NCBI GenBank assembly: GCA_009602725.1
Contig: WELB01000030.1
Coordinates: 701,553-765,552 of the forward strand
Reading direction: 5' to 3'
DNA: 64,000 nucleotides
Source of the DNA: Spirogloea muscicola
Lineage: Eukaryota > Streptophyta > Zygnematophyceae > Spirogloeales > Spirogloeaceae
The notes below the pieces were generated by a model. That model did not search any database, was not told the DNA's origin, and saw only the letters and a list, made by a program, of their open reading frames with translations. The number at the start of each line of letters is the position of its first letter. The first letter of the stretch is position 1. The position numbers and the translations under genes are program-made. This document shows positions 1-64,000 of the stretch, piece by piece.

Positions 1-1
1 G

Positions 2-39
<38 letters not shown>

Positions 40-293
40 NGCGCACCTACTCTGAGCCGCCCTCCGAGCTCCCCCCTCCCCTCCCTCTCTCCTGCGCGGT
101 GGGGCAGCCGGCTGCTCCTCCCAAGCGAGAGCTGCAGTAAGCAGACGCTCTGTAGACGGGGAGAGGCCGGCGCTTCCCGGGCGCAGGGTGGCGACTTACC
201 TGGGGGCACCACTAGTGAAGCCAGGTGGGCCCTTCAAGTTCCTCCTCCTTCCCCCCCGCTCCCACTCCCCGCGTTCCGCGGCGGCTCCCACGG

Positions 294-324
<31 letters not shown>

Positions 325-337
325 GTCGGTGGCGGCC
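1..337. other. Poly-A/n assembly artefact and GC-rich 5' flank of RPT5
   Basis: The window opens with a run of A ending in a single n at position 40, followed by GC-rich sequence with a GCG/GGC triplet run up to the RPT5 start codon. The same A-run-then-n pattern occurs at 26577-26630 inside a GC-rich exon, so I read it as an assembly artefact standing in for unresolved sequence. The rest is probably promoter and 5' UTR of RPT5. No other gene is visible here. Confidence 0.6.
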
Positions 338-3300
338 ATGGCGGGCGTGGCGGGCCTGGACGAGGCGGACATCTTCGAGGAGGAGGACGCGCTGGGCGAC
401 GAGATGGCGCGCCTGTCCGCCGACGACGTCGTGCGCCGCACGCGCCTGCTCGAGAACGAGATCCGCGTCCTCAGGGCACGTCCCCCCTCCCCAGCGCCTC
501 AGACTGGACCTTTGTGTCGCAAGAGGTCTAGGGTTCGAGTCCCGCCGTCACCCCGCCCTGGCCTCCCGCACCTCGCCGGTCGGCCTTTTCAGCGCCGGCC
601 GACTGAGCATGAACACGTCAACTAGTGACGATATCGAGCTCGCCAGTGGCTAGACGTCGGCGAGTCCCTTATGCCAACAACATCTCGCAAAGGTTTTCCA
701 ATGGAATATTGTAAAATGCGGGGCTGGGTTTTGCTGCGGCGGCTGTCTGGACTTGTACAGCTCTGAAGAAGCGGCTCCACCCCTCTGTCGTGGCTCTCAC
801 TACTGAGAGAGGTCGTCAAAGTTTAGTGTTGCAAAGGGTTTTGGTGCTGATGCTGCACGTCGGTCTCTCCGTGCTGCAGGACGAGTCCCAGCGGCTCGCA
901 CTCGAGCAGGACGCGATCAAGGAGAAGACCAAGGAGAACCTGGAGAAGGTGAAGCTCAACAAGCAGCTGCCATACCTCGTCGGCAACGTTGTCGAGGTGA
1001 CCCATGGACCCAAACCCCGCACGCATCTTCTGGAAGTTGCCAGTGGCACTGGCCCTCACGCAAGGCATGAGCCACCTTTTGGTGGACATCTGCGCACGAT
1101 TGTCACTCCTTTGGATTTCTAAGCGGCCTCAGCACTTCCATCAGGCGAAGTCATCAGCTCCATCTGTAGAAATCCTCTCATAGGAAATAGTGCAGCCCAA
1201 TGTTTCCCACAATCAGAGCCTGGCAAGCGGTGGGCTGCAGGCACACGGTCACTGCAGCAACTCACCAGGACCCGTTTTGTTCTGCCCGCAGATTCTTGAC
1301 GTGAGCCCCGAGGAGGAGGCTGAGGAGGATGGCGCCAACGTTGACCTCGACTCACAGCGCAAGGGCAAGTGCGTGGTGCTCAAGACCTCCACGCGCCAGG
1401 TGCTCCCTTCTCTCGCCGAGCCCATGATGGAGCTCATGACTGTTCTCTTGGATCGGCATTAGCCCCTTGGTGGCTTGAGCCTAGCTGCTGACAAGTCCTT
1501 GCTTCGAAGCTTGTCCTTGAGCCTGCCCCTGTTGATTTCCGCTTGTTGATAATTTGACTGCTCTAAGAATTGCCACCTTGAGCAGTGCAGACGATCTTTT
1601 TGCCGGTTGTGGGACTTGTGGACCCCGAGACTCTGAAGCCTGCGGACCTGGTGGGCGTCAACAAGGACAGCTACCTCATCCTGGACACGCTACCGGCGGA
1701 GTATGACTCGCGCGTCAAGGCCATGGAGGTGGACGAAAAGCCGACGGAGGACTACAGCGACATTGGTGGCCTTGACAAGCAGGTCATGAGGCCCTTGCCT
1801 CCTCCTGACACGCAGCACACTCAATGTACGTTCTAAGATTGGGGTTAAAGGAACTAGATACCATGTACGGGATACAAGGGACTGCCTTCTGCTGCTTCAC
1901 AATATCGACTCTGACAATAATAGAGGAAGCTGACAGAATGTTACTTGGTTATTCTGGGCTCACCAGATTCAGGAGCTGGTGGAGGCAATTGTGCTGCCGA
2001 TGACGCACAAGGAGCGGTTTGAGGCGCTGGGCATCCGGCCGCCTAAGGGCGTGCTGCTCTACGGCCCTCCTGGCACCGGCAAGACTCTCATGGCGCGTGC
2101 CTGCGCCGCGCAGACCAATGCGACGTACCTCAAGCTCGCCGGCCCTCAGCTCGTGCAGGTGTGGCGCACCTCCGCTGCGCTAGCTGTGTAAGTCGAGTAT
2201 TTCAAAGTGCCTCAGGTCTTCTGTACTTTATATTCATATTCGATTCTGGCCTCAAAATTATGGTCCCTTGACTCCAGATCAGAATGATTTGAGTGTTTGC
2301 TTTTCACTCTCCTCATGAAATTCAGGACTAATCGCAAACTGACCTCTGGCTCAGGAAACAGTGCAACATAACCTAATGTAGGAGCTGAAGGACTTGACTG
2401 TTCATTGCAAGGTGTAGATGTTCATTGGGGATGGCGCGAAATTGGTGCGGGATGCATTCCAGCTTGCCAAGGAGAAGGCGCCCTGCATCATATTCATTGA
2501 CGAAGTCGATGCCATTGGGACGAAGCGCTTTGACAGGTCAGAAGCGGATGCTCACAATATGTGCACCATTCAAGTTCGCTCTCCTCATTGACTTGGTTGT
2601 CAGCCAATGTCAGGCGTCTTCCTTAGAGCTGCTTGTGCTGCCTACTGTTCTGAAGCCTCACTAGATGAGCAAGACAGAGATTACATCAGCTTGACTGCTG
2701 CATCTGTTCAACTAATGTACCTTGTGATGCATGGGCATCAATATCATTGAGCTCGTAGAACGATGGGGTAGTGCTTAGTGTCTCTGCTATTCGCATGTAC
2801 ACATCATTCAGCACTAATGTTGAGCCAAAGCGGGGGCGCGTCAACCTACTGAACTTCACAAGTTGCCTGGGTGTCTTGAAAACACAGTGAAATCAGTGGA
2901 GACCGTGAGGTCCAGCGCACTATGTTAGAATTGCTGAATCAACTTGATGGCTTCAGCAGTGATGATCGCATCAAGGTAAATTATGTCAGCTGTCTGGTAC
3001 TTTCTCAGTCTCTGCTGAGACTCGTGTGTTGTTTCAAAGTGGTAATCCGTGTTCTCTGGGTTGGGCTGCTTGGCGTCGAATGCCTACATCGATGAGAGTG
3101 TGCTCTGCTATCCCTGGTGACTATGTACCTAAGTCTCTGATCAATTCTCGACTCGATTACTGACTGAATGCTGCTCTGTGCAGGTCATTGCAGCTACAAA
3201 TCGAGCTGACATATTGGACCCTGCCCTCATGAGGTCCGGGCGCCTGGATCGGAAGATTGAGTTTCCACATCCTACAGAAGAGGCTCGCGCTCGCATCTTA

Positions 3301-3842
3301 CAGGTGGGTGATTGAAGGTCACCTTGGGGGACTATCGCTGTGACCAATTGCAGTCTTTACTGAAAAGCTGCTGTAGCATTACATATGATGTGTGCACCTG
3401 CTGCACGCCCTTGCTGACCAATCTTGTGAATACCCACCGCCTATTGGCCGCATTGGCGATCGTCACAGATCCATTCCAGGAAGATGAATGTCAACCCTGA
3501 CGTGAACTTTGAGGAGCTGGCAAGGTCAACAGACGACTTCAACGGGGCGCAGCTGAAGGCTGTGTGTGTGGAAGCTGGGATGCTGGCCCTCCGACGAGAT
3601 GCCACGGAGGTCTGTACGCGCTTTGACGGTTTGTCAACATTTGAGAACGTTTGGCCCCTTTGCTGATGCATACTCAGCTTCATCATGCAATTGTGACAAG
3701 CACCATTTGGCTGCTGCATAATGTGGTTGCGAAGCTGACGAAGTTGGTGCTGATTTGTTGGCAGGTCACACACGAGGATTTCAACGAGGGCATCATCCAG
3801 GTGCAAGCCAAGAAGAAGGCGAATCTCAACTACTATGCATAG
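338..3842 (+). CDS. RPT5: 26S proteasome AAA-ATPase subunit RPT5 (PSMC3 / 6A)
   Basis: One of the six ATPases of the 19S base, which unfold ubiquitinated substrates and feed them into the 20S core. Ten exons give 430 aa: 338-475, 880-996, 1292-1399, 1591-1782, 1967-2158, 2418-2536, 2888-2975, 3184-3303, 3469-3609, 3765-3842. All phases agree. The start is the first ATG after the GC-rich leader and gives an acidic N-terminus like that of plant RPT5. Visible motifs are the coiled-coil/OB region ([11 protein letters not shown]), Walker A GPPGTGKT, Walker [12 protein letters not shown], the arginine-finger segment [15 protein letters not shown], and a C-terminal YYA that fits the HbYX signal for docking on the 20S alpha ring. 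Intron 1 needs a GC donor at 476-477. Length matches the family (about 424-439 aa). It is convergent with TMN1. Confidence 0.96.
532..542 (+). other. tRNA-type B-box match in RPT5 intron 1
   Basis: Eleven bases match the RNA polymerase III B-box consensus GGTTCGANTCC. The flanking T-arm would pair at only three of five positions, and I see no A-box or acceptor stem upstream, so this is not a tRNA. It could be a remnant of a tRNA-derived SINE or chance. Confidence 0.3.
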
Positions 3843-4702
3843 GCAGACATCTGGCTCATCACCCCACATCTTGACGCCTTTAGGATGCTAGGATGGGTGC
3901 ACATTCACATTAGTGGTGCGCAGGTGGTTGGGCAACAATTCGAGCCTAGTGATGGTCGGTGATGGCCCAGTGATTGTGTTACGAGTCCCTTGTTAGTGAG
4001 TCCTTCGCTCGTCTTTTCGAGCCTTATCACCTGTATTCTGGAGGATACCCAAGCAGCCTCACTGGTTGCTGATAGACTCATGGCTGAGATGTGCATATTG
4101 TCCTTGTGTTGCGTCTCTGGCATTACTGTGAGGGTATGCTTGATTGTGCCTGGGACATCATTGGTGGTAACAGGAGCTGGCTGCACTGGTAGACTAAATG
4201 ACCTCATTTGGCTGGCTGAGTTTGTTGAGGACTTAGTCAAGGTGGCCACTTCACGTCCCTGCCTTGCACAGCGTTACTTGTTCCTGAGAATCTACTTTGC
4301 AAGACATGTCATGGCAGCCAATACCACACATTGCCCGAGCAGAACCCAGTTGAGCTCTCAAACAAGATACACTGCAACAGTAAGGTAGGGGCAATTTAAG
4401 CAAGACTTGGCATGCTAGCCACCCGGGGTAATGCAAGGCGACATTTCTCAGTCGGCCCGAAAGTCTGTAGCCCAGTCAGAATCCAGCTAATGTGCTGCAC
4501 TCAGGCAAGCGGCTGCACTATGTTGCAGTTGGTCGATGGACCTTCCACTCTACCGAGCAGACCTTGGTTGCAATCAACAGAGGTTGCTCAGAGGCCCTGC
4601 CTGCTTCGTCTGTGCACAAAGCTCAGATCGATCTCTCCGCAACTTGCAGGTGCTAGACCTGTTGACCCTACTTGTCCTGGAAATGTGCGGCAAAGCACAT
4701 AC
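3843..4702. other. Intergenic region between convergent RPT5 and TMN1
   Basis: About 860 bases should hold the 3' UTRs of both genes. Open frames at 3905-4249 (-) and 3990-4388 (+) overlap each other and resemble nothing I recognise. No repeat or RNA gene was seen. Confidence 0.5.
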
Positions 4703-7700
4703 TTAATCGCACTTAATGTTTCGGTAGATACGCCTGACGAAGAGCGAAGAGCCCAGGTAACCAATGGCGCCTATAAACCACAGCCAATACGTCCAAAGCT
4801 CAGCCACGAGCTGGTGCTAGATTTAATCAACCGGATAGAAGCAAGTGCCCCTATGCATAACCGCACAGTGGCACACGCTCTCAATTTTCACACAGACCTT
4901 GGCAAATCACATCAACTAGATGTTTCCTGGCACAGCATGCCCTTCTACGTGACACACAGGATGCACAACCATCACAAGAATGTTAGCAGTATGTATGGGC
5001 TTACCACACAGGATCCCCAAGCCGAGGCAAAACATTGCAGTATAGCCAAAGTAGAAGCATGTCTGGAAGAAGCCTGTCATCTTTGTCTTCGCAAAGTAGT
5101 AGTATATGGAGTATAGATAGACATAGGCAGCTGTGGAGGCAGCCGAGAAGAAGGACGTCCACTGCCAGTGGTAGTTCTCAGCATTGAGGAGGAAGTAGGT
5201 GCCAACAATTGTCACGCAGACCGTCACAATGATCAAGATCAAGAATACCAGTAGCATGAAACCGTACACATAATACACCTGCAACATGCAAAGATGACAC
5301 CCTGCATTGAGCACCCTACAGTGAAATCTTGAGACATAGTACAGTCGTTGTGAGGTCCTAGCGATAGATACTGCATGTCGGTAAGCATGACACCAATCAA
5401 GCAACTCCTCAGTCACCTCGGAGCTCATTACACCATACCTTGTAGTTCCAAAACGACGTGAAGATGAAGTACATCTCGATGAAGATGCTGCCAAAGGGCA
5501 GCAGGCCTCCCATTAAGGATACCACTGTGGGAGTCAAGTACCACTTCTTCTGTGGTATGGGCCTTGGGATAGTCTTCACCCTGCAGGGATTGTCAGGGAT
5601 GCCGCTCCAGTTCCTCCCCACCACAGTTCCCAACAAGGCCAAGGGGAACGAGATGAAAGCCCATATCACAAACATGACCACCTGCCAAGAGCAATACTAA
5701 CTTGTCAATTCCACACCAGCTGCTACAACTGGACCTCACAGGCCTTTAACAAGCTTGACTGCTGTTAGCAACAAACTCCTTCTGCAGCATCACCACTAGT
5801 TTGTGAGACCGCGTACCATGGTGCCGAATGGGATGGCAGCAAGCGAGTGGTAGAAGATAGCCACGGTGTTTAGGGCAAAGCCGATAGCAAAGCAAGTGAA
5901 TGGAAACAGGGAGGCAGTGAGCAACATTGACTTGATCCAATGCTTGCCTGCATCCAGGCAGCAATGTCAGCTGCAGGCCGTGAGTACTAGGGACACATTG
6001 GAATGACTACATCTTCAACACATAGCTGGTGGAGCAAGGGAATGGCAACCAAAAAATAGACGTCAACATCTATCACTTGGAAGCGTGGGAAGTGGTGCTG
6101 CACGCCGAAAAATGGTAAGGCGCACTTCAGACTATGTCGCATGTAAAGTACTTGTTCTTGGAGAGGGACTTGTTCTTGGAGAGGGAGTGAAGACTAGAAC
6201 AATTCACTGAGTTATTGTCACCAAGTTGAGCATGAACACTGCTTACCATCGTTTCTTGAGTAAAATCCACCGCTCACAAATCCGGCAATGAAGGATGTCA
6301 AGGAATAGCAGATGATGAATGCAGTCGCGATTGTCCCACGGCTGACAGCAGAGATTTTCATGTCAACGTCGAAGGAGATATTCTATATCCAAGGTGGAGA
6401 CAGTTCTGGAGTAACAAGGCAAGCTCAAGGCGCACATCCATCGGAGATGGTGTAGCATCTAGAATACTTACCCAACATAGAGCATGCCAACAATGGCTAT
6501 CAGAATGACAAAGAGGACCAAGAGAGCCAGCTGTGCTCCAGTTCCAACAAGGGCCGACAGGAGGACGAGATAGCGAGGCGATCTGAAGACATCTCCATGC
6601 ACAAGCTTCCAGCCTGACTCCTCACTTACATCTCTCTCCTGAAACAGTGACCAAACACGGTGCCCCTGAGGCCATGCTTTGCAAACGAGAAAGACGAGTG
6701 AACATATTTGATGAGAGCACTTCACAGGTGCTCACACCCTCAGGGCATTGCATTTCCATATTTCAATCGTTATCTGAATACCTCGTCAAACCACGGCAGT
6801 CAAAGCTCTCAGCAGCATATACCAGGTACATCATATTCAGGTGCTTGCTCTTGAAAACATACCAGGGTTTCCAAGTCATCCTCCTCACGAGCATACTTAG
6901 CATAGTCGTTGCGAAGTGTCCTCATTAAGATCATGGATACCAATCCAGTCAGGAAAATGACCATCATGAACGAATTGAAGATGGAGAACCAGTGAATCTG
7001 CGTAACACAGTGCCAGTTTTGGTGAGATCGTTTAAGATAATAACCTCCTTCATATGACATATGTCAGGCACTTATAGGCTCATATTCACTTAAAGAATCA
7101 TGGAGTCCTGCACTACTTGTGGCTTTTCAAGCTGTATACCCCTTTGCTTTTGCACCAAGCATACCTGATGCTCAAAGAAGTTGTAATCAAGGTAGCGGTC
7201 GAATCTCTTGGAGAAGGGGATATCTGTGGACTCCCACTTGACCGAGTAAGTGAACTCCAGTGACTGGCCAGCAACCACTGATTGAGGGTTCTCAGCCGTC
7301 AAGTTTACTTGGATAATCTGAGAAGCACAGAGGCGAGAACGTTCAGCGTAGCAAAACTTGACACAGTGCTGCACAAAAAGCTTGATAACGGGTACCACAA
7401 CAAGTTGATTTGTCCTGCTGCAGTACATGATCCACAAGAAGAAGGACAGCAAATGAACAGAGTAGCAAGATGAGCTAACTTACACGATCACCATTGTAGT
7501 TGATGTCAAACCTCTTGTGCGTGTTTATGACTACGTCTTCAGTAGCGATGCCGCTACTGGTGATGTCAGTCTTGTCCCCTTGTGGTAGTTCGCCAACAAA
7601 GCCTGGCAATCCAAGTCACGCGCTTCTTACACCAAAGGTGCCAACATGTAGCTGTTTCCTTCTCTATCAACAAATAAACTTACATGGAACCATGCATATG

Positions 7701-8674
7701 ACCAGTAGAAGCTAGGAGTTGCGCATATAGCAAGTGTGCAGTACACTCACCCCAGATGGGGAGGTCGTCTGCAGATGAACATTGACATATGCAGAAAATC
7801 GTAAACGCAGCTTGTCAGTATGCAATCGCACAGGGAAAGCAGCACTGGCAAATCAGCTCCCAACAACATTGCCATGCCGCAAGACTGCAAGTCAGTTATA
7901 CACAGACGAAACCTTACCCATAAACAGCTCGAACCAGTAGCGGTTCTGAATGGCATATGTGAATTTCTTGGCCTTGTTGGCGTCCAAGGTCATCTGGCAG
8001 ATAGTCTGCTTTGTCATATTGTCTGCGAAGATTTACAGGACGGTCAATGTTAAGTGAAAGTATCAGAAGTGTTTGGAATCCGAAACCCATGGATGAATTT
8101 GCATTCAGCTCCTGCTCGGCCTGCATAGGCTCTCAAGCTCTAAATAGCCCTCTCGCAGTTCAGAGTTGCAGGGAATGGTCTTCTCATTGCATTAGCTCTC
8201 CACCACGGCATCCTATTCAGCCAATGGCGGATTTGCCACTCAGCTCTCAGGCATCCACTCACGCTGAAACTTCACAGTCAGCTGGCTGTCGATGAGCTCA
8301 TTGCCCTCCAGGACCTCTCCAAGCCCACCCCACTTGTGCTGTGGAGCAGTCTTGGCACCAGGGGGCCGACAGAACGGCAGCTCGTAGTAGTTGTAGGTCT
8401 CCTGCGGGTTGTTGTACGGGCCGACTTTGTTGACCCACAGAGTGACCTTGTCACCATACGCATACTGCAGTCCCGATGGCAAAGCCACGGGAACAGTGAG
8501 GCCGTGAGGTGTGCTCAGAGGTCACTGGCGGCCTTATCGGGGGGCAGCGCGCATCAGATGCCGAGGCGAGGCCCGGGCGATGCGTCGAACCTTGTGGTAG
8601 AAATCGAAGGCGGCGCAGTGGCTGGCGAGGGCTGCCAGGAGCAGGGGCAGCAGGAGGACGCCGGCGCGCCCCAT
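4703..8674 (-). CDS. TMN1: Transmembrane nine protein, TMN1/EMP12 type (endomembrane protein 70)
   Basis: TM9SF/EMP70 proteins are nine-pass membrane proteins of the endosome/Golgi with a large lumenal N-terminal domain. Thirteen exons give 597 aa with consistent phases: 8591-8674, 8263-8464, 7918-8022, 7751-7768, 7484-7602, 7165-7317, 6863-6997, 6472-6638, 6247-6341, 5817-5947, 5439-5681, 5005-5278, 4703-4770. The N-terminus ([20 protein letters not shown]) is a clear signal peptide, which supports this start. The lumenal part has [20 protein letters not shown]. The membrane part has [15 protein letters not shown] and [11 protein letters not shown]. The C-terminus [10 protein letters not shown] carries a KxD signal known in EMP12 for COPI binding and Golgi retention. 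One exon is only 18 nt. The closest family members I recall are Arabidopsis TMN1/EMP12 (about 589 aa). A single n lies at 8776 in the upstream flank. Confidence 0.95.
6157..6192. repeat. Short tandem duplication in a TMN1 intron
   Basis: An 18-base unit reading acttgttcttggagaggg occurs twice head to tail in the intron between TMN1 exons 9 and 10 (counted from the start). It looks like a recent slippage duplication with no sign of function. Confidence 0.7.
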
Positions 8675-8870
8675 GGCCGACGCTCGAGCCCGAGGCCGAG
8701 GGACTGGAGGCAAGGGCGGGCCCGCGGGCGGGCGACTACGGCGCGCCCGGCGGAGACGGCGGCGGCGGCGGCGGANGCGCGGATCGCGGCGCGGCGCGCG
8801 GGGATGCTAGGGCGGGGACAGGGGGCGGCGTATCAACCACCTCCCGCGCAAGATGTCCCGACGGGAAATA

Positions 8871-8929
8871 TATGAAAGAATCGGCTGTGAGAGGAGAAGC
8901 GGCTGCTGATATGAAAGAATCGGCTGTGA
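8871..8929. repeat. Direct repeat upstream of TMN1
   Basis: A 20-base word, tatgaaagaatcggctgtga, occurs at 8871-8890 and again at 8910-8929, a 39-base period, about 200 bases upstream of the TMN1 start codon. The reverse complement of the same word, partly diverged, is near the HVA22 and TRAPPC13 starts and at 53233-53270. It may be part of the dispersed repeat family or a promoter-associated motif. Confidence 0.6.
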
Positions 8930-10300
8930 AATGCCAGCCAGATGCATACAGGTGTTCATGACGGAGCCAAAGGCTAGGCAGACAGGGCGCCCTCAATACC
9001 CCCGTGTCAGCAGTAGGAAATCAAATGAGCTGAGGGGAGGAAACAGAACAGAAACAGCTCCGAAAGAAGTGAGCTCCAAGGAGTTCGTACTGAGTGCTCT
9101 TTGGAATGGATTTATATTGTATTGAATAATGGAGGGCCTGGGGGGGGAAAATGCGTGTATATTAAGAGATGGGGAGGCCATGTGTGGGAGGCCATGTGTG
9201 GGGAGGCCTGGGGGGGGGGGGCTGGGGGGCCGAGCGGGACGGCGGCGAGGCATACGGCGGACAGTGGGCAGGAGCGGCGGCCGGCCTGTCGCCGACGCCG
9301 CCTCCAATGTGCGCGGTCCCGTCGGACTGGGGAAACCCTACCTCCCCGGTGCCCCTTCTTCCCTCGGACCTTGCTCGATGTTCTGTGGGCTGGCTTTCAA
9401 CAGCCCCTCGCCCTCCTTGGGTCCCAGTGGCTCGACCTGCTAGCCAGGCTTGCGAGCCGCGCTGTGTCCCGCAGGCGAGGTGAGCAGGCTGACTTCAGCG
9501 CCGCTGGCTCGTTGGCTCAGGTCTACCGCATGCGATATCCCTTACAGCGGTCTCAATATCCCTTACAGCGGTCCATGGCCCACGCTTTGCACCTGCGTGC
9601 TGGCCGTGCTCTCGCTGCTGCCTCTGGCTTTCGTCAGGGGGATTGCTTTCCGCTAGCTAGTCTGTCAGATTTGAGGCTCCTCACTCGTTGCAATTGAGTG
9701 ATTCATCCTGCCCCTGTTCTGAGAATTGCGCTTCTGGCCCCTTCGTAGTTTGGCCCCTTCGACCCTTGTCAATACTTTTCGGGCTGGCTTCTCACAGCCC
9801 TTGCCCCCATTGGGAGAGCCACTTCTTCTCTGAAAGAGCTACCTCTTCTTCGTTCCGCAAGCATTGATTGCTTATTGCAGGATGCGGCTCTCGCTTAGCT
9901 TCCAGCGCTCTAGCCATACATCAGCGTGCTGGACGCGCACTAAGCCAGGCCACTGGCTTGCAAAGTTGTGCTTCGGCTCGCAGATTAATCTGCTCGACAT
10001 GTATGTGCCCATTTGTGGGCAAGTAGAGTTACCTTCAGTTGTGCTTTTCGTTCTCTTGATTCATCTTCTCTAAGTTTCCGTTTGTGATCACCACTTCAGT
10101 GTACATCACTGTACTGGCTTGGCTTGGCCTCCCTTCCACTCGGACAAATTGCTCGCCCATGGGAGATAGGGGCTAGGAAAGGCCAGCCCAAAAAGAAGGG
10201 ACAGGATCCAAAGAGCCAAAAGGCGTCGAAAAGAAAAACCATACAGCTAGACTCGAGACGACGCAGATGGAAGCTTAATACTCTGTTTGACTTCGTGAAC
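8930..10300. repeat. Repeat-rich region with retroelement 3' ends and dispersed repeats
   Basis: Three pieces of a decayed retroelement family are visible. On the minus strand near 8993-9050 a frame ends in FLLLTRGY-stop. On the plus strand 9520-9697 encodes an AHALHLRAGRALAAASG stretch and ends LSDLRLLTRCN-stop. Around 9745-9830 and, inverted, 10150-10215 lie copies of a GGGCTGGC...CAGCCC dispersed repeat. Positions 9168-9230 are G-rich with a repeated gggaggccatgtgt unit. A copy of a second repeat module, around ggcttggcctccctt, lies at 10107-10142. No complete gene is seen. Confidence 0.6.
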
Positions 10301-11141
10301 ATCATGCCCCCTTCTTCTTGCCGTCAACCTCCTCGCTTGCACCAAAGACGGCCGTACCTCGGCCCCTGAATTGCTGTTGACATGAATTCAAAGTTCATCC
10401 TTTACATAAATTGTGATGTCCTCTACAGCCGTTCCTCAGACCTGCCACATCCTCTCACAATGTTCTTGGGCGTGGTACTTGAGCTGCATCTGTTCCTCTA
10501 ACTGCCCTCCCCGTGCGCAGCTGCTATGTGCTGCAGGCAGCTCAACCAGTGGGTGTGGCCATTTCGCCTGCATACACAAAGCACTAATGCCTTGGCACTT
10601 ACTAGCATGCATCACTGCAACCCCCTACGCTGGCACCACAACTGGGGCATGCACGTCCTCACCCTGAAGCAGCATCTTGTGAGTGCGTGAGGAACTTTCA
10701 GGCATCACCTTTTAGGGGTAGGCGGAGTGCCAATAGGCAAGGCAACAATTCGGCGCTATGACTTGTGAAAAGAGGCTTGGCTGACCTAGAAGGATTGGAC
10801 AACCTATATGTGAATCACGAATCTCATTTTCAAGCGCAGAGGCTTCTGCTGAGAGCAACAAGCTGTGCTGTCTACTTCCAGACTCCAGGACAATAGGGTA
10901 TATACACAGCTAGCAGAAAGCATAGGGGCTGTCACCATTGCTTGTCTTAGTCTGCAGACTGCAGTAACACATGACAAGCCAGCTGAGGAGGCTACGTATG
11001 TACAATATTACTTCTGTCTCCAACTGCCACAGCTGCTGTTCCCCCATCTTCTGTTTGAGAACCAGGCAGGCGACCATGGCTGCCAGTAGCCATCAACATT
11101 CATGGCCAGCAGGCGCAGTGAAAATGGAGGAGGCAGCTGCC
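10301..11141. other. Intergenic region downstream of HVA22
   Basis: About 840 bases, probably including the HVA22 3' UTR at the right-hand side. Small open frames occur on both strands, none resembling a known protein. No repeat or RNA gene was recognised. Confidence 0.5.
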
Positions 11142-12791
11142 TCAGTACATCCGAGTGGAGCGTTGTCGCACTTTGGTCACAAATTCAGCCGGCTCTGGAT
11201 AATCAGCGGGACTGATGTCCTCCACAACGTCATACTCAAACTCCTCCTCTTCCTCTTGCACGATCATCCTCCGATGAGGAGTGTTGTAGCCCTGCCTGCG
11301 TTGTTGCAGGCCCTGTGTATGAAGACATATCCAAGAGCTAAGTGAATACTGAAACGACTGCCAGGAAGCCTTCCGGCAATCAGAGGACACCCCTTCTAAG
11401 AGGACTAGCACAACAGATACAGATCACAATTTAAGCATCATCTGTGTGTTATATAGGACAAGGCTCTGCTCTTTCCTTGCATCCCATGTATCTACCCCAA
11501 TAGGCCAAGAAGATGTCCCATCACAGTGAGAGATGTGTCCATGGTAGGAACGGTTGACTCCTTACCCGTTGACCTGCTTGCGGAGCCTGGGACGCAGCAT
11601 ATGTGAGAAGATCAACAAAGCAGTCGTGTGCATAAGCACAACCTTGATTCCACCATCCGATCGCCATTGCTCCAGCCTTGCTTTGAAAATTATCGAGGTG
11701 CTGATCAATTTGAGCTTCGTGCTCAGATACGAATGGTCTCACAAAGGTGGAGAAGATGTACGCTGTTCCCTGCAGCACAGTGCACAAGTAGAGATGTCCT
11801 AAGACTTGTGATACCAGCAACACATTGAGCCATTTGAGAAGACTGAAAAGCACCATAAGCGTTTCGCAGCAATCACCAACAAGTTCCATACCCGAGTCTT
11901 TGGATGCCACAAGTATACCATGAACGCAAGCTTCGCCTCATTGTACATTGGAAACCTGCACAGATGTGGGCACCGCCATCAGCCACACACCAACAAGTCA
12001 ACTACAGACATGTATATGTCCAGTAGCTTACTTATGCAGCCAATGGGTAGGGTGACAGGAAATTAGATGGCAGCTCCATGGCTCTGCAAAGACTCGTCTG
12101 CCAAGCAGGCAAGTCTCACCAAGACACGAAGACATCGAGCACCCTCTCCGCAACTGTTACCACCGCTATAATTACCCTGCATTGCACAGGCTTGCCAGGC
12201 GGTGAGTAAGGACGTGCTTCTGCCACCTGGCTGCCATGTGCTGGATATGGTTGAAGATAGGCCCCTCAACCAAGCCAATATGGACTATCTGTGATGACTC
12301 CTCTTAGCACCTGGCCATCTTCACTGTCATGGACTAATCCATGCCCTGCTCAAATGCTGAGTAACTTGGTAGAGGGCTTACCAATACTGGCACCAGTAGC
12401 GCAAAGTCTCCAAGTCTGGTTTCTTCAACTCAACTGCCTTATAGCATCCATACGCTGGATACATATAACCCAGCACCATGCTGCGCACACAGCTTGCCGT
12501 GGTTAGAGGAAGGAGAGGGGATGCACAATAGGGTATGCAGTTTGGCACTAAAACAAGGAGAGCAGAAGACAGCTGTGCTTGTGACCACCCTGAGACAACA
12601 TCCAGCATCCAGCTGCTATAGCCCAATCTCCGCCATTCTGGATAATGGGGTCGCTGGATTGTCTGAGCTTCAAATGACTCATCCCGTCCGGCAGCCCTCA
12701 CATATTCGCCTCTCTGACTCAGTTCTTACAGCCGCCACGATAGCTGCCATGCCACTTACATGAGCAGCCGGATGACCACAGCGCCCAGCAT
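11142..12791 (-). CDS. HVA22-like protein (TB2/DP1, REEP family)
   Basis: HVA22/REEP proteins are small ER membrane-shaping proteins with a hydrophobic hairpin; plant members are often stress- or ABA-responsive. Six exons give 201 aa: 12760-12791, 12382-12480, 12120-12176, 11892-11955, 11566-11769, 11142-11291. Phases fit throughout. Visible family signatures are LGYMYPAYGCYKAVE, a hydrophobic exon ending in ERVLDVFVSW, PMYNEAKLAFMVYLWHP and GTAYIFSTFVRPFVSEHE. The last exon adds an acidic tail (VQEEEEEFEYDVVED) and a terminal QRSTRMY, longer than most plant HVA22 proteins. The start is the only ATG that joins exon 2 in phase. The last exon boundary is the least certain because several AGs lie close together. 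Confidence 0.9.
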
Positions 12792-13785
12792 CTTGGCCTC
12801 AGAGGGCGCGGTTCACATTCCTCGGGGGCGCACGGCGCATCCGTCCGCGCGCCGGCGCCGGTGCGGTCGGATGAGGACCCCGCCCACTCGCGGCTCGGCG
12901 GAGGCCGCGGACGAGACGCGCCGCCTTGTGCGGCGGCAAGGGCGGCGGGGAACCGGCGGTCGAGACGGCGCGCCGCGCCCGCNCGGGCCGGAGCCGAGGG
13001 CGCGGCGGCGATGGCGGCGCCCGCGGCAGGGCGCGGCGCGGGCAGGCCAGCAGGGAGCGCCTCGCAGACTGCGGGTGAGAGAGATAACAGAGCTGATTGT
13101 TGTCACTTGGAGTCACTTTGCACTTCAGCGCTTTTCTGGCCCCTTCGGAACTTTTGGTCATTTCTCTCTTTCACAGCCGATTCTTTCATATCAGCAGCCG
13201 CCTTCTTCTCCGGGCTGGCCAATCACAGCCATCAACCTCTGCCGGAATCGTCTGTCTTCTTACTCCACAAGAAAACTTGAGAGGATGGTTGTTCGAGGCC
13301 TTCTCGAATGTCATTCCAAATGCCCGTTGTTGGAGGAGCGGACAAGGTCCGTCGAGGCGGGAAAGCGCGGATACATATCACTACCCGCCTTTGTGGGCTT
13401 GCTTGCTGCGTCCACCCACGCAGCCCGCCGTCAGCTGATGCCGGGTGCGCGAAGCATCGCAGGAGCAAACGGCTGACGCTGCCGCCCCGCCCTGGGTGTC
13501 TTCGCCATCCGCCAAGTACCGTCGTCACGGCGAGAAAGTCGTCCAGATGCCCAGATGGTGGCGACGGTAACAGCTCTATTACAAAAAAGAGTAAGCAGCC
13601 TTTTCCAAAGCGGCCGAGGGCTGTGAGAAGGCCAGCATAAAATAAGCATTCCCTCCCAGCTCCGACGCCTTTCGGACGCTGCTCCAACTTTTCCTCGGCC
13701 TTCCACTCAAATGTCTGATTGGAGTGCGCCAGTGTGAGTGTGGCTTCTGTGCAGAGGGAGTTGAGCTCGCCACTCCCATGCTGCG
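12792..13785. repeat. HVA22 upstream region with dispersed repeats
   Basis: A GC-rich stretch with a single n at 12983 is the likely HVA22 promoter. Positions 13140-13235 hold a copy of the dispersed GGGCTGGC/CACAGCC repeat, including tcacagccgattctttcata at 13171, the same word found upstream of TMN1. An inverted copy lies near 13605-13640. I see no gene of the host here. Confidence 0.5.
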
Positions 13786-14401
13786 ATGCCCCACTGGACC
13801 AGAAGTGGTGGGCACAACCTCCTCCGCGATGCCCTGGCGAGTTTGATGCGCGACGCCAGTTACCGTGCGGTCGTGGAAGTGAACAATATCATGCCTATCA
13901 CCACGGATGCCCAGGAACGTCATCATCGCCGCACACTTGACATTGTGAGCGTGCAACCTGGTGGAGGACCACGGGCCTTGGTTGATGTTGTCACGGAGGC
14001 TTGTTAAGGTCCAGCATCGACGCACGTCGCTGACTACGCAGTGGGCAGTGCAGAACAAGGAAAGCTGCAGCACTACTTCGATTACCCCCAAGCTGCAGCT
14101 CCTGCCAGCTGCAGTCGACATCTTTGGCTGTTTAGGTCCTCGATTCCACACTCTCCTTCAGAAAATTGCCAATTTGGATTATGCACAACGTGCAGATGTG
14201 TTCCCGGCTGAGATGGGCTTGCCAGCTGCATATCTGTCGTTCTTGCGACGACGAGTTTCGGCCTGCTTGCAGCGTGCTCAGGCTAATGCTTTGCACCAGA
14301 AAGCTGGGCGAGCTCTAGTTGGTGGCAGAAGGACTTCATATCTGCCATTCAGTATTCAGGCATCATTTAGCGACCTTTATGTATTGACCCGTGGTTATTG
14401 A
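13786..14401 (+). mobile_element. Decayed retroelement 3' coding end (probably non-LTR)
   Basis: Two overlapping plus-strand frames look like the C-terminal part of a reverse-transcriptase polyprotein common in algal and protist retroelements. The first (13786-14007) has LLRDALASLMRDASYRAVVE and RRTLDIVSV followed by ALVDVVTEA, which fits an endonuclease-like segment. The second (to 14401) has a VDIFGCLGPRFHTLL segment, LRRRVSACLQRAQANAL, and ends in YVLTRGY-stop. The frame changes near 14000, so the copy is broken. No reverse-transcriptase core is visible, so it is 5'-truncated. The element family is my inference from remembered protein style. Confidence 0.5.
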
Positions 14402-14596
14402 GCGGGTCAATCTGCTGATGTAGGTGATGTACGTCTTTCGATGTGCTTGCCTTTGTACTTGGGCAATTTGGCCTTTGTTTCAAATACACGAAATTTTTTC
14501 CAAGCTGGAAGTGCTACCAGCAAACCTTCGATCATGAGACGTGTACAGCCAATGGCTGCCAGTGCCGCTTAGGAGACAGTGAGCGCTTGTACGGTA

Positions 14597-14660
14597 AGGG
14601 GCGAGGGGCTATGGGGCGAGGGGCTGTGGTGCGAGGGCTGTGGGGCGAGGGCTCCTCCTT
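14597..14660 (+). repeat. G-rich tandem repeat
   Basis: Several imperfect copies of a roughly 15-base unit, ggggcgaggggctgt, follow one another. The unit has closely spaced G runs and could form a G-quadruplex. It lies just before the tRNA-Ala. Confidence 0.65.
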
Positions 14661-14851
14661 CTTTTTGGAGGGCCAGTTCATTAAGGAATGACAAGGTCCG
14701 AAGGAGCCCCGTAAGCGCAAATTACCATACAAATGGTAAGCACAACTGTTCCAAAGGTGGTGGGCGATGGTATTGAGAGGCTGGCACCTGGAATGGGCCC
14801 GGAAGGGGGCCAAGGGTTAAAGGCGGAGATGAGTTAAAAGTAGACTCGGAA

Positions 14852-14924
14852 TGGAGAACCGGGGTATCGATCCCCGTACCTCTCGCATGCTAAGCGAGCG
14901 CTCTACCATGTGAGCTAGTTCCCC
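14852..14924 (-). tRNA. tRNA-Ala (anticodon AGC)
   Basis: Read on the minus strand, the 73 bases fold as a cloverleaf. The acceptor stem is GGGGAAC paired with GTTCTCC (one G-U). The D arm includes AGCTCACATGGTAGAGC. The anticodon stem CTCGC/GCGAG encloses TTAGCAT, giving anticodon AGC, and the T arm is CGGGG-ATCGATA-CCCCG. The discriminator is A and CCA is not encoded, as usual for eukaryotes. There is no intron. A short T run (AAAA on the plus strand at 14836-14839) lies 13 bases downstream and can act as the RNA polymerase III terminator. Confidence 0.97.
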
Positions 14925-15285
14925 CAACTCTACCGGAGGTGGGCGCCACAAAGCTATATTTCTGATGCTCTTCAAAATTGCAAGGCTTCTCTGCTCCGGC
15001 ATCACAAGTGATTCAGATGTTTAGGCCTGGCGCCCAGGATTCTTACCGGCGGGACAAATAAGTCCTCACAGACTTGCGCTGCCAGTGCCCATGCCAACCA
15101 ACCAGCATATCCCCCACATGAATGACTGACGTTTGCCATTGAGCGACTGCTGGAAGATAGGAGCAGTGGCTGTGGCTGCTTGCAAATGCGCGAAGTTTCG
15201 TCAAGTGTAGTCGTTGCTACCTCATCAAAAATTTGTCAAGCCCACTACAGCCCGGCCCTCAATGCGAGTTCTGCTCTGTACTGGC
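14925..15285. other. Intergenic region between tRNA-Ala and RUNKEL 3' end
   Basis: About 360 bases with no recognised gene or repeat. It should contain the upstream region of the tRNA and the 3' UTR of the RUNKEL-like gene. Confidence 0.5.
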
Positions 15286-18200
15286 TTAGCTAGTCCTGAA
15301 GCGCAGCAATCTCTGCAGCTCCTTGCATGTTGTGAAGGCTTCCTTGCTTACTGTGACCACTTTTACTAAAGCTCTAAGGGACTGCCTAACGAAGGGGTCC
15401 TTGTCCTTGAACAGATGCTCAACTATCTGCACCAACTTTGCATCACAGAACGTCCGTAGCCACCGACTGTCAAGTCGGCATAGCAAGAGGACTGCTGCAA
15501 TAGCTTTCCCCCGAAGGACCTCAGATGGATGCTGCCAAAGGGCAGAGATATTAGGTATGAGCTCCCTTGCATTGTACAGTTGTACAAATTGCTTTGATAG
15601 GCTGCACATAGACAACCATTAATAATTATTAGTCTGTGCTGAGCCACAGCTAGGCCGTCAGGGGTGGGCTAGAGTAACTTAGTAGCAAGTCAGTGCTAAA
15701 GTAATGCCTCTCGGTTTCAACTTTTATTCTGGAGAACAAGCCTCACTATCTGTCTTCCTCACATGCCCTGGAGTTGCTAGAACATCATATGCAGCCTCAG
15801 GAGGTCTTCTTTCCAAGTACGTACCTTGATCCTTTGCCTTGCAAGAGAGCAGCATTGAGCAAGCTGATGTACACTTGCTGCTCTCGCACGCTTCCTCTGG
15901 CCAGACCTGCTACAATGGTGCCAAATGATAGCTCCTTAATGACCAGGCTCAGCCACGCGGGTTGGCTACGGACGATGCGCACCAGGCAAGATCCAGCGGA
16001 TATTCGTAGATGCTCGGGGCGCCCCGTCCTACAGGATGGCTTTCACCAACGTAGTCAGCGATCAGCATCTGCGCTTGCTCTCACATGTTTTCACCTTTCT
16101 AGGACCACAATAGAAAACATGTCAAAATTTGTGCAGAAAGAGCACAGTAGGCCTACATTGCTTTCCAATGAGTAGGATCTAGTGCTTGACCAACACTGAC
16201 AGCGATATTAATCATGCAAAGTTACCTTGTCAGTAAGACCAGATTGCTGACCACCCCTTCGCTTGCAAAGCGGACAACCCAGCCGTTTCCTTGGCTCAGT
16301 ATGTTCTCCAAGGTTTTGACGGCGTAGTGTTGACTGAGACTATCTGTTCCTTGGTTAAGCAGGCGCTGTATGCTGTGCACAGTCTCGTCTGAGACCTGCT
16401 TTCAGAAGACTTAGCAATATGTCATCACTTTGTTGAACGTAAGCATGATGATGAGACAAGAAAAGGAGCTGCAAATGCAGCTGCTTAGTAGCAAACCTCC
16501 CAGTGGCATGAAGCATCTACTTCTTTCATAGCAGCTAAATTACATAGTTCCCAAAGCGAATGTGAGGGCATACCTTCCAACATCCTTTGATGTGGGCTGA
16601 AGTTTGGCCTCCCTCAGGCTGGCTTGAGGCTCCGTCTGAAACAGTCGCAACGAAGAAGAGCAACTCACCCAAGGAAGCCATGCCACGTTGCCTTACGCGC
16701 TCATCTACATCCTGCAATGTTTTTGCTAGCTCCAAAACTGCATTCATCAAGAAACAGCCTGCGTTAGTCGGTCGTTTTCACTGAAGCTAGTGCTTCTCAA
16801 AGAGGATGCAGAAAGTGAAGCAGCAGCAAACACTTTCACTGTAGTCCACTCGTGTTGTTGCAGCCAAGTAAGTATACTTGCCTATATTCGTTTCGGCAAG
16901 CCAATCATGGATGTCAGTCGCGTGCCGGATGATGAGGCCAATGACATATGTTAATTTTTCACGCAAAATGGGGACTTTTGCCGCATGCAGCACCCGCACA
17001 AGGCAGGGCATGAGTGCCCCACCACTGAGCATGTTCGCAGCTTCTGTGTCAGCACACAGAAGCTCCAGGTAACCTAGAGTATTCAATCTCTCACTCTGGG
17101 AAGTGCTAGCCTCAATACTGCTTACAATACGTTCGACATGAGCTTGTAACTCCTGTTGAGGTTGTGCAGTACATTCAGCAGGCAAGTAAGCTGGAAAGGG
17201 CAGCAATCTCTCATGGAATCTGGGAGGTTCCAGCTTCTCAATCCTTCTGTTGAGCATTATGGGCTTCACAGACTGGTCACTGTGATGCCACAAACACTGC
17301 GTCACTGAGATGCCGGCTTGTAAACCACCCTCGGCTCGCTGCTGCTCAGAGTCTGTGCCATCTGTAAGAGTATCCACTGACACGCTTGTCATACCACTTG
17401 CACTGTCTTCCAAGTGCAGTGCTTGCAGAGCTTCTGCTGCTGGCTTCACTTCATCGTCTGCTGGAGTTGGACCTCGCAAACTTGCTCTCCTTGCATGGAC
17501 TGGCAGACTGCTCTTCCCAGTCTCAGCATCACTTGAGGACGTGCTTCGCGTACTTTGCGTATTGCTGTTTGAGAACACGGCTGCACTGTCCTCAGCTTGC
17601 AAGGGCATGTCAGTACCCCCAGCTGAGGAAATGTCATCCTCGTCCTCTGTTGTAGTTGTGGACATGTCATCCCTTCCTTCAGCAAAGTTGAGCTCCAAGT
17701 CATGGTTCTCAATCTCCACATCAATCTCTGCTGACTGCACGGCTGAAGCCACCTGCCTGTAACCATCACCATCCGCCTCCCGCTGCAGGTTGGCCTTTGC
17801 TGCTCTTGACAGCCTAAGTATGTTGACCTCCCCATTGATTGAGATCTCCTGCAAAGGTCCCCAAGGAAACTCCTTCCTCCCCAGACTGTCGCTACTTCTG
17901 CTGCCGTGCTTTGCTTCTTCAAAAGCAAGCCTCTCAGCACTGGTGTGCTTCTGCCCAGTGCTGTCAACTGTTTCACAGCTTCTGCCCACTTCTTCATCAG
18001 TTTGCTTGTGGAGCTGCAGGTACTTCTCAAATGCAGGCTGCCCGGGCAGCTCAAGCAGGGGAAGCTGTGCTCTCCAGAAGGGGTGCCGGAGCACATCACC
18101 CCACTGTATGCGACTGGCTGGGTTCTTGGCCAGTAAACGCAGCACCAAATCTTGAAAGTGTGCAGTGGGCTTTCCAGGCAGTGGCGCTGGCTCCTCTGTC

Positions 18201-19890
18201 AGGACAGAGCTCACCAGCTGTGTGAGGCTGCTGGAGTAGAACGGTGGACGGCCAGCATAGCACTCGTACATGACACAGCCAAGCCCCCAGAGATCTGACG
18301 AGAATGAGTGCACCCCCCCTTCCTTGAGCAGCTCAGGTGCCATGTAGGAGGGGGTTCCTCTCTTTTCCTTTTCGAGCTGCACGCAGTGGAAGGTTCAGGT
18401 GACTGTCAGCCTGCATTGTAGTAGACATAGTTGAAAATAAGTCAGCATGCTTCAGCATGCACTACAGAGGGCCTAGGTTGTTATGGAGTAGGCCGACCTG
18501 CTGTACTGACTTCTTGGCAATGTCACCGAGCTTTCTTGCAAGCCCAAAATCACAGAGCTGAATCACCGAGTAGAATCTTGTCAGCTGATACACTCCTGCT
18601 CATGTCAAGTACATGGAGCAGCTCGCAGATTCACCACTAATAAGCTCGCGAATAGCAGATTTCTTCACAAGAAGGAGCCCTGTTTTGACTCCACTTTATT
18701 TCAAAGGGACTTGATACTCTCTTACTTTGAGACGACCATTCTCGTCAAGAAGGATGTTCGACGGCTTAAGATCGCAATAAATGACTCCATTGTGATGAAG
18801 AAACCTGCATTCACAGACCAATTGCCATCTCTGGCAATTTATCAGACCCGTAGTCAAGAAGCATCTCCTGTGCAGACTCCACCACTGAAAGAATAGCAGC
18901 TGCTTGCAGGCCTTGGAGTAACACGACACCTTGATACAGAGGCGGCTATACTTACAGCAGCGCTTTTACCAAGTCTCGCGCGAAGTCGTGGATGGATTCT
19001 TCCGGAAGTCGAGTGTCCTATATTGATAATGCGTGCAGTTAGCAAGCATGACAAATGTGAAGATTGGTTGAGCAGGTAATGAAACTCGACATGAGGAAAG
19101 CAGCATGATGCACCTCTTCAATCCTAGCCAAGAAGTGAAGGAGAGTCTAGAAGGCAAGGGACGCAGACTTTGCCCCATAAACAGTACCCTACGACCCAAT
19201 GTAACCAACAGTCTCAGACCTGCTGCAACAAAGTCTTTAGATCACCGCCGACACAGTATTCCAAGATCAGCCACAAATGATTGTTCGTCTCGTACCTGCA
19301 TTGATGCGAGAACAAGTGGATGTTAGCAACAATCAGAGCCTCGCAATGCAGATATAAAGCTCACAGCTGGCCGTGCTACCTTGGAGAAACTCACCACGCA
19401 TAGAACTTGAGTACATTGTCGTGATTCAGCGAGTGAAGTGTCTTCACCTGGTGAAAGATAGAATGTCTCTGTGAGTTGACAGACTACCAGCAGCCTTGGG
19501 GCTGACGGTGCTTCAGCAAGCACCCTGCTGTAGGAGATAATGGAAGAGTGAAAGGTGGAAGCTCCAGCTTGCATACCTCCTGTAAGACGCGGGGCTTCTG
19601 GCTCTTCTCAACGCTCTTGATTGCACAGTACTGGATTGTCTTCTTCTTTCGTCCTTTATATACGACCTAATAACAGTATAGAGCAGCACACGATAACCGT
19701 CTTCAGGTAGTGTGGTGCCTCCGCTCATACAGGGCATATGAAGTGAGTTACTGCTGATGACGTGGAAGGCGTCAAGCAATCTCGTCTCCGCGGACAAGCA
19801 CCTCTTCAATGAGCGGCATGTCTCTGGTCTCCCGAAACTTACAGAGTGCTTCCCTCTGCCTATCGCTTCGTAAATGTGATACTGATTCAT
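15286..19890 (-). CDS. RUK: RUNKEL-like / ULK4-family serine/threonine protein kinase
   Basis: In Arabidopsis RUNKEL is a microtubule-associated kinase-like protein needed for phragmoplast organisation in cytokinesis; ULK4 is the animal relative. Twelve exons give 945 aa with consistent phases: 19843-19890, 19577-19666, 19395-19447, 19220-19295, 18956-19017, 18726-18804, 18498-18557, 16882-18376, 16574-16758, 16226-16395, 15825-16028, 15286-15601. The kinase domain starts at MNQYHIYEAIGRGKHS. It has the AIK lysine, a YCDLKPSN catalytic loop in place of HRD, CDFG and MAPELL. The 1495-nt exon holds the end of the kinase domain and a low-complexity middle. HEAT/armadillo-like repeats follow (ALGELLFF-type, REQQVYISLLN, EVLRGKAIAAVLLLC). 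The exon 8 intron needs a GC donor at 16881-16880. Arabidopsis RUK is about 1366 aa, so the middle is shorter here. Confidence 0.93.
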
Positions 19891-22302
19891 GCAGGCCACG
19901 GACTCCAGCGGCGGCCAGGATCTCCCGGCACCACCGCTGCCGACTGTGCCGCCGCCGTTTCCTCAAGCCCCTCCTGCGGCACAGGCGGGCACGCCAGCCG
20001 AAGCTCCAAGGGCACCACACCTCCGGTATAGCACGGGCGCTTGCGCGGGCAGAGGAGCGCGCAGGACGCCGCCGCCAGCGGCGGTGGAGCGGCCTTGAGG
20101 AGGAGGTGCCGGGCTTGGATCGGGCAGCTTGCCGACAGCTGACGAGGAAGCAGCTCTTTATGAGGAAAAGGCGCGCGGAGCGCATGAAATGAAAGGGAGG
20201 CCAGTTCAAGCCAAGTGGGAATTGCCGTCGAGCGACCCGGCACAGAACGAAGAAGTTGCTCGCCCATAGAAGAAGAGGGGCTAGGCAAAGCCAGCCCGGA
20301 AAAGAATCGTCAATCAGCACAGAGGCTGATTGACAACGTAGCCCGTGCTGGGCTGGCCGTCTCCCAGCTATCAAATCGTGCTGGGGGTTGCCGGGGTGGC
20401 CCGTTGGCGGCGCGTTTGAAATGGCGACGAGGGGTCGCGTTTGGCGCCAAACTCTCGCCCCCCCGTTCTCAGAATCAACCAGGCAGGGGCGGACTGGACG
20501 AGCCTAGCTTCCCGCCTGCCCTACGTGTTGCCACAGAAGGAAAGTGCGCGCAGAGGCAGAGGCCAGCCCGAAAAGAATGGACAAAAGTCCAAAGAGAGAG
20601 CCAAAATGCTCCTTGCCTTTGCACAGCTCCTTTGCTTGGCCCCTTTCGGTGGTTACTGAGCGGGTCAGCTTAGCAGCCCCCTGTCTAGAGGTTACTGAGA
20701 GTCACCTTGCTGTTGTCTTAGTATTTAGCACTCCGGCACCTTCAGACCTTGTCCATTCCTTTGGGCTGGCCTCTCACAGCCACCAGTCAATCTGGCCGCG
20801 CTTTCGCTTAGCAGCAAGTGATGTCCATCTGTCAATGTGCTTGCCTTGGTACTTGGCCAGTCAGGCCCTCCATTATACAAGATACACTCTATTCCCCTTC
20901 GGACCTTGTCCATTCATTTTGGGCTGGCCTTTCACTTCTATCTGACAGCGACTAGCGATTGCTCCCTTTGTAAAGAAAGCGCCCTTTGTAAAAGGCCTTT
21001 CTTAGCGCTTCCTCTGGCTTCCTCTGGCCCCCTTCTCGTTCTTTGTTCATTCTTTTTTGGGCTGGCTTGTCCAGCCCCTATCCTCAATGGGCGAGCCCTT
21101 TCCTCTTTCCTTTGTAAAAGCTTCTGGCGCTCACAGCCATCGACCCCTTCCTTTGGGAGAGCCACTTTCGTTTTGGTGGAGGAGAAGAAAGGAGGAGGAG
21201 GAGGTGCGCGGTGCGTATGGAGCCATAGGGATGCCACATCAAGCCACCACACTGTTCAGGCAAAAAGTCAAGTGCAAATTCAAGGCGCGACCGGCACGCA
21301 GGTGCAATGCGCGTGCCATTGACCGTGCCATGATGCGCGTTCACCTCACATTAGACTGGTTGGTATGCATGTTCTCACTCGTATATACTGGAGGCCCCCG
21401 TCTGTTCTTCAGTCATTAGTCGTGTTTTTCGTCGTGTTACCTTAGCCCCTCCTAGGTTTCCCTCTCTTCTCGTTGCAATACTTTACTGGCTTGCTTTGGC
21501 CTCCCTCTCAATGCATGCGCACTGCGGGCCATCTATCCAGATCCCTGCTCGCACGAGAAAAGGAATGGGGCCCCGTAGAGGACTGGCCGTGGAGGCAAGC
21601 CTCAGTCCGGTGGCAGGCTAGCCGTGCTCAGTGGACAACGCATTTCCCATACCCTCTCGCCCGAGCCGCGGCGGCAGGCGATGCTGCTAGTGCCGCCCGA
21701 GCCTGCCGCTGCAGGCTCCGCTTCGAGCTCGCTGCGACCACAGCCGTGCACCGTCACCGCTGCGCCACCGCGCCTCTCCAGCCTAGCAGGCTGAGTGCTG
21801 AGACTGGTCACTGCTATTCGCAAGACTTCTCCCCTCCGCTCGCCGACTGAGCTGGTCAGGTGGCGTCATGTCCCAGCAACCAGCGGCGAGCGGACACTGC
21901 ATTAGAGACTCGTGGGAGGCGAGGAGGGCAGTGCAGTGACCTGGTGTCCTTGCGCTTGCGCTGGTTGTAATACTGTTCCTCAAGGCCGGTCTTGAGCTCT
22001 TTGCTTTTGGGGGCCTTCCTGACATGCTTGAAGGTATGATAACAGCGGTCCTGGCAATCTCAATGGAGTTGAGCTTGTGAAGATGCAAGGCACCACAACA
22101 AGTACATGTGATTGAGCAAGGACATATTCGTCAATACATGCCAAAATCTCCACAATGTAGTTCAGCTTATGGCATCAGCTACAATCACAGGTCTCGACTT
22201 TCATGTCTGAACACACTGATATGACAATCCTTTCAAGTGACATGATGCTGCAGTTGATATTGTTGGTCAATCAGTAGCTTTCGTGGAGCCTGGATTGGGA
22301 TT
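19891..22302. repeat. Repeat-rich intergenic region between RUNKEL and PSF2 (divergent)
   Basis: A GC-rich patch just upstream of RUNKEL (19900-20110) is its likely promoter. Dispersed repeats follow: inverted copies at 20166-20216, 20241-20312 and 20566-20600, and direct copies at 20727-20790, 20893-20940, 21030-21110 and 21479-21530. Frames around 20640-20663 resemble the retroelement 3' end (PFGGY-stop). A possible orphan exon on the minus strand is at 21942-22056. No complete gene is seen. Confidence 0.6.
21942..22056 (-). other. Possible orphan exon, unknown protein
   Basis: Between a good acceptor (tgccag) and a donor-like gtcact the minus strand reads open with strongly charged, non-repetitive protein: HVRKAPKSKELK and QYYNQRKRKDT. 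Its composition differs from the surrounding repeats. I could not find partner exons; upstream exons would have to lie across the PSF2 promoter. I do not recognise the protein. It may be a pseudo-exon or part of an uncharacterised gene. Confidence 0.25.
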
Positions 22303-24118
22303 ATGGAAGCTTCAAGGCCGACCTTCACAGCATCGGAGGTAAGGATACTGACTAGCTTCCTCTTTTGTCTATCCTCTTTTGTCATTGTGTCCACTCCCTC
22401 CATTGCTACTTGTGCTATTAGGACGACATGAACTGCTCACAAGTCATGTTGTGTCCTCTTTCAGATCGAGTTTCAAGCTGAAAATGAGCTGATATCTATT
22501 GTTCCAAATTTTCAAATGGATGCACTATACCTCCTTGGAGTGAGCACAATTCCATACTGTCGATGGCAACCCTGTCCTTCCTTGGATTGAGCAAAGCTGA
22601 GAGATTCAGGTCATATCTTCTATGACTGTGAGGAAGACTTGAAATGAGGGTCACTTCAGAGCACGTCAGAGCCCAACATAGCTAGTACTATGTGGAAAGA
22701 GGCATGCCGAGTCGTCCTTCAGGCAGATATGATGTTGCCGCATGCATTCAGGGCGAGTATGGACCTTTCAGACCACAGATGCCACTTCAGGTGCCTCTAT
22801 GGGTGGCTGTTGCCTTACTGAAGCGGCAAAAGTGCATCATTCAAGCTCCAGAGTGGATGACACTGGGTAAGCTACAACATGCACATGGAGCAGTGCTTTA
22901 TGGTCTCTAAAGACCCCTGGTGATGTTACCACACACACTGCTCAGAAGCCACATGGTACAAATTGCTGATATGTCACTGCCAACAGACTGTGTCCAGGTA
23001 TGAGTTGCTACTGTTTCTCGTTGATGGAGAAGAAAGGAACAGTTGTACAGCTAGCTCTGTCTCAGGCTTTGTCATGTTGACAGACGAGCATATCTTGCGG
23101 CTTCTGTCCATCTCAAGATAATCTGAAACGGATTGTGCAAGAGGAGCGCAATTCGCCTCGAGAATTTCAGCCACTTCCATTCCACTATATTGAGATCACC
23201 AAGCTTCTCATTTCCAAGTATGGACAGCAAGCAATGCTACGTAGACTCAGGCAGGCTCGCAACGATCTCTGTAGACAGATGATGAGGCCCATGCTTTGCT
23301 TGAGGCTCGATGCAAGTCTAACTGCTTGTTTTACATTGGCTGCTTCACATCTCATACAGCTCTCTCTGTGACATCCAGAACAAGTACGAGGTGAGGAGTC
23401 ATCTGACCAGGATAACTCCCACAGACACTTAGAAATAGAAATGCTACTGTAGTACCCTGCACAAGCTGCCTGTGCATGAAGTTACACCTTGGCTGCCTTC
23501 TTCTGAGCACGAGCCACACAAAGTCAGAACCAGTCGAGTTCGGTGCATTCTGTGCAGGTTGAAACTCTACTCAATGATATCAAGGATGTGAGATTCAACA
23601 AGATTGAGACTGGTCTTAGTCAACTGGATGGTAGAAGACATGCAGTCAAGGTGAAGCAATGCACTTACATTGCAGCAGGCACAGTCTGTCTGTGCATCCA
23701 CGGGGCATCGAAGCACCCATAACTCACTGTGCAGCGTAATGTTGTGTTCTTCTCGACTTCCTCATGCTTTATCATTCTCATGAAGTGGTCAAAACAGGCT
23801 TCCTTGCCAGTCATGAAAGTAGTGCTTGCCGTGACCTCACTGATTTGTGTGACCAATCTTTTGACAACACCGTCGACTGTGACCGTGCAGTTAGCCAATG
23901 TGTCAGCGATGGAGGTAAACATCATCAGGGCTTTTGCTCTGGAAGCTTTGAAGACCTTTGATAAAATAGGTGGGACACAACTGGTTCACAAGCCTCCGGC
24001 TCGGACAAGTGCACCAGAAGCTGCTTCAGCAGGATCAGGACATGTACGCCCTTTCTCCACCCTCTCTTACTCTCAGCTCTCTCTTGCAATTTGCAGAACT
24101 CATCTGTTTTTGAAATGA
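22303..24118 (+). CDS. PSF2: GINS complex subunit PSF2 (GINS2)
   Basis: PSF2 is one of four GINS subunits; with CDC45 and MCM2-7 it forms the CMG replicative helicase. Exons are 22303-22338, 22465-22539, 22752-22866, 23118-23217, 23360-23390, 23558-23650 and 23891 to about 24118, giving roughly 225 aa. Family landmarks in order are ELISIVPNFQMD, EYGPFRPQMPLQVPLWVAVA, FQPLPFHYIEITKLL, LLNDIKDVRFNKIE and NVSAMEVNIIRAF. The short 31-nt exon is supported because it restores both phase and family length. The C-terminal tail is uncertain: an intron with donor at 24042 would move the stop to about 24162. The first ATG in exon 1 gives a short N-terminus similar to other PSF2 proteins. It converges with the cysteine oxidase gene. 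Confidence 0.93.
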
Positions 24119-24570
24119 GCTGCATGCGGCTATGGTATGAACTCGTAGAAGACCATCTTTGACATCGCCACAAATTTACCCTGAAGTGCCTGCTCTCTAT
24201 GCAGCGGATCTTGCGACAGCGATAAGTCAACAGCCTCCAAAGGTGTTTGATAGAAGCCATTCAGCTTACTGCTGAAGCCCTTTCAATACTGCATTGGCCT
24301 TCTTACACAGTGTACATCTGCATGCTGCTCAGCATGGCAATAGGAGCTGCTGACGAGGCTGTTGAAAGTACAAACACAATAGCCTCTATTGATAAAAAGG
24401 CAGCTCCTGGATGCATGCACAGAGAGTCTCTCCTTCGTGATAGTATGTACAAGCACCCTTGCAGATATGATCTTGGCAATCTACACACAGTTCTCTGCAT
24501 TTGCTTTCACTTGCCACTTTTCTAGATTGATGATTGAGCTGCCGCAAATCAGACTGGTGACAATGTGGTC

Positions 24571-26573
24571 CTAAGCAGCAGGGATGTCTAACGTTTGAGC
24601 CACAATCTGTGGGCCCTTATACAGGCCACGACGGACCACAAAATTGTCAGGGGACTGGAACTCCTCAAGCCAGCCAAAATGTGGCTGGCTGTCTTCCTGG
24701 TCCTGCTTGCTCGACAGACCTGTAGCAGCACCCACGACATCAATAAGTGTAGTGCAGCGAGGTTGTTCTGCAGAACGAGCAAGCCCGTGTGCAAGCTGCA
24801 TGCAGCAGGCCCAGGCTGACATGCAGCTGTGAGCAAGCCACATGGTGCAGCCGGCATCATGTGCAAAAGAGCGCCCACAGATGTGCATAAGAGCAAGCCA
24901 CAAGTTCTACACTAAAAGCTTTTGTTGTGTTAGCACAGCACACAAACCGTGTGATGATTGAGTGTACTTGCATGTAATATCCCTCAGGAAGGTGCAAGCA
25001 AGAAAGTGCAGACTGCTCCTGTCCAATTTTCCGTAACTCCACGACTAAGTGTAAACCAAAGCAATAGGTACAAGTGCTGCTTACTTATTTGAGATTGTGG
25101 AGGGGCAGAGACACTTTTGTAGTAGGTACAGTGGCGACCACTGGTTGGAGAGTACGGTGGAATGAGCACGTCCAGGACTGCGCAGGGGGCCAGCGCAGTG
25201 AAGGCATGTATGTTGCCTCCACTAGACGGGTACAGCACATTGGTCGGGCATGGCGCTGTGAGCACCTCATCCACCACCAGCTCAGCTAGTCGAGGGGAGC
25301 CTGCCATTGAAGGCACAACACACTTGGCCATAATGCTGCAAGGGCCTAGTGTTCGTAAATTACTTGCTAGCTATTTAATCATCACAACATTGTTGAATCG
25401 AGTGTGTACAAGTAATTACCTGTACCGCGTTGGTTGGCTGCCGCCTTTGCATGCTCCACCGATTTGGTGTTCCAGTCATAAGACTGGATGTGCATGGAAC
25501 CGTAGAGCAGCTTGCTCAATACGGTCATGCCTGGGTGATCGTGAAGTGGGATGGCGGCTGACGATGGGAAGCAGAAAATGCCCATCTGCAAGTGTTGCAA
25601 CCAACAGGTCAACCAATTGTGAAGCAGAGGACGACTTTTGGAAGGCCCCCATCCTGCACGTGAGACAGGACAGCTATTGTCCATGCAAAGCTCCGTCATC
25701 TTTATCTTTACAGCCCTCTTGCTCTCTTCCTCTCTCTTCCCTCGCTTCCCCCTTCCCTATTCCCTTCTCTGCCCCTCTCTTTGCTTCCCATGTCTGTCCC
25801 TCTCTTCATTCAAAAGCTTACAGTATGCACTCAGATTCCCATGACCTGCTCAAGCCCTCTACAAGCTTGCGAGCGGTCAAGCGGCTCGATCAGGAGCCCA
25901 GACAAAGCCCTAGCTTGTCTATCTCGAGTTTGCAAAAAGAAGGATCACGATGCACAAGGCAAAAGTAGACAGTGTGAAGGTCTGGCAAACAAACTGAGAA
26001 GGCGTCGCACTCGTGCAGATGCAGGTAGGTGATCGGCGGAGCCCACCGGGGCGGGAACGCCGAGTGCCTGCTGCGGCTGCCCAGGCCCAAGAAGCCGAGG
26101 CCGCGCTGGGACGTATCAAGCTCCGGCATCAACCCCACGTCCTCGGCCTGGAAAGCGTCTGCAAGCCAACCAGGGGCGGCAGTCTGTTCCACGGAGCTGC
26201 AGCTGCTACTTGACATGGCAACAAGTCACAAAGCAAGGTTCTTAAACGACAGAAACGGCACCCCCGGGCAAGGAGCGCAGCTGGGAGAGTCTAAGGTATG
26301 CGGGGAGGTGTTTAACGGCTGCTGAGAGCGACGAGATGGCACAGAGGCTGGCCAGCGGCATCAACGGCAGCAGATGCGTGCCAGCGGACGTCCCGCGGAG
26401 GACCAGGCCCGGGATGGCGCGGGAATTCTAGAGGCGGGTTTCTGGCGGAGGCGCTCACCCATGATCTCCCGCACCTCCTGGAGGGCGCCGGCGGGCGCGG
26501 CGCCGCCGCCGCCGCCGCCGAATGCCGCGGCGCAGGCGTCGTACAGATGCTGGACCGCCGGCGGCGCCCGCGG

Positions 26574-26576
<3 letters not shown>
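24571..26576 (-). CDS. PCO: Plant cysteine oxidase (PCO/ADO family thiol dioxygenase), 5' end incomplete
   Basis: PCOs oxidise N-terminal cysteine of proteins such as group VII ERFs using O2, feeding them to the N-degron pathway, and so act as oxygen sensors. Exons are 26459 to about 26576 (start not resolved), 25995-26158, 25420-25585, 25085-25300 and 24571-24719. Seen in order: VQHLYDACAAAF, EDVGLMPEL, ITYLHLHECDAFS, PLHDHPGMTVLSKLLYGSMH (two iron-binding histidines), LYPSSGGNIHAF (third histidine), GRHCTYYK and WLEEFQSPDNFVVRRGLYKG. The true start codon lies in or beyond the A-run/n artefact at 26577-26630, which interrupts a GC-rich exon; the poly-Phe it would encode is not real. The intron between exons 2 and 3 has a long purine tract on the gene strand. 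Confidence 0.93.
25700..25810. repeat. Pyrimidine-rich tract in PCO intron
   Basis: About 110 bases on the plus strand are almost all C and T, with few purines, so the transcribed strand of PCO is purine-rich there. It is low-complexity sequence inside an intron; triplex formation is possible but not shown. Confidence 0.6.
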
Positions 26577-26629
<53 letters not shown>

Positions 26630-26630
26630 N
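26577..26630. other. A-run plus n, assembly artefact
   Basis: A run of more than 50 A followed by one n is embedded between GGC-rich coding sequence and CGG triplets. In every frame it would insert a homopolymer (Lys or Phe) into an otherwise Ala/Gly-rich exon of PCO. I treat it as unresolved GC-rich repeat sequence. Confidence 0.75.
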
Positions 26631-27162
26631 GCGGCGGCGGCGACGGCGGCGGCGGGAGTCCCGGCGCGCGGCCCGCCGCGAGAGGCGCCGGCGATCGCGG
26701 GGCACGCCTGACGTCCACGGGGCTCAAGGTGGCGAACAAGTGACAGTGGCCCGGTCGTCAGGGCCTCCACCGTTACGAGGTCTTACGGTCGGCCGGACGC
26801 GGCTGAGGGGTACGTGTCTCATATTGTATGGATGCTCGGGGTCAAAATCTTGCCAAAGTCGAGCCCAACTACAGGCAATGTGCGACCGACCGATCCGGTG
26901 TAAACTGGAGGTTCGGGAAGCCCGCAAGGGACCTCGCCGTCAGTAAGTTACCGCTTTGGCGGTGCAAGCCAAGTCCATAGCCGCTCCCTCGCAGCTCGAG
27001 AAAGCTGCCGCGCTCGCCGCAGGCAGGCGGCCGCCAGCGCCAGCGCCAGCGCCGCCGCCGCCGCCGCCGTCGCAAGCGGAGAGGCCTTGCCGTGGACTGC
27101 GCCTTCAATGCGGTGCCTAGGTCGCTCCCTTGGCCTGTGACTGTGCGCGCCCGGGAGGCGAT
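26631..27162. promoter_or_regulatory. Shared upstream region of divergent PCO and RFT1
   Basis: Roughly 530 GC-rich bases separate the two divergently transcribed genes and contain CGG and GCC triplet runs. It probably holds both promoters, and the missing PCO start codon may lie on its left edge. No separate gene is seen. Confidence 0.45.
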
Positions 27163-30100
27163 ATGGCGGCCGCTGCAGCAGGGGGCCCGGCGGCCGGCGC
27201 CAAGGAGGGCCGGCTCCTTGTCGACTCGTTCCTTCACCTCATGAGTGCGTTCGCACAGCCGCCTGTGCTCCCACGACGACCACTCTGATCACTCCTAGCT
27301 GCAACATTAGTGGCTGTGCTGCACATTGCCTGTGCTGATGGCGGCACTTCAACCGTGTCTCCCTGCCGTTCCATAATGGTATCATGCTCACAATGGTATC
27401 GTGCTTTGATACCTGTATTGGTGCAGTCTCGCAGGTGTCGTCCAGGATGCTGACTTTCTTGCTGAATTTGCTGGTGGCGAGGCGCCTGACGCCAGGAGAG
27501 TACGGGGTAAGCTATTCAACATGGTTTGGTATAGTAGGACATGGGTTCAAGAGTTGCAGTGCTCATTGTGTGCTTCTCGTCAAGCGAGAGTGAACAGAGG
27601 ACTCAGTACTTGAGCAGCTCACTATGCAATCAAGGAGCAGATGATCAAGTATCCACTACTGATTGCAGGTGTCTGCCATCCAGTTCTCGCTCTTGACAAC
27701 AACTATTCTCTTCATCAGCCGGGAGGGCTTCCGACGAGGATGTCTGAGAAGCAATGTGAGGTAGCTCTCACTGTTGGAGTGCACTGTCCTCTGTTGCAAC
27801 TTGCTGACAACAAGGTCATAAGAAGGCTTTTGCGATCGCAAGGTTCTGCTAAGGAAGTCCCTAGCAAATAGTATGCCAGGCTGAGCTACTTGCTTCTGAT
27901 AGTGCAGGACTTTCTAAACAATCTGCCCTGTGCATTGATCCAGCACATCTGTGGAGAGTCAAGCTCAGCTTGTAAGCATTGCGTGGTTGACAGTCCCCTT
28001 GGGGTTCGCTATGAGCGCAACTACGACAACAGTGGTAGTGGCATGGAGGGCTCTCAAGGGCTTGGCCCCCTTTGACAGCTACTCACTAGCTATTTATCTG
28101 CATGGTAGGCCCTACAGATTGGAAGCTATGTTGCAAATGTATCACCCTTTCTAATCTATTTGGTTTCTCTTCAAGGCAGAGGGGTCTAAGCACTTCTGCT
28201 TGTGACTGCTGAGATGTCGACCCCTTAAGAACCTCAACTGTCAGCACCTGTGTGCAGGATTGGCTGCAATCATTGAGATATGCAGTGAACCCCTTTACAT
28301 AAAAGCCCAAAGTCTGGTACTTCTCCGACTAAGAGTGATGACAGAGGCTGCTGCCACACTTGCTCGATGCTGCATGACATGTTTCCTCCTTGTGGCACGC
28401 ATCGGCAGGGTAAGTAGTATATGGAGCTCAGCTGTCAATGCTTGCCGAAGGGGAGGTTGTTGCCTGTGAAAGTTGTTGCAGTTCAGATTCTCTTGGACAG
28501 TGTCCTGCAGATAACAGCTGGTTACCTGTCTTCAAAATGTTGTAGGGTGGTGGCCTTGTGTTCGCTTATGCTGAGGTAGCATATAGTTCTTGCCTGTTGC
28601 TGGGCTACTGGGGTTACTTTGCCACCAGGCCTCGAGGATCCAAAGATAACAGCCTGGCAGTAAGTCAGCTCCTACCCTCAAGGTGCTTCCCATACTCTTC
28701 TTTGTCGCGTCAGCGATAACAGCATTTGAGGAAGCCTTTGATGGTTGTGATTGTGAAAACTAGTGGCCAAAGAGCAAGCACTTATCGTTGAGCTTTGCTG
28801 CTAGTCTACTTATGACAAATGACTATTGTAGTACCTCCGGAGTGGAGGGTATCAGGCCTCTGCATTCCACCTTGACACACAGGCGTGATGCGATTTATAT
28901 GTTCCTTTTCCTTTTGTGTACAAGTCTGACTTTTGCAGTCACTTCTATGTCCATGATGTTGGTTTGTCATCTTTAATTTGACACAGGAAGGGTTACCTTG
29001 CTGGCAAACATTCTGGGCTTCTCCGTCTGTGCGGCATCTTCACACTGCAGTCCATTCAAAAGCTAGCATTGCAGAGTGGAGATGCCCTTGTACTAGTACT
29101 CTTCGATACAGCTTACAATCAAGGAGTGTATGCCCTTGTTAGCAATCTAGGTGACAGCTGCCACCCTAGATGGCATAGTGAAGTATCAACCATGCAGTGC
29201 ATGCCTGCTTATCTGCATAAATCTTAGTGTGGGTTGCCCTTCTTCTCGCGGCGTATGCTCTAATAAGCTCAACGGTCACCATCTGCTTGAAAGGTTTGCC
29301 ATTCGACGTGATGCTCTGATGCAGGTCAACAACATCGTCAAATTCTGAAGTACCTCTGAAAGTTGCGTATGTGACCAGGTAGCCTTGTGGTTAGAATGGT
29401 CCTGCAGCCGTTAGAGGAAAGTGCCTTCCTTATGTTTGCAAAAGCGACTGTGGCAAATAATCAATCTCAATCAGGTAACTCATAAGAAATCCCGTAGATT
29501 CTCCTACCGAGTGATTAAGTTGCTTAGTGCTGCTAACCAACTTGATCAAAATGACGTTGTCTGTTGAGTTTCTTGCAAAGACAGACCACTTCACCTTTAC
29601 CTTGTCCAATGTTTCCTGTCAGACAGACTGGCTATGGAGCGTTTGCTACTTCTGGCACTGAAGGTCGTCATTTACATAGGTAGGGTTGACCTGCAGAGGA
29701 GATACTATGAGTAGTATAATACCATGTATAGGTAGTAAGCTTGACTTGATGGCTTATGCGTTCATATGCAAATGAGCATTGATGATAGAGGCTGCCGTGC
29801 AGGGTTCTTATTTGTTGTTTTTGGACCCAATTACTCATATGTCCTTCTTCGACTTCTTTACGGAACAAAGTGGAGTGACGGCGAGGCACCTCGGGCACTA
29901 GCATGCTACTGTCTATATGTCATGGTCCTTGCTGCCAATGGTGAGCACCCCTTCCTCGCACCTATCTCGTTTTCATCTATAGAAGGCATGGCTTAGTTGC
30001 ATTATCATGCATCTGATAGCAGCTGTTGTACTGAATGTTTTGCTGCCTATTGTTATCTCTGTCGCAGGCATCACTGAAGCCTTCTTACATGCAGTGGTGA

Positions 30101-31299
30101 CTGAAGAGCAGTTGGCGAGGTCTAACAGGTGGCTTGTAGGGTTTACGCTCATTTACACTGGGCTAAGTGTCCTACTTATCAAGACCCTGGGCTCAAGTGG
30201 CCTCATTCTTGCAAACTGCTTCAGTATCCTCTCATTTACCAGACTTGAATGGCCTAGCACCATTCTGACCAATCTTTTTTGCATGTCTACTACTATCTTT
30301 CTGAGGAGGAAGCTGTGGATGTAAACACCTGAACATCTGTTGCTGCTAATCTCTGTGACACCTCTGCCAGACTCAGTGAGCTTTCAGCTTATCTTGTTTC
30401 CTTGTTAATTAAGCAGCTAGAAGAAGTCGACTTTTATTGTTATGCATGTACCTTGTTATACCTTCATAGTTGCACAGACATGGCACTGCGCATCACCTAT
30501 GCTATCTTATTCATCCGCTGGTATTTCAAGGTGAGAACAGCTCTGAAGCAAGTTGTACTCGTCTATGTCATGCCGCCTCAGAATCAGTTATTCTCTGTAC
30601 ATTAAGGCATGCAGTTTCTTGTAGGGAAATTTCAAATGACAGCAACCAACAAAATGCTCCAACATATGCAGTTGACGTGTGTAACAGCCAGACAGTGGTT
30701 GAGCACTCGTGATTGCAGATTCAACAGATTCAGATTCACAACACCCTCATCATTACTCCTAGTCTTACTCTCTGTATCATGCTTGGCCTGCAACAGCTGC
30801 ATTGAAAGTTTCTCCTTTCCTTTTTCCTGGCAGGCATCAGCTTCGTTCAGCCTTTGGAGAGCTTTGCCGGGGGGGCATGTCACAATGGTTTTGATGCTAT
30901 CAGCATGCACAACATGGGTCTCAAATCAAGCACTGATTGACAGAGAGCTATCTGCAGTCACAGCTGCTAAGCACATTGGTGTTGGTGTTGCCTGCGTGGC
31001 TTGCCTCCTTGGTACTATGTATCCAAGCCCATTGCAACTCCACCTGTTCCTGCATGTGAAGCCTAGTCATCCGGCTTTGCATCTTGCAACTCCCTTGCTC
31101 CCTCATTTAATTCTCCAGATTGTATGGTGGCCATCATGGTCTCATCCTCGGTTGTGCTTGCAGCAACTTACATTCATCTTGAGCAGTGCGAACATTTTTC
31201 CTTAAAGGCTTGCTCAGATATACATACGAGCGGCCTTTCCTAATGGAATTGAGAAACCTAAGAGGGAAGCGCAACCAACAAAGTGACAAGGAGGAGTGA
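27163..31299 (+). CDS. RFT1: RFT1-like ER membrane protein (lipid-linked oligosaccharide translocation)
   Basis: RFT1 is a polytopic ER protein required for N-glycosylation, long proposed to help flip Man5GlcNAc2-PP-dolichol. Fifteen exons give 543 aa, close to human (541): 27163-27244, 27427-27506, 27669-27760, 27944-28104, 28258-28409, 28546-28659, 28832-28848, 28987-29150, 29379-29474, 29623-29679, 29803-29940, 30068-30223, 30478-30530, 30834-31011, 31208-31299. Signatures include SSRMLTFLLNLLVARRL, ILFISREGFRRGCLR, AWLTVPLGF, FDTAYNQGVYALVSNLGSLV, LQPLEESAFLMFA, YCLYVMVLAANGITEAF and GLILANCF. The tail is basic (RNLRGKRNQQSDKEE). The 17-nt exon at 28832 is inferred because it alone repairs the phase between its neighbours. 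The start is the first ATG and gives an Ala/Gly-rich N-terminus. Confidence 0.94.
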
Positions 31300-32196
31300 T
31301 GGATGTGTGGAGTCTAACTCTTCGCTGCCAATCATTAATTCCCACTCACACACATCACATTATTTGCTGCACTTGAAGGTTGTGTTGGCTAACTTTGCTA
31401 TTTGTTTTCCTGGCACATGGATCCAAGTTTCTTAACGGCGTACACTGTATAGTAGGAATTTGTGTCTTGCAGTAGGTTTGTCTACATCTAATGCTGGTGA
31501 CATATTCTTGCAAGATACGCCTAGCTTGCCCGTCGCATGTCATACTGTTGAACAAGCAGTGGATGGCTTTGCCTTCTGGCCTCCACTCTAACCGGTTCTT
31601 CAAGTTGGATGTCGAGGCCTTCAAGACTTGTCCGGTGCCACGCCACACCTATGCTGACAAAATGTGGGGAGCACTGAAGGAGCAATGGTTGTAAGGGGCA
31701 GTCCCGTCATAGAATAGAGAAAAATCCTTTGCAGGGTATGGCAAACGCTATGAGAGGCCAGTCTGTAGAGACAGCTCGTTCGAAGTACGGCTATAGGCTA
31801 CGATAGGCCAACCAAAGCGCTTGACCAGTTGCTTACACGTCCACAGAAGACCAACGCATAAAACTCCAGCTACAACAAGCACTACTTCTGTCTCCCCATC
31901 TGCCTTCACCGAACACTTTCCTCTGCCTTTGTCCTATGTGGTCCTCCACTTTGTCATGAAAAGACGAGTTCTTCATCTGATTTTAACAAGGTATATAGGC
32001 AATAACAAGGTAACGGCGAGGAGTGGGTTCCTCAAGAAGAACGCGCAGTAAGGAGGCACAGGTGGGACACTGCCGCCCTCGTCGGCTGCCCTTCACATGC
32101 TGAAGAGAGCCTGGCGTCTCGACGAGATGGGAACTGCCGTCTCGGGCTCCTCTCGGCGTGACTCCAGGTGGGCCGAAGGTAATGACTCTCTGATAA
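31300..32196. other. Intergenic region between RFT1 and PTRE1
   Basis: It contains the RFT1 3' UTR. A plus-strand frame of 67 codons at 31491-31694 (with KQWMALPSGLHSN and a KMWGALKEQWL end) has protein-like composition but I do not recognise it and see no partner exons. The right part grades into the dispersed repeat. Confidence 0.4.
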
Positions 32197-32265
32197 AAGA
32201 AGGCGCGCGGAGCACATAAAATGAAAGGGAGGCCAATTCAAGCCAATGCATTGTTCAGGCAGACA
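32197..32265 (-). repeat. Dispersed repeat copy upstream of PTRE1
   Basis: The minus strand reads through a module around ttggcttgaattggcctccc and ccgcgcgcc. Other copies are at 20166-20216 (-), 21479-21530 (+), 35650-35713 (+) and 46647-46703 (+, in an ADK intron). In the 35.6 kb copy this module follows the retroelement's terminal LLTRGY-like frame, so it may be that element's 3' untranslated part. Confidence 0.65.
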
Positions 32266-32478
32266 CTAGTGCAAACTAAACAATCTACACGATACCAGAC
32301 CTTAAATACAGAGAAGGATAATAAAGAGAAGAGAAGACGCTTCCAGGAGACGCTTTCTGATCTCTAGTACGGCGTCGGCCTGATAACGGTGCATGGTCCG
32401 TTGTACTCCGCAGTCAGAGAAGCTCCTGCGCCGCCGCCGCCAGGGCCGCCGCCGCCGCCGCCAGCGCCGCTGCCCGCC

Positions 32479-34806
32479 ATGGCGATCGAGGAGGCGGTAC
32501 TGGCCGCGATCAAGGCCGCCAAGCCCGTTTTCCGGGATGACCACGACCGGGTCGCGTTCGCCGCGCACGCCGCGGTGCTGGCGTCGGGCTACAGCCTCGT
32601 GGCAGCTGGCCGCAGCGTCGACGCTGAGCCGTCAGGTCAGGGCCAGCTCTCAAGCGATGGCTACATGCAGTGGAGACGGCACTGCCTCGTCGAGCTGGAA
32701 GCCGGGCCGTGAAGTGACCCTGCGCGCTGCGGACGCATGGCTTGTCATGCAGAGGCCAAGGAGTCGGAGGCGACCAGCAGCTGGAAGAACAGCAACGGCA
32801 CGTACGCCTTCCGCTATGCGGCTGACGACGACCCCGAGCGGACGATGATTCTCAAGGGCACAGCCATGGGCGAGTCGCTCATGCTCGACGCAGCTGCTGA
32901 CAGCAGGACCACCAACACAGAACTAAAGTTGGTGTTACCTTCGCCAAGCGCATTCTGCCCAACAATCTCAAGCGGATATCCAGCTTTTGATTTCATTCTG
33001 ATTATCTCAAGGCCATGACATGCGATCCAACCTGCAACCTACCTGATGCTGGTGACTGGTTCAGTGCAGCTCTGATGTCCTGCATGGGTCCGTATCACAA
33101 GGAATTAGCCTGGAAGTACGAGAACTTGGCAGCCTGTCACAAGTCGATTTGTGCGTGTTTTCAGGGTGAAGGACTACGTGGCAGACACCAGCAACTCAAG
33201 CTATGCAAGGCAGTACAAGAATTTGAGATTGCTTGTGGAGCATGTTGAGAGAGACATTCTCAAGGACTTATATCCGCCTATTGCAAGTGCCAAGTCGACC
33301 AGTCGTTCCAGCCAGTATGCATGCCCACTCTTCTCTGTTGGCAGTCCCGACTCTGCTGCTTACACCACTAAACAAGTCCTTGCAGTACTACTCTTGAAGC
33401 CTTATCCTGCTATTGTAAAGTACATGTTGTTGCGTGCATTATTGTATCAACCCAGACTAGTATAACACCTTTACCTTGTTCACTTTTCATGCACTCAAAA
33501 ATCATGCTGCACCCGCAGGGGGAAGACCGAGACGAGTCGGCTGATTGAGGGCGAAAACCAACCTCAGTGGCAGCCTGCTCAGGGGTACATTTTCGTGTTC
33601 ATCAATTGCATTATGCTTGTTAGCTGCAAGGGATGGCTGCGGGGCCAGTACTGGAATCTGCTGTGTGCGGTCGATCAGAGGCTGTGACAGTCACTGAAGT
33701 GCCGTTTATTTCCAAGTCAATTCAGCAGGAGTGGACTCTACGTACCCAACCAGGGACACGACGATCTTTATCCAGCGAGTGGACTCGGAGTTTTTCCCAT
33801 GCAGTAAGCCACCAGCATGTAGTCTGCAGTCATCAGCGAAGATGCTCGAGTCCACTGCAGATCAGAGGCATCAGTCTGTGGGTCATTGGGCTTGTTTGAC
33901 TGTAAGCAGAAACACAATTAGAAGCTATGCTTACAGATTGTCGATTGCGGTAGCGCGTGAGAAGATGATGTCAGTTTGTGGCTTTTCCTGCAGACCTGAC
34001 ATGCCAGGTCTTATGGGTGGTGTTGGAATACCCGGGGGAGGTGGCATGCTTCTTGGTAAATACGATATGCGCTTGACCTAGGACTCTGCTGAGAAAGAAA
34101 GGCTGAGTCCTTGTCATACTGGAGCAGCGTTGACATTGCTTGGTCTTGACAGGTCCCAATGATCCCAGGTGGTTAGGAGTTGGAAGCAGCCAGGGGCCTT
34201 ATGGTGGTGGTCTTCCACCGTAAGATGCTAGTCCTTTCGATGGAAACAGGCAGGAAGCTTCCGAGAATTTGTGTTACGTACACAACAGAGACTGCTTGTG
34301 GCTTTTGGAAGTGCATTCACAGTGCTTTCATGATCTCCAATTATTTATATTGAGCTCGATCAAGGACGACTTCTTTTCTGTGAGTTCAGCATTATCTGCG
34401 TCATATTGCCGACGGACAGGCAATACTTTCAGTCTCAGTGCCGTCGTTTGTCATTGGTGATGCACAGAGGGGTCCCTGCAGGAGCTCGATTTGATCCATA
34501 CGGCCCTTTTGGAGTACCTGGATTCGAGCCAGACCGATTTGGCGGGTATGTTCGATCCCATTATACCCAGATGGCTTTCTTAGACTAATCAAATTTGGGC
34601 ATAGATTGCGGTGGTGATATAAGGTAGGCGAATTTGCCATCCGCCTGACTTATTATGTGGTAGCCCTACATGTATTGTTGGGCTGCGCCAAGGGGAGAGC
34701 GCAGACAACTCTTAAGCCTCAGTTTGCGCTTTACAGAGAAGGTGGAAGGGGGCCGCGGCCAGGGCCTCACGTGCACCCTGATGTGCAACATTTCTACCCC
34801 TTCTGA
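32479..34806 (+). CDS. PTRE1: Proteasome regulator PTRE1 / PI31-like
   Basis: PI31 proteins bind the 20S proteasome through a C-terminal HbYX-type tail; Arabidopsis PTRE1 promotes proteasome activity in auxin signalling. Nine exons give 299 aa (PTRE1 about 302): 32479-32635, 32753-32927, 33165-33314, 33519-33584, 33729-33803, 33994-34055, 34153-34219, 34468-34545, 34737-34806. The N-terminal FP domain has AIKAAKPVFRDDHDRVAFAA and KGTAMGESLMLDAAADS; VKDYVADTSNSSYARQYKNL follows. The C-terminal half is Gly/Pro-rich with PDMPGLMGGVGIPGGGG and GARFDPYGPFGVPGFEPDRF, the conserved PI31 block. The protein ends in FYPF. Start: ATG in a gccATGg context after a CCG-repeat leader. Confidence 0.94.
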
Positions 34807-35789
34807 GCCCCTGAGGACAGGATATGTTTTTGAGGGAGGCTTTGTCAAGTAGTCACAGTACAATTTTCGCAGCATGCTGGGGGACTGCATGAGCCTGCTC
34901 AGTTTGCCTGAGACCTGTACATGTGTGTATAGTAAGATGGTGCAAGAGAAGATTTTGCAGGCGCTGTCATGAAATATCCCGTCGGTGGCTTATTCGTGTC
35001 GGTCTGACAAGACATGTGAGGTGGCACAACACGCGGACGACTGAGACACGTCACCTATCTAATACTGTAAACCAGAATTCGCAAACACAGCACCTCTAGC
35101 ACAACTCCGGTCGCGTAAGTGTGGATTTGTCTTTGGAACTATCGATTATACATCAACAGGCCAACCCCATCCTCCAATCTCAACCACTCAAACACCGTGC
35201 GTATCTGCCGCTGGACCGTAGATTTGGTATCCCAGAGGCAGCCCCAGCCTACCGCCCGAAACCGCTCAAAAGCCCAAGAGAAGCCGAAAAGCCTTACGCC
35301 TACTTCGATGGGTGTGCTCCCACCTTGACGAGTGAAGGCGGGTACCGGTCAGGCTAGCGGCGGGTAAAGGTGAAAGGGTGAGGGAATAGCAATCCCAGGC
35401 TACACTGGCCTTGGGAATTAAGGGTGGAGGGGCAGGTCGGAAATAGTGGTCTCAGGCTACACTGGCCTTGAGATCGAGGAGGAGGGGGAGCCAAATGGGC
35501 CAACGAGCCTGCTCCAAAGAAAACAGAACCATTCTTTCCGAGTTAGCTTGTCAGATTTGTTTGTGCTCACCCGTGGGTACTAATGTCATCTTAGGTACCT
35601 TAGATTAGGTCTCCGTATTATATAGCATTGTTTAGTCTGCACTCGACTCTGCCTGAACAATGTATTGGCTTGAATTGGCCTCCCTTTCAATTCATGCGCC
35701 CCGCGCGCCTTCCCCCTTCTCGTACTCTGTTCATTCTTTTTCGGGCTGGTTGTTCCAGCCCCTATTCTCAATGGGCGAGCACTTTCTTC
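34807..35789. repeat. Repeat region left of the assembly gap
   Basis: It begins with PTRE1 3' UTR. A motif aggctacactggcctt occurs twice (near 35396 and 35454). A frame near 35547-35583 ends in LSDLFVLTRGY-stop, the signature of the decayed retroelement family. The dispersed module at 35650-35713 and a GGGCTGG...CCAGCCC copy at 35710-35789 run directly into the gap. An open frame at 35121-35357 is unrecognised. Confidence 0.55.
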
Positions 35790-35901
35790 NNNNNNNNNNN
35801 NNNNNNNNNNNNNNNNNNNNNNNNNNNNNNNNNNNNNNNNNNNNNNNNNNNNNNNNNNNNNNNNNNNNNNNNNNNNNNNNNNNNNNNNNNNNNNNNNNNN
35901 N
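35790..35901. other. Assembly gap (112 n)
   Basis: A run of n separates dispersed-repeat sequence from a tandem repeat and the LTR element. The true length is unknown. The left terminal repeat of the element may be in it. Confidence 0.98.
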
Positions 35902-35972
35902 CGAAGTCCCTTCATTGGGCGTGATACTGTTCGGTCCGAAGTCCCTTCATTGGGCGTGATACTGGTTCTGTC
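35902..35972. repeat. Two tandem copies of a 35-base unit at the gap edge
   Basis: The unit starting cgaagtcccttcattgggcg occurs at 35902-35936 and again, nearly identical, at 35937-35972. Since it abuts the gap, the gap may hide more copies. It lies just outside or inside the left end of the LTR element. Confidence 0.8.
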
Positions 35973-36149
35973 CGAGCCCGTAGTAGGGCGTTCTCAATTC
36001 CGTTACTATTTCAAAGACCGATACCGACACTGAAACTGTTACGGTGACGGCTATTGGCCATCAGTTTCGGATCTAGTCCGTGCATCGCTATCATTGCTTG
36101 GTGTTTCGGCTGCCTCTTTACTGGACCGAGTGAACTCCATTTTATTGTG

Positions 36150-37270
36150 TGGCGGTGATATCAAGCGATTTGTGTCTGTGCATGGACTTAAGAAGCGGCC
36201 GCAATACTGAGTCTGTAGGTGAACCTTCAGATATTGTTGAGCTGCCAGTTGACGTATCAGACATTGCTGCTGTGGGTGGTTCGTCTGCAGGAGACTCCGC
36301 AGTCATCTCTCGCAGACCTCGTCGCGCCATCATGTCTAGCGGAAACAGACCCACTTACAGAGGTACGCCCGGTGGTGATCCTCTTGCAAAGGTGAAATTG
36401 CATTATTATGCAGAGCTCTGCCAGCTGAGATTGCTAGGCAGTACTATCAGTCGGGAGGATAAAATGCTTTTACTGGGTCCCTATTTTAGTTATGAGGCAG
36501 CGGATGTCTGTGAAAGGCTGAAGGACGATCTCTTAGCTATGACCACACCAGTCCCAGCTAATGCATCACCGGCAGAATTGGAAAAGGGTCCTCAGTTACT
36601 GGAGGATCCAGTCAAAGAAATGTCTAAGTCCTTGGAGGAACAATTCCCAGTAAACGCAAATCTTTATAAGCAGGAACTGCTCAGGTTTAGCCGGCTTCCG
36701 AATGAGTCGACCACTTTGTGCTACTTCCGATTTAAGAAACTCATTAAACAGTCAGAAACCCCTATCAGCGAGCAGGAACTCGCTTCGCAGTTCCTGGACG
36801 TCTTTTCTGGCAAAGATTTAAAACAGATTCAGACCTTATTGCTGGTACGTCGTCAGCAATTAGGCAAGAAAGATTACAATTTAGAGGACGTGTATAAGGT
36901 AATGATGGAGACAGAAGCTGACGACTTTGCATTGCACATTGCGAACGAGCGATTTGCAGGCATTGGAGGTGCTATGGCAAAATATTCAAACAAATTATCA
37001 GGGTGTAATGTCAGGACACACATTGACACACCTGTATCTTCACCTTCTGTCAAGTCATTTTCTCCTCAGAATACTTCCATAACAGGGTGTCTCCACTGCG
37101 GAAAAAGGGGACATGTCAAGGAAAATTGCAGGCTTCTACATCAAACTTCTGGTGCTGTATGTTCGTTCTGCAATAGGACCGGTCATTTAGACACGCAGTG
37201 TTGGCAGAAACACCCAGAAAAGTTGCCCAACTCTATGAAGGAGAAATATGGTCAAGAAAGGGTGTCAAAC
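36150..37270 (+). mobile_element. LTR element part: gag with two zinc knuckles
   Basis: A basic, mostly helical capsid-like region precedes two CX2CX4HX4C knuckles (CLHCGKRGHVKENC and CSFCNRTGHLDTQC). This layout is usual for gypsy gag nucleocapsid. Confidence 0.85.
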
Positions 37271-37999
37271 CAAGTTGCGTAGTCGTCCGGACCCTCTCAA
37301 ACCAAAGTCGATCAACTGACAAAACAGATTCAAGAACTGACAAAACAACTGACAGTTGCAAAGGCACAGACAAAGTCTAAAATAGTCTCGGCTGCGTTGC
37401 CATACTCAGGTCAGGAAGAAGATGAGGATACATACCCAACTGGAGAAGATGAGAATACATACCAAGGACAGCACAACCCTAACAATACTGATGGGTATGA
37501 TATTCGACACGCATATACCTTATCTCTGCCCAGACGTAATCCTCTTAAGCGAGGGGAAAACGAGTTGCAGCCAAATGTTAGTTCTGGTAGTTTTCGTTAC
37601 CCAGCGAGCTTTCAGCTGAAAGATATTGAAGCCGACAGCCCACCTCGCCGTGTTAAACCTGTGTCACCCAAACCAGTTATTGACATAGATCCAAAGATAA
37701 GTTCTGTGTCAACTGATAAACTACTGAATAGGATGTATTCCACACCTATCTTGAGCTTTGAAGACCTTGGCATGACAAAGGCACAGTTGGGGGACCATAT
37801 ACAAGCCTCCGATAGTTCGTACCAGATAGTCACAGTGCAAGTGACTGATTCGCCGGCAGTGATGACAACAGCACCCTCAAAATTCTTAGCTGTTGACAAT
37901 GTCTCATGCAGGCCACCAACTGAACGCACCGAGCAGCTGGCAGCTGTAGCAATGCTGCAGAATTCCGACGGAGTCATTCAAGTTTCTACCAAGAATGTC

Positions 38000-38310
38000 A
38001 CTGAGGCACCTGATAAGGTCCTAATGGACACAGGTGCACAACCCATCTTACTTGGTTCTCGATTTGCTAACTTGTTAAAGATTGGGAAAAATTATATGCA
38101 AAGTGACAAGGTCATGATCACTACAGCAACTGGTTCCACTGATAATGTGGTCGGAATTACAAAACACCCGTTGCTTATCACCTTCAATAGTCATGATCCT
38201 GCCAAGCGTCCTCTTTCTCAGCAATTTGCTTGATAACCAAGGCAACAACATATGATATATTGCTGGGTACTGAGACCTTAATTCCTTTGGGTTTTGGAAT
38301 AGACTACTAT
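38000..38310 (+). mobile_element. LTR element part: retropepsin-like protease
   Basis: The active-site triad segment VLMDTGAQPILLGS and the downstream ILLG-type signature (YDILLGTETLIPLG) are those of retroviral-type aspartic proteases. A Ser/Pro/Lys-rich linker follows before the methyltransferase part. Confidence 0.8.
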
Positions 38311-38899
38311 GCTGAACAGGCATGGTACAGACCTCAATGGGAGATTTCAGGCACTACAAAAGTCATGTTGCCACTATTAAAGGGGTGGAAATCCAATAAC
38401 ACATCAGCTCATATTGGCATGGTTGTGTTGAATACAGGAAGGAAGGCCGTTGAGACGTCAATTGCAAATCCTGCAGAGGACTCTAAAATGCAGACGGGTG
38501 ACACCGCTGAAGGGAAGAAGGCAGCCCAACAGCCAGTTGACATTTCCCCTAAGAAGGACGCTGAAGGTTCACCTGTAACTGACTTGAATAAGCCTCCACC
38601 TGCTGTTGTGCTTGTCTCGACTTCCAACAAGTGCGGTTTGTCAACGTCCGACAATCCTGTATTGCAGCCCAATCGCCACCTCGTACCCTTGTTCATTCAG
38701 GCTTGACACCAGCTGATTTGGAGACATTGGAGCATGCAAAGCATTGGGAACGAATTCAGGCTGCACGGATGAGTTTCCCAGTTATAGGGCACTATCGCGC
38801 AGCCGAAGCATGGTCACCTTTTACCTTTGAGACTCAGGTGCAGCCGCGCAAGACCAACATTGGCTCCAATGACGTCAACAATATTGGCATATTGTACGA

Positions 38900-39900
38900 G
38901 GGAGTAATCGAGTGGAATATTCCCGAAGCTGGTATTGTTCTGGTCGAACTGTTTGGCGGTGCAGCCAATGGCCTCAAAGCTGTGCTACAGAGTCATATCA
39001 AGGTGGCCAAATACTATTATGTGGATGCAGATGAGGAGGCCAGAGCAGTGGCCCAGCATCATATTGACTGGTTAATCGGCCAGTACCCCACTTTGGTGAC
39101 TGAGCAGACATTCAGTCATTGGGATACAATGTTCCCGCAGGACATCACAGAAGCAGTAAAGTCAGCTTTCCCCAAGCTGCCTCATGTGGATCTTGTTATG
39201 GCGGGTTTTCCTTGTGGTGGTTTTAGCTCACTTGGCAGCGGGCTGGGCTTCAAGCATCCCCAGACAGGCCTGTTCATTACCATGATGGAGTAATTACACG
39301 ACATTCGCTCCCGTCAGGCTACGCCTTATGGATACATAATTGAGAATGTGGAGCCAAAGCCAAGCCAACATAACGCTCGACGCCATTTTACTACGGTGTG
39401 CGACATTCTGGGACCACCCACAAAATTCAATGCAGCAAAAATGGGGTCATTGGCTGACCGCAACCGTGTGCACTGGACGAACCTAGCACCACAACAAATG
39501 CTGGAGACTTGTATCAAGCACCAGATCCGGCCTCCAAACCTGTATGCCTACGTGGCACTTAATCCCGGCCGTGAAGTGGTACCGGTTATCCATGCACTCA
39601 ACAGAGGTTCATACAACATGGAACGTTGTCATCGCATGACGTTTCCCACCTTCGTTGCAACTGAAGGCTCAGTGGATTTCCATGTGGTCAGAGGAGAGCC
39701 AGGTCAAGGCATGGTCAGAGATATAGCCACTGACACATATGAAGAACCACACCCTCACGAGCGAGAGAGGGCAATGGGTTATAATCCAGGAGAGATTTCC
39801 CTACTCCACTTTTCTCGCACAACCAATATCCGCATCATAGGAAATTCTTTTGATGCAAATTCAATGTCTTGGTTTACAAGCGTCTGTAATGCCATACAAG
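38900..39900 (+). mobile_element. LTR element part: DNMT3-like cytosine-5 methyltransferase region
   Basis: Motif I (SAM binding) reads VELFGGAANGL and motif IV, with the catalytic Pro-Cys, reads AGFPCGGFSSLGSGLGF. The ENV motif is in IIENVEP, an RNRVHWTNL segment fits motif VIII, ERERAMGYNPGE resembles the DNMT3 MERVFGFP region, and GNSFDANSMSWF fits motif X. Motif order is the unpermuted order of eukaryotic C5 methyltransferases. The style is closer to DNMT3 than to DNMT1/MET1 or chromomethylase, in my reading. Cytosine methyltransferases captured by LTR elements have been reported from charophyte algae and dinoflagellates, so this placement has precedent. The copy is damaged; activity should not be assumed. 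Confidence 0.82.
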
Positions 39901-40049
39901 TGCAATATAGATTGAAGAAGAGAAGCTTTCTGACCAATCCACAACAAATGGCAGATTCAGACAAACAACTGTTGCAGTTGTTTGACCCACCAGTCAGAGT
40001 GGTCAACGAATCCTGACAATCAAAGACTAACAGGCAGGTATACCATTCT

Positions 40050-41500
40050 TTGCCAGCCTATCAATGGCATCTTGGTCCTGACCTGACCACCGATGACAAA
40101 GCTAACATGCTACATATACTAAATAGCAGTCTTTCTGCTTTTGCTTTCTCATCAGCTGATTTGGGCACCTATGTTGGTTCCAAATTTCAAATTCAGCTGA
40201 CAAATGAGCAACCTATCTTCCGTCAACGTTATCCCTTGTCTAAGTTTGAAAATGATTTTATAGACAAGAAATGCCAGGAGTTGCTAGCTGTTGGTTTTAT
40301 ACAACCATCCCACAGCTCCTTTGCAGCACCTACTGTATTACCAGCAAAGAAAGATGAGTTTGGTAATTACACAGATCGGAGAATGTGTGGAGATTCCCGT
40401 TTGCTCAATGCTTCCACACCTTTGGATCGTTATCCCATGCCAACGACAGAGGAGATTTTTGCTTCTGTGGGTAACAGTAAAATCTTCTCAGTACTGGATC
40501 TTCGGCAAGGGTTTAACCAAATAGATATTGAGCCTCACGACAGGCACAAGACCGCTTTTTGGGGGGTCAGTGAAGGTGTTGGATTTTTATACGAATGGAT
40601 AAAACTGCCATTTGGTCTTAAGAATGCTCCGATCATGTTTCAGCGTGTTATGGATATGGTGTTGAAACGTATTCCATTTGCACGTTGTTACATTGACGAT
40701 GTGTTGGTATTCAGCAACAGCTTTGAGGAACATTTAAGCCATATCGCCGTTGTGCTTACAACCCTTCAGCAAGCTGGCCTAAGATGTCACCCGGGCAAAT
40801 GTCGTTTTGGCCTACCTGAGGTTGACTACTTGGGACACCAGATATCACACAAAGGATTGTCACCACAAGCAGCCAAAGAACAAGCAGTTCTTGACATTCC
40901 TGAACCAACAAATCTCAAATCATTACGGTCGTTTCTTGGTTTGGCCAGCTATTATCGACGTTTAATCAAGGATTTCAGCTCCATAGCCCGGCCTCTTAAT
41001 GATTTGTTGAAGAAGGATGTAAAATGGCAGTGGACTCCCCCTCGTCACCAGGCGTTTAATCAGCTTAAACATGCTCTTACTCAGGCTCCAGTTCTTCGAC
41101 ATCCCGATTACACTCAACTATTTTACTTACACACTGATTGGAGCAAAGTTGGCATGGGCGCCGTTTTGACTCAGCGTGACGAGAACAAACATCATCATGT
41201 TATTGCTTATGCCAGCTGCAGTAACAATTCTGCACGACAAAAGTATTCAGCATATGAAGGGGAGTGCTTGGCTGCTATGTGGGCCATTACACATTTCAGG
41301 CCTTACCTTCATGGTCGCTCATTCCAATTAATCACTGATCATCAACCATTACAGTGGTTGTTGACTACCCAAACTTTCAGAGGCAAGCTAGCGCGTTGGT
41401 GATCCAAATTACAGGAGTATGACTTCACAGTTGTTCATCGTCCCGGTATTCAAAATCTGGACGCCGATGCTCTGAGTCGAAGTCCAATTCCTGATGCTGA
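40050..41500 (+). mobile_element. LTR element part: reverse transcriptase and RNase H
   Basis: RT has PLDRYPMPTTEEIF, LDLRQGFNQIDI, LPFGLKNAP and the catalytic YIDDVLVFS. The connection and RNase H part has LGLASYYRRLIKDFS, a TDWSKVGMGAVL active-site segment, YSAYEGECLAAMWAI and TDHQPLQWL. These are classic gypsy signatures. Confidence 0.95.
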
Positions 41501-41779
41501 TTCCAATCCACTTGCTCACATGACTATATGGGATAAGACAGTGTTTCCTTCTCGGCTACCTCATGCTCTGAGGTCATCCACACATAACAACTCTTCAGCA
41601 TATAATCTCGACATTCCTGATGATACCTTCTTTTCTAGAGATGTCTGGTTGGACACGCCAGTTTTACAGTATCTACAAACTGGTATTTATCCTCCTGACT
41701 CTACAACAATGCAGAAGGATCGAATAAAACACCGAGCACGTCGCTATGTTTGGACTGATACCCAACTTATCAAACCAGA

Positions 41780-42830
41780 TACTGAATACGGCAATCAGAT
41801 TGTTCCGCCACCTGCATTGCGGACACAAATCGTGCACGATGTTCATGCCTCCTTAGGGCATTTTGGTGTGAAGCGTACTATCAGTTTGTTGGCCACTAAA
41901 TACTGGTGGTCTGGCATCACAAACATGGTGAAACATGTTCGATCCACTTGCGAGGAATGTGATCGCATTCGCAGTACTCTTTCGTTAAAGTCAACTCAGT
42001 TTCATCCGTTGCCCATTCACAGATTGTTCTATCGGTGGAGTTTGGATTTGGCTGGTCCTCTACGTCTGGGTAAACAAAGACCCTACGTGTTAATCATGAT
42101 TGAGCATTTTACCAAATGGGTTGAAGTGGTTGTCATTCCTACCAAGTCTAGTGTACACATCGCTGAGGCCTTTTTAGACCAAGTATTATCCAGATTTGGC
42201 GCTTGTGCTGAGGTTCTCACGGATCAAGGTTCGGAATTTCAGGGTGAATTTCAACGTCTCTTGGACCAAACCTTTATCGATCACCAACTTACCTCACGAG
42301 ACCACCCTCAAGCTGATGGCTTAGCGGAACGCATGGTTCAGACAATCAAACGTGGTCTGACAAAGTATGCTCTTCGCAAAGGCACAGAAAGGTGGAACAA
42401 ATCCCTGCCATGGCTTATAATGGGATACCGAATGTCCAAACAGACATCTTTGTCAGCTTATAGCCCTTACTTTCTTCTTTATGGACGTCATCCAGTCATT
42501 CCTGTCAGTCTTCAAGCTGTGGTCACAGAAGTAGTTGACTTTGATAACCCGCAAACGTGGATGAAAGTTTGTACTGAACGGGGACGTCTGTTCAAACGTC
42601 ATATGCCCATTGCTTTAGACAACCTCCGTATTGCTCAACATCGCGATACCCAACGATATGCTACAATTCGCAGTGGCAATTATCAAGCCAAACATCAGTC
42701 GATTGCTGTCAATGACTATGTATACCTCAAGGTGAAACCTCAGGATGCACTAGATGCCTCTACAGGTCCGTTTATATACAAGGTTGTTGGCAAAAACAAC
42801 TCAGGCATCATTCGTTTGCAAGGATGATGT
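41780..42830 (+). mobile_element. LTR element part: integrase
   Basis: An HHCC zinc-binding domain (HDVHASLGHFGVKRT ... CEECDRI) is followed by the DDE catalytic core (SLDLAGPL, LTDQGSEFQGEF, HPQADGLAERMVQTIKRGL) and a C-terminal region with VNDYVYLKVKP. No chromodomain is seen; a PHD finger follows instead. Confidence 0.93.
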
Positions 42831-42919
42831 GGTAGGGAAATTTCTGATCATATCCAAAATATCACACCTTGCCATCTTACCAACATTGATACTACAATTT
42901 ACCCTACCAGGCAGTGGGT

Positions 42920-43095
42920 CTCTGCACACTTATCATGCGAAATTTGTCATCGGGAAGACCAAGCAGCCACCATGCTGTTGTGTTCTGCTTGCAACAAGGG
43001 GTGGCATATTCATTGTTTAACACCACCACTCACAAGTGTTCCTTCCGATGATTGGTTCTGCACAGCTTGTGTGGATAATGACCCAACTCTGCGAC
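42920..43095 (+). mobile_element. LTR element part: PHD-type zinc finger
   Basis: Cysteines and histidine are spaced C-x2-C, C-x2-C, H-x2-C, C-x2-C, with the conserved aromatic residues of PHD fingers (CSACNKGWHIHCL and DDWFCTAC). PHD fingers often read histone H3 tails. Its position after the integrase is where chromoviruses carry a chromodomain. Confidence 0.8.
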
Positions 43096-43125
43096 CTGGT
43101 CAGGACTCATAGTTGGGGGGGGGTA

Positions 43126-43695
43126 AACTGGAAATCATCCATCACAAGCTCCAGTGACCTTCTCATTCTGACATTACACTATCTATTTTGTTTCCAGCTT
43201 AGCAATATGCAAATTTCTCGTTTTTTTATTTTCCTTTGACAATGTTTGGCGTTGCCGGTCACGCGGATTCAATGTTGTCACCTGCATTTCTCACACATCT
43301 CTCCTATCGACGTTAACTAGCAACCGACACCATGTAGCACGACAGCGCTGCTCAATTTGCCGTCAGTCTTGTCGTGGAAGTCCCCTATCTCAGCCAGGCA
43401 TGGCATACTTGGTGTCGCTTATCAACTTTCAGGCTTGGATTGGAAGGGTTTGCACATCTTGGGCACCACTGGATTGGTTATAAATTGGGTGGTCGAGACA
43501 TAGCATGCACTGTCAAAGGACGCCAAGTTGCAGGGGAAGGGGCAGCCACTGCTGCCTTGTCAAATACTCAGTCGAGGGGGCACAGCAACAGCTCTCTGGG
43601 TATGAAGCGAGTTGGGGAGTGGTGCTGTGAACAAGTAGCCCATTTGAACAAGCTGCCCGAGTGTGGAGTGAGTGATGCCACAACACCGTGGCACC
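43126..43695. other. Region between LTR element and DUF751 gene
   Basis: This stretch should contain the right terminal repeat if one is preserved, but I found no match to sequence left of the element. It has an AT-rich patch (tttttttattttcctttgac near 43218) and no recognisable gene. The 3' UTR of the DUF751 gene lies at its right end. Confidence 0.4.
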
Positions 43696-44076
43696 TCACG
43701 GCGAGTAGTCGTACTCGTAGGGCGTGATGCCGAGCATGGCGCTGACGGTGAGGTAGGTAAGGTAGAAGCCGCCGGAGAGGGCGGCGAGCGTGAGGACGGC
43801 GGAGAGGGGCCGGCGGAGGAGGTCCCCGATGGGGCGCGCGATGGAGTAGAGGCCGCCGGTGAGCACGGTGAAGAAGAAGGAGATGTAGCGCGTCACGTTC
43901 TCCCAGAACTCCTCAGCCAGCGGGCCGTCGGGGCCCAGCGCCAGCGCGGTCATGTCGACGTCCAGGCCCGCCTTGGCGTGTGACGCCGCAGCGGCCGCCT
44001 CTGCCGCGTCGGCGCAGGCCGCGCCGGCCAGCAGAGCCAGGCCGACGCCGAGCCCGAGGCCGCGCGCCACAAACAG
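43696..44076 (-). CDS. DUF751 / Ycf33-like predicted plastid membrane protein, 5' end unresolved
   Basis: The C-terminal part reads EEFWENVTRYISFFFTVLTG, RPIGDLLRRPLSAVL and a final hydrophobic stretch ending ITPYEYDYSP-stop, which resembles the DUF751/Ycf33 family of cy­anobacteria and plastids, whose function is unknown. Upstream is a hydrophobic Ala/Leu-rich segment (GLGLGVGLALLAGAACADA) that could be a thylakoid or transit signal. No suitable ATG is seen before a single n at 44077; beyond it the frame runs into retroelement-like sequence, so the true start is probably lost at the n. It is divergent from adenosine kinase. Confidence 0.65.
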   Translation of the reverse strand: MFVARGLGLGVGLALLAGAACADAAEAAAAASHAKAGLDVDMTALALGPDGPLAEEFWENVTRYISFFFTVLTGGLYSIARPIGDLLRRPLSAVLTLAALSGGFYLTYLTVSAMLGITPYEYDYSP

Positions 44077-44084
44077 NAGGGAAA

Positions 44085-44240
44085 GAGGCACTCCGCCGAG
44101 ACCCAGAGGCGGCGGCCATAGCACGGCCTGCTCGCGTGTGGACGGCGTGGGCAAGGGAGCGTTGAGGCGATTGGGAGCGCTGGAGGGACAGATAATCGCA
44201 TGCGGTAGCAGGACACAAGACCCAAAGGCAGCGAGCCTCC
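44085..44240 (-). repeat. Retroelement 3'-end relic between DUF751 and ADK
   Basis: The minus strand matches the plus-strand segment at 9523-9640 over about 90 bases (shared ctaccgcatgcgat and gccgtgct words; protein style SLAHAVHTRAGRAMAAASG against SMAHALHLRAGRALAAASG). It abuts the n at 44077. Confidence 0.6.
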
Positions 44241-44538
44241 AGGCCGTGCTGCACCCTGTTCCCGGCGCCGCTGGTCACCTTGAGATGCCGAATTGAAGGT
44301 CGTCTCGAGGGCATGGCTGAACAAATCTCCAGACCATGATCTCCAGTCAATGACCGCAAGCCGGAGTGATCATCAGCCGGGAAGGACCGCGGCAACAGCC
44401 TGGCGGCGTGACGGTAGACCACTGGCGGGCCCGTTCCGGATTCAAAAGCGGCCCCAGAGCCCGCCGCAGGAGTCGCAGCCTCCCAGAGCAGAGCCCCAAG
44501 CCCCACCCCGGCCGCTCTCGCCACCGCGCGCTGCGGCC
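44241..44538. promoter_or_regulatory. ADK upstream region
   Basis: About 300 bases, GC-rich toward the right, lie between the relic and the ADK start codon and probably hold the ADK promoter and 5' UTR. No gene is seen. Confidence 0.35.
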
Positions 44539-47873
<3,335 letters not shown>

Positions 47874-48371
47874 ACCTAGTCCTACACTCAGTGCCTGCAG
47901 ATGCTTCAGTGCAATCACAACTGTGCCACCTTGGCCAGCTTTGTTGTATCAGCCTTGTTGTATGCCCACAGCACCAGCTAGTGCCACTTGCTTACGATTC
48001 TGTACTGCGCCGTTGCAAGTTTCTCGGAAAGGGTTCAGCAAAGCAGCAGATGCAGCGCAAAGGGTGAGGGGCGTGCCAACAAGAGAGGTGGACACTGGAC
48101 AAGCAGCTGTCAAAAAATGAATTGCCCCACTCCTCAGGAACAGAGGTCCACTAGTCTGGTCCGCCAGGCCCTTTTGCAAGCCAGCGGTGCAAACAAGGCC
48201 ACTGCTACAAGGCTGTACTGCATCATGCAAATTGCAGCACAGTAACTTACTCTGATGGTATGTGGGGTCAAGCTTGAAGCCTGAGTCTTGGCAGCACTTG
48301 CACCCACATCTGCAAAGCTTTCTCCATCTGAGGAGCAAAATGCCGATTTCCCTACTTGCACGCACAACTCC
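47874..48371. other. Intergenic region between convergent ADK and ERD2
   Basis: About 500 bases with the two 3' UTRs. Short open frames on both strands are not recognisable. No repeat is seen. Confidence 0.5.
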
Positions 48372-49992
48372 CTATGCTGGCAGGTGCAGCTTCTTATTAT
48401 TCTTCCAGCTGCATTGCCACAGGTTTGACCATAGAATCAGTGCCTTGCAAGGCTGACATAGGTGGGGCAAGTTCTTCAGTGGCAGGTTACTTAACAGGAA
48501 GCAGCCAATGAGCACCATGTGCATACTTGGCAGGTAGGGAGTTTGTTCACCTATTGAGGTAGTAGTAGAAGAAGTCAGCGTAAAGGGCCGTCTGTATAAT
48601 GCCTGAAATCCAGACTGCATGAACACATGGAAGGGGAGCGAACCAGCATCAGCCTTGATAGCAAGTGCACCTCTAGTGATGATTGGCAGACGTAGGAGCA
48701 CAATACAATCGTGGGGAGAGCCTGCTCCCAATGATACACGTTCAAACAAGTCACTTGCCTATCCACTGCTTGTGCTTGGGCTCTGTGAAGTATCTCCATA
48801 TCCAATTTAGTAGATAGAAGGCGCGGTATGCTCTGCTCCATGGCGTAGGTGAGGAGCGTAACAGTGCAATGGTCAGCCGCCAATGCCGTACTAGTTGCAC
48901 AGCAGATGTGCAGCTCACATATTGCACTAACACAATGCAATTTCCAGCTTCTCTGCTGCCCGTCACAGCTACCATGGTCTCGTCTTATGCTGACCTGACC
49001 CTAGCGTCAGGCTTCTCACAGAAAGCAAGCCCAAGCGAGCATACCCCAGGAAGAATACGTAGTTGCCTGTCAGGTTGTCAACATTCTTGGTCCTCTGCAG
49101 TAAGACCAGCTGAGGCAGAATTGCTACGGCCTCCAGATAAATAGAGAATGTCCACAGGACCTGCCAATATGCCACACAATATGTGAATTGACCATTGCTG
49201 ACAAGCCGGGCTGTGCCAGCAACCTTTAGGTTCCCTCACTGCCATGTGTTGAGCATGGGATTGTGGTTGGGACGGGCAGACAATGGGCCACTTCACGACA
49301 GGCCAGGAACCATGCAGCCTGCGCCGAATCGATGCTGCAATGCGCAGGCATAGTCAGCCGAGCTTTCGGCCAGGAACGCCAGCACGCACTGACCTCTAGG
49401 GGCTTGTAACCATTGTTGATGAGCAGCGCGAGGACGGCACAGGGCACGATGAGGAAGACGTGCCGGAACGTATCCTGCTCCTTGTCGTACGACTGCCGCA
49501 CGACCTTGTGCGAGCGCATGTACCAGACAATGGAGCAGGAGCTCCCGAGGAAGATGAGCTTCATCACCGTGTTGTACAGCGAGACGAAGTTGGTGAACAG
49601 ATCCAGGTAGCGCGTCGCGAAGACGAGCGCGTACAGCTCCTGCGTCTTCAGCGACAGCCCTGCAGAATGCAGGCAGGCAGGCAGGGCTTGCACACGCCAT
49701 CAGGCAGCGCTCGTCGCCGAGGCCGCTGGTGACAGGGCCACACCACGAGGCGCGTGTTGACGACTGGGACGAAAATGACAGCCGGGCGTCCCAATGGCTG
49801 TGATGATTCTGCCAGCGATGAATCATGCCAGGTCGACGCAGGACGTGGGCTAATCCCTAGGGGAGCGGCGGCGATGGCAGTGGCGGCGGCGGCGGGCGGA
49901 CCTGCGCAGGACTTGATGGTGTGGATCTTGAGGAGCAGCAGGCAGATGCTCATCAGGTGCGTCATGTCGCCGGCCAGCCGGAAGATGTTCAT
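48372..49992 (-). CDS. ERD2: ER lumen protein-retaining receptor (KDEL/HDEL receptor)
   Basis: Seven-pass Golgi receptor that returns K/HDEL proteins to the ER via COPI vesicles. Six exons give 211 aa with consistent phases: 49902-49992, 49394-49659, 49045-49160, 48759-48832, 48551-48602, 48372-48408. The N-terminus [20 protein letters not shown] is almost invariant in the family and fixes the start. [55 protein letters not shown] and [11 protein letters not shown] follow. The tail is [10 protein letters not shown]. The intron after exon 4 needs a GC donor (ATAG|GCAAGT) at 48758-48757. Family length is 212-215 aa. Confidence 0.96.
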
Positions 49993-50105
49993 CGTGGCGG
50001 TGGTGGCGAGGCGCGTGCGCTCTCGCGCTTCCCGGGACGGTCGCCGGCCGAGCGGCTCTCACAGCCCTGCGCGGCGTAGGTGTCGCAGCCTCGCCGCCGC
50101 CGCCT

Positions 50106-50147
<42 letters not shown>

Positions 50148-50836
50148 CCCTTCGCCTCACCAGCTGAAGCAGGCCGCCGCCATCCCCCCACCGCTCGAGC
50201 TTGCGAGCCGGAATGCTCCGCGGCAACCCCGAGCCCGCAGCCAGCAGGTGCGGCGGCCGCCGCGCCAAATCCTTGCCGCCGCGCCGCCGCCGCCGCCGCC
50301 GCAGGACTGCCGGCGGGCGCGGGGACCGTCGGGGAGGGCCGCGAGGAATCTGTGGTTTGGCCCAATCGAGCAGCCTTCACCTGCTCAACTCTGCAGTACT
50401 GAATATCTGCAAGTTGGCTCTAGGATCTGCCGATGCGCAGATCTGCCGGGGCGCGCCGAACGGTCGGGGCCTGGGGCTCCCTTCCGGGGCTACACGTGGC
50501 GCAGGACGACAGCACGAGGCGGCCAACGGGACTGCCGGCGGCGTCCCTCGGCGACGGCCACCACCGTTCCGTTTGTGTCAAGGGGCGCGTCTGGAGCGTG
50601 CAAAACTTGGAGGAAGGTGAATTTCTATCAGAAGAAGAGTCTCTCTCTATATCAGATTATTAGACCCAATCTCCCAGCGGCTTCAGCATTGGTTAACGGA
50701 ATCCAGACGGCGTGCCGCTACCCAAGCGGCGCCCGCTGCTGGAACCGGACCAGCGCTGCGCCCCGTCCCTTACGGCGCCTACCGCCGCCGCCGGTCGTGG
50801 CAGCCCCGATCACCCCGACCGCCACGCCGCATCGAG
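49993..50836. promoter_or_regulatory. Shared GC-rich region of divergent ERD2 and NDPK3
   Basis: About 840 bases with long GCC/CGG triplet runs (50090-50145 and 50278-50303) lie between two divergent start codons. Large open frames here are products of the triplet repeats. It probably holds both promoters; no gene is recognised. Confidence 0.5.
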
Positions 50837-52741
50837 ATGAGGGCCGCCGCCGCCGCCGCCCGCCTGGCGGCCCGCGCAGCCTCTGCCGCCCGGCGAGCCC
50901 ACACGCAACGTATTGGTGGTAACGCTGCCCCTTCTTCCTGCTCCACACTTGCGCTCTTGTTGATCTGCTGCCTGCATTGATCGTCTCCAGGGAGGCCCTT
51001 CCTGCTCAGCCTCCGAATCAGTGACCGCCGCAGGCGGCCCTGAGTGGTCGGGGCTGACGATCTGAGGCAGCGCGCAACAGGCGGAGCTGCAACTGCGGCC
51101 AGGCGGGCTCACACCGCCCTGATCAGCAGGGCGGTTGGGAGCCATTCAAGTGGATCAAGAGGAGCGGACCGCCTGGCACCAGCATTCCTCCTTCCTGCTG
51201 CGGTCGTAGCAGGTGCGCGTGGCGACACAATAGCTGAAGCGACAAATTGAAGAACAGTGGCGTGTAGACAAGGCTACTTCCCTTTCCTATCATCTGCTTT
51301 GACTTTGTGCGAGCATGTTCAGCTGCGCTGATGAAAGTCACCTCACCTCACCTGCTTAGCTACTGCCAGGAGAGCTCACAAACTACACCGTTGCAGCAAG
51401 TGGCTGACATAACAGCATCTGACACTAAGTTCTCTGCTTCTCTGCACTGACCAGTCTGGGCGACTTCTGAGACCGTGCTTGCCTTGGAGGTGACTGATGC
51501 AGCCCTCCATGTAGTATACCAAGGTGGTAGTGCACTTGTCCTCGTTGCGACAGCCAGGGGCACCACAGGCACCTGTGGTGCATATAGAAACACCAACGTC
51601 TGCATTGCGCTTGAGATCAGTAGGTAGTACACTTTGCTTCTGGTCTGACATGTCAGACCGAGGTTGCTCTCTTGAACCACACAGACATCCTAATGCCTTA
51701 CATATGACTTGACAATGTGCAGCAAGAACGTACATTTATTGCTGTGAAGCCTGACGGTGTACAGCGGGGTCTGGTAAGCGTGAGCATGTGCACGTACTCG
51801 CACAAAAGCGATGATACTGGCTACAAAGGCAGGCCGACTATGCTACTCTGTATTGATCCTGCATGCTCTCACCTGATAGCTACATCCTGTGCCGATTCTG
51901 AAGTCAGACGTTCCTTGGCAGGTATCCGAGATAATTGCACGCTTTGAGAGAAAAGGCTACAAGTTGGTAGGGATCAAAATTGTGACTCCGACAAAGGAGT
52001 TCGCAGAGAAGCATTATGACGATCTCAAGAACAAGCCCTTTTTCAATGGACTAACGGACTTTCTCAGCTCTGGCCCTGTGGTTGGCATGGTATGTACCTT
52101 TCCCTTGTGCAACTAACGACGCTGTCTACAGGCTGTCGGGCATGCAGCACACTCTAGCAGGTCTACAGCCTGCATAGGCATAGCTGAGGTCTGGCGAATC
52201 AGTGTGACGAATCTTCCCTATGGCAAGGGGTAATTGACCCTGCAACTGCAGGTCTGGGAAGGCGAGGGCGTTATCAAGTACGGCAGGAAGATGATTGGTG
52301 CTACCAATCCAAGCGCATCAGAGCCTGGGACCATTCGGGGTGATCTGGCTGTTGTTGTTGGGAGGTGAGGTCCACAACTATCGAGTGGCTGCTCACCAGT
52401 ACGATGTTTTGGACGAGACGCTAGATGATCAGCGATCTTGATCACTCTAAGGACCTCAAGAAGAGCTGCCTGGGGTCGCATTTACAGCTGGAGCCTTGAT
52501 GAGCTGGGGGGTGGTTTTGCGAGGAGCTGCTGTGACCAGGGTGACCTCTGTCAGCAGGCACTCGGAATGGGCCATGAGGAGCAGGCTGCAGTGACGAAGT
52601 ATTACCTGTTCTTCATGCAGGAACATCATCCACGGTAGTGATGGGCCCGAGACTGCCAAGGACGAGATTAGCCTCTGGTTCAAAGAGGACGAGCTGGTAT
52701 CTTATTCGCTGGACACAGAGAAATGGATCTACGAGAAATGA
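50837..52741 (+). CDS. NDPK3: Nucleoside diphosphate kinase, NDPK3-like with organelle-targeting N-terminus
   Basis: Transfers the gamma phosphate between nucleoside triphosphates and diphosphates. Catalytic exons are 51723-51773, 51922-52089, 52252-52364 and 52621-52741, giving 150 aa from [16 protein letters not shown] to a final TEKWIYEK. Seen: [50 protein letters not shown] and the active-site [13 protein letters not shown] likely first exon at 50837-50918 encodes an Ala/Arg-rich presequence ([20 protein letters not shown]). At least one intermediate exon is needed; a candidate at about 51180-51210 encodes AFLLPAAVV, like the hydrophobic FALPAAAYM segment of plant NDPK3 (mitochondrial/plastid), but its borders are uncertain. 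Confidence 0.88.
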
Positions 52742-53380
52742 GGCAGAGCTCCAGCACTTCGTGTGGTCCCTGCGCTGGCTGTCAAGGAGGCTTTCAAACA
52801 GCGCTTTGAGTGTAATAAATGCCTTCTATATTGCGACTTGCTTGGTCAGCAGTGCCCTGCAGTTTCAGGGAACTTCTTTGAAGCACTTGCTATGTAGCCA
52901 ATTTGACTCGTTGTAAGAGCACAGACGTGATTGTGAACGGAACACAGTTGTTGTGGTAGAGCACATTTGTGCTGGCACAAGGCTTTCCTTCCCCCTCTTG
53001 AGCCATAATTACCCCAGTTGACATTGCTGAGCACCTTGCAGATTCTCACTAAAATTGCGTGTTGGTCTAGTACCGAGATAGAGACTCAACGCAGTTGCGC
53101 TTGCAGAGAGACAGCGGAGCACAGGTGGCAACCCGCGCACCAGCTGGCGCTAGCGGCTGTTTGCAGCTGCAGGCGGCGCAATTGCCAAAGCGTTGGTCAG
53201 GTCCAGCTGCTGCGTGGCTGGACAGAGAGAATGCGGCTGCTGATATTTGAAGAATCGGCTGTAAAATGCCAGCGGCTGGACGGTGAAACGGCCAAGCTGA
53301 ACGGCCCAAAGCTTGGGGCAGACCCGCCGCTTCGTTGTTGCCAGTTTCTGTGCGCGGGCCTTCGCAGGCGCCGTTCAAGA
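52742..53380. repeat. Intergenic region with promoter-type repeat word
   Basis: NDPK3 3' UTR, then an inverted copy of the gaatcggctgt / gcggctgctgat word at 53233-53270, the same combination seen upstream of TMN1, HVA22 and TRAPPC13. No host gene start is evident just beside it. Small frames are not recognised. Confidence 0.45.
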
Positions 53381-53535
53381 GCCTTGTGGAAGGCACCGCA
53401 AGCGCCCCGCCGAGCGGATGCAAGCGGCAGTGCGGGTGGGGAGATGTCCTCCCACGAGGCAACGACACCTGCTCCCCACCGCGAGGCAACACCAACTGCC
53501 CCGACGGGAGCCGACGCCCAAGCCGGGGGGTTGGG
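53381..53535. repeat. Duplicated block, copy 1
   Basis: About 155 bases starting gccttgtggaaggcaccgca match 55360-55515 in the same orientation, with a modest number of differences and small indels by eye. The block is GC-rich. Its flank ggcccaaaag-type sequence resembles the inverted GGGCTGGC module of the dispersed repeat, so both may be retroelement pieces. Confidence 0.8.
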
Positions 53536-54149
53536 GTTTCAAGCCAAGGCTAACGTAGTGTTCCCACGGCGGTCGGGGACGGGGTCGAGGTCGAGGTCAT
53601 GCTGAGGTGTCGCGCGCTGAGTGGAAATGACCCGTTTCACTGGAGGTCGCGCGCCGGTCATCCACCCTCCACGCCAGCGCACGTGAAGCGATGACGCGGC
53701 CCACCGTTTGCCACTCTGGTCCCCCGTTTGACACCGTGGCTCGCCGTTTGCGGGGGGAGCGCGCGGATGTCGTACCGGGGTAGACCCCGGTACGAAACGC
53801 TCCTTTCCGGAGGATGGCGGCGGAGCCAATCGACGGCTGCCACGCACACGCGCGCCCCCGCGCCAAAATGTGTCGATTCGAAGTTCGATGCGGAGGGAGG
53901 GAGGGAGGAGGGGCTCCTCGCCCGCCTGCCCTCTCTGCGCACACTTCTCTCTGCGCTCCCCCGCCTGGCATCCCCCGCCTGGCCACCCTCCCCCGGCCGA
54001 GCTCCCCCGCGCAGCAAGAGGCGGGGAAGCCATGGCGATGCGCCTGCCTTGGTGCTCGGGTGCAGGCGGGGACGACGACCTGGTCAGCTCGGGGTCATCT
54101 CCTCAACCCTCGCCCGAGAAAGGCGTTGCGCCGCCTCTGCCGGCGACCA
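53536..54149. other. GC-rich intergenic stretch with palindrome and CCGTTTG repeats
   Basis: Three ccgtttg words lie between 53705 and 53755 with spacings near 20 bases. A perfect inverted repeat is at 53770-53795. Positions 53889-54010 hold ggga and cccccgcctgg short repeats. The large overlapping open frames on both strands are due to base composition. I see no gene. Confidence 0.45.
53770..53795. repeat. Perfect 11-base inverted repeat
   Basis: Arms tcgtaccgggg (53770-53780) and ccccggtacga (53785-53795) are separated by taga. It could be a transposon end, a protein-binding site or a structural element; nothing nearby decides. Confidence 0.75.
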
Positions 54150-54635
54150 TCATCGCGCAAGGTCCTGCACAAGCTCCCGTGATCTCTTCGGCACCGTCTT
54201 CTCCACAATAATCTTGCATGTCGTGGACGTTCCTGGACCAAAAAGGTCAGCGATCACGTTGAGATAACTCCCGCTTGCAAGACGATGGAGTGTGACTAGT
54301 ATGCACACCCCCACTGGCACCGCCTTCCGCATATTGGTGTCATGGCGTTGTAATGAGGGCCCCAGTTTCTGACATAGTATTTGGAAGGTGTTTCGTGACA
54401 CTCTTACTCGAGATTTGAATAAGCCCTCATCGTAACCATGCAGTAGAGTGTGGGCGTGAATTGTCGACCTTTCATAGGACCAAAGACGTCTTCTCTTTGC
54501 TTGGTGCTCAGACGCCTTCCTCTCTTGCTCCCAAATGAGCAACGTCAACTCCTCGTCAAGGGCGATGTTGACGCCTAAGAAGATGAACATCATTAGCACC
54601 ACCAGGAGTGCTATCACAATCCCTTCTTGCTCCAT
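54150..54635 (-). pseudogene. PIF/Harbinger-type transposase fragment (HARBI1-like N-terminal region)
   Basis: The 161-codon frame has RVSRNTFQILCQKLGPSLQR, DTNMRKAVPVGVCILVTLHR and LASGSYLNVIADLFGPGTST, the N-terminal helix-turn-helix part of Harbinger/HARBI1 nucleases. The DDE catalytic region that should follow is absent: after ELVQDLAR the frame runs into unrelated GC-rich sequence, so it is 3'-truncated. The first 25 residues are strongly hydrophobic (ALLVVLMMFIFLGVNIAL), unusual for this family and perhaps not part of the protein. No terminal inverted repeats were found. Confidence 0.7.
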
Positions 54636-54726
54636 GTCTGCACAAGCAGACTATGGAGAAGTTTATAGCTGAGGCTTGTATGCGAACTTTCACAATCCTC
54701 AAACTTGTCCCAGCTCACTCACAACC

Positions 54727-55081
54727 GGCATGTGACTTGGCATGCCCGCAAAGCTTGCAAATTGTCGACACTATGCGTGCAATAGTACCTGGGAGAATGG
54801 CAGTGCTCTTTGCGTGAGTTCAGGAATCGGCGGTGCAACTGAAGGCCGGTCCAGCCGCCTGCAAAATCCATCCAGCCACAAGTTGGCTCAGCAACGGACG
54901 GGCGGCATGACTTGGCACGCTCGCAAAGCTTGCACACTGTCGACACAACGCGTGCAAACATACCTGGGAGAGCGGCAGTGCTCTTTGCTTGAGTTCAGGA
55001 ATCGGCGGTGCAACTGAATGCCGGTCCAGCCGCCTGCAAAGTCCCTGCAGGCACAGGATGAGTCAGCAACTCATGGCGGGC
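54727..55081. repeat. Tandem duplication of a 177-base unit
   Basis: Unit 1 at 54727-54903 and unit 2 at 54904-55081 share long identical stretches (gttcaggaatcggcggtgca, gccggtccagccgcctgcaa, cgcaaagcttgca) with scattered differences, so the duplication is not brand new. It lies between the Harbinger fragment and a retroelement relic. Confidence 0.88.
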
Positions 55082-55359
55082 TTGTTTGGCGGCGTGCCCG
55101 CTATGCCCTCGGCGTACGCGGTGCAGCGCTTGTGGCAGCCACCCGCAGTTGCTGATTGCACCCCCATGCGAGCGCCAGCGTTGACGCACTGCCGCTGTTG
55201 TTCTCCTCGCAGCGCGAGCTTGCAGGTTGGAGGTTGCGTNCCACCATGATGGAAGCAATTGGACTGGGCTAATGCACGCCCAGCACGCTGGTGTATCGCG
55301 AGTGCCTGGGAGAACAGCGCTTCCAAATGGACTGGTGGCTGTGAGAGGCCGGCCCAAAA
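55082..55359 (-). repeat. Retroelement 3'-end relic next to an n
   Basis: On the minus strand, 55255-55330 encodes SQALAIHQRAGRALAQSN, the same style as the relics at 9520-9697 and 44085-44240. A single n is at 55240. The left part is unrecognised. Confidence 0.45.
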
Positions 55360-55515
55360 GCCTTGTGGAAGGCACCGCAAGCGCCCCGCCGAGCGGGATG
55401 CGAGCGGGAGCGCAGGCGGGGAGAGCTTCTCCCACTAGGCATCGACACCTGCTGCCCACCGCGAGAGAACACCGACTGCCCTGACGGGAGCCGACGCCCA
55501 AGCCGGGGGTGTTGG
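55360..55515. repeat. Duplicated block, copy 2
   Basis: Same sequence as 53381-53535, direct orientation, about 1.98 kb away. It is followed by short agctaa/gctaag repeats at 55525-55566 just before the NAA35 leader. Confidence 0.8.
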
Positions 55516-55676
55516 AGTTCTTAGCTAAAGCTCAGCTAAGCTAAGGCTAAGCTAAAGCCAAGCTAAACCGGGGCCGGTCTGCTGGCCACGCTCGGAACGC
55601 CGCCAGAGTTGAAGCCTGAGGCGGCCAGCGGCGGCCGCGGGCCCCGCTCCGGCGACGCGCGGAGCTGTGCTCCGCC

Positions 55677-58600
55677 ATGGACGCCGAGCCGGCCGCCAGC
55701 GGTGGCGTCGGCGACGAGGGCCAGCGGCCGCGCTGGCCCGACGCCGGGCCCTTCTTCGCGCAAGTCTGCCACGGTGCGCGCCGCCCGCCGCGGCACCCGG
55801 GATGCTGGCGGCCGCCGTGCTGCGAGCCAGCCTGCGTTGGTCAGGAGGAGCGGCATGACTTAGTGGTCGTCAGCCCGTGCTTTCCATGCAGAGCTGAAGC
55901 CGGGGGAGCTCGTCCACGGCGAGAACTTCAGCCTCTTTGAAGCTATGTCGGCGCTCGAGGTGGGCCATCCTCGCAGTCCTTCCGGCCTGCGCGCAGCTGG
56001 CGATCGCCCTCCATCTTCTCGTCCTGTACATCAGGCTGCAGCGGCAAACATAGTCGGCCGGCGTCGGATTCAGCGTCCTCAGCGTTCTCAGCGTGGGGAA
56101 GCCAAAAGCAGCGCAGACAGACGGACATACGGACCACCTGAGGGCTCCACAGCTAAGCACAGGGGAAAGAAAGCTCTGCTGGAGGGCGATCAGGCAGCAG
56201 TCACCGGTCCAGGTCCAGGTCTAGGAGCATGCGAGCAGTCCGGAAGCCGCAGCTGGCCCAGAGGACAGCGTGGAGTAGGGCGCTCTCGTGCCAACGTCCG
56301 GCGGTGCCATTCCTGCCTCGCTGACCTTCACAGAGGGTGGGCAAAGGGGCCAGATTATGGATGCGAAGATGGATGCCGGCATGAAGTCCGGCGGCTTCAG
56401 GAGCGCAGACGAGGCCATTGCCAGTGGAGCTGCGCCAGTGGATCTCACAACCGAGCAGCTGATTGACGTCATCGACCAGATCCTGGCCTGCGAGGTCACT
56501 GCATTCTCCTTGCTCCATGGAAATTACTGTCGTGGGATGCACCTGGCATCTTCTTCTGGCGATTGCTGTCTGTCTGAGGTCAAAGCTCGGGTGCCATATT
56601 GTGCTGACCGCATCATGCAGACAGAGCTGCAATTTACCCATTCTTGGAGACCTTGGCAAGATAGTGCAGATGCATTGCTGTATGTACGGAACTGTGTGTT
56701 GCAACTTGCGACCTGCGCTTATTGCATAAGACATGTGTTACTGGTGTAGGCAATGTGGCATGCCGGCAGCTCTTTGGCGCAGACCATCTACACTTGCCTG
56801 TACTTGCTTAGGCTTGACCGCACCGAGTCCAACGTGCTGCTGCACGCATACTGCAGAATGGTGCGAGCAACCTGCAGCCTGATAAGGAACACGGTTTCCC
56901 AGGCTGACATACATGAGGTGATCATTCAATGTAGGCCTCTTGCAGCACCTAGGTGCGATGAGTAGCGTCATTTTCAATGATAGTGCAGCCTATGAAGGGG
57001 GATTTGCTGTCATCTTTGTTGGTCCAGCTAGCACCTTCGAGTCTTGACTGATTGCAGTTGGCACACTCTGGTGTCTCACAATAGGAAGAAGACTTCTCTA
57101 CAATGTCATACGGCCTACCGTTAGTGGAGGGTGAAAGTGACGGCAAGTGTGTTCCCCTGCTTAACACCGTTGAGGAGACGCTGATGAGACAGCTCAGTGC
57201 TGCTGAGAAGCCGGGCTTTAATGGTGCCCCAGAAGGTTAGCAGCACCCTGTGTACTCGGATGAAAAGTGAGGTATTACCAGGAGCTTGTAGTCATTCTGA
57301 CTGGCAGCAGTCAATAGCTGCAATATTGAGCTGAGCTGAGCTACGTGCATCGTGATATGCATGTCATAGGAACAGGACTGAAACTGCGTGGTTGGTTTGG
57401 TGCCGCCACTGCCTTGCATATTGACTGCACTCATAATGTGACAGATTATGCTTGTCGCAGACTCTGAGAAAGTGCCAGGGAATTTGTTGCTAGACGACCA
57501 ACAGTGCCACCACCTCCTCATGCGCTTGAGGTTTCGAAAGGCATTACACGAGGTCTTCACAAGCATAAATCAACCACAGGGCGAGGGCTTGCCTGCGGCT
57601 CGCAAGCACATTGTGGCTGCTACCGAAGAGCTGAAGAAGCTCAAACTGTTGAAGTGCAACCAGGAGCAAGAACCACAGGCTCTTACGGCTGTTGATGGCA
57701 GCCTGCAGTCGCAGAAAGATTTTTCGAGTCCTTCACATTCTGTGCCGCAAAGTGAAGACCAGTTGGGTTCTGCTCCCAATACTTCATCTCTACACACTAC
57801 TGCTAGTGCATCTCCTGGAGCACAGCGTCGTATGGAGCCTGCGCTGCCAGCTGCCTCCTCGTCCCCGCCAACAAGTACCCCCGGAGAAGCAGCTCGAGGC
57901 ACAAGTATTGACGATTCCGAACCTTGCACGTGCTCTGGGAGACCAGCGCTTGGCTTTGAGGAGAGCGTCAATAGGAGACTCCTGGCTCCAACACCACCAC
58001 GACCCATCCGCCTGTACAGCTGGAGAAAGGTGAGTGAGCCAAAAGTCCAGCTTTGTCATGAGGCATCGGCAACATGGGCATGAAGCTGGAACTCATCATA
58101 GCTTATCTAAGCTATCTGTGGTCTAATTTACATGAATGAGCATTTGGTTTATGCAGACACTTGAAGCTTTCGAGCACCTGTTGTCAGATCTGGATCGGCT
58201 GTGCACCCTGCCACATATAATTACGTTAGAGGAGCTGCAGCAATTTATCAATGACTTCCAGCTGTCGGATCCTGGACCAATTGCAAGGGCGCAAGTAGAG
58301 GTATCATAGCCTTCATGCGTCGAACTGTGCAGCCTGTGTAGAGATGGTGCGTTGGAATAGTGCGTGGTGTTGTACTCGCTATATTTGACTGATATAGCAC
58401 TAAAGCCCTGACACCATACTGCCTCATCCCCTGGTGACGCTACTGTAACTCTTGCCTAGCTATAGTGGTCATGTAAGAACTGTCAACGCATTGTCAATGA
58501 TGTACTGTTGCTTCCCTGCCTGGTTGCAGCTAGTAGTGCTCCAAGAAGGGAAAGTCCTTGGACTACAGCCGGTTGCAAACTATGTATATCACGCACTGGG

Positions 58601-61600
58601 GTTGTCTCAGGAGACATTCAGCAGTGATGCCCTTATCTCTGGCTTCGTTGCCAGGGCCACTCGTGTGAGTTACGTTCTGCTTAGCGACTGATGCATGTCA
58701 AGGACCTCAGGTCCAATAGCAGTTGTCTTATCCCTTTCTATCGCTATGTGCAGCCATGCATGTCACTGCTTAAGATACTGTGCGCAAATTCAGCACGGAG
58801 GAGAAGGAAACTTGTGCGCACACTGGTGGAGTGGGATCAGTTGATTGTAGAGGTGAATTGCATACTGCTTCCACTCCTTGGCTGCATCTAGAGTAAGAAT
58901 AATCTATATCTGTTTTCATGTTGCCCTTTGAGAAGTATCTTGTGGCCAAGAGAAATTGGCACTGAAGATGAGGAGGATCCTCCGTGGTCGAGGTCTTCAG
59001 AGACGGATTGTATTCACGCCCTTGCTAGGACTTCTACATATAGTCTACTTAATGTTGCAGAACAGTTGAAGGTGTCTCTGAGATTGCACAGTGAGACGTT
59101 GTAGTAGATGAGCGCCCTACACGCGAGACTGCTGCAGCTCACATTCTCAATCGGTTGTGTCTGATAGGCAGAAACTGCACAGGACTCCAAGAGATTCAAG
59201 GAGCACATGCTGGCAAACTATGCCCAGGTAAATCCATGTCCATGGACGGTGTTGTTTGGAAGCATTCCTGCAGGTGCTGAAGTATAGGCAGTTTTGTACT
59301 TGAGGATGTCATGTAAGAGGGCTAGTATCTGCTCTGGTCAATAGGCTTGAGCTTTCAGATAGTCTGCACGTGAGTGTCAAGACAAAGGGCAGGACAGGCT
59401 ACAGGTTCGCTGAGTAGCTCTTATGAGATCAGGCCTTGGAGCAGTTATTCAGCCCCTTCTCAAGTCCCCTTCTCAAATTCAGGCCCTCATGGCATACATG
59501 ATAAAATATTTCTGAGGACCTCTGGGTCGAATGCCCTCATTCTTGTCTTTCACGTTGCAAAAGCATGACAAGTACGTCTCTTTGCTGCGAGCACTGTGAG
59601 TGCAGCAGGACTGGTGGACCGAGAACCGCATTGTCAGCTTCACTGTGGAGCAAACGTGTCGCATTATAGCGCAGTATTTATTACTTGGCTTTTCGTCCAA
59701 CCTTTACTCTCCGCCAGAATGTTTGATGATATACTGGTATGATGCTCGACGTTTGATGCCATGTCGTTGCTGCATTGTACGTTGTTGCAGGAGGTTACAT
59801 TTGACAGGCATGCTATTAGGTGTGTAGATACTTGCTGCAAGTACCTAAGGGTTCTTTCTAGAAAACTCCAGCAGTACAATTACTACTTGTTCATTCAGAG
59901 CTCTGAAGAGGTGGTGTTAATCAGAGATTTGCTGGCCAGCTGGTCACGGAGTGGCAGTGATCCTTGCCGTACAGGTACTTGGATCATGTTCTAAGCACGC
60001 TGGTGCACAATCAAGGAACACGTGAGGTGCACACCTTCCACAAGAAAGCCATTGGTCAAGGTGATGCTATCGAATTGCTGGGCACTAACTTTTGCAAGTC
60101 AAATAGAGGAAGTCAAATCTACGTGCATATGCAGCTTCTCTTACTTGTTGTATTTAAATACACAATGTAGAGTCTATTTTTTGCTAGTTATTCCTTACAA
60201 TGCAAACGTGCAATGAAGAATGTATTGTATACAATCTCACGAAGTCACTAGCTGCACCAGATGCTTTCACTGACAGTGTACAGTTATGTGGGCTGTGCTG
60301 TAGCCAAGAAGGCCAAGAAAAAGAAGACAATGACCCAGAAGCCAGTACAGCCGGCAGACTACCAGCCCAGCGTTGACATGTATCATACCTATGTGTACTC
60401 CGAGCTATGCAAGGCTTACATTGGAGTGAGAACCTGGCCTTTTGTAATGACACAATGTTAATACCAGCGAGTTGCTCTCTTCCATTGCTATGTAGACGTA
60501 TGTCACCATGTAATGGTGCCCTGTATGCAGCGTCACAGGGTCTGAGCTGACTGGTGTTAAGCAAGCACTATACGCGATCTGGGTGAGCTACAGCTTGGAT
60601 TGACTGCCCCTCTTGCTTGCCAGTTGCTCATGGGCTTGGAGCTGGATCACAAGGTCTCGTATCCTATGGCACCCTTCAACACCGAGGAGGAGGTATGACG
60701 CAGCAGATGTCAATGCTACTTGGACTGGATATCAGGACATTGTGACCACTCTGCTGGTGGTATTGGCTCGCTTGGCATTGCCACAGGTGTTTAACCTCCA
60801 AGCCAGGTGGTCGCCACAATCACCACCTGCTTATAGGCTTGTTGGTGCCGCGGTTGCAGAGATACATTCAGCGTTTCGGTCCTCTCGATGCGGTCCGCGT
60901 GCCTGAGCCCGCTGCTTATTCCACATTCAAGCGGCACACTGCAAGGACCCACACTTCAGTAATGCTTTGCAAGCCCTGCCTTCTGCTAGTCATACTATGG
61001 GTGCTGCTTGTGTGCCACTTTGTACTCTGTAGCTTTTGTCATGTGTCTTGTGTTTGCCGCCTGAAGATCTAGGCTGCTTTGTATCAAACCCGTACATAGC
61101 TACGGCTGCCAGCTATATCCAGCCAGTCTGTGGCAGGAGACTGTCCGCTTGATCAGAATGATGATGTTTTCCCATGGTTAACTGGAAAAGGCGCTTGTGG
61201 CCGCCTCTGAATTTAAGCAGTGCGTGAGTCTGTACTCGCATGAATCGATTTCTTGACATAGAGTTGACCTTCTTCCTGTGCATCACATCTGCAGGTTCCA
61301 CAGCAGTATCACCTCGCACTTGAGCACTTCCACACGGTTGGGCAATACCTTCACCAGCTTCATGGCCGGCTGCAGGCAATTACGGACATGCCTGCTGTCA
61401 GCTATGGAGAGCGACTGAAGGAGCTTCAGCGGCTCCAACAGGCAAGCAAATCTGAAGGCCACAGCCTCCGATTGCGTTGCCTGCACATCACTTTCTGCAT
61501 GGTGGTGCTGAGTACCTCACGGGGAGCGTCCAGCCCTCAGCTCCTGCATTGTGGGAAGCTTATTCAAAAGCTGCTCACTGGGCATTTGGCTCTCCACATT

Positions 61601-61730
61601 GCAGGTTGTAACTCGGAACATGCTGGCCCTCAAGATTGCCCACCGGACAGGGCCTGGGCCAACGCTCAAGGCCACCTTTGATTTCTCCCACCACATCTGT
61701 TTCCCAGTTGCAGTTCTCAAGCGCAGCTGA
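55677..61730 (+). CDS. NAA35: NatC auxiliary subunit NAA35 / MAK10
   Basis: NAA35 is the scaffold of the NatC N-terminal acetyltransferase (with NAA30 and NAA38), which acetylates Met-Leu/Ile/Phe-type N-termini. Exons are 55677-55773, 55892-55959, 56354-56494, 56750-56917, 57085-57235, 57461-58029, 58157-58300, 58530-58664, 58754-58852, 59168-59227, about 59609-59736, 59820-59974, 60304-60425, 60623-60691, 60860-60958, 61295-61441, 61605-61730. Hallmarks: LFEAMSALE joined to IMDAKMDAGM, SLAQTIYTCLYLL, LGFEESVNRRLL, LVRTLVEWDQL, KKAKKKKTMTQ, RFGPLDAV and a VLKRS end. The 569-nt exon adds a Ser/Pro-rich linker. One exon is probably missing between 59228 and 59608 (candidate HDKYVSLLRAL near 59555-59588). 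The last intron uses a GC donor at 61442-61443. Confidence 0.9.
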
Positions 61731-62218
61731 CAGCTTCCGTCAGCATGGAAAATGGTCCAGCTTAGACTGCAGTTGCTAGCTTTCCTTGGGAATATCCAGA
61801 GTACCAACTGCAGATTGTATTCGGTATGATTTGCAGTGATATTCTTGCGATCTGGGGCTGTCATCTAATTGCCAGCTGTGAGTCCCTGACAACGCCGTAC
61901 CGTTACCGGAACATGGTAGATGTTGATGTCCTTATCCCCCTTGCTTAGTGCAGTTATGCTCAACTGATACCCGTAAAACATCAAGAGAGAGGGACGCACA
62001 GTGTGTCTGGAATGTAGCTTTGGAAATCGAGGATTCACGGCCGAAGACGGAGCGCGGCCCCGGCCCAGTTTGGCCCCGCTGAGCTGGTCATGAACACCCT
62101 CTGTGCGCCTAAGTGGCTTTCACAGCCGTTCATCTTTATTCAGCAGCCGCATACTTCGGCCCACGGAGACCTGGCCGCGCAGCCCGCAGGTCGCGCGCCT
62201 CCGCCCGCGGCGGCGGCC
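61731..62218. promoter_or_regulatory. NAA35 3' UTR and TRAPPC13 upstream region
   Basis: The right part, 62116-62150, holds ctttcacagccgttcatctt and cagcagccgc, the words shared with the TMN1 and HVA22 upstream regions, about 70-100 bases before the TRAPPC13 start codon. No gene is seen. Confidence 0.45.
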
Positions 62219-64000
62219 ATGAGCTCCATCAGGGACGGCGGCGGCGGCGGCGGCGGGCACGCCCTCGCGTTCCGGGTGATGCGCCTCTGCCGCCCGGCGC
62301 TGCAGGTTGACCTCCCGCTGCGCTGCGACCCCCGCGACCTCTGCGCCGGCGAGGACGACGACGACGACGATGGCAGCGGCGGCGGCCTTGGGAGCTCCTC
62401 GCGCGCCTTCGCCGGAGGCGCCGCCGGGATCGGCGGCGGCGGNCCTCCGCCGCGCTCGCCGCAGAGGCCGCCGCAGGAGCCGCCTGACGAGCGCGCCGCC
62501 CCGCCGGCTCTGGTCTGTGCGGCCGCCCGCAGGTCCATCTACCTGGGCGAGACGTTCTGCAGCTACATCAGCATCGGCAACCACGCCAACGCGGACGTCC
62601 ACAACGTGGTCATCAAGGTGCGGCGTCCGCGCTGGTGGCTGTGAGACCCTCCGACCAGCAAGGGCGCCATTGCTGGACCACGGCTTTGGGCTGAGCGGGG
62701 GCCTGACACTGTCCTGCCGGCGGCGGTGCTGGGACCGGCGGCACCGCAGGCGGAGCTGCAGACGGAGAAGCAGCGGGCCGTGCTGGCCGACAACGCCAAG
62801 GCCCCCATCGAGCGGCTGCCGCCGGGCGGCCGCCACGACTTCATCATCGAGCACGACATCAAGGAGCTCGGCTCACACACGTGCGTCCCACTTGCGCGCC
62901 CCATGTGGACCTCACGGACTCGATGCTCTTGACCAGCTTCCCCAGTGGTAGCAGGCTCATGGTGTTTGGCATCAGCATTCACGGCCTTGATTCATCCTTC
63001 GAGACCTTCAGATTAGGCTTTCCTCATCAGAGCCACTCGGTGGACGAAGCTCGCATGCAAGGCTGACTGCAGAGCAGGCTCTGCGGTACAGGCTGGTGTG
63101 CTCTGCCGTGTATACGGATAAGGAGGGCGAGCGCAAGCACCTGCCGCAGTTCTTCAAGTTCGTGGCTTCAACCCCGCTCTCAGTGCGGACCAAGGTATGT
63201 CGATTGTGGGGTTTGTGAGTGTCAGTGTGCAGGGGCCTGACTCATGGTGATGCCAGGCTTACTCTCGTGAGCATTAGGGTTCATTCTAAAGAAGTTGTGT
63301 TTTCATTTGTGTGGAGTAATTGTCTAAGAACGCCGATTATACACAGCCCGCTGCAACTGCTGACTGCTATGTACTTCCCAATAGGTGACATACTTAGCAG
63401 CTGATACCCTCATCACTAACTGAGTTGCCTCGTTTTCTCTGTCTGATTTTAGGTCCGCACAATCCAGGTACACAATGAGCGACTGCCACAACTAAAAACC
63501 ATATTTCAGCATCTACAATCTCTAAATCTCTCTGGGTCCTTTAGAGTAGTCTTATTCTGATTCCAGATAGCTTCAAGGCCCCAGCTGACATGTTGGCCTG
63601 ACATTTACAATCTGCTATTGTTTGATGATCTGTATATGTAGTCCACCAAGAATGCAGCAGCAGGCAAGGCTTGATGTCATTGTATTGTCATAAGCCAAGG
63701 ACTTGGCAGGCTCAATTGTGAACTCTTGCTGAATGTTGCTGACTTTTCTGGGCTTCAGGACAGCGTGTTTCTGGAAGCCTCCATTGAGAACTGCACCAAG
63801 TCCCCTTTCTTTGTGGACCATGTGCGCTTTGACCCAACAGGCTCCTGGACCGCCAGAAGCCTTGGAGCAGAGACGGAAGCAGGACAACCTTGTGCCCCCC
63901 ATTACAGGTGTTCAAGCAGCAATACACGACAAGCTGTGCAGCTTCTGATATTGTCAGGAAGTTGCACCTCTGTGAAGAGTGCGTGCGCTTTGCAGTCAAT
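62219..64000 (+). CDS. TRAPPC13: TRAPP complex subunit 13 (TRAPPC13, DUF974), 3' end outside the window
   Basis: TRAPP complexes tether vesicles and activate Rab GTPases in the secretory and autophagy pathways. Exons seen: 62219-62617, 62750-62880, 63092-63194, 63453-63467 (15 nt), 63759-63907. Landmarks: HALAFRVMRLCRPALQVDLP, SIYLGETFCSYISIGNHANA, AELQTEKQRAVL, GGRHDFIIEHDIKELGSHT, LVCSAVYTDKEGERKHLPQF, PLSVRTK-VRTIQ and FLEASIENCTKSPFFVDHV. Exon 1 includes an acidic poly-Asp and a Gly/Ala-rich insert with a single n at 62443, so its length is not exact. The start is the ATG preceding a Gly run and the family's HPLAFKVMRL-like block. Exons 2 and 3 join in phase 2; the gene continues past 64000. 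Confidence 0.9.

Follow-up and report, generated by a model that had tools for sequence, protein, structure and literature searches.

The closest described counterparts of the element analysed here are retrotransposons that carry a Dnmt3-type cytosine methyltransferase. KnitGypsy-Dnmt3 of the streptophyte alga Klebsormidium nitens is a Ty3/gypsy element with such an enzyme in its Pol ORF (de Mendoza et al. 2018, PMC5890265), and a figure legend in that paper names a "DIRS-like layout" for its repeats. In a yeast assay, the enzyme of SymbioDIRS-Dnmt3 from Symbiodinium methylated CG de novo, and no methylation was seen when the KnitGypsy-Dnmt3 enzyme was assayed likewise, a result judged inconclusive by its authors (PMC5890265). 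Why a parasite should carry the silencing enzyme of its host is a question that was raised there in 2018 (PMC5890265), and a 2025 phylogeny mentions retrotransposon DNMT3s as reported earlier (PMC12344493). Among the open-licence papers of PubMed Central (preprints and subscription papers being outside this scope), KnitGypsy and SymbioDIRS are named in PMC5890265 only, no paper mentions Spirogloea together with DNA methyltransferase, and no follow-up on the streptophyte elements was found beyond the mention in PMC12344493.

The window (the whole stretch of 64,000 nucleotides from Spirogloea muscicola that was analysed) carries a copy of a Ty3/gypsy element at 34965-43344 on the + strand, starting with TGTCATG and ending with ACGACA. 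Its boundaries were read against an empty site on contig C58, where window positions 34300-34966 and 43345-43560 match side by side:

34961..34964, strand not applicable: 5′ target-site duplication GCGC, identical to the 4 bp at 43345-43348; empty site on C58
34965..36122, + strand: 5′ terminal block XA, first letters TGTCATG, with an N run (35790-35901) inside; dispersed in the genome, start set by the element/empty-site boundary
43115..43123, + strand: G run, candidate polypurine tract judged from sequence; in locus L039 a G run likewise closes the PHD-coding frame
43124..43344, + strand: 3′ terminal block B, last letters ACGACA; end set by the element/empty-site boundary
43345..43348, strand not applicable: 3′ target-site duplication GCGC, pairing with the 5′ copy

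The two terminal blocks differ (XA measures about 1.16 kb and B, which comes after the G run, 221 bp). Four solo units that could be read at both ends had the same ends as the window copy, except for one that starts with AG instead of TG, and were flanked by the 4-bp duplications CCCC, GGGC, GCGG and AGCC. Together with the window copy, 4-bp duplications were present in 5/5 insertions read at both ends, with a TG start in 4/5, an AG start in 1/5 and a CA end in 5/5. All five duplications read (GCGC, CCCC, GGGC, GCGG, AGCC) are GC-rich, with 100-bp flanks of 46 to 80% GC, and a preference of the element for GC-rich 4-bp target sites is possible. At the place of the 112-base N run (35790-35901) in the 5′ terminal block, the solo units contain tandem repeats of about 72 bp.

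The coding parts follow the order protease, reverse transcriptase (RT), RNase H and integrase, as in Ty3/gypsy elements (the protease scoring under the Pfam cut-off), and were laid out as follows:

36182..37282, + strand: gag; a pair of CCHC knuckles lies at about 37088-37220 (zf-CCHC E 0.09, under cut-off)
37280-37282, + strand: private TAG stop in gag; a sense codon in sister copy C48
38018..38230, + strand: aspartic protease (LMDTGAQP; gag-asp_proteas E 0.017, under the curated cut-off)
38703..40013, + strand: DNMT3-like C5-cytosine methyltransferase domain (Pfam, profile and fold searches)
39291-39293, + strand: private TAA within the methyltransferase domain, between motifs IV and VI; a sense codon in C48
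40014..40022, + strand: conserved TGA stop with CAATCA (CARYYA) directly after it, a candidate signal for readthrough (sister-copy junctions)
40017..41399, + strand: reverse transcriptase and RNase H (Pfam E down to 6e-35)
41400-41402, + strand: private TGA after RT/RNase H; a sense codon in C2
41403..42824, + strand: integrase (H2C2, DDE core; Pfam E 1.5e-15)
42825-42827, + strand: private TGA after the integrase; a sense codon in C2 and C157
42936..43070, + strand: PHD finger (PF00628, E 5.9e-11)

The window copy is degraded by four private stops (37280, 39291, 41400 and 42825) and one frameshift at the end of the protease (at about 38197-38233), and it is impossible for this copy itself to produce the enzyme. 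In sister copy C2, a first frame of 1411 codons covers Gag, the CCHC knuckles, the protease (gag-asp_proteas E 2.7e-4, also under the curated cut-off) and the methyltransferase, and a second frame of 1037 codons, which is the same reading frame separated from the first by one stop, covers RT, RNase H, integrase and PHD finger.

A preliminary description of this DNA had proposed, from five motifs, that a DNMT3-like methyltransferase lies within the pol part of the element. All five motifs were indeed found on the + strand and in one frame:

38943-38960, + strand: motif I, VELFGG
39201-39230, + strand: motif IV, AGFPCGGFSS
39213-39215, + strand: catalytic Cys codon of motif IV (PCGG); Cys invariant in 8/8 sister copies
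39342-39350, + strand: ENV motif
39459-39485, + strand: RNRVHWTNL
39840-39851, + strand: GNSF

The profile search that had been suggested as a check returned a significant match to PF00145 (DNA_methylase) at 38592-39290 (E 7.2e-8; bit score 32.7, curated cut-off 22), and with the flanking domains confirmed this places a C5-methyltransferase in the Ty3/gypsy coding region between protease and RT. The enzyme does occupy the originally proposed 38.9-39.9 kb, but the domain is longer (about 38.7-40.0) and is broken by the TAA at 39291-39293; its second piece (39294-40013) had no Pfam match on its own. When scanned singly, 8/8 sister copies matched PF00145 (E <= 0.01), and all eight keep the catalytic Cys as well as the ENV and RxR residues unchanged and in order. 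The PCGG reading of motif IV, remarked upon earlier, is present in the window copy, but the motif varies between sister copies, which read PCGG, PCEG or PCQG and in one case WECQG.

Identifying the enzyme required a profile of the sister copies, because PDB searches with the single window halves stayed near chance (Hen1 at 0.046 and HhaI at 0.17 for the first half, one unrelated match at 0.43 for the second). Against solved families, the joint profile ranked DNMT3A (1e-14) and DNMT3B (2e-12) ahead of M.HaeIII (2e-10), HhaI (1e-8) and DRM2 (2.5e-6; profile positions 73-204 align with the C-terminal part of DRM2), with the tRNA enzyme DNMT2 (2e-3) far below DNMT3A/B. A Foldseek search with the predicted structure, a modest model (pLDDT 62, pTM 0.67), returned DNMT3 chains in all of its best 50 rows, and by VIA-align Z M.HhaI lay less than 1 Z unit behind the best DNMT3 row, which is inside the tie margin. 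The motif A(H/D)RxRxxWxNL is common to the element enzymes and DNMT3. In a 20-row methyltransferase tree that comprised no DNMT1, DNMT5, DRM or plant DNMT3 rows, the element enzymes grouped with a single partial row of DNMT3A, apart from three rows of bacterial type (support 100/99, on long branches). The DNMT3 affinity that had been proposed from motif style was upheld: the data support an enzyme of the DNMT3 kind with DNMT3A/3B as its best solved relatives by profile and fold, and we infer its activity from sequence. A DRM affinity was ruled out by motif order, which in the element is the canonical I-IV-VI-VIII-X and in DRM is permuted.

The methyltransferase recurs throughout the genome. 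At least 71 PF00145 matches were found, and at least 150 matches to the window piece merged into at least 102 loci on 77 contigs, including related copies in long open frames. Four proteins matched by the window piece bear EukProt gene names such as SM000048S16585 (s48:515608-516654), and genome matches lie on contigs of the same number with overlapping positions (C48:516535, C54:382842). Copies whose ORFs, read by eye, have the same domain order are 34-54% identical to C48 in the methyltransferase domain. Purifying selection on the methyltransferase was shown in the scored pairs (dN/dS 0.131 for C351-C134, 0.116 for the window piece and C48, and 0.312 for C2-C328; 11 pairs were compared, of which 8 were saturated at synonymous sites and 3 scored), and one of two RT comparisons gave 0.047 (C134-C2), the other being saturated. 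Among the matches listed, 62 of the 64 other gypsy RT rows (RTs 36-41% identical to that of C2) had no methyltransferase within 9 kb, and the enzyme is therefore not needed by gypsy elements generally in this genome. Also among the matches listed, a methyltransferase match lay within 9 kb for 22 of the first 52 of at least 151 integrase-PHD matches, many of these loci being fragments.

The stop that follows the methyltransferase is shared by sister copies. In a first set of 18 loci with an RT anchor, 16 junctions were alignable, with a stop in 13/16 and an exact CARYYA in 11/16. In a second set, consisting of 14 loci picked by RT matches before their junctions were seen together with L043-L045, 12 were alignable, with a stop in 12/12 and an exact CARYYA in 9/12. 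Over both sets, with seven non-alignable junctions set aside (L021, L024, L043, L045, L086, L087, L088), 25/28 copies had a stop (17 TAG, 8 TGA, 0 TAA) and 20/28 the exact motif; decay as the origin of the TGA at 40014 is ruled out by this conservation. The three junctions without a stop were those of C134, C248 and C365, and at the 5/25 stops outside the motif the next bases were CAACGA, CGATCA, CAATCG, CCATCA and TCAGGC. As a background, CARYYA followed 6 of 2936 stop trinucleotides in four loci (both strands, all frames, true sites included). YYA is kept while the second amino acid past the stop varies (Leu, Ser or Pro), and the motif also occurs in a GC-rich third subfamily (L044, L082, L089, L090). 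The type I signal for readthrough is UAG-CAR-YYA, and CARYYA is also effective after UGA (PMC3542737). The methyltransferase ends a Gag-protease-methyltransferase frame, beyond which RT, RNase H, integrase and the PHD finger would be reached via readthrough, and the leaky stop seems to set the amount of enzyme made. Because of this conserved and probably leaky stop, the enzyme is better placed on the Gag side than strictly in pol; the earlier wording holds insofar as the enzyme lies inside the coding region of the element.

At the end of the polyprotein, 3′ of the integrase, a PHD finger was found by Pfam in the window copy, in C2 and in three metagenomic polyproteins (P0005-P0007), and by eye in C157. 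The solved proteins closest to it are BAZ2B, Lid, BAZ2A and ATXR5, which are readers of histone H3 unmethylated at K4, as is the ADD domain of DNMT3.

The terminal repeats of the element are split. Neither a repeat search nor blastn found a long direct repeat that would represent two like full LTRs around the window element (XA standing 5′ and B 3′), or an ordinary LTR pair in L039-L041. An ordinary LTR pair was ruled out as the layout of the window's family, the true ends having been given by the empty site and the solo units. Among 39 of 42 B rows (two short fragments and the C58 flank match being left out), B directly followed an A block in 12/39 (solo XA-B), followed one at a distance of 0.5-6.9 kb in 8/39, directly preceded X in 2/39 and could be linked to neither in 17/39, counts that were unchanged when all 46 A rows were used. 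One copy (C174) ends in PHD-B-XA-B and another (C84) shows PHD-B-XA. These endings and linkage counts fit a full form XA-internal-B-XA-B, a DIRS-like layout pieced together from several copies. Recombination between two B or two XA blocks would then have produced the window copy as well as the solo units, the alternative being that the window copy arose by direct integration of an XA-internal-B form. The wider flanks of the C2 copy contain a direct repeat at 80% identity; in this copy (L046+L039+L047), identity between the two XA-like blocks is only about 80% and extra 250-bp tandem units lie in the 3′ block, with 2448 codons still open. Upstream of the element in L042 (contig C134, 8597-9595), a 1-kb palindrome that is 93% self-complementary lies near an N gap and is possibly an assembly artefact.

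The metagenomic polyproteins P0005-P0007 have the order RT-RNase H-methyltransferase-integrase-PHD (for P0005, the methyltransferase is without Pfam match and rests on a phmmer match and motifs). Two fragments (P0010, P0011) likewise read RNase H and then methyltransferase, and P0009 resembles the window copy in having, by eye, a protease-like stretch ahead of the enzyme. Both layouts grouped together in an RT tree that took Ty3 as its reference and had long branches for P0006, P0007 and Ty3; this group stood against 11 other gypsy genome rows and Ty3 (support 100/99) and was made up of P0005-P0007 and seven rows of the window's family, one of which (C36) had no listed methyltransferase match. 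The methyltransferases of both layouts also fell in one, weakly supported group (61/88). Because of this common RT lineage and the single methyltransferase group, one capture is favoured, after which the enzyme would have moved within the polyprotein; the earlier idea that each capture was independent was not shown, the Spirogloea copies and the metagenomic copies with another domain order belonging to one RT lineage. Beyond the PHD finger of P0005-P0007, about 300 residues resemble by eye a degenerate second methyltransferase fold of the adenine type and have no Pfam match. Klebsormidium-named sequences were absent from the relatives returned by the protein searches. A scan of IMG/VR with P0006 gave no match, and one with A1 gave three (L091, L092, L093); of these, the ORFs of L091 (6-11 kb) and L092 were read and include a methyltransferase and, by eye, no RT; among the ORFs read, no relatives of the element were found in IMG/VR.

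We put at roughly 55% the reading that this is a large and old Ty3/gypsy family that keeps a DNMT3-like enzyme within its own replication machinery, doses it through a leaky stop, methylates itself with it and is steered by its PHD finger. Most ribosomes would end at the stop and make Gag-protease-methyltransferase at the level of a structural protein, so that the enzyme would be packaged in quantity, and a minority would read through into the Pol-PHD extension. The enzyme may then methylate the newly made cDNA of the element or its insertion site, most likely at CG by analogy with SymbioDIRS-Dnmt3, and the PHD finger could guide the integrase to chromatin without H3K4 methylation. New insertions would in this way arrive in a silent state, or in one compatible with it, and both host and element would be spared harmful or recognised insertions. 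Because the conserved leaky-stop context would tie the enzyme to the amount of Gag and not of Pol, a role inside the particle is favoured. A fuller account can be offered only tentatively: a DNMT3-type enzyme would have been taken up once by a gypsy lineage, around or before the time when the two layouts separated, and later moved within the polyprotein, and in Spirogloea it would have become a Gag-level particle component that, through the leaky stop and the PHD finger, leaves insertions methylated in H3K4-unmethylated chromatin, the element thus packaging its own heritable silencing.

Other roles for the enzyme appear rather unlikely. It might act on RNA, as the authors of PMC5890265 raised for the LINE type, or be a nucleic-acid-binding, Gag-like structural domain, with DNA methylation not its role. 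A place on the Gag side of a probable leaky stop would suit a packaging or nucleic-acid-binding part, but 8/8 copies keep the catalytic Cys together with ENV and RxR unchanged, and an RNA role sits poorly with closest solved relatives that are the DNA enzymes DNMT3A/B (1e-14) and not DNMT2 (2e-3). We also regard as doubtful that the enzyme serves as camouflage or counter-defence instead of silencing, the cDNA being methylated so that the host sees self or cannot deaminate it. This was proposed for SymbioDIRS (PMC5890265), and the anatomy it requires is that found in the Spirogloea element. However, 62 of the 64 other gypsy RTs are without a methyltransferase within 9 kb (among the matches listed), and yet gypsy elements have spread in the genome. 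No host restriction of unmethylated cDNA is known to us from streptophyte algae, which likewise counts against camouflage.

It is improbable that common ancestry plus amino-acid constraint, instead of programmed readthrough, explain the conserved stop at 40014 with its context, RT then being made by re-initiation or from a second transcript. In favour of this, three of 28 junctions lack a stop, and the gag and pol of the retrotransposon VdLTRE5 are split by a stop without CARYYA (PMC3441728). Against this, CAR-YYA is kept though the second residue switches between Leu, Ser and Pro, two stop codons are in use, and CARYYA belongs to the signal that defines type I readthrough (PMC3542737). Capture of a lone host-gene fragment by the window copy only, which the preliminary description had allowed for, retains next to no probability, being ruled out by the at least 102 loci and the shared domain order of copies 34-54% identical to C48. 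That related polyproteins carry the methyltransferase at two different places suggests that it is retained for its function and not for its position.

Among the systems compared, P0005-P0007 share with the Spirogloea element the RT lineage, a related methyltransferase (30-33% identity), the integrase and the PHD finger, but hold the methyltransferase between RNase H and integrase and are known from metagenomes. Chromoviruses likewise bear an extra domain behind a gypsy-type integrase, but this is a chromodomain and not the PHD finger of the Spirogloea element. Ginger1 elements, which are DNA transposons, include one family in the table of PMC2836005 that has a PHD finger behind a gypsy-like integrase. 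The UAG followed by CARYYA is shared with the type I readthrough viruses (tobamoviruses; PMC3542737), whereas in the Spirogloea element the stop is TGA at 8/25 stop junctions and the sequence around it is a retrotransposon. SymbioDIRS-Dnmt3 also has a Dnmt3-type domain in a retrotransposon polyprotein (PMC5890265), but is a DIRS element with a tyrosine recombinase, whereas the Spirogloea element has a DDE integrase and 4-bp target duplications. KnitGypsy-Dnmt3, whose host is of the same phylum as Spirogloea (Zygnematophyceae) but of another class, is likewise a Ty3/gypsy element from a streptophyte alga and has a Dnmt3-type enzyme in its polyprotein, an unrearranged motif order and purifying selection (PMC5890265); its repeat layout may be similar, judging from the wording of the legend. 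Compared by description, its enzyme lies within the Pol ORF, and that of Spirogloea at the end of the Gag-protease frame before a conserved stop; the PHD finger and the probable readthrough are Spirogloea features that the available part of PMC5890265 does not mention for KnitGypsy-Dnmt3. Similar elements were already known once, from another green alga, and the Spirogloea family is a well-resolved variant of them.
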